Shown here: piece after piece, positions 1 through 32,455 of the stretch
Position numbering within the stretch: position 1 is the first letter of the stretch
Layout of the letters: the number at the start of each line of letters is the position of its first letter
The notes under the pieces: generated by a model
The model's input: the letters and a program-made list of their open reading frames with translations, nothing else
Database searches by the model: none
What the model was told of the DNA's origin: nothing
Program-made: the position numbers and the translations under genes
NCBI GenBank assembly: GCA_031256875.1
Contig: JAIRPQ010000020.1
Coordinates: 1-32,455, forward strand
Length of the DNA stretch: 32,455 bases
Origin: Eubacteriales Family XIII. Incertae Sedis bacterium
Lineage (GTDB): Bacteria; Bacillota; Clostridia; Peptostreptococcales; Anaerovoracaceae
Reading direction: 5' to 3'

Positions 1-43
1 CTCCGACATAGAACTGGATTTGCAGGTTCGTATAGAGACCTGA

Positions 44-119
44 TGGTACCCGCTTAGGGTTTCGAACCCTAGACACCCTGATTAAGAGTCAGGTGCTCTA
101 CCAGCTGAGCTAAGCGGGC
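44..119 (-). tRNA. tRNA-Lys (anticodon CTT), CCA encoded
   Basis: Reverse complement GCCCGCTTAGCTCAGCTGGTAGAGCACCTGACTCTTAATCAGGGTGTCTAGGGTTCGAAACCCTAAGCGGGTACCA folds as a cloverleaf: 7-bp acceptor (G-U at 1-72), anticodon loop CTCTTAA, TTCGAAA T-loop. Confidence 0.96.
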
Positions 120-212
120 GCTTTGTTTTTTTGCGCTTCGGCTTTTCCAGTCCGCATCTTAGCTGCGGCGGTGCTATCAACAAGCGCGATAATTATCTTA
201 ACACGTCTGTTA

Positions 213-241
213 TTGCTCTGTCAACGAGAATAGGATATAAT
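213..241 (+). promoter_or_regulatory. Candidate sigma-A-type promoter for the zinc-ribbon gene
   Basis: TTGCTC (213-218), 17-nt spacer, TATAAT (236-241), upstream of the 376 ORF. Confidence 0.5.
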
Positions 242-375
242 TTTACCAAATCCTTTTAGATTTTGTGCAATTGTCGTTTTACTGATGTATTGCTTGTATT
301 GAGGTAAGTTGTAATAATAGTGATGGCAGCCGCATTTTGGACTTGCGCCGCCGATATTGATGATGGAGGAATAAT

Positions 376-3300
376 ATGTTTTGCAAGACTTGCGGCAACC
401 TGTTGAAAAATTGGGACACGGTTTGCAGCGTCTGCGGTGCGCCGGTTGAAATTGCGGCAGCGGAGCCTGCCGTTGTTGCCACCTCGCCCGCCCCATACGC
501 GCCGGCACCCGACAGTGCCGCGAGCCAGACATCTTCGGCGCATACGTTTGAGAACCCCGCGCAGCCGTATTATGCTCCGCCACAGGAGCCGGTGCAGACC
601 TCCATGTCGGAAAGCGCGCCGGCGGCTGAGCCGGCCATGAAATTCGATTTCAGCTGGGAGAGCGACGTGTTCCACAACCAGGACTACAAGGGCAAAACGG
701 AGGACATAGAGTTCAAGTGGAATATCGGCGCGGACAGCGTAGACCTGACGCCCAGCCCCGCTGCTGCCCAGCCAGCGGCCGGCGTGAGCGAGGCGGCCGC
801 AGCCGCTCCTGAACAACCGGATGCGCAGGGCGGCATGTTCAGCGGCGATACTTTCCATCTTCGCACGAACAGGCGCAGCGATGCCAATATCTCCGACGCA
901 AAAAAGAACGAGGAGTTTCAGGAATTGCTCGACGAGGAGTTTGAGCGGATTCGCGAACGGCAGACGGAAATCGACGAGGAGCGCAGCCGTATCTACGAAA
1001 ATGTCAGAAAGCCTGACGGCGCGGCGCCGTCCGTGACTGTTACAGGGGAGACGGCGAGGGAGGCCGCCGAAGCGCGCATCCGCGAGTACCTTCGCAAAGC
1101 CGACACGGAAATGTTCAGGGCGTTAAAGGAACAGGCGGCGACCCCAAAGGACGAACCGGCCGAGCAGCCGGAACTCTACGAGCCGCCCGAACCGCCGGAG
1201 CAGTTTGAACAATTTGAACAACCCGAGCCGCCAGAGCCGCCGGAACTCTACGCTCCGCCTGAACAGCCGGAGCCGCCCGAACAGTTTGAACAGCCCGAGC
1301 TGAGCCGGCCGTACAGCGGCGATATATTCGACCATCCAAGCGAGCAGGACGTTAACACCCGCGCGTTCGCTTTCAATCACGGCGAAGGCGATGTGGCGTG
1401 GGAATACGAGCGTTCCGATTATGACCCTGCCATATCCGCCATAGGTCTTGACGAGGGCGGTGACAGCGAACCCGACTATTTGACAGGGAAGCCTGACGCG
1501 GCGCCGGAGCCGGCAGCGGAGACTGATGCAGCATATGAATCAGACGCCGCAGATAAATCTCTGGCAGCCGATGAGTTTGAAGAATTGGCCGCGTCCGTGG
1601 ACGTGCCTGCACCAGGCGCGCCCGCGGCCGTAGCTTCGGTCTTTGACGTGCCCGCGTCCGGCGCTCCGATATTCGACACTTCGTTTTTTGACGCGCCCGT
1701 ACCCGAAGCGCCCGCGCCTGGCACGCCCGCGTTCGATACCGCTTTCTTTGACGAGCCAACACCGAACGCACCCGCACCGGACGCACCAACACCGGACGCA
1801 CCCGCACCGGACGCATCAACACCGGACGCGCCCGCCGAGCCTGTTTCGGACGCGCCCGCATCAGACGCTCCGGCCTCCGGCGATATATTCGTCGCGGGTT
1901 TCGCGAGCCCTTTCGCGCAGCCTGCCGAACCTACAGAGACGCAGGCAGCTCCGGTAGAACCGCCCGTCACATCGCCCGCACCGCCCACCGCACAGGTAGA
2001 GCCGCCCGCCACATCGCCAGCACCGCCCACCGCACAGGTGGAGCCACCCGCCGCACCGCCCACCGCACAGGCGGAGCCGCCAGTCGCACAGACAGCGGCG
2101 CTGGTTGCCGCGGCCGGTCCGTCGGACAGCATCTTCGATACGGGCTTTGCGAATCCGTTCGGCGAGCCCGTGCCGGAAGAACCAAAACAGGCGGAGCCAC
2201 CTGCGGGATTGTTCCCTGCGGTGGATTCGAACGTGGCGGGGCCGTCATTCGTGACAGTGACGCCGACTGCGGCAGTCACGCCCGCGCCTTTCCCCGAGCA
2301 GGATAGCGCAAAGGCGCAGCAGGAAACGGCGGCATCCTCTCAGGCGGCGGAGCTTGATTTTGATTCGATACCTACAGCAGATGCCGCGCCTCAGGAATCC
2401 GCGCCACCCGCTGCGCCTGCCACCGCGCCAACACAGACAGTTGCCCCAACGCCCGTGCCAACACAGGCGACTGCCGCAACGCCCGCGCCCGAACAGCCGA
2501 AGGCAATTACTCCCTCACAGGTTTCCGCGCCGGAGCCGCCGATCAAGGCAGCGCCAATTACCGAAGCGGGATTCACGCCGATATCGCAGCGCAGGCATGC
2601 CCCCGACATCATCAACAAGCCCGTCGTTTTTCCGTTCGACGACGCGGCGGAGCAGACGAAAAAGCCCGCCGACGAGGAAGTGTTCAAGGTGACCGAGGAC
2701 AAGACGCCCGAAGCGTACAAGCCGAAGCTCGCGGCAGATGATGAGTCTGCACCGGCGGCCTCGGGGACAGGCGAGACGCCCGCATCCTCGCCGGACGGGA
2801 ACGCGAAGGGCGAGCAAGATTCCGCGCAGGACAAGCAGCGCAAAAAACCGAACAAGGCGGTCATCGTCATTGTGGACATACTCATCATACTCGCGATTAT
2901 CGCGGTCGCTTGCTGGGCGGTTCTCTGGTTTGCGCCGGACAGCGGCGCGGCCACGCTCATCAGGGAGGGCGTTGTCAAAATGTCGGGGCTTGTGGGCATA
3001 TCCGGCAACGAGTCCAACGCGGCAGGCAAAACCGACGACCCGAATTACGTCATGCCTATAAGCGACGGCGCGATGCTCGTCAGCTCACAGCTGCACAAGA
3101 ATTATAATATTGGCGAAGTGAGGTACGATCCGCAGGCATCGTGGGAGGACGGCAGGCAGTATTCCGTCGAAGGCGCGGCCGCGGCGAAGCCGATTGACAA
3201 TGATTTCTGGAAGGACGGGCCGCAGGGCCAGCTGCGCTACGACGAGACGGCGGTGGCTGCGGTCATTCAGTTTGACTCCGACCTTGTGGAGTACATCAAC

Positions 3301-3576
3301 ACATCAGGCAGCGGAAAATTCCTGAGCGACATCGCTACGGGCAGCTCGGCCGACAAAAAGCTGCTCGGGTATATCGCCTCGGTGAAGCAGCTCTCGGTGG
3401 ACAAGCTCGGGATCGGAAATATAAGAAAGAACGGCGATGACCTGTATGTGTGGACAATAGAGACAATTACCGAAACAAAAGCGGGGTCGCCCGTGCAGCG
3501 CGAATTTAAGCGCCTTTACAGGCTTGCGCTGGACGGCGACGAATACAAGGTGAGCGATTTTGAGGACCTCGGTTAA
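376..3576 (+). CDS. Zinc-ribbon N-terminus (CxxC...CxxC), long Pro/Ala/Glu-rich disordered region, one TM segment, extracytoplasmic C-terminal domain; function unknown
   Basis: 1066-aa ORF starting MFCKTCGNLLKNWDTVCSVCGAPVE; TM segment AVIVIVDILIILAIIAVACWAVLWF; RBS GGAGGAATAAT. Confidence 0.9.
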   Translation: MFCKTCGNLLKNWDTVCSVCGAPVEIAAAEPAVVATSPAPYAPAPDSAASQTSSAHTFENPAQPYYAPPQEPVQTSMSESAPAAEPAMKFDFSWESDVFHNQDYKGKTEDIEFKWNIGADSVDLTPSPAAAQPAAGVSEAAAAAPEQPDAQGGMFSGDTFHLRTNRRSDANISDAKKNEEFQELLDEEFERIRERQTEIDEERSRIYENVRKPDGAAPSVTVTGETAREAAEARIREYLRKADTEMFRALKEQAATPKDEPAEQPELYEPPEPPEQFEQFEQPEPPEPPELYAPPEQPEPPEQFEQPELSRPYSGDIFDHPSEQDVNTRAFAFNHGEGDVAWEYERSDYDPAISAIGLDEGGDSEPDYLTGKPDAAPEPAAETDAAYESDAADKSLAADEFEELAASVDVPAPGAPAAVASVFDVPASGAPIFDTSFFDAPVPEAPAPGTPAFDTAFFDEPTPNAPAPDAPTPDAPAPDASTPDAPAEPVSDAPASDAPASGDIFVAGFASPFAQPAEPTETQAAPVEPPVTSPAPPTAQVEPPATSPAPPTAQVEPPAAPPTAQAEPPVAQTAALVAAAGPSDSIFDTGFANPFGEPVPEEPKQAEPPAGLFPAVDSNVAGPSFVTVTPTAAVTPAPFPEQDSAKAQQETAASSQAAELDFDSIPTADAAPQESAPPAAPATAPTQTVAPTPVPTQATAATPAPEQPKAITPSQVSAPEPPIKAAPITEAGFTPISQRRHAPDIINKPVVFPFDDAAEQTKKPADEEVFKVTEDKTPEAYKPKLAADDESAPAASGTGETPASSPDGNAKGEQDSAQDKQRKKPNKAVIVIVDILIILAIIAVACWAVLWFAPDSGAATLIREGVVKMSGLVGISGNESNAAGKTDDPNYVMPISDGAMLVSSQLHKNYNIGEVRYDPQASWEDGRQYSVEGAAAAKPIDNDFWKDGPQGQLRYDETAVAAVIQFDSDLVEYINTSGSGKFLSDIATGSSADKKLLGYIASVKQLSVDKLGIGNIRKNGDDLYVWTIETITETKAGSPVQREFKRLYRLALDGDEYKVSDFEDLG
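1756..1830 (+). repeat. 15-bp in-frame tandem repeat, 5 units alternating in two variants
   Basis: ccaacaccgaacgca / cccgcaccggacgca / ccaacaccggacgca / cccgcaccggacgca / tcaacaccggacgcg; encodes (x-P-D-A-P)n. Confidence 0.9.
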
Positions 3577-3673
3577 GCGCCCGCGCGTTGTCGTGCAGAG
3601 GAAGCGTCCGGACCCGACTGGCAGCAACGGGCCTGGCAACACTGATAATTCTAACGAGAATAACGGAGGCAAC

Positions 3674-6664
3674 ATGAAAAACAACAGCGGCATCAAGAAG
3701 TTATTGCTCATCATCATTTTGGCGGTAATAATAGCTATTATCGCGCTCGCGGCGCTTTCGGGCTTCATCACGGACTATCTCTGGTTCAGTGACCTGAGCT
3801 ATTCGGACGTGTTCTGGAAACAGCTGCTGACACAGCTGAAGATAGGCGTTCCGACATTCGCCGTGGTGACGCTGCTAGGCATCCTCTATCTGCGGGCGAT
3901 ACGCAGGGGCTACAAAAAGCGCGTCAGCATATCGGAAGCGACAATGGGCGACAAGGGGCAGAAGCGCGTCGGCAACGTTATGGCGGTTTTCGCGTCGCTC
4001 ATCGTCACATACATGGCGACCACGACCCTCTGGTTCAAGTCCCTTCAGTTCACCAACGCCACCGCGTTCGATATCAAGGACCCGATTTTCGGGAACGACA
4101 TTTCGTTCTACGTGTTCAAGCTTTCGTTCATCAATGAGCTGAACACCATCGTCATCGTCGCGATTGTCCTCTTCGCGCTCATCACCTTCGTCTATTATTT
4201 CTTCCTGCTCACCGTGCTGAAGCCTGTCCTGATAGACGGCGAGCCGGTGGAGGAAGAAGCGAAACCGAAGCAGCAGAACCCTGCCATGCAGGAGTTCATG
4301 CGCGCCTTCGGCATCGACATAGACGCGGGCGGCAGAAATTACTCGGCAGGGCCAAGGCAGCAAAGCTCGGCGGGAATGAAGGATCTTCTCCACATCGCGT
4401 CGAAGCAGATCACTTTCATCGGCGTCGTGTTCTTCCTCATGCTTGCGGTGTATTTCTTCCTCGCGCAGTTCGATCTGCTCTACTCGACGAACGGCGTCGT
4501 GTTCGGCGCGGGCTACACCGACGTGAACATCACGCTTTGGATGTACCGCATCGTCACCGTGCTGTCGATTATTTCCGCCATCATGTTCGGCGTGGGCCTG
4601 AAGCAGCGCAAGGTAAAGACGGCAATAATTTTGCCGATTCTCATGATAGGCGTTGGAATAGTGGGCGGGATAGCGGGGGCCGTGGTGCAGAACCTCGTGG
4701 TTTCGCCGAACGAAATCAACATGGAAGAACAATACATCGCGAACAACATCAAGTTCACGCAGGGCGCGTATGACCTCGGCGATGTGACGATAAAGCAGTT
4801 CCCCGCCGACAACAACCTCACGAGCGAGGACGTCAAGTCCAACATGGACACTATTAAAAATATCAGAATCAACGACTACAACCCGACCAAGACCTTCTAC
4901 AATAACTCGCAGTCCATCCGCCGTTATTACACCTTCAACGATGTAGACGTGGACCGTTACATGATCAACGGCGAGTATACGCAGACCTTCACGTCCGCGC
5001 GCGAGATAGACGAGTCGAAGGTTCCTCAGCAATGGATGAACCTACACCTGAAATACACGCACGGCTACGGCATCACGCTGTCGCGCGTTGACAAGGTGAC
5101 CGCGAACGGCCAGCCCGACATGCTCATCAAGAGCATACCGCCCGAGTCGCAGGTGAAGGAAATCGACATCGAGCGGCCCGAGATATATTTCGGGGAATTG
5201 CAGAACGAGTACATCATCACGAACACGGACGAGAAGGAGTACGACTATCCGGAGGGCGACAAGAATAAATATTCCACGTACAAGGGCGGCCACGGGATCA
5301 GCCTCTCACCATTCAACAAGCTCATGTTCGCGCTTCGCGAGCAGAGCATGAAGCTGCTCGTTTCGTCGAACATCGACTCCAATTCCAAAATCATCATCAA
5401 CCGCAACATCGCGGAGCGCGTTCGTCACATCATGCCCTTCGTAGACTATGCTGACCCGTATATCGTCACGGTGAACGGCAAGCTCTACTGGATTATCGAC
5501 GGCTTCACGACGAGCGACCTCTACCCGTATTCCGAGCCTATCGACATAGAGCGCATCGGCGTCGTGAACTATATCCGCAATTCGGTGAAGGTAGTAATCG
5601 ATGCGTACACGGGCGCGACCGACTACTATCTCGTGGACGGCAATGACCCTGTATCGAATACGCTGAAAGGGATTTACCCGACGCTGTTCAAGAGCATCGA
5701 CGGGCTGGACGAAAACATCAGGGCGCATATCCGCTACCCGAGCACGATGCTGAACACCCAGGCGACGATTTACAAAAAATATCACGTGAACGACATCGGC
5801 GTGTTCTACCAGGGCGAGGATCTGTGGGATATCGCGAACGAGAAGGTCGGCGCGTCCGACCGCGAAGTCCCGATGAGCCCGAACTACTATATAATGAAGC
5901 TGCCTGGCGAGGACAAGGTGGAGTTCATCAACTCTATCCCCTATACGCCGATGAACAAAGTGAACATGACCGGGCTTCTCATAGCGCGGAACGACGGCAA
6001 GCATTACGGCGAGCTGATGCTCCTGCAGCTGCCGAAGGGCCGCGTTATCATGGGTCCGAGCCAGATAGACGCGCAGATAGCGCAGGACACGCAGATATCG
6101 CAAGACTTTGCGCTCTGGCAAAATTCAGGCTCGAAATACAGCCGCGGCAATATGTTCGTCGTGCCGATAGAAAATTCCATCATGTACGTCGAGCCGATTT
6201 ATCTGGAAGCGGTGGACTCGAGCATGCCGGAGGTCAAGCGCATCATCCTCTACTATAACGACAAGATAGCTTATGAGAGCACCCTCGCGGGCGCGCTAGA
6301 CGCGATGTTTGGCACCGGTACGGGCGACGAGGTTCGTACGGGGCAGCCTGTCGGGGATGAGGGCGATGCGGATGCCGCGCCGACAGAGAGCGCGGGCGAT
6401 GCCGCGGGCGAAGGTAGCGGCATCACGAACGTGAGCGGCACGAGTCCGAGCGGCATCGTAGGCGGCTCTGAATCCGGCGCAGGCGGAACGAGCGGCGTCA
6501 TAGGCACAGAGGGCGACATCCAGCAGATGACGACGGATGAGCTGATCAAGGCCGCAGCCGCCGCCTACAACAGCGCCACCGAAGCGCAGCGCGCGGGCGA
6601 CTGGGCGAAATACGGCGAGCAGATGAAACGCCTGGAGGAGATACTGGGCAAGCTGAACGGATAA
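3674..6664 (+). CDS. UPF0182 family integral membrane protein
   Basis: Multiple N-terminal TM segments and the UPF0182-like motif FITDYLWFSDLSYSDVFWKQLLTQ. The track start (3560) is a TTG; ATG at 3674 has RBS GGAGG and is preferred. Confidence 0.85.
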   Translation: MKNNSGIKKLLLIIILAVIIAIIALAALSGFITDYLWFSDLSYSDVFWKQLLTQLKIGVPTFAVVTLLGILYLRAIRRGYKKRVSISEATMGDKGQKRVGNVMAVFASLIVTYMATTTLWFKSLQFTNATAFDIKDPIFGNDISFYVFKLSFINELNTIVIVAIVLFALITFVYYFFLLTVLKPVLIDGEPVEEEAKPKQQNPAMQEFMRAFGIDIDAGGRNYSAGPRQQSSAGMKDLLHIASKQITFIGVVFFLMLAVYFFLAQFDLLYSTNGVVFGAGYTDVNITLWMYRIVTVLSIISAIMFGVGLKQRKVKTAIILPILMIGVGIVGGIAGAVVQNLVVSPNEINMEEQYIANNIKFTQGAYDLGDVTIKQFPADNNLTSEDVKSNMDTIKNIRINDYNPTKTFYNNSQSIRRYYTFNDVDVDRYMINGEYTQTFTSAREIDESKVPQQWMNLHLKYTHGYGITLSRVDKVTANGQPDMLIKSIPPESQVKEIDIERPEIYFGELQNEYIITNTDEKEYDYPEGDKNKYSTYKGGHGISLSPFNKLMFALREQSMKLLVSSNIDSNSKIIINRNIAERVRHIMPFVDYADPYIVTVNGKLYWIIDGFTTSDLYPYSEPIDIERIGVVNYIRNSVKVVIDAYTGATDYYLVDGNDPVSNTLKGIYPTLFKSIDGLDENIRAHIRYPSTMLNTQATIYKKYHVNDIGVFYQGEDLWDIANEKVGASDREVPMSPNYYIMKLPGEDKVEFINSIPYTPMNKVNMTGLLIARNDGKHYGELMLLQLPKGRVIMGPSQIDAQIAQDTQISQDFALWQNSGSKYSRGNMFVVPIENSIMYVEPIYLEAVDSSMPEVKRIILYYNDKIAYESTLAGALDAMFGTGTGDEVRTGQPVGDEGDADAAPTESAGDAAGEGSGITNVSGTSPSGIVGGSESGAGGTSGVIGTEGDIQQMTTDELIKAAAAAYNSATEAQRAGDWAKYGEQMKRLEEILGKLNG

Positions 6665-6769
6665 GCGGCGCAGGCGAACGGAAGCCGGCCGTAGGCGCAA
6701 TCCACGTCGCCCCATGCGTGATTGCAAGCCGCGGCGCCGCAATCAATGATATAAGAACTGTGAGGACAT

Positions 6770-8056
6770 ATGCTTGATGTAAAAAGAGTAAGAGAGAACT
6801 ATGACGAAGTGCTGGCCGCAGTGGAGTCGCGGCAGCACGGCGACTTCGGGCTGCCCGCGGTCAAGGCGCTCGACGAGGAACGACGAGCGCTGCTGGGCGA
6901 TGTCGAGCAGCTGAAGGCGCGGCAGAACGCGGCCTCCAAGGAGATACCGAAGATAAAGAAAGAGGGCGGCGACGCGACCGAGCTGCTCGCCGAGATGAAG
7001 TCACTGTCGGATGAGATCAAGTCTAAGGACTTGGCACTGGCGGACATCGAGGAAAAGTTCCGCGCCGCGCTGCTGAACGTGCCGAACACGCCCGACCCGC
7101 GCGTTCCCGTAGGCGAGGACGACTCCGCCAACACCGAGATGCACAGGGTAGGCGAGCCGCGTGATTTCGCCGCCGAGGGCTTCGAGCCGAAGCCGCACTG
7201 GGACATCGGCACGGAGCTTGGCATATTCGATTTCGAGCGCGCCGCGAAGATATCGGGCGCGAGGTTCACGGTGAGCAAGGGGCTGGGCGCAAGGCTCGAG
7301 CGCGCCGTCATCAATTTCATGCTAGACCTGCACACGGGGGAGCATGGCTACACAGAGGTATTGCCGCCCGCTCTCGTGAACCGCGAAGCCATGACTGGGA
7401 CGGGGCAGCTGCCAAAATTCGAGGACGACATGTTCCACGAGGACGCGAAGGATCTGTTCCTCATTCCCACAGCCGAAGTGCCGCTGACGAACCTGCACGG
7501 GAACGAGATACTCGGCATAGATGAGCTTCCGATATTCTACACCGCGCACACCCCCTGCTTCCGCAAGGAAGCGGGCTCGGCGGGGCGCGACACGCGCGGG
7601 CTCATTCGCGTGCATCAGTTCAACAAGGTGGAGCTCGTGAAATTCGCGTCGCCCGAAAGCTCCGGCGCGGAGCTGGACACGCTGCTCGCGGCGGCCGAGG
7701 AAGTCCTGAAAAGGCTCGGGCTTCCCTACCGCGTGGTCATGCTCGCGACAGGCGACCTGGGCTTTTCGTCCGCGATGACCTACGATATCGAGGTGTGGAT
7801 GCCGAGCTACGGCCGGTATGTGGAGATAAGCTCGTGCAGCAATTTCAAAGACTTCCAGGCGCGCAGGGCGGGAATCCGATTCCGCAGGGGCGCGGGCGAA
7901 AAGCCCGAATTTGCCCACACGCTGAACGGCAGCGGCCTGGCGGTAGGCAGAACGGTAGCCGCCATCCTGGAGAACTGCCAAAACAAGGACGGCACAGTAA
8001 ATATCCCCGAAGCGCTGGTTCCGTACATGGGAACGGAGACCATAGGCCGGCGGTAG
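6770..8056 (+). CDS. serS: Seryl-tRNA synthetase
   Basis: 428 aa; N-terminal [14 protein letters not shown] coiled-coil arm, [28 protein letters not shown], and class II motifs ([50 protein letters not shown]). Confidence 0.97.
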
Positions 8057-8125
8057 GGCGGCAATAGGACAGCAATATAACAACAATGTAGCGACAGTGG
8101 AACATCGATTTTAGGAGTGACTTCA

Positions 8126-8557
8126 ATGACAGAGATAAGACCCGCGACCTTGGAGGATTTTGACCTTGCGTTTGATTATATCGAAAAGCTGTGGACCTAC
8201 AACACGTACGACAGGGACACGGTATTAGGTGTCTACAAAAACGTGCTGGAGGGCGAGAACGATTTTGCTTTCTTCCTTTTTGATGACGGGAAGCCGATGG
8301 GATTTTGCCACGGGACGTTCTTCAACACCTTCTGGCTGTCGGGGCAGACATGCTATGTGTCGAGCATTATCACCAATGCGGACGTGAGAAAAAAAGGCTA
8401 CGGCAGGCAGCTGATGGATCACGCGAAATCCTTGGCCGAGGCTCGCGGCTGCCACGCCATAGTGCTGGATTCAGGGCTCCCCAGAGAGGAAGCCCACAAA
8501 TTCTACGAGATATACGGCTTCGAAAAATGCGCCTACTGCTTCGAGCTGAAGCTCTAG
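8126..8557 (+). CDS. GNAT family N-acetyltransferase
   Basis: IRPATLEDFDLAFDYIEKLW... VSSIITNADVRKKGYGRQLMDHAKSLAEARGCHAIVLDSGLPREEAHKFYEIYGFEK; acetyl-CoA loop RKKGYGRQL. ATG at 8126 preferred over GTG at 8117. Confidence 0.9.
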   Translation: MTEIRPATLEDFDLAFDYIEKLWTYNTYDRDTVLGVYKNVLEGENDFAFFLFDDGKPMGFCHGTFFNTFWLSGQTCYVSSIITNADVRKKGYGRQLMDHAKSLAEARGCHAIVLDSGLPREEAHKFYEIYGFEKCAYCFELKL

Positions 8558-8559
8558 CG

Positions 8560-8580
8560 CCGGCACCGCGAATGCCGGTT
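8560..8580 (+). terminator. Possible weak terminator hairpin after the GNAT gene
   Basis: CCGGCA-ccgcgaa-TGCCGG followed by only TT. Confidence 0.3.
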
Positions 8581-8686
8581 TAATGACGCCGATACAAAAG
8601 CAAAACGCTCGGCAGTTCAGTAAATATTATTTCATAACAACTTTCATCACTGTCATGCGAAAAGCAGGGATACACAAAGTATATAT

Positions 8687-8702
8687 TATAGTATATACTA
8701 TA
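8687..8702. promoter_or_regulatory. 16-bp perfect palindrome upstream of the vapBC-like operon, probable autoregulatory operator
   Basis: TATAGTATATACTATA is its own reverse complement, 44 bp upstream of the antitoxin ATG. Confidence 0.65.
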
Positions 8703-8746
8703 TGTATGAAATAATAGCTGATGATGATGTGCAGAGAGGTGATTTT

Positions 8747-8977
8747 ATGACTACTGCGAAATTGTTCGCGAACGGGCAAAGCCAAGCTGTGCGTCTGCCG
8801 AAAGAATACCGTTTTAGCGGCAGCGAGGTGTATATCAAGAAAATCGGGGATGCCATAATACTTTTCCCAAAAGGCAAGGAGTGGGATATGTTCCTAGACG
8901 GCCTTGCCGGGTTCAGCGATGACTTCATGGAAAATGGACGGAATCAAGACCAATCGCAGGAAAGGGAGTCCTTCTGA
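8747..8977 (+). CDS. vapB: Antitoxin, VapB/AbrB-type (SpoVT-AbrB fold)
   Basis: MTTAKLFANGQSQAVRLPKEYRFSGSEVYIKKIGDAIILFPKG is VapB-like; ATG at 8747 preceded by AGAGGT. Confidence 0.88.
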   Translation: MTTAKLFANGQSQAVRLPKEYRFSGSEVYIKKIGDAIILFPKGKEWDMFLDGLAGFSDDFMENGRNQDQSQERESF

Positions 8978-9408
8978 TGTATATGCTGGACACAAATATC
9001 TGCATTTTCGCAATCAAAGGGGCAAAAACCGAAATGTATGGGCATATCTCCCGCGCATTGGGCGAAAAACGCGCGGAAGGCCTTTGTATATCGTCCATCA
9101 CGCTTGCGGAGCTTGAGTTCGGGGTCGCCAACAGCTCATCTCCCGAAAAAAATGCCGTTGCGCTGATGAATATCCTGTCTGTGCTTGAAGTGATGCCTTT
9201 CGAGGAAAGCGCCGCTGCGGAATACGGGAAGATACGCGCCGAACTGCAGCGCACAGGGCGCGTGATTGGCTCGCTTGACATGCTGATAGCGGCACATTCA
9301 AAAGCCTGCGGATGTATTCTCGTGACAAACAACACCCGCGAATTTAAGAGGGTAGAGAATCTTGTCGTTGAGGACTGGTTTATGGATATCGCAACGCCGC
9401 AGGGATGA
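8977..9408 (+). CDS. vapC: PIN-domain ribonuclease toxin, VapC family
   Basis: MLDTNICIFAIKG, ISSITLAELEFGV, IGSLDMLIAAHSKACGCILVTNNTREFKRVENLVVEDW; acidic PIN residues present; abuts the antitoxin stop. Confidence 0.93.
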   Translation: MYMLDTNICIFAIKGAKTEMYGHISRALGEKRAEGLCISSITLAELEFGVANSSSPEKNAVALMNILSVLEVMPFEESAAAEYGKIRAELQRTGRVIGSLDMLIAAHSKACGCILVTNNTREFKRVENLVVEDWFMDIATPQG

Positions 9409-9427
9409 AACTGCGGCGTTGGTTTTG
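9393..9427 (+). terminator. Rho-independent-like hairpin overlapping the vapC 3' end and stop codon
   Basis: AACGCCGCAG-ggatgaaa-CTGCGGCGTT (10-bp perfect stem) followed by GGTTTTGG; vapC TGA lies in the loop. Confidence 0.65.
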
Positions 9428-9456
9428 GTGGCTTTGGGGCGGGTTCGCCCGCTTCC

Positions 9457-9885
9457 TTAGCTCTCTCCGTCCGTGTCCTGCTGGAAGTTCGGGGCGCTTT
9501 GGCCTTGCGCTGTCGGCGGCGCGAAGCTGCCGTTTGCCGCGCCCGGGTTCATGACTCTCGTGTTGCGGACGAAGCCCGTCGCGAAGGACGCTGCGTTGAC
9601 GGCCAGTATGCATATGAGCAGGATTATTATCACCGTCAGCTTGCCGTCCGTAGCGCCGCCCGCCGGCGCGGTTCTGGCGGGCGGCGCGTACCCCGCGTGT
9701 AGATTCACTTCCGGCGGCGCGTACTGCTCCGCGCCCGATGGACTGCCGGTATTCACTTCCGGCGGCGCGTACTGCCCAGCGCCCGATGGACTGCCGATAT
9801 TCACTTCAGGCGACGTGTACTGTTCCGCGCCTGTCGCACCTTGCTGTCCGCCCATGTTCGTCTGCTCATTCATTTGTTCGTTCAT
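9457..9885 (-). CDS. Small membrane protein, Gln/Pro-rich repetitive N-terminus, single TM
   Basis: MNEQMNEQTNMGGQQGATG..., repeats GSPSGAxQYAPPEVN, TM LTVIIILLICILAVNAASF; RBS-like GAGAGG upstream. Confidence 0.7.
   Translation of the reverse strand: MNEQMNEQTNMGGQQGATGAEQYTSPEVNIGSPSGAGQYAPPEVNTGSPSGAEQYAPPEVNLHAGYAPPARTAPAGGATDGKLTVIIILLICILAVNAASFATGFVRNTRVMNPGAANGSFAPPTAQGQSAPNFQQDTDGES
9703..9838 (-). repeat. 48-bp in-frame tandem repeat (~2.8 units)
   Basis: Units begin at attcactt at 9703, 9751 and 9799 (period exactly 48). Confidence 0.85.
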
Positions 9886-9949
9886 CTAAAATACCTCTCG
9901 TTCCAAAATAACTGACTGCATAAATTATTCTTCACCAAATTACAGGGCA

Positions 9950-9997
9950 ACCTGCTACCGCCTCAGCCACCGCTTCAGCCACCGCTCCGGCTACCGC
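9950..9997. repeat. 12-bp tandem repeat, 4 units, just 3' of the permease gene
   Basis: acctgctaccgc/ctcagccaccgc/ttcagccaccgc/tccggctaccgc. Confidence 0.85.
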
Positions 9998-10002
9998 CAA
10001 AA

Positions 10003-11196
10003 TTATTCGTACCGCAGCGCGTCGATGGGGTGCATCATTGCCGCCTTGCGCGCGGGGTACAGTCCGAACACGATTCCGATGAGCGTCGAAAACGCGGTCG
10101 CCGCGAGCAGGACTCCACCCGACAGGCTGTATGTCATCTCGCCGCCCGACACGTTGTTGACAATCATGAGGATTATCCAGGAGCATGCTATGCCGATGGC
10201 GCACCCGAGCAGGCAGATGACGAGCGACTCCACGAGGAATTGCAGGAGTATGCCGCCGCGCCGTGCGCCTATGGCTTTGCGTATCCCGATTTCGCGCGTG
10301 CGTTCCGTCACGGAGACCAGCATGATGTTCATGATGCCGATGCCGCCGACGAGCAGGGATATGGCCGCGATGCCGCCTAGCAGCAAGGTGAACGTGCTTG
10401 TGACGCTCGCCATCGCGTCCGCTATCGTGCTCATGTTCATGACGTAATATGAATCGCTGTCGCCAAACCTCGCGAGGAGCGCACTCTCGATAATGGCCTG
10501 CGCCCGCTCGATGGAGTCCGCGCTCTTTGCCGCCGCGTAGAAGCTGCTGATGCCGCTGGATTCTTCGGCGATGCGCGACGCGACCGAGTACGGGATATAG
10601 ACGGGGTACTGTTGTGCCATATACCCCGAGCTGGTCGACTCGTCCTCGGCCAGCACGCCCACCACGAGATATTTCCTGCTGTCCATCGTCATAGTCTGTC
10701 CGAGCGCCGCGTTCGCGTCGCCGTAGATTTTCTCGGCGGCGCCATTGCTCAGCACCGTTACATAGGACACGTTGTCCACGTCGGCCGAGAGCAGCGTGCG
10801 CCCCGTCACCATCTTGTCCTCGCTCACGCTTCCGTCTATCAGGAAGTACGAGCCGGTCGTGCCCGTGACGCTCACGGATATAGTGTCCGTGCCGCTGCGA
10901 ACAGTGCCCTGCGACTGCGTGATGGGCGCGACCAGCGAGATGCTGTCGTCCGCTGCCAGCTCCGCCAGGTCGGAAGTTTTCAGCGGCTTGCCCTTGTCGT
11001 CCATGATGTTGACGGTCAGGCGGTCGGTGCCTATCTGCGCGATGCTGTTCTGCACGGAGCTGGTCGCGCTCGTCACGAGCGAGATGAGAACGACCAGCGA
11101 CATGACGCCGATGATGATGCCCAACATGGTCAGGAAAGCGCGTGTCTTGTTCGCGAAAATCGACGTGAACGCCATCCTTACGGATTGTAGAATCAT
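10003..11196 (-). CDS. ABC transporter permease, MacB/FtsX type
   Basis: MILQSVRMAFTSIFANKTRAFLTMLGIIIGVMSLVVLISL ... GGIGIMNIMLVSVTERTREIGIRKAIGARRGGILLQFLVESLVICLLG ... YPARKAAMMHPIDALRYE. Confidence 0.96.
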   Translation of the reverse strand: MILQSVRMAFTSIFANKTRAFLTMLGIIIGVMSLVVLISLVTSATSSVQNSIAQIGTDRLTVNIMDDKGKPLKTSDLAELAADDSISLVAPITQSQGTVRSGTDTISVSVTGTTGSYFLIDGSVSEDKMVTGRTLLSADVDNVSYVTVLSNGAAEKIYGDANAALGQTMTMDSRKYLVVGVLAEDESTSSGYMAQQYPVYIPYSVASRIAEESSGISSFYAAAKSADSIERAQAIIESALLARFGDSDSYYVMNMSTIADAMASVTSTFTLLLGGIAAISLLVGGIGIMNIMLVSVTERTREIGIRKAIGARRGGILLQFLVESLVICLLGCAIGIACSWIILMIVNNVSGGEMTYSLSGGVLLAATAFSTLIGIVFGLYPARKAAMMHPIDALRYE

Positions 11197-12053
11197 TGCC
11201 TGCCACCTCCTTTTTCCGATCGCTTGCCCATATGCGAATCTCCCGCGCCGCCCGAATCCTCGCTGGTGCCGGAGCTACCGCCCGAATCCCAGCCGGCACC
11301 GTAGCTGCCGCCCGAACCGCTGCCGCCCGAACCGCTGGCACCTGAACTCTCGCCCGAGCCTAGGCCCGCCGGCTCGCCGCTGTCGCTCACTATCCTGCCG
11401 TCCATAATGCTGACCGTGCGGTTCGCCAGGGACGCTATGCCCGCGTCATGCGTGATGAGCACGATGGTCTTGCCCGCACGGTTCAGCGCGTGGAAATGCT
11501 CCATGATTTCCTTGCCCGTATGCGAATCGAGATTGCCAGTCGGCTCGTCCGCGAGTATGAGCGAGGGGTCCGTCACGACCGCCCGCGCGATGGCGGCGCG
11601 CTGCTGCTGCCCGCCCGAAATCGTGTTCGGCCTATGCTTTCTGCGGTCGGTCAGCCCGACCAGCGCGAGGGCTCGCTCTACAAGCTCTCTGCGGACGGCG
11701 GGCTTGATTCCGAGATAGACGAGCGGCAGCTCCACATTGTCCTCTATGCTCATGCGCCCGATGAGATTGAAGCTCTGAAAGACGAAGCCTATCTTGTGTC
11801 CGCGCACGGACGCGAGATCGTTTTCGGTGTAATAGTCTATGGGCTGGCCGTCGAGCCGGTATGTCCCTTCCGTTGCGATGTCCAGGCAGCCCATGATGTG
11901 CATGAGTGTCGACTTGCCGCTGCCCGATGGCCCTACCACGCTCACGAACTCGCCCTCGCGTATGTGTAGGTTCGCCCTGTCCAGAGCGCGGACTTCCTCT
12001 CCGCCTACGCCGCCCTGATTATATATCTTTGAAACATTCTCAAATCTTATCAT
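11193..12053 (-). CDS. ABC transporter ATP-binding protein, MacB/LolD-type, with C-terminal Gly/Ser-rich tail
   Basis: Walker A GPSGSGKST, signature ISGGQQQRAAIARA, Walker B LILADEPTGNLD; overlaps the permease by 4 bp. Confidence 0.96.
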   Translation of the reverse strand: MIRFENVSKIYNQGGVGGEEVRALDRANLHIREGEFVSVVGPSGSGKSTLMHIMGCLDIATEGTYRLDGQPIDYYTENDLASVRGHKIGFVFQSFNLIGRMSIEDNVELPLVYLGIKPAVRRELVERALALVGLTDRRKHRPNTISGGQQQRAAIARAVVTDPSLILADEPTGNLDSHTGKEIMEHFHALNRAGKTIVLITHDAGIASLANRTVSIMDGRIVSDSGEPAGLGSGESSGASGSGGSGSGGSYGAGWDSGGSSGTSEDSGGAGDSHMGKRSEKGGGRQ

Positions 12054-12057
12054 GGCC

Positions 12058-13671
12058 TTACTCCCCGCTGGCCGAGTTTGATGGCGCGGCGCTGCCGCTG
12101 TCTCCGCCGCCAGCCGAGCCGCCCGAACCGCCGTCCGAAGGCGGCCTGTCGCCGCCTGACCTGACCCTGACCTCGCCGCCCATGCCTGGCACGCCGCCCA
12201 TCATGAACGCGCCGTTCTGATTGCCAGTCGAGGCGGCGACCGTATAGTAGACGGTCTGCCCGTCCGACAGCCCGCTCACGACCTCGACATTCGTGCCGTC
12301 CGACAGTCCCGTCTCGATTTTCGTCTCGCCCGCGGGCAGCCCCGACTCGTCAAGCTCCGTGAACACATAGACTTCCTCGCCGTACTCCTGCACGGCATCC
12401 ATCGGTATGACGACAACGCCTTCCTTCTTTTCCTTTATAATGGTCGCGGTCGCGCTCATGCCGAACTTCATGACGTCGGCACGGTCGGCTTCGATGGTGG
12501 TCGCGTATTTCGGTGCGCTCCCGCTCGTGTCGCCCTCGTCAGACACCTCTGTCACGACCCCGCTGAAGGTCTGCCCTTCGATCGCGTCGAGAGTCAGATC
12601 CACCTGCTGCCCGACCTCTACCGCTGAAACGTCCAGCTCGTCCACGCTGACGTTCACTTCCACCTTGTCGCGGCGCGTCACGGATATCGCCGCGTCCGAT
12701 ACGACAGATACCACGCCTGATGTGGGGGCACTCAGGATTTTCGCGGTGCGCAGGGCGTACAACTCTTTCAGCGTTTCGAGCAGGTCGTCCTGCTTGGCGC
12801 TCAGTATCGCATAGTCCTTGTTTTCTTCGGGAACGCTGAGCAGGAACAGCGAAGTCCCCGAATATACTTTCTCATTTTCATATGCGTAGACGCTCTCTAT
12901 CTTGCCGACGCTTTCGGTTACGGAGAGCGGCGCGTGGATATAAAGCTCGCCCTCGCCGATGGTCTTGCCGCCTTTTTTCACGGTGGCCTTATCGCCGAGC
13001 TTCGGGCCGTTGTCCGTCAATGTTACCGTTATTGTATCCCCGTCCTTTTTCGCGACAGTGCCTGCTGCCTCTGTTCCGCCCGCGAGCGCGACTGTCACAG
13101 AGCTGCCGACGGAGAGCTTCGCGCCTGAATCAGATGCCGCCGCAACATCGACCGCCATCAGCCCGTCCGTCGAGAGCAGGGCGAGAGCCCCCTTGCTTTT
13201 CATGATGCTCGCTACGCTCTTGCCCGCCTTTCCGTAGACGGCCTTGACGCGCGCTGTCATGACAGATGTCACGCTGACGCTGTCCGTATATTTGTACTCT
13301 TTCGCTTCCAAGGAATCCTGCACTTCTTCAAGAGCGCTCTTGGCGTTGGATATGGCCGTCGATATGGAGGTCGAGTTCAGCGTCGCGAGAGTGTCGCCCG
13401 CGCCAACTTCATCGTCCGCGCTCACGAGGACTTCGTCGAAGCTCACATCGTCGGGCAGCTCGATATCTTCGCTGGCCGCCGCCAGGTTGCCCGTGGCCAC
13501 GACGGTGGACTGAATATCGCCCGCCGCCGCGGTCACGGAAACGACATTGGCCGTCTGCGCCGCCTGGCTGCCCACGGCAAGCATCGGCATGACGTACACC
13601 ACGCCGACCACCACCGCTACTCCCACAGCTATGAGGACAAACGGCCATTTTCTGATACTTCTCTTTCTCAT
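12058..13671 (-). CDS. Efflux periplasmic-adaptor-like subunit (HlyD/MacA/YknX type)
   Basis: Adaptor-like beta-barrel/lipoyl segments (VVATGNLAAASEDIELPDDVSFDEVLVSADDEVGAGDTLATLNS; VDLTLDAIEGQTFSGVVTEVSDEG). ATG at 13671 with GGAGGG RBS preferred over the track start 13767. Confidence 0.88.
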   Translation of the reverse strand: MRKRSIRKWPFVLIAVGVAVVVGVVYVMPMLAVGSQAAQTANVVSVTAAAGDIQSTVVATGNLAAASEDIELPDDVSFDEVLVSADDEVGAGDTLATLNSTSISTAISNAKSALEEVQDSLEAKEYKYTDSVSVTSVMTARVKAVYGKAGKSVASIMKSKGALALLSTDGLMAVDVAAASDSGAKLSVGSSVTVALAGGTEAAGTVAKKDGDTITVTLTDNGPKLGDKATVKKGGKTIGEGELYIHAPLSVTESVGKIESVYAYENEKVYSGTSLFLLSVPEENKDYAILSAKQDDLLETLKELYALRTAKILSAPTSGVVSVVSDAAISVTRRDKVEVNVSVDELDVSAVEVGQQVDLTLDAIEGQTFSGVVTEVSDEGDTSGSAPKYATTIEADRADVMKFGMSATATIIKEKKEGVVVIPMDAVQEYGEEVYVFTELDESGLPAGETKIETGLSDGTNVEVVSGLSDGQTVYYTVAASTGNQNGAFMMGGVPGMGGEVRVRSGGDRPPSDGGSGGSAGGGDSGSAAPSNSASGE

Positions 13672-13920
13672 TGCGATCCCTCCATCAAATGGTGACATGA
13701 AAACGCGGATTGTTTTGCGGGCCGGCGGTGATGCCATTCTCGCGCCGCCCAGCGTACTTCGACTCATATCTGACTACGCGCATTCTATAACATCACTGCT
13801 ATAATGAACCTGAAAGACGGACGCAACAATAATATTTTTTCGAGTAACAATAACTGTGAAGGAATAATAAAGCCAGCCCTTCGGAAGCCGTGATGACGCG
13901 GCGGAAGATGGGTGGCACAG

Positions 13921-14055
13921 GATGTGCGCGGAATAAGTGAGACAGAAGATGTGCGCGGCATAGGTGCGGCAGAAGATGCACGGCTCAGGATGTGCGCGGA
14001 ATAAGTGAGACAGAAGATGCGCGGCTCAGCATGTGCGCGGAATAAGTGCGGCAGG
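13921..14055. repeat. Intergenic minisatellite of 27-bp and 14-bp modules (41-bp higher-order unit)
   Basis: 27-mers (gatgtgcgcggaataagtgagacagaa and variants) at 13921, 13948, 13989 and 14030 (last truncated); 14-mers (gatgcrcggctcag) at 13975 and 14016. Confidence 0.9.
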
Positions 14056-14085
14056 ATAAGAACAGGGAAATATACGCGGCGGACT

Positions 14086-15066
14086 TTATGAAGCGGAGCT
14101 GTCGCCTCCGAGGAATCGGGTCAGCTCATCCAAGGTCGGGCTGCCGCTCATGCCGCCTTTTTTCGTAACGGTCAGAGCCCCCGCGCAGTTCGCGAAGCGA
14201 AGCGTCTCGGCCAGCGATGCCTGCTCTATGCATTCCGTAAGCGGGCGCCCCACGAAGCGCGAGAGGAACGCGCCGTCGAACGCGTCGCCCGCGCCGGTCG
14301 TGTCTATGGCTTTCAGCGCGACGGGTGCGGCATCTATGCGGCATCCCCGCGTGTAGGCCGCCGCGCCGTCTTTTCCGCGCGTGACGAAGAAGGCCGAGAC
14401 GCCCTGATCGAAGCAGTAGTCCGCGGCGGACTGTTCGCTCTTGGTCCCGAACACGAAGGGCATTTCGTCGAGACTCACCTTGACGATATCCGCTTTCGGG
14501 AGAAAGTCCATGACCGTCCGGCGGCAAGCGTCTGGGTCGTCCCACAGGCTCAGGCGTATGTTCGGGTCGAAGGAGATATGCGCCCCCGCGCTTTTGGCGA
14601 GATCTATCGCTTTTGCGTGCGCGTATTTCGACGGCGACTCCACGAGCCCGAGCGACGTGAAATGCAGGATGTCGCCGCGACTGAAAATACCCTCCGGTAT
14701 TTCGCTTTCGTCCAGCAGCATGTCGGCGCCAGGCTTGCGGGCGAAGGTGAAGTCGCGGTCTCCGTCGGGCGACAGGGTGACGAAAGCAAGGGTGGTGCAG
14801 GCGCGGGAGGTCGCATGCACCAGCGATGTGTCCGCGCCGAACTCCGAGATAGCGGACACGGCCATGCGCCCGAGCGCATCGTCGCCGACCTTCCCGATGA
14901 AGTGGCTGCGGGTTCCGAGCTTGGCGGCCGCCACCGCGGTGTTGGCAGGGCTTCCTCCGGGTGAGGGAATCAGCGCCCGCCGCGCGTCCTCGCTATCGCC
15001 CGCGCCGAGCGGTATGAAGTCCACCAACGCTTCGCCTATGCAGTAAAGATTCGCACTACCTTCCAT
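14086..15066 (-). CDS. PfkB-family carbohydrate kinase, fructokinase-like
   Basis: IGEALVDFIPLG, SPGGSPANTAVAAAKLG, catalytic IDTTGAGDAFDGAFLSRF. Confidence 0.93.
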   Translation of the reverse strand: MEGSANLYCIGEALVDFIPLGAGDSEDARRALIPSPGGSPANTAVAAAKLGTRSHFIGKVGDDALGRMAVSAISEFGADTSLVHATSRACTTLAFVTLSPDGDRDFTFARKPGADMLLDESEIPEGIFSRGDILHFTSLGLVESPSKYAHAKAIDLAKSAGAHISFDPNIRLSLWDDPDACRRTVMDFLPKADIVKVSLDEMPFVFGTKSEQSAADYCFDQGVSAFFVTRGKDGAAAYTRGCRIDAAPVALKAIDTTGAGDAFDGAFLSRFVGRPLTECIEQASLAETLRFANCAGALTVTKKGGMSGSPTLDELTRFLGGDSSAS

Positions 15067-15190
15067 CCCAATTACTCCTATCCGTCTCCGGCCGTCTGCC
15101 GCGAAAATTATGGCTGTTATTATTGCCGCCGGCCCAGCGACGAAATCGCCGAGCCAGCCTTATACATCATACCATCTGAGCAATTTTGTG

Positions 15191-16162
15191 TCACGGGCTT
15201 ACGGATATGCTCCAGCGGCGGCGGCATTCCCCGTGCGCCGCCAGCGCCACCAGGTTTTTCTGCGAACCCAGCTCCTCGACTATGCCGTCGCGCGAGGGCA
15301 GCGATGTCCACGGCTCGATGCAGACGAAGGGCGCATCGGTGTGCGGCGTGTGCCAGAGCGCCAGATATTCCATGTCAGGGTAGGCTATATCAATGCGTCC
15401 GGTGCCGCTGCTGCTTCTTCTCAGCGAAACCAGGCCGCCCGTGTTCTCCAGCACGATGGCGTCGTCGTCGAAAAGGCTGTGCCGAAGGTTCACGCGGCCG
15501 TCTTGCAGAGGGAAAGCGGCCCTGCCGTCCGTCGCGAAGCGCTGTGGCGACATTGCTATCCGCGTGACGCGCTCCGCGTTCGGGAACTCGATGAAATAGT
15601 CCTCAAAGGTTTCGCCTTCGCGCAGCGGAACGCGAAACCCGGGATGCCCGCCCAGCCCGAAATACATCGCTTCGCCGCCCAGGTTTTCGACGCGGTATTC
15701 GATGTGCAGCCGATGGGCGTCCAGGCGGTAGCGGACTTCTATCCGAAAATCGAAAGGGTATTGCTCCTTCGTCGTCGCGCTGCTCTCTAGGCGGAACGCC
15801 GCCTCGTGCGCCGATGCGGAGACTACCGTCATTTCCGAGTCCTTCAGGAACCCGTGAATGTCCATGCGGTATCTGCGCCCGCGATGCTCATACGACCCTT
15901 CCGTGAGTCTGCCGATATAGGGGAACAGATGAATGGCCCTGTCCGCCCAGTACCTGGCATCCCCCTGCCAGATATACTCGGTGCCGCCCGCGCCGTCCGC
16001 GCCCTCTCCCCGCACCGTGCCGCCCGCGCCCTCCTCCCGCACCGCGCCTACCGCGCCGCCCGCGCCGCCGATGCGGTATATGCTTCGGATTTCCGCGCCT
16101 AGGTTCGATAAGGCCACGCGGAGCTCGTCGTTTTGGAGGATGACATCAGGCAGCTTAGTCAT
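15191..16162 (-). CDS. Aldose 1-epimerase family protein (LacX-like)
   Basis: Start MTKLPDVILQNDELRVALSNLGAEIRSIY (ATG at 16162, 4-bp overlap with upstream gene); EYIWQGDARYW, HLFPYIGRL, GLGGHPGFRVPL. Track start 16495 rejected. Confidence 0.88.
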   Translation of the reverse strand: MTKLPDVILQNDELRVALSNLGAEIRSIYRIGGAGGAVGAVREEGAGGTVRGEGADGAGGTEYIWQGDARYWADRAIHLFPYIGRLTEGSYEHRGRRYRMDIHGFLKDSEMTVVSASAHEAAFRLESSATTKEQYPFDFRIEVRYRLDAHRLHIEYRVENLGGEAMYFGLGGHPGFRVPLREGETFEDYFIEFPNAERVTRIAMSPQRFATDGRAAFPLQDGRVNLRHSLFDDDAIVLENTGGLVSLRRSSSGTGRIDIAYPDMEYLALWHTPHTDAPFVCIEPWTSLPSRDGIVEELGSQKNLVALAAHGECRRRWSISVSP

Positions 16163-17220
16163 AGCGCGCCTTGGTTTTCCTCTCTCCATTCCCTCACAAT
16201 CTCCACCATGTCCAGGTATTTTTCGGTAGGCACATAGTCGGGTATGGAGTTCCCCGAGCCGAAGGCGAATCCGCCATGGCCGATGCATTTCGATATCACT
16301 TCCAGTATGTATTCCTTCAGCTCTTTCCTGTCGAGCGATATCACCATGTCGGTGTCTATCCCTCCGAAATTTCCTATGCGGTCGCCGTAGCGTTCCACCC
16401 ATTCGGGGAAGGGCGCTATCTGATCCTCGTTCGAGTGCTTCGCGTCTATGCCGGCGGCTATCAGGTCTTCCATCACGGGGAAGATGGAGCCGCATGAATG
16501 CAGGAGAAACGGCTTGCCCGCGCCATGCACGAGGTCGATGATTCTCTTGTGCGCGGGTATGACGTGCGTGCGGATGTCGTCCGGCGGCAGCAGTGGCGCC
16601 GTCCTGAATCCGAGGTCGTCACCAAACCGGCAGACGCAGAACGCGTCGCCAAACTCCGCGAGGAACCTCGACCATATCACGGCTGCCACATCGCTCACCT
16701 TCCTGAACAGCTCCGCGTACAGCTCGCTGTCGTCGGCCCTGATATAGCAGAGCGTCTCGTAGCCCGTGAGGTCTTGCACCGTCTCGAACACGCCGTTGCC
16801 GACGCCTCCGACGGCCTTCATCCCCTGCGGCAACGCATCCCGCAGCGCGGCGAACTGCGGGAAGTATTGGGCGCAATAGATGTCTGGCAATTCGTCCCAA
16901 GGGTAGTCGTCAAATTCCTCGCGGTTTTTTACGGCCCCGATATTGTGCTTGTAGAGCGCGCCGCCCCGCGGCAGCGTCGCCGTGATATTGCCCTCGTAGA
17001 TAGCCGTGTCATAGCCCATCTTGCGAAAAAATTCGCAGTAATTTCGGAAGAACTCCAGCCTGTCCGCTTCGTCGCCGTCCGCCAGGGCGCCGAACGGCCT
17101 GCCGAGAATCTTCTCCATATGCGAGACGTCTATGATGTGCTCGTACAGCGGGAGACGTGCCGGCTCGATATTGCGGGCCGCGTTCACGACATTCTCAAAG
17201 TCCGGTTCAAAATGTTTCAT
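16159..17220 (-). CDS. Uroporphyrinogen decarboxylase-fold family protein (not HemE), copy 1
   Basis: LLHSCGSIFPVMEDLIAAGIDAKHSNEDQ and the GGFAFGSGNSIPDYVPTEKYLDMVE C-terminal segment; 353 aa. Confidence 0.87.
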   Translation of the reverse strand: MKHFEPDFENVVNAARNIEPARLPLYEHIIDVSHMEKILGRPFGALADGDEADRLEFFRNYCEFFRKMGYDTAIYEGNITATLPRGGALYKHNIGAVKNREEFDDYPWDELPDIYCAQYFPQFAALRDALPQGMKAVGGVGNGVFETVQDLTGYETLCYIRADDSELYAELFRKVSDVAAVIWSRFLAEFGDAFCVCRFGDDLGFRTAPLLPPDDIRTHVIPAHKRIIDLVHGAGKPFLLHSCGSIFPVMEDLIAAGIDAKHSNEDQIAPFPEWVERYGDRIGNFGGIDTDMVISLDRKELKEYILEVISKCIGHGGFAFGSGNSIPDYVPTEKYLDMVEIVREWREENQGAL

Positions 17221-17331
17221 TTAATACCTCTCCGCGTGAAGGTGCATTGCGATGGCGTTTTCGACCGGCACGTCGATGTTCAGCATATTGCACGTGGACA
17301 GCACGAAACCGGTCCTGTCGTATGATATGAT
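17221..17331 (-). pseudogene. C-terminal remnant of a third UroD-family gene
   Basis: Minus-strand translation after an in-frame stop: IISYDRTGFVLSTCNMLNIDVPVENAIAMHLHAERY*, matching the C-terminal VPxENxxAM segment of copy 2; its TAA abuts the ATG at 17220. Too short for the ORF track. Confidence 0.7.
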
Positions 17332-17366
17332 TTATGGTCAACTTATCCAACGGTTTCCTATATCCT

Positions 17367-18065
17367 CTAATCTGCGCACATTTCATTCAACAGATTATAT
17401 TCATTGCAGAGAATCCATCGTAGCTCTTCATCCTCTTCAATATAGGTAAATCGTGAAACCGGTTCCGCAAAAAAGTTGTCAGTCATATCGTTATTGATTG
17501 AAGATATTTCGCCGATTATTGACGGCTCGCTATTATCCGCACATCCGAAGGAGTGCAAGAGGTATGGATGCAATGTAATGCTGTTACCATTCGTGATATG
17601 AAATGGCGCACCCGCTTCGACTTCGTGGAGCATACCATCTCTGTAAACCCGAACTGGAGACTCCGTATCGGGATTGCCGCCTGGTGTTATGTTCCAAAGG
17701 CGAATCTCGAATGCGCCACCAGACCTGCTGACGATATCTTCACTTTTTGTTTTATGCATGTGTATTGGCAATCTTTGTCCGGGTTCTAATACTATGATTT
17801 TTTCAGCATAGGGTGTTCCTATGTTTCTGTTATCAATCAAGCCGTTGCGAATAGTGAATAAGACTGCGCCGAGCTTGTGGAAATCTCCATTTCCGAAATC
17901 GGTCACATCCCATCCCAACATTGTTTTTGTGATGGAATCAATCTCATCAATATGCTTTATCCACATATCAATATCCCAATATGCAAACCTAGGCAGCATA
18001 AATCCGTTTTGTCTTGTTTGTTCCAACGAAAATGCGATGGCAGACTGTATTTCCGATCTCTTCAT
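17367..18065 (-). CDS. D-lyxose/D-mannose isomerase family protein (cupin)
   Basis: LGWDVTDFGNGDFHKLGAVLFTIRNG, YAEKIIVLEPGQRLPIHMHKTKSEDIVSRSGGAFEIRLWN; cupin metal-binding pattern HMH..K..ED. Confidence 0.82.
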   Translation of the reverse strand: MKRSEIQSAIAFSLEQTRQNGFMLPRFAYWDIDMWIKHIDEIDSITKTMLGWDVTDFGNGDFHKLGAVLFTIRNGLIDNRNIGTPYAEKIIVLEPGQRLPIHMHKTKSEDIVSRSGGAFEIRLWNITPGGNPDTESPVRVYRDGMLHEVEAGAPFHITNGNSITLHPYLLHSFGCADNSEPSIIGEISSINNDMTDNFFAEPVSRFTYIEEDEELRWILCNEYNLLNEMCAD

Positions 18066-18106
18066 AAACTTTCCCCCTTTATTTTAAAATGTGCAGTTTC
18101 CATTTA

Positions 18107-19201
18107 TTAATCATTTGCGGCCTCGCTCATTGCCAGCACATTTTCGAGAGGGACATTCGCAAGCAGCGCTTCGTGGCTTGGCGACACGATATAGTTTTCG
18201 CCAAATATATCGCGTAGCCTATGCACTGTATCCTTTACCTCCTGCGGTGTTCCGAATGTCAGCAAATCCTGTGTATCAACTCCGCCCATGAATATGATAT
18301 CCTTGCCGAATTCACGGGCGAGCCTATCCGGTTCCATACCTATTGCTTTTGCCTGGATTGGATGTAAGCAGTCTATTCCAAGGTCAATTAGCTTTGGGAT
18401 CAGTTCATATATCGAACCACAGGAATGTATGGTTACCTTCAATCCGTAGCTTTTCATTTGGTCGATTATCTTCTTTGCATATGGCGCGATAAATCTGTCG
18501 AAAAATTCTGGGCTGATTAGGCATGCCGCCTGGCTTCCGAGGTCGTTCCCGAAGAAAGCGCTTGTCAATTTGTCGCCCACAAGATCGAAATACAATTTGT
18601 TTGACTCCAAATAAAAATCCGTAATATGGTCTGTCACCGCCTCGACGACCTTAGGGTCTGTATACATTTTCATAAAGTATTCTTCCATGCCGAAAAAATC
18701 GCACGCAATATGGAAAAAGCAGCACCACATCCCTCCGAGGACGGCTAGATCCATCTCTTCTGCCTTCTTTATTTTCTCAATATTAGATGAAAAATCCAGA
18801 TATTCTGTTGAAGGCCAAGGGAATCTGTCCACCTCGGCCACATCCGTTGTTTCGGAAAACACACCGGGGTCATTGAGGCTAACGCGTGCTCTCCCTCCAA
18901 GCACATCGAATATGGGCTTGCCTTCAGGATGCTTCCATGAAAGAAAATCGAGTTCAGGCGAAAGCCATATTAAATCACTCTTTAGCGTCTGCGCCAAAAG
19001 CATGTCCGCTTTTCCTATCTTTTCCGATGTTAGTACGCTTAATGCCGCATAATGTTTTTCTTCTTCCGTCAGTACCTCTTTTTCTATTCCGAAATGCTCT
19101 AGATATATATTCTTTGCATCTTCTGATGGGTTTCCTATCCAAAAACCACTGTTTCCTGCTTTTCTGTTGTAGATAGAGTTAATCAGTTTCGATCCTTTCA
19201 T
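18107..19201 (-). CDS. Uroporphyrinogen decarboxylase-fold family protein (not HemE), copy 2
   Basis: VTIHSCGSIYELIPKLIDLGIDCLHPIQAKAIGMEPDRLAREFGKDIIFMGGVDTQDLL ... NYIVSPSHEALLANVPLENVLAMSEA. Confidence 0.9.
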   Translation of the reverse strand: MKGSKLINSIYNRKAGNSGFWIGNPSEDAKNIYLEHFGIEKEVLTEEEKHYAALSVLTSEKIGKADMLLAQTLKSDLIWLSPELDFLSWKHPEGKPIFDVLGGRARVSLNDPGVFSETTDVAEVDRFPWPSTEYLDFSSNIEKIKKAEEMDLAVLGGMWCCFFHIACDFFGMEEYFMKMYTDPKVVEAVTDHITDFYLESNKLYFDLVGDKLTSAFFGNDLGSQAACLISPEFFDRFIAPYAKKIIDQMKSYGLKVTIHSCGSIYELIPKLIDLGIDCLHPIQAKAIGMEPDRLAREFGKDIIFMGGVDTQDLLTFGTPQEVKDTVHRLRDIFGENYIVSPSHEALLANVPLENVLAMSEAAND

Positions 19202-19239
19202 GTCTCATCCTCCGTTTTCTTTGTAGGTTCCATTAGGTT

Positions 19240-22200
19240 CTAGTTTCGTATCGACAAGAGGAACGACTTGATTTCGTTTCCTCTGAAGCAGATATCTGAA
19301 CACTCCATACGCGATAACGGACGAAGTGGATTTTGAAGAATATCTGACTCCGTTATGCCGTCCACCGATGCGGGTAGAAGGAGCGCTGCATTAGCGGGAG
19401 CTCCGCTTGTTTCCATTGCCGTTATTGCAATCTGCTTCCCGTCGTGCGAAGGTTTTATGCTTGTGATGAGCACGTGGTCACTCTCCATTCTTATGCCGTA
19501 ATCCCACAGAGCGCAGTTGCCCTCTACGGCGACCAATGGGCAATTGACGGACATTGCGTCACGTTGTACTGATGATAGCGACAGTGTGCCGTAGTATGGC
19601 TGGATGGCACATCGACCGGATACCTCTCTTCGGTCCGGTGCCGCGTCAGGCGAATATGAGCCACGAACTAAGGTCATATCAATTTGTGGGCCTGCTACGC
19701 GAAAACCGTGTTTGTTGTCATTAAACAGCGCTACAGACATATTTTCTCCAGCCAAAGCCACATACCGCAATGAGGGGAGTTCAGTTGCCTGTTTTTCGCG
19801 GGAAATGCTCCCCATAGGAGTTTCATAAATATATTTTGGATTATTAACTGCGGTGCTGAATCCCAGCCTTAGAACAGGAATGCCGGTTTTGTGATGCCCC
19901 AGTTCATTCCAGTCCAGGTTGAAATGGATATCCACACGAGCCAAATCATCATACAGGGTAATGTCTTCCGTGAATGTTGAAGCATTATATTTTCGTGTGA
20001 TACGAATTTGTGAAAGCACGGGCCCGTTCTGAGTGACTTTTACCTCGGGAGAATCTATCAGATAGTGTAACGACATCTCGTTTCCCAGAACCCATGCAGA
20101 CATAATATGTGGCTCTTCATATATCATCTTCAGAATCCCCGAACTTCGTTGTGCATTGAATGCGCTTGGCACCTCAGCAAACCCCGTCATATGTTCCAAT
20201 ACGTCGCGCCCTGAAATCTCATCGCGCAAGGTCACTATTGTGCCTGTGCGTGCGCTTATTTCCAGCAAGTACCGTTTGCTGCGCAAGCTGTGGACACTTC
20301 CATCATCATGGCATGAGCCCAGCGCCAGAGGCATAGGGCAGGGAGGGGTGTCGAGTGCTTCCAAAGAATAGTGCCTTGACGATAAGCCCTGCATATTGTC
20401 TGCCACGAACATGACCCTGTTGCCTGATATTTGTCCGATGCTGGTGCCTCCATCCCAGCGCAGCGCAATGGATTCCGGAGAATTTGGCGGCAAAGGGGCT
20501 GAAACTATGTCGGTTCGCTCAAACGCTAATGAATTGAACACGGTTATCCCGTCGTTGCCATCTATCCTTAGGCTTTTTTGCAGCACTTTGTCGGCAGAAG
20601 CAATGGCTTCACCGCCTATTTGAAAATTGTAGCTGTCAGCCGCGTGAATATTGCAGCCACATGCTATATCATGGAAGCCATTAAAGCAGATTTTGCGCCA
20701 TGATTCATTCAAAAGCTGTGACTCCTCTGTGGTATCATTTCCGTTGAGCATGTTGAGGGCAGCCGCCGCCTGCGCGTCGCAAAGGCGCGCGTCGCCATCC
20801 CTCTGCATTTTTTTAATCGCTGCCTTCGTGGTATAACAGCCTTCAAATATAAATCCCTGCTCTCCTTTATATATGGGCCAGTCCTGTTTTTCGGCGAGCA
20901 CTTCGTCAAAAAAAGCGCATACCTTTGAAAAAACAAGTTTCGGCAAACCCGGTTTGCTGTCCAAATAGCGTTTGATGGATATATCCCTGCGGGTTGGCCC
21001 GCCGCCATGATCGCCTACGCCGAATACAAACATGCTGGTATGGACACCGAAACTATCTAGGAATTCATTGGCTGCGGAGATTACGTTTTCCGGACGCAGC
21101 GCGTTATTGTATGGTCCAAAACAGTAGTCAAGCAAACGCGAGCCATCTGTGCCCTCCCACCATTTCAATGCATGTCCTTCCGCATTGCAGCGGAAATGAT
21201 AATAGTAGCTTACTCCCGCTTTGGTAAGCAGGTTTGGCACTGTAGCAGGATGCCCGAACGTATCGGGCTCCCAGCACACGCGCGAAGGTGGGGCATGCAA
21301 TACGTTTTGCGAATAGCGCGAGGCTTGAAGCAATTGCTGTATGAATGTTTCGCCCGAAGATGTATACAAGTCATGTTCAGACCACGTTGCGGCAGTTACT
21401 TCCCAGCTCCCCTCGGCAATCTTCTCCAATACACGCGAAAAAGTCTCTGGGTCGTTTTGTTGCACAATATCATAGACGCAAGACTGGCTCTGGGAAAAGC
21501 ATAAATCCGGATTTTCATCCATCAGTTTGACAATTGTGCGAAAGTCGCGCACACATATATCTTTCGTTTCATCATAGTTCCATAACCAGTTCATATCGAT
21601 ATGAGAGTGTGCAATCAAGTGTACTTTGAATTGTTTCGCAGCGCAATCAATCTTCTCCAGTATAGTATCGATTGCAGCCAAGTCAGTTTTGATAATTTCC
21701 CAGTCTCTATTGTGAACTGCTTCCGAATGCAATGCGTCATTCATTTCGCTAAGCGCCTCGCAGATTTGGGGAAATCCAAAATCGGCGAGCTTCTGTGCGA
21801 ATCTCAATTGGGTTATCGCGGTGGAAAGCTCCAACATCCGCTGCTCCAAAACTTCGCAATTTATATAGACACCTAGATGCGCATCCCCTTCTCCTTGCGG
21901 GGTTTTAAATACCACAGTGTGTGTTGCGCCTCTTTTGTACCGCGGAGTGACGGTTATTTCACACGGCCTGCTGTCGCCCCAATATTTATATGAAGCAACA
22001 TGCTTTCCGTCAATATGGATATCCAGCGGTGCCAACATAGTCATCGTTATATAAATTTTTGTTCCCTCAGTCGGGATGCCTTCGATGTATTCTGGCAGCG
22101 CGATGCGTTTTCTCATTGCCGCGGGACCATCTACCATAGACCAGTCACACGGTTTCAAGTTTTCGCTATGGTCATTGGCGGTGCCAGAATTCACGTTGAT

Positions 22201-22377
22201 GCCGTTGATGGGAGCGCCTTTTCCGATTACGTTCTCCCAGCCGGAATCGTCATAGTCTGGCATTTCGCATCCGCGTATGTCACCCTGAAAAAAGGTGCAT
22301 ATACCCGGTAGCCCCGCAGATGAAATCTTCTTTATTATATCGTCTGCGTATTCAATCCATAAACGATAATTCTCCAT
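19240..22377 (-). CDS. Alpha-mannosidase, glycoside hydrolase family 38
   Basis: Zn-binding HLIAHSHIDMNWLWNYDET; nucleophile region WEPDTFGHPATVPNLLTKAG. ATG at 22377 (MENYRLW) with AGAGGAA RBS preferred over 22476, which overlaps the upstream gene. Confidence 0.95.
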   Translation of the reverse strand: MENYRLWIEYADDIIKKISSAGLPGICTFFQGDIRGCEMPDYDDSGWENVIGKGAPINGINVNSGTANDHSENLKPCDWSMVDGPAAMRKRIALPEYIEGIPTEGTKIYITMTMLAPLDIHIDGKHVASYKYWGDSRPCEITVTPRYKRGATHTVVFKTPQGEGDAHLGVYINCEVLEQRMLELSTAITQLRFAQKLADFGFPQICEALSEMNDALHSEAVHNRDWEIIKTDLAAIDTILEKIDCAAKQFKVHLIAHSHIDMNWLWNYDETKDICVRDFRTIVKLMDENPDLCFSQSQSCVYDIVQQNDPETFSRVLEKIAEGSWEVTAATWSEHDLYTSSGETFIQQLLQASRYSQNVLHAPPSRVCWEPDTFGHPATVPNLLTKAGVSYYYHFRCNAEGHALKWWEGTDGSRLLDYCFGPYNNALRPENVISAANEFLDSFGVHTSMFVFGVGDHGGGPTRRDISIKRYLDSKPGLPKLVFSKVCAFFDEVLAEKQDWPIYKGEQGFIFEGCYTTKAAIKKMQRDGDARLCDAQAAAALNMLNGNDTTEESQLLNESWRKICFNGFHDIACGCNIHAADSYNFQIGGEAIASADKVLQKSLRIDGNDGITVFNSLAFERTDIVSAPLPPNSPESIALRWDGGTSIGQISGNRVMFVADNMQGLSSRHYSLEALDTPPCPMPLALGSCHDDGSVHSLRSKRYLLEISARTGTIVTLRDEISGRDVLEHMTGFAEVPSAFNAQRSSGILKMIYEEPHIMSAWVLGNEMSLHYLIDSPEVKVTQNGPVLSQIRITRKYNASTFTEDITLYDDLARVDIHFNLDWNELGHHKTGIPVLRLGFSTAVNNPKYIYETPMGSISREKQATELPSLRYVALAGENMSVALFNDNKHGFRVAGPQIDMTLVRGSYSPDAAPDRREVSGRCAIQPYYGTLSLSSVQRDAMSVNCPLVAVEGNCALWDYGIRMESDHVLITSIKPSHDGKQIAITAMETSGAPANAALLLPASVDGITESDILQNPLRPLSRMECSDICFRGNEIKSFLLSIRN

Positions 22378-22405
22378 GTTGTTCCTCTCGTTTATCATTC
22401 GACAT

Positions 22406-23896
22406 CTATATGGCACTTTGAAGCAATAATTCTTGTGTGGCATCTTCATTATTGATTTCAGCGTTAATTCTGCCACGTTTCATTACATATATTCTGTCAC
22501 ACATAGTCAGTATCTCAGGCATTTCTGAAGATACTATAATCACCGCAATGCCGCGCCGTGTCAACTGGTCAAGAATAGTGTATATTTCCGCTTTTGCCCC
22601 AATGTCGATCCCGCGCGTCGGTTCGTCTACGATCAATACTTTTAGATCCTCCTTTATCAAGGAGCGCGCGAGTATGACTTTTTGCTGATTGCCGCCAGAC
22701 AGTTTTTGAATAAGCTGAGTTACGGATGGGGTTTTGATGCCAAGCCTATTTACCATGTCGTTGACGCTCGTTAGCTCTTTGCGCCTTTTTATGCCATTGA
22801 ACCTCACGAAATTTTTTATTGTAGAAATAGTCATGTTGAATTTTATGCTCGCATCGCCGAATATGCCTTGTTCCTTTCGATTCTCCGGTACGTACCCGAT
22901 GCCCGCCTGCTTTGATTCACGTGTGTCGTTGCGCTTTAGCTCAATGCCGTCCACTATAACCTTGCCTACGAGACGTTTGTCCGAACCAATGATTGCTCGC
23001 GTAAGCTCAGTACGTCCTGCTCCCATCAGTCCTGAAAACCCGACTATTTCTCCAGAGCGTACGTTGAACGAAATATCTTTGACGTGATAACTGGTCAGCC
23101 CCTGCACATCAAGCATTACATCGCCTATGCTGCCGCCCTGTTTTGGATAAAGATCCGATAGTTCCCGTCCCACCATCAAGGAAATGATTTGTTGCTGCGT
23201 AGCATCGCTTGTATTGATTGTGTCCACATATTTCCCATCCCTTAATACGGTGATTCGGTCAGTGGCCTTAAGAATCTCCTCAAGCTTATGTGAAACATAT
23301 ATGATGCCACAGCCCTTTGCCTTTAAGTCTTTGATTATGCGGAAGAGATTATCGATTTCCGATGGACTAAGCGCAGACGTAGGCTCATCCATTATGATCA
23401 CTTTTGTATCAAGCGAAATCGCTTTTGCAATTTCGACCAGTTGCTGTTTTGCTACGGGCAATTTTTTCAGCAAAGTACGCGGATCTTCGGATAATCCTAT
23501 ATAGTCCAGCAGGATTTTCGTGTCTTCATACACTTTCTTCTTATTTACAATTCCTGCTCGATACGTGGGCAGATGCGAGAAATAAATATTTTCCGCGATT
23601 GACATATTGGGAACAAGGTTTAATTCCTGGTATATCACGCTTATGCCTTTGTTTATGGCCTCATTCGGGTTCCTGAATGTCACTACCTCGTTCTCAAACC
23701 GCATCTGTCCATCAAAACCATGGTATATCCCAGCGATAATTTTTATTAACGTGGATTTTCCCGCGCCATTTTCGCCAACGAGCGCGTGGACTTCTCCTTT
23801 TCGTAAATCGAATTTAACTTTATCAAGTGCGTGCACTCCGGGAAAATATTTTGAAATGCCTTGCAGGTCAAGCCAACAATCATTTGCAGTGCCCAT
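22406..23896 (-). CDS. Sugar ABC transporter ATP-binding protein (RbsA/MglA type, two ATPase domains)
   Basis: GENGAGKSTLIKIIAGIY, VIIMDEPTSALSPSE, GLMGAGRTELTRAIIG, LSGGNQQKVILARSL, VLIVDEPTRGIDIGAKAEIY. Confidence 0.96.
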   Translation of the reverse strand: MGTANDCWLDLQGISKYFPGVHALDKVKFDLRKGEVHALVGENGAGKSTLIKIIAGIYHGFDGQMRFENEVVTFRNPNEAINKGISVIYQELNLVPNMSIAENIYFSHLPTYRAGIVNKKKVYEDTKILLDYIGLSEDPRTLLKKLPVAKQQLVEIAKAISLDTKVIIMDEPTSALSPSEIDNLFRIIKDLKAKGCGIIYVSHKLEEILKATDRITVLRDGKYVDTINTSDATQQQIISLMVGRELSDLYPKQGGSIGDVMLDVQGLTSYHVKDISFNVRSGEIVGFSGLMGAGRTELTRAIIGSDKRLVGKVIVDGIELKRNDTRESKQAGIGYVPENRKEQGIFGDASIKFNMTISTIKNFVRFNGIKRRKELTSVNDMVNRLGIKTPSVTQLIQKLSGGNQQKVILARSLIKEDLKVLIVDEPTRGIDIGAKAEIYTILDQLTRRGIAVIIVSSEMPEILTMCDRIYVMKRGRINAEINNEDATQELLLQSAI

Positions 23897-23920
23897 CTAA
23901 AACTCTCCTTTTCTGATATT

Positions 23921-24919
23921 TCAAAGAGATGCCTGCGACTCTTTGAGTAACCGGATGTCCGCGCTTTGTTTTCTCCGCACGTCTATATAGACAGCTATTA
24001 TAATCACCGTCCCGCGCACGATGTCGTGATAAAACGTATTTACGTCCATTAGCACAAGACCATTTTGCAAAACTCCGAGGATAAGGACGCCTATAATAGC
24101 TCCCGTGAGGCTTCCGATGCCTCCATTCAAGCTAACTCCGCCCAGGATGACTGCCGCTATAACGGTCATCTCCATGCCTACACCGGCAATGGCTTGGCCG
24201 GAATCAAGCCTAGATGTCAAAATGATGGCGCTGATTGAGAACAGTATATTGCCGATGACAAAGACCTGTAGCTTGATTCGGGAAACACTCAATCCCGCGA
24301 GTGCGGAGGCTTCTTTGTTTCCGCCAACAGCATAGATGTATCGCCCGAATGCAGTATTGTTTAAGACGAAATAGAATGCAGCAATCAGAAAAATTACAAT
24401 CAGAAGAGGCGTCGGGAATATCCCAATACTGCCCATGCCAATTTCAGAAAACCCCTTTACTTTGATGGGTTGCGAGACGGCTTGTGTTATAACCATTATT
24501 ACGCCCCTGAAAATGGCCATCGTGCCGAGCGTAGCTATCAATGAATTCAATTTCAGTTTTGTTACCAGAAAACCGTTTAATAGTCCGGCAGAGCATCCCG
24601 CACCCAAAGTCACGATGATGCCAACAAAGATATTCCCAGTGTAATTCATCGCCATTACACCAAGAACACCGGCAAATGCCTGCAGCGAGCCCACCGACAA
24701 GTCTATCTCGCCGGAAAGTATGATCATTGTCATGCCAATAGCGGCAATCATGCTCGGCGATGCCTGGCGTAGAATATTCATAATATTATTCGGCGTAAAA
24801 AAGGCGGGTGACAAAATAGACAATACTATGCCTATCGCAATAAGCGCAATCAGCAGCCCGCTTTGATCCATTTGCAGCAGTCCGAAAAAAGAGTTCTTTC
24901 TTTTGGCCAGTTGGTTCAT
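23921..24919 (-). CDS. Sugar ABC transporter permease (RbsC type)
   Basis: RQASPSMIAAIGMTMIILSGEIDLSVGSLQAFAG; TVIAAVILGGVSLNGGIGSLTGAIIGVLILGVLQNGL. ATG at 24919 (MNQLAKRKN) preferred. Confidence 0.94.
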   Translation of the reverse strand: MNQLAKRKNSFFGLLQMDQSGLLIALIAIGIVLSILSPAFFTPNNIMNILRQASPSMIAAIGMTMIILSGEIDLSVGSLQAFAGVLGVMAMNYTGNIFVGIIVTLGAGCSAGLLNGFLVTKLKLNSLIATLGTMAIFRGVIMVITQAVSQPIKVKGFSEIGMGSIGIFPTPLLIVIFLIAAFYFVLNNTAFGRYIYAVGGNKEASALAGLSVSRIKLQVFVIGNILFSISAIILTSRLDSGQAIAGVGMEMTVIAAVILGGVSLNGGIGSLTGAIIGVLILGVLQNGLVLMDVNTFYHDIVRGTVIIIAVYIDVRRKQSADIRLLKESQASL

Positions 24920-24997
24920 ACTAATCACTCCATTAATATTACATTGGTATTTTACGTCAGGCGACCGAGGCATCATGCAGGTAGCCTGACGTATTAA

Positions 24998-26086
24998 TTA
25001 TTTCAGCAAGGCTTCGACAGCATCAAAATCCAATATCCAAGCATCGCCCTCTTGCGTATAGAAATCGCCATACGTTTCTTTTGTTACCATTGTGGTTGGC
25101 GTGAGATAGCGCTCAGGCAAATCTTCCCCTGCTACTGCTTTTTTCGATGCATCAACGATACATGCCCCAACGAAATCAGGGAACATGGCCAGCTCAGCCA
25201 CTATTGGAGTATCGTCTTGCAAGGCTTCTCTGCCGACTACGCCTTCAAGCCCATACCCAACTGCGCTAAGCTTGGAGGAATCTAACCCCGCAGCCTTATA
25301 TCCTTGAACACCGCCTTGCGTAGAATCGTCATTGATTCCAAAAATCGCATTAATATCAGGATTTGCGGTACAGGCATCGGTCGCGCCTTGGAGCGCTTTT
25401 TCTTTTCCGCCCTGTGAGTCTATTTCCTGTTCGATAGAGTATTTCGCGCCGGAAGCCTCAAGCCCCTCCTTGAACCCTTCAACGCGAAGGCGGCAATCTT
25501 CAAAATTAGGGAATCCGACGAGCAGGAATTTCAAATCTATGTTGTTGTCTTTTCCGTAGTTGCCAAACCATTCGCCTGCCTGTTTGCCCGCGCCTTTATT
25601 GTCTGCGCCCACACAAGTATATTCACCGCCTACGGGATTGGATTCCGTGATAACGATAATGCCAGCATCTTTGGCTTTTTCAATAACAGGTCCTAATGTG
25701 GTTGCGTCTACGGGCGTCAATGCGAGTACGTCAACACCTTTTGCAATAAAATTCTCGGCAAAAGATATTTGTTGTGACGAGTCTTGGTTTGCATCAGCAA
25801 TCTCCAGGGTGATACCGAGTTCTTCTGCTCTGCGTTTTGCGCCATTCGTGACATTTTGATACCACTCATGGCTCATAAAATTGCAAACATAGCCGATTGT
25901 GAAGCTGGTCCCGTCCGTAGACGCAGGTGTTTGTGTGTTTTCCGCATCCGCAGCGCCATCGGCAGTCTCGGTGGTGGCCGCGCCGTCGTCCGTACTTCCC
26001 GCGTCGCCGCCCCCGCTGCTGCATGCCGCAAGCATCACGGCTGCCATCATTATGCACAGTGCTATAACAAATAACTTCTTCTTCAT
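24998..26086 (-). CDS. Sugar ABC transporter substrate-binding lipoprotein (RbsB/periplasmic-binding type)
   Basis: Lipoprotein signal MKKKLFVIALCIMMAAVMLAACSSGG; IAENFIAKGVDVLALTPVDATTLGPVIEKAKDAGIIVIT. Confidence 0.94.
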   Translation of the reverse strand: MKKKLFVIALCIMMAAVMLAACSSGGGDAGSTDDGAATTETADGAADAENTQTPASTDGTSFTIGYVCNFMSHEWYQNVTNGAKRRAEELGITLEIADANQDSSQQISFAENFIAKGVDVLALTPVDATTLGPVIEKAKDAGIIVITESNPVGGEYTCVGADNKGAGKQAGEWFGNYGKDNNIDLKFLLVGFPNFEDCRLRVEGFKEGLEASGAKYSIEQEIDSQGGKEKALQGATDACTANPDINAIFGINDDSTQGGVQGYKAAGLDSSKLSAVGYGLEGVVGREALQDDTPIVAELAMFPDFVGACIVDASKKAVAGEDLPERYLTPTTMVTKETYGDFYTQEGDAWILDFDAVEALLK

Positions 26087-26137
26087 ATCGCTTCCTCCTA
26101 AATCTCCTGAACCCTACAACTATTGATCTACGCTTCT

Positions 26138-26148
26138 TTTTCCGAAAA
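26138..26148 (-). promoter_or_regulatory. Candidate ROK-regulator operator upstream of the sugar-importer operon
   Basis: TTTTCGGAAAA on the minus strand, about 50 bp upstream of the SBP start; identical 11-mer at 27570-27580. Confidence 0.4.
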
Positions 26149-26198
26149 CCGATTATTACAAACCAGCGCACTGCCGGCATGTTCCGTCTCTGCTGTGC

Positions 26199-27401
26199 CT
26201 AGCCCTTGAAAATCCGCCTGTATACGAGCGCTACCCCGCCCATTGCTTCCGTGTTGCGCTTCAGCGCGGGGCTGTAGATGTCGATATCCTGGCTGTGCCC
26301 GGGGTAGGGGCGTCCGTGTATGTACTGCCTTACGCTGTCCACGAAGGTCGGTGAGTAGTCGGGTATGTCTCCGGTCAGCACGATGGTGTCGGGACCCACG
26401 CTGACGATGAGGTTGCTGAGCGCGATGGCGACGTATCTGGCGCAGGTGAGCAGCTCGACGCGGAAGGCTTCTTCGCCGCTCTCGGCGCGGTCCAATATCT
26501 CCCTGAGCGTGAGCGCGTCCACGTCGGCTATGCCGCATTCGCGCCGTATGGCATCGTCGGTCTTGAGCTTCGACTTGACGCGCCGCAGCAGCGAGCGCCC
26601 GTCCGCGACCGTCTCCAGGCAGCCGTAGTTTCCGCAGGCGCACTGCCTGCCGTTGATGTCCACGACCATATGCCCGATTTCCCCCGCGCTGTTGCCATAG
26701 CCGTGGAACACCTTCCCGTCTATTACCACGCTCGCGCCGATGCCCGTGTGGTAGACGCCGCACGCGACGAGCACCTTCGATGCCTTGGCTTTCCCGAACC
26801 AGTTCTCGCAGAGCGCGGAAGCCGCGGTCTCCTTTTCAAACTCCACGGGTATGCCTATCTGCTCGCCCACGATGGCCTTGAGCGGCACATCATGCCAGCC
26901 CGTGAGGTTCGGGGGATTGATGATAAGCCCGTTTTCCACGTCGATGGGCCCGGGCGTCACCAGCCCTATCCCGTGTATCTGCTCCTTCGCGACCCCCTGC
27001 CCGTCCATTATGGACTTTATGGAGCTGACGATTTTCTCGATGACCGCATCCTGCGCCGGTGCATCGCCCATGTCTATATGCATCTCGTCCAGCAGCCGAG
27101 CCTTGAAGTCGGTGATGACGATGTATATCGCCGTGGCGGTCAGGCTCACGCCGATGATATTGCCCGCGTTCGGGTTCAGAGAGAGCAGCGCCGCCTTCCT
27201 GCCGCCGTTCGATTCCTCGTGCCCGCTTTCGACTATGTAATTTTGCTCGATGAGTTCGTTTGCGATATTCGTGATGGAGGGGGAAGTCAGCCCCGTCTTT
27301 TCGGCGAGATCCTTCCGCGATACGCTCTCGCCCTCGCGTATGAGGTCAAATACGAGCCGCGTGTTGTTCCGTTTCATTCTGGCGCTGTCGATGCGTTTCA
27401 T
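26199..27401 (-). CDS. ROK family transcriptional regulator (NagC/XylR/Mlc type)
   Basis: N-terminal wHTH NNTRLVFDLIREGESVSRKDLAEKTGLTSPSITNIANELIEQNYI; ROK Zn motif CACGNYGCLETV. Confidence 0.95.
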   Translation of the reverse strand: MKRIDSARMKRNNTRLVFDLIREGESVSRKDLAEKTGLTSPSITNIANELIEQNYIVESGHEESNGGRKAALLSLNPNAGNIIGVSLTATAIYIVITDFKARLLDEMHIDMGDAPAQDAVIEKIVSSIKSIMDGQGVAKEQIHGIGLVTPGPIDVENGLIINPPNLTGWHDVPLKAIVGEQIGIPVEFEKETAASALCENWFGKAKASKVLVACGVYHTGIGASVVIDGKVFHGYGNSAGEIGHMVVDINGRQCACGNYGCLETVADGRSLLRRVKSKLKTDDAIRRECGIADVDALTLREILDRAESGEEAFRVELLTCARYVAIALSNLIVSVGPDTIVLTGDIPDYSPTFVDSVRQYIHGRPYPGHSQDIDIYSPALKRNTEAMGGVALVYRRIFKG

Positions 27402-27569
27402 TGCTGGGACAACTCCCTTTCCTCTGCTCCTTCGCCCACGTCCGAATCCGCTGCCTGAACCACACAGGAGGGGTTCTTTTTTATCGTAATTAATTATCTA
27501 TCCCTAATATCCACGAAATACCACCTTATTTCCGTATAGAATAGCGCGAATTTTCGCAAATGTCAAGTA

Positions 27570-27580
27570 TTTTCGGAAAA
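27570..27580 (+). promoter_or_regulatory. Candidate ROK operator in the ROK/amino-acid-ABC intergenic region
   Basis: TTTTCGGAAAA, with a near-copy TTTTCGCAAA at 27551-27560. Confidence 0.4.
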
Positions 27581-27635
27581 CTTTTTTAATTAATTTAAAA
27601 ATGATGGGAGCTTAAGGGTTTACGGCCACGGCTAA

Positions 27636-27664
27636 TTGTATCGCGCCCGAATTTCATGTATAAT
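27636..27664 (+). promoter_or_regulatory. Sigma-A-type promoter for the amino-acid ABC operon
   Basis: TTGTAT (27636-27641), 17-nt spacer, TATAAT (27659-27664). Confidence 0.65.
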
Positions 27665-27778
27665 GGCTTTTACGGTGCGATGCGTTAAAGCAGTGTGCGC
27701 CGCTCTACCGGCATCAGTGTGCGCCGCGAGGTATAGGCGCGTAGCAGGAAAATCAAGAGAGGAACAAAGGAGCGTATT

Positions 27779-28678
27779 ATGAATAAGAAACTGAAATTTG
27801 CATTTGTCGTGCTGATGGTTGCCGTTTTTGCGATGGCGTTCGCGGGCTGCACCGGCTCGGGCTCGAACAGCGGCGACGCTGAGGACAAGGCTACGGAAGC
27901 GGCCGACGGAGCTGTGGCCACCGAAGCGGCAGTGGCTGATTCGGGGAGCGACCTTGACTATGTGAAGGAGAACGGCAAGCTGAAGATAGGCATCACCATC
28001 TTCGCGCCCATGAACTACCGCGACGACGACGGCAAGCTCGTCGGCTTCGACACGGAGTTCTCGGAGGCCGTCTGCGAAAAGCTGGGCGTCGAGCCTGAGT
28101 TCATCGAAATCGACTGGGACATGAAGGCGGTCGAGCTGAAGGCCAAGAACATTGACTGCGTATGGAACGGGTTCACCGTCAGGGACGACCTTAGAAAAGA
28201 GATATTGTTCTCGGACAGCTATATGAAGAACATGCAGGTAGCCGTCATCAGGGCGAAGGACGAGAGCAAGTACAAGACGCTTGAGGACATGGCCGGTGCC
28301 AGCATCGTGGCCGAGCAGGAATCGGCGGGCGAAAAAGCCGTGACAGCCACGGACTCGGCGCTGTACGAAGCGCCTTATACGGCCGTGAGCAAGCAGACCG
28401 ACGCGCTGATGGAAGTGAAGGCCGGCACCGCCGACATCGCGGTCATCGACTATACGATGGCGAAGTCGATGGTGGGCGAGGGCACGAACTACAGCGACCT
28501 CATGATAGCGCCGGGCGTTGAGCTGGCGCCCGAGGAGTACGCCGTAGGCTTCAGAATCGACAGCGACATAGCCCCCGAGCTGAACAAATTCCTGAAGGAG
28601 CTGACCGAGGACGGAACGCTGGACGAAATAGCCGAGAAATACGACCTCACCGCGTCGCTCATTTCAAACCAGCAATAA
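27779..28678 (+). CDS. Polar amino-acid ABC transporter substrate-binding lipoprotein
   Basis: Lipobox FAGC; LKIGITIFAPMNYRDDDGKLVGFDTEFSEAVCEKLGVEPEFIEIDWDMKAVELKAKNIDCVWNGFTV. Confidence 0.95.
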   Translation: MNKKLKFAFVVLMVAVFAMAFAGCTGSGSNSGDAEDKATEAADGAVATEAAVADSGSDLDYVKENGKLKIGITIFAPMNYRDDDGKLVGFDTEFSEAVCEKLGVEPEFIEIDWDMKAVELKAKNIDCVWNGFTVRDDLRKEILFSDSYMKNMQVAVIRAKDESKYKTLEDMAGASIVAEQESAGEKAVTATDSALYEAPYTAVSKQTDALMEVKAGTADIAVIDYTMAKSMVGEGTNYSDLMIAPGVELAPEEYAVGFRIDSDIAPELNKFLKELTEDGTLDEIAEKYDLTASLISNQQ

Positions 28679-28761
28679 TTAAGCAATAACAATAGTGGCA
28701 AGCGCGTGGAACACAGGCAGAACACGGCACGGATAGATAAAGGAACAAAAGGCGGAGCGGC

Positions 28762-29415
28762 ATGGGCGCGGGTTTAGCGGACGTCACCCTCAATTTGCTG
28801 GAAGGCTTCAAGCTCAACTGCATCGTATTTGCGGTGACGCTTCTATGCTCGCTTCCGCTCGGCCTTGGGCTCGCGTTCTGCTCCATGAGCAAATACCGCG
28901 CGGTCAGGGCCGTCAGCAAGACCTTCGTCTGGATAGTCAGGGGCACCCCGCTGCTCCTGCAGATCATCGTCGTGTTCTACGTGCCTAGCCTTGTGTTCAA
29001 CGTCTCGTCGCTCGGCAGGCCGGACGCCGCCATCGTCGCCTTCGTCATCAATTACACTGCGTATTTTTCCGAAGTCTACAGGGGCGGCATCGAGAGCATA
29101 TCCAAAGGCCAGTACGAAGCGGGCCAGGTGCTTGGCATGACGAAGGGCCAGGTGTTCTTCAAGGTCATACTCCTCCAGGTCGTGAAGCGCATCATGCCGC
29201 CTATGAGCAACGAAATCATCACGCTCGTGAAGGACACGGCGCTCATGCGCGTCATCGCGAACAAGGAGATCATCATGTTCGCGCAGGAGTACATCTCCGG
29301 ACAGGGGCTCATCTGGCCGCTGTTCTACAGCGGCGTGTTCTACCTCGCGTTCTGCGGCGGGCTGACGCTGCTGTTCGGAGCGGTGGAGCGCCGGCTCAGC
29401 TATTTCAGGGCATGA
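28762..29415 (+). CDS. Polar amino-acid ABC transporter permease (His/Glu/Gln/Arg/opine family)
   Basis: WIVRGTPLLLQIIVVFYVP, SEVYRGGIESISKGQYEAGQVLGMTKGQVFFKVILLQ, DTALMRVI. Confidence 0.95.
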   Translation: MGAGLADVTLNLLEGFKLNCIVFAVTLLCSLPLGLGLAFCSMSKYRAVRAVSKTFVWIVRGTPLLLQIIVVFYVPSLVFNVSSLGRPDAAIVAFVINYTAYFSEVYRGGIESISKGQYEAGQVLGMTKGQVFFKVILLQVVKRIMPPMSNEIITLVKDTALMRVIANKEIIMFAQEYISGQGLIWPLFYSGVFYLAFCGGLTLLFGAVERRLSYFRA

Positions 29416-29443
29416 TGGCGTGGAACAACGCGGCAGGGCGTGG

Positions 29444-29478
29444 AATAACAACAACAACAATAACAGTAACAGTAACAG
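29444..29478. repeat. Simple trinucleotide-rich repeat (AAC/AAT/CAG-type) in the permease-ATPase gap
   Basis: aataacaacaacaacaataacagtaacagtaacag. Confidence 0.85.
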
Positions 29479-29525
29479 CGGGCAGTCGTGATGGGAAATG
29501 ATGGAAACATAGACGGGAAGCATTG

Positions 29526-30305
29526 ATGGCGATACTTGAAGCGAAAAACATACACAAGAGATTCGGCGGGACGGAAGTCCTGAAGGGCGTCAGCTTTTCG
29601 CTCGACCGCGGCAAGTCGCTGGCCATGATAGGCTCGTCGGGCAGCGGCAAAACGACGCTGCTCCGCTGTCTGAATTTCCTCGAAAAGCCGGACGAGGGTG
29701 TCATCAAGGTGAACGGCGAAACCCTCTTTGACGCCGCGGACCCATCGACGCACACCGAGTCCGACGTTCGCAGAAAGCGCCTGCATTTCGGCCTCGTGTT
29801 CCAGCAGTTCAACCTGTTCCCGCAGTACACGGCGCTCGGCAACGTGACGCTCGCGCCCGAGCTTCTGGCGAAGGACGACCCGAGCTATGGCTCTGACAAA
29901 GCGCGCATCCTCGCGCGGATACGCGACGAAGCGAAGGACATACTGGCGCAGGTCGGGCTTTCGGAGAAGATGGACTCGTACCCGCACCAGCTTTCGGGCG
30001 GGCAGCAGCAGAGGGTGGCGATAGCCCGCGCTCTCGCGATGAAGCCGGACATACTCTGCTTCGACGAGCCTACGAGCGCGCTTGACCCCGAGCTTTCGGG
30101 CGAGGTGCTCGCGGCGATACGCCGGCTCTCTGAGCGCAATATCACGATGGTCATAGCGACGCACGAGATGGGCTTCGCGCGTGAAGTGGCGTCGCAGGTG
30201 ATTTTCCTGTCGGACGGCGCGATACTCGAATCCGGCCCGCCGGAGCAGGTGCTTTCAAACCCGCAGACCGAACGCCTGCGCAGCTTCCTGAACGCGGTGC
30301 TGTAG
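29526..30305 (+). CDS. Polar amino-acid ABC transporter ATP-binding protein
   Basis: IGSSGSGKTTLLRCLNFLEKPDEG, LSGGQQQRVAIARALAMKPDILCFDEPTSALDPEL. Track start 29523 is TTG; ATG at 29526. Confidence 0.96.
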   Translation: MAILEAKNIHKRFGGTEVLKGVSFSLDRGKSLAMIGSSGSGKTTLLRCLNFLEKPDEGVIKVNGETLFDAADPSTHTESDVRRKRLHFGLVFQQFNLFPQYTALGNVTLAPELLAKDDPSYGSDKARILARIRDEAKDILAQVGLSEKMDSYPHQLSGGQQQRVAIARALAMKPDILCFDEPTSALDPELSGEVLAAIRRLSERNITMVIATHEMGFAREVASQVIFLSDGAILESGPPEQVLSNPQTERLRSFLNAVL

Positions 30306-30309
30306 AGCC

Positions 30310-30498
30310 ATGGGCGCGGGTCAGGAATTTTACAGCTATATACTGGCCGGAATCGGAATCATCGTCGTGCTGTTTTTCGCGATGAGGCTGCGCGAAGGCA
30401 TAAGGCGCGACCAGGAAAAAAAGCGCCGCATGGAGCGCTACAGATGCGGCCCCGCGCTGGCAGTCCGCAGGTACAAGGTCGAGCAGCGGACAAAATAG
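30310..30498 (+). CDS. Small single-pass membrane protein, basic C-terminus, unknown function
   Basis: 62 aa; TM YILAGIGIIVVLFFAMRL; starts 5 nt after the ABC ATPase stop. Confidence 0.6.
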   Translation: MGAGQEFYSYILAGIGIIVVLFFAMRLREGIRRDQEKKRRMERYRCGPALAVRRYKVEQRTK

Positions 30499-30502
30499 CC
30501 TT

Positions 30503-31072
30503 CTATCCCTCGATAAAAATCTTAAGCCCTATAGCGAGCAGGACCAGGCCGCCGAAGATTTCGGCCCTAGGCCCCAGCAGGCTGCCTAAGCGCTTGCCCG
30601 CCATCACCCCTGCCAGCGAGAGCGCGAACGTCACCGCGCCAATGAGCAGCACCGCTTTGGCCAGCTCCGCAGGGCCGATGCCGACCGTCGCGAAGCCTAC
30701 TCCGACTATGAGCGCGTCGATGCTCGTGGCCACCGCCTGCACGAGCAGCGCGCCCAGGCGCAGCTCTTTTTCGGGCGGCGTTTTGCGTCCTTCCCGCACG
30801 GATTTGATACCCTCGAATATCATCTTGCCGCCGATGAAAGCGAGCAGGGCGGGCGCTATGATATGGTCGTAAGCGTCGATGCGCTCCGCGAAAGTGCTGC
30901 CGACGAGCCAGCCTAGCGTGGGCATGAGCGCCTGGAATATGCCGAAGGCCGCCGCCGTCGCAAACGCGCCTTTCGCGCCGCCGCGCGGCATGCTCATGCC
31001 GTTGCCGATGGACACGGAGAACGCGTCGGTGGAAAGCCCCACCGCTATGAAGATGATTTCGATGAATGTCAT
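30503..31072 (-). CDS. mntP: Putative manganese efflux pump, MntP family
   Basis: MTFIEIIFIAVGLSTDAFSVSIGNGM ... GGKMIFEGIKSVREG ... VQAVATSIDALIVGVGFA; two AxSxDA-type motifs as in MntP. Confidence 0.93.
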   Translation of the reverse strand: MTFIEIIFIAVGLSTDAFSVSIGNGMSMPRGGAKGAFATAAAFGIFQALMPTLGWLVGSTFAERIDAYDHIIAPALLAFIGGKMIFEGIKSVREGRKTPPEKELRLGALLVQAVATSIDALIVGVGFATVGIGPAELAKAVLLIGAVTFALSLAGVMAGKRLGSLLGPRAEIFGGLVLLAIGLKIFIEG

Positions 31073-31122
31073 AGTGTTTTTATCAATGTTTCTGCCGCGC
31101 GGTTTCGCGGCTTGCTACATGC

Positions 31123-31152
31123 AAAAGGGAGCCGGCGAAACGCGACTCCCTT
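31123..31152 (-). terminator. Rho-independent-like terminator downstream of the DUF4190 gene
   Basis: Minus strand AAGGGAG-tcgcgtttcgccgg-CTCCCTTTT. Confidence 0.6.
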
Positions 31153-31175
31153 CTTTGAAGCCAGACTGTAGTGGT

Positions 31176-31598
31176 TTACATATACGGAGCGGCCGCCCAG
31201 AAAGCAAGCGTCCCGAACGCAATAACAGCGATCACCATAATGACACCGAGTACGAGGCCGACAATGCCGAGCACGAAACCCGCGGTGGCCAGGCCCGTAT
31301 GCATCTCCCTGTTCGCCTGCTTCGCCAGCACTATGGCGATAATGGCGCAAACGAGACCGCCAAACGGTATGAACAATGACAGAATGCCGAGCACCAGCGA
31401 TATGATGGCCTTTGTCGGCGTTTTTGCCGGCTGCGGCGCATACTGCGGCTGCGCGTACTGCGGCTGCTGCGCTCCGTAGGGCTGCTGCTGCGCGTCCTGA
31501 TATTGCGGAGCTGTGCCTGCTTCCGGCGCGGGCTCCTGTGCCGGCGCGGGTGCTTCCGTACCTGTCGCTGCTTGGTTGTTGTTAAATTCTTCGCTCAT
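31176..31598 (-). CDS. DUF4190-type membrane protein, Gln/Pro-rich N-terminus
   Basis: KAIISLVLGILSLFIPFGGLVCAIIAIVLAKQANREMHTGLATAGFVLGIVGLVLGVIMVIAV. Confidence 0.85.
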   Translation of the reverse strand: MSEEFNNNQAATGTEAPAPAQEPAPEAGTAPQYQDAQQQPYGAQQPQYAQPQYAPQPAKTPTKAIISLVLGILSLFIPFGGLVCAIIAIVLAKQANREMHTGLATAGFVLGIVGLVLGVIMVIAVIAFGTLAFWAAAPYM

Positions 31599-31662
31599 GT
31601 TATTACCTTTTCCCTTTCAAAAATATTGATAATGCCTATCTGATTATTTTACCATAATTCAT

Positions 31663-32292
31663 CTAGGCTTGTCTGGTCGTGTTGAAGAATCTGTTCATCG
31701 GCGGATACTGCGTCGGCATCGCGAAGAATATTATCAGGATAATTCCTCCGACGACCGGAATCAGGGCCAGCAGTATCCATGCCCAGCACCTGCCCGTGTC
31801 GTGCAGCCGCCGGACGGTCAGGGCGAGCTGCGGCAACATATTCGCCAGACCCCAAAGCCAGTAGATGATAGTGCCGCCGCCGAACAACATGGCGCCAAAC
31901 GCGATGCTCGGGTCGTGGCCATAATCCTGATATGCCACCATGCCCGCGCTGATGAGAATGGGCAGAATGAACGCGGCGTACAGGACGCCGCTGATAATGG
32001 CGTTCACGAGGGTGACCCACCAATACCCCGCGCGCGAGGTGCGGTCGTTGAAATTGACGTAGTTGCGCCAATATGATTTGTAGGCGTCCCAGATGCTCGT
32101 CATCGGGGGCTCCTGGTAGTAGCCGTACTGCTGGCCGCCGCCGTACTGCTGGCCGCCGCCGTACTGCTGGCCACCGCCCTGCGGAGCCTGGTATCCCTGC
32201 TGCTGTGCGGTCTTCAGTGCGGCTTCCCGCTCCGCCATGCTATCCGCTTCGGGCCGCTGCCCGCTTTCATTGCCTTTGAATCCTTCACTCAT
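31663..32292 (-). CDS. DUF805 family membrane protein, Gly/Gln/Tyr-rich N-terminus
   Basis: SIWDAYKSYWRNYVNFNDRTSRAGYWWVTLVNAIISGVLY ... LALTVRRLHDTGRCWAWILLALIPVVGGIILII. ATG at 32292 has a GGAGA RBS; track start 32310 is less likely. Confidence 0.9.
   Translation of the reverse strand: MSEGFKGNESGQRPEADSMAEREAALKTAQQQGYQAPQGGGQQYGGGQQYGGGQQYGYYQEPPMTSIWDAYKSYWRNYVNFNDRTSRAGYWWVTLVNAIISGVLYAAFILPILISAGMVAYQDYGHDPSIAFGAMLFGGGTIIYWLWGLANMLPQLALTVRRLHDTGRCWAWILLALIPVVGGIILIIFFAMPTQYPPMNRFFNTTRQA
32125..32178 (-). repeat. 18-bp in-frame tandem repeat, 3 units (encodes GGGQQY)
   Basis: gtactgctggccgccgcc at 32125 and 32143, gtactgctggccaccgcc at 32161. Confidence 0.9.
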
Positions 32293-32455
32293 AAAAAATG
32301 TCTCCTTCACATGATAGCTTGATTATTCCAATTATTATTATACAATATTATTCCATTCTCGTAAGGGTTGTAACATAACCGTAATTCGCGGATTGCCCGC
32401 CCCACCGTTTGCGGTAATGGTATAATTGAAAGCATGAGAGCGATAAACAATCCGG

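Follow-up and report, generated by a model that had tools for sequence, protein, structure and literature searches.

Introduction

Gene remnants at the edges of horizontally replaced operon segments are a known general phenomenon, common in bacterial genomes. The remnant described here, located in a window of 32,455 nucleotides (contig JAIRPQ010000020.1, positions 1 to 32,455) from an Eubacteriales Family XIII. Incertae Sedis bacterium, resembles them in having a truncated end at a compositional boundary and in keeping the start signals of the gene downstream; by comparison there is nothing unusual about it, neither repeats nor a mobility gene having been seen at the junctions. The parent gene belonged to a subfamily, referred to here as UroD-A, of the URO-D / MtaA-CmuA superfamily (Pfam PF01208). 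The zinc ligands of MtaA/CmuA-type methyltransferases are of the form His-x-Cys ... Cys.

Two relatives from other genera of the family serve for comparison. The best full-length relative of the remnant is the 359-residue UroD-A of genome G387 (C9:37524-38600), the C-terminus of which reads ...YDKKGFILSTCNMLNMDQPVENVLSLHMRAQKY followed by the stop: a reciprocal search with this protein matched the remnant to residues 325-359 of 359 at 57% identity, including the invariant STCN stretch, although the G387 gene is full-length and placed before an isomerase gene rather than before the gene termed here UroD-like 1. The other is a sugar operon of genome G383 (contig C80), which carries the substrate-binding protein, permease, ATPase, GH38 and UroD-like 2 genes in the same order as the window, with identities of 77, 82, 74, 57 and 78% respectively, but which has about 64% G+C, continues with a ROK gene plus a different isomerase (47%), and includes neither a UroD-A nor a UroD-like 1 gene that could be recognised.

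Position and Frame of the Remnant

Translation of the minus strand of 17221-17334 gave IISYDRTGFVLSTCNMLNIDVPVENAIAMHLHAERY between two stop codons, the 36 sense codons (17331-17224) being closed by a TAA at 17223-17221 and directly preceded on the 5' side by an in-frame TAA at 17334-17332, while the ATG of UroD-like 1 at 17220 abuts the closing TAA. Coordinates, in-frame stop and TAA/ATG abutment thus all agree with those given in the first-pass annotation. The remnant (17221-17331, minus strand) is taken to comprise the last 35-36 codons plus TAA of a UroD-A gene, homology being apparent from the Tyr codon at 17322-17320, and hence corresponds to around one tenth of such a gene (36 codons as against about 359). 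With stop codons just upstream and no complete (beta/alpha)8 barrel with its catalytic residues it is not a working enzyme, and by itself most likely yields nothing of use. Within it, 6 nt 5' of the UroD-like 1 ATG, the sequence GGAGAGG (17227-17233, minus strand) is a likely Shine-Dalgarno element for that gene.

Homology with the UroD-A Subfamily

Pfam and NCBIfam searches with the 36-mer alone returned no family at E <= 1, PF01208 included, the query being short for such general models, and a custom profile built from five UroD-A proteins from other genomes was therefore run against the 784 six-frame segments of the window. The remnant was matched at E = 1.1e-10 over profile positions 310-343 of 343, as expected of a C-terminal end of the superfamily, and still at E = 8.8e-7 when G387, the closest relative, was removed from the profile. 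The other matches in the window were UroD-like 2 (5.9e-39) and UroD-like 1 (8.5e-18), and the best non-UroD segment scored E = 2.4. This region of the profile could also be aligned to a solved uroporphyrinogen decarboxylase, 3cyv, where it falls in the C-terminal part. This similarity, running to the last profile position, together with the reciprocal G387 match, upholds the earlier proposal that these codons formed the C-terminal end of a third gene of the UroD family. That proposal had relied on an alignment by eye to UroD-like 2, a match that is weak (6/10 residues, E = 0.004) beside the one to the other subfamily, in G387 (57-59%). Judged by sequence, the remnant is a real C-terminus of a UroD subfamily to which neither UroD-like 1 nor UroD-like 2 belongs.

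When 351 genomes of the family were searched with the 36-mer, the one strong match outside the window was in G387, in the closing part of an open frame of 385 codons (E = 6e-12; 59% over 34 residues). All other matches of the G387 protein in the remnant's own genome were distant paralogues (23-28%), and neither a full-length UroD-A orthologue nor the rest of the gene was found in that assembly; in a draft of 161 contigs that is 76% complete, this absence is weak evidence. Among 399 genomes from across the phylum none gave a UroD-A match at E <= 1e-40, but this sample contains no positive control and says little. Remnant and G387 differ at 7 first, 6 second and 19 third codon positions, indicating that their divergence built up mostly while the sequence was coding.

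A cysteine in an STC/ATC context is present in the remnant and in all five UroD-A proteins, the TCN cysteine being invariant in those five, whereas UroD-like 1 (GSGN) and UroD-like 2 (SPSH) lack a C-terminal cysteine and both keep HSCG. The His-x-Cys position of UroD-A reads HSC in G387 and HSD in the other four proteins, and the alignment to MtaA 4ay7 stops short of the C-terminal cysteine. From these motifs, the surviving paralogues and the lost STCN type may have differed in chemistry. The UroD family is greatly expanded in both comparison genomes, with 20 matches in G387 and 21 in G383.

Composition and Content of the Adjoining Segment

The G+C content of the window falls from about 60% to about 44% at the remnant junction and returns to about 61% near 26162, delimiting a low-G+C cassette of about 8.8 kb (~17335-26160) between G+C-rich flanks. 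All of the genes concerned lie on the minus strand. The cassette begins with a D-lyxose isomerase family gene (17367-18065; PF07385, E = 2.7e-76; GC3 0.44), followed by UroD-like 2 (18107-19201) and a GH38 alpha-mannosidase family gene (19240-22476), both assigned by Pfam search, and a sugar ABC transporter (ATPase, permease and substrate-binding protein; 22406-26086) named from sequence and G383 synteny. The flanks are represented by UroD-like 1 (16159-17220; PF01208, E = 1.2e-16; GC3 0.77) and, beyond the cassette, by a ROK-family regulator gene identified by Pfam search (26199-27401; GC3 0.82). Across the cassette genes GC3 was 0.44-0.52, as against 0.77-0.82 for UroD-like 1, the sugar kinase and ROK. 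The remnant, with a GC3 of 0.76 (28/37 codons), was close to UroD-like 1 (0.771; p = 0.85) and clearly separate from the isomerase (0.435; p = 9e-5), which ends at 17367 in another frame, 35 nt away.

The composition change is thus abrupt at both cassette edges, as in horizontally replaced operon segments. On the remnant side the raw G+C change point was broad (17164-17326), so that fine placement of the breakpoint rests on GC3 and on the end of homology; these place it at 17323-17366 (minus strand), an AT-rich interval with in-frame stops that separates the end of the isomerase from the first remnant codon to show conservation. The breakpoint had previously been proposed at this spot, and it is indeed just upstream of the remnant that the base composition shifts. 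The other end of the block was placed at 26155-26255 (change point 26162), close to the ROK gene stop, in one of three ranges tried, the other ranges giving 25880-26235. No exact repeat of at least 9 bases is common to the two junction regions, six-frame translation of 26081-26230 inspected by eye revealed no UroD-A 5' remnant at the far cassette end, and scanning the junction for promoters and terminators gave hits at chance level only.

The distribution of the cassette is patchy: beside the syntenic set of G383, the best UroD-like 2 matches in G001, G003 and G387 reached 39-42% only, and none was found in G002 or G004 at E <= 1e-40, all in drafts 58-87% complete. A donor for the cassette was not found; the syntenic block known from G383 has 64% G+C. 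The composition of the cassette fits neither its own genome nor that relative. The closest relatives found for the isomerase were in G387, beside the intact UroD-A (55%), and in a different family of the same class (57%), a pattern that we read as genes for isomerase, UroD and sugar transport moving as a group whose internal order changes. A common origin of isomerase and remnant as neighbours, suggested by their relatives standing side by side in G387, was set aside, the order being reversed and GC3 different. In G387 (L111), two D-lyxose isomerase family genes (5676-6356 and 10615-11304) plus three UroD genes occur within about 7 kb. In the window itself, the open reading frame at 8977-9408 is by eye a candidate PIN-domain (VapC-like) toxin of a toxin-antitoxin pair.

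Ancestral Gene Order

The abutting TAA and ATG had been read as the mark of an ancestral, translationally coupled pair, and the ribosome-binding site within the tail adds to that reading, as does G003, a genome of the same genus, in which a gene resembling UroD-A (48% across 29 residues of the remnant tail) likewise directly adjoins a further UroD gene, with its last stop base at 10130 and the ATG at 10129 (L032). Taken together, these features suggest that an ancestral UroD-A/UroD-like 1 pair would have been coupled. The comparative part of the proposal is borne out only in part: an intact third UroD gene in this position was looked for in relatives, and neither an intact nor a recognisable UroD-A directly upstream of UroD-like 1, nor any relative with the pre-replacement state, was found in 60 UroD-like 1 loci or in the genomes of the same genus. 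Other genes stand there instead. Neighbours varied among the 60 loci, a few of which (L063, L077 and L086) had UroD genes of other types upstream, and in G003 the place is taken by a DNA methylase-like gene; sampling near the source genome is thin, with one same-genus genome that has a UroD-like 1 orthologue. An ATGA overlap at 16159-16162 joins the UroD-like 1 stop to the start of a downstream aldose-epimerase-like gene, which suggests coupling on the downstream side too.

Origin of the Remnant

We consider it probable that an older operon lost its front to the incoming cassette and that the remnant is the surviving 3' end of the UroD-A gene of that operon, likely carrying the UroD-like 1 ribosome-binding site. 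A UroD-family (MtaA/CmuA-like) gene would once have stood immediately before UroD-like 1; the lower-G+C block of isomerase, UroD-like 2, GH38 mannosidase and sugar ABC transporter would then have displaced everything between the ROK regulator and a site within that third UroD gene, the last codons of which were retained, probably as carriers of the start signal. The location of GGAGAGG would explain why the tail survived. The profile and reciprocal matches, the pattern of codon differences, the GC3 values and the patchy distribution of the cassette speak for this reading. Against it count that neither a donor nor a genome in the earlier state was found, that the raw G+C change point is broad, and that the junctions showed neither repeat nor mobility gene.

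It is rather unlikely that the cassette was already present and that an internal deletion simply removed the first nine tenths of the third UroD gene, in which case the step in composition would mark an older boundary between isomerase and UroD-A. The isomerase is intact and only 35 nt from the remnant, and an isomerase and an intact UroD-A adjoin in G387, but in the reverse of the window order (UroD-A, then isomerase); moreover, two events, a transfer boundary and a deletion edge, would have to coincide at one spot. Misassembly, in which the contig of this metagenome-assembled genome would join pieces of different genomes and leave an intact UroD-A on an unassembled piece, is decidedly improbable: although a draft of this fragmentation and completeness invites the suspicion, and sharp composition steps are typical of misjoins too, the contig would have to be misjoined twice, near 17.3 and near 26.2 kb, each time beside a gene end, and it is unlikely that both misjoins would leave one same-strand, functionally coherent sugar operon. 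In addition, a search of the other contigs returned no full-length UroD-A orthologue.

There is very little to recommend a further reading in which the short frame persists as a translated leader, the gene fragment having been recruited to initiate translation and to couple UroD-like 1 to the translation of the newly arrived upstream genes. The abutting TAA/ATG, the well-spaced GGAGAGG inside the tail and the similarly abutting UroD genes of G003 would all suit it, but stop and start would abut in any case as the legacy of an ancestral gene pair, relatives of UroD-like 1 are widespread without the short frame, and no start signal for that frame was identified. Replacement of the operon front remains the best explanation of a remnant that is real and was correctly recognised in the first-pass annotation.

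Significance

One edge of an operon-replacement event would thereby be pinned to about 45 bases, and the sugar operon of this bacterium would have been assembled from parts of different origin. The value of the finding is local, lying in a correct annotation of the locus and in a caution that the UroD paralogues of the locus have different histories; as a trace of operon reshuffling the remnant is clear but of an ordinary kind.
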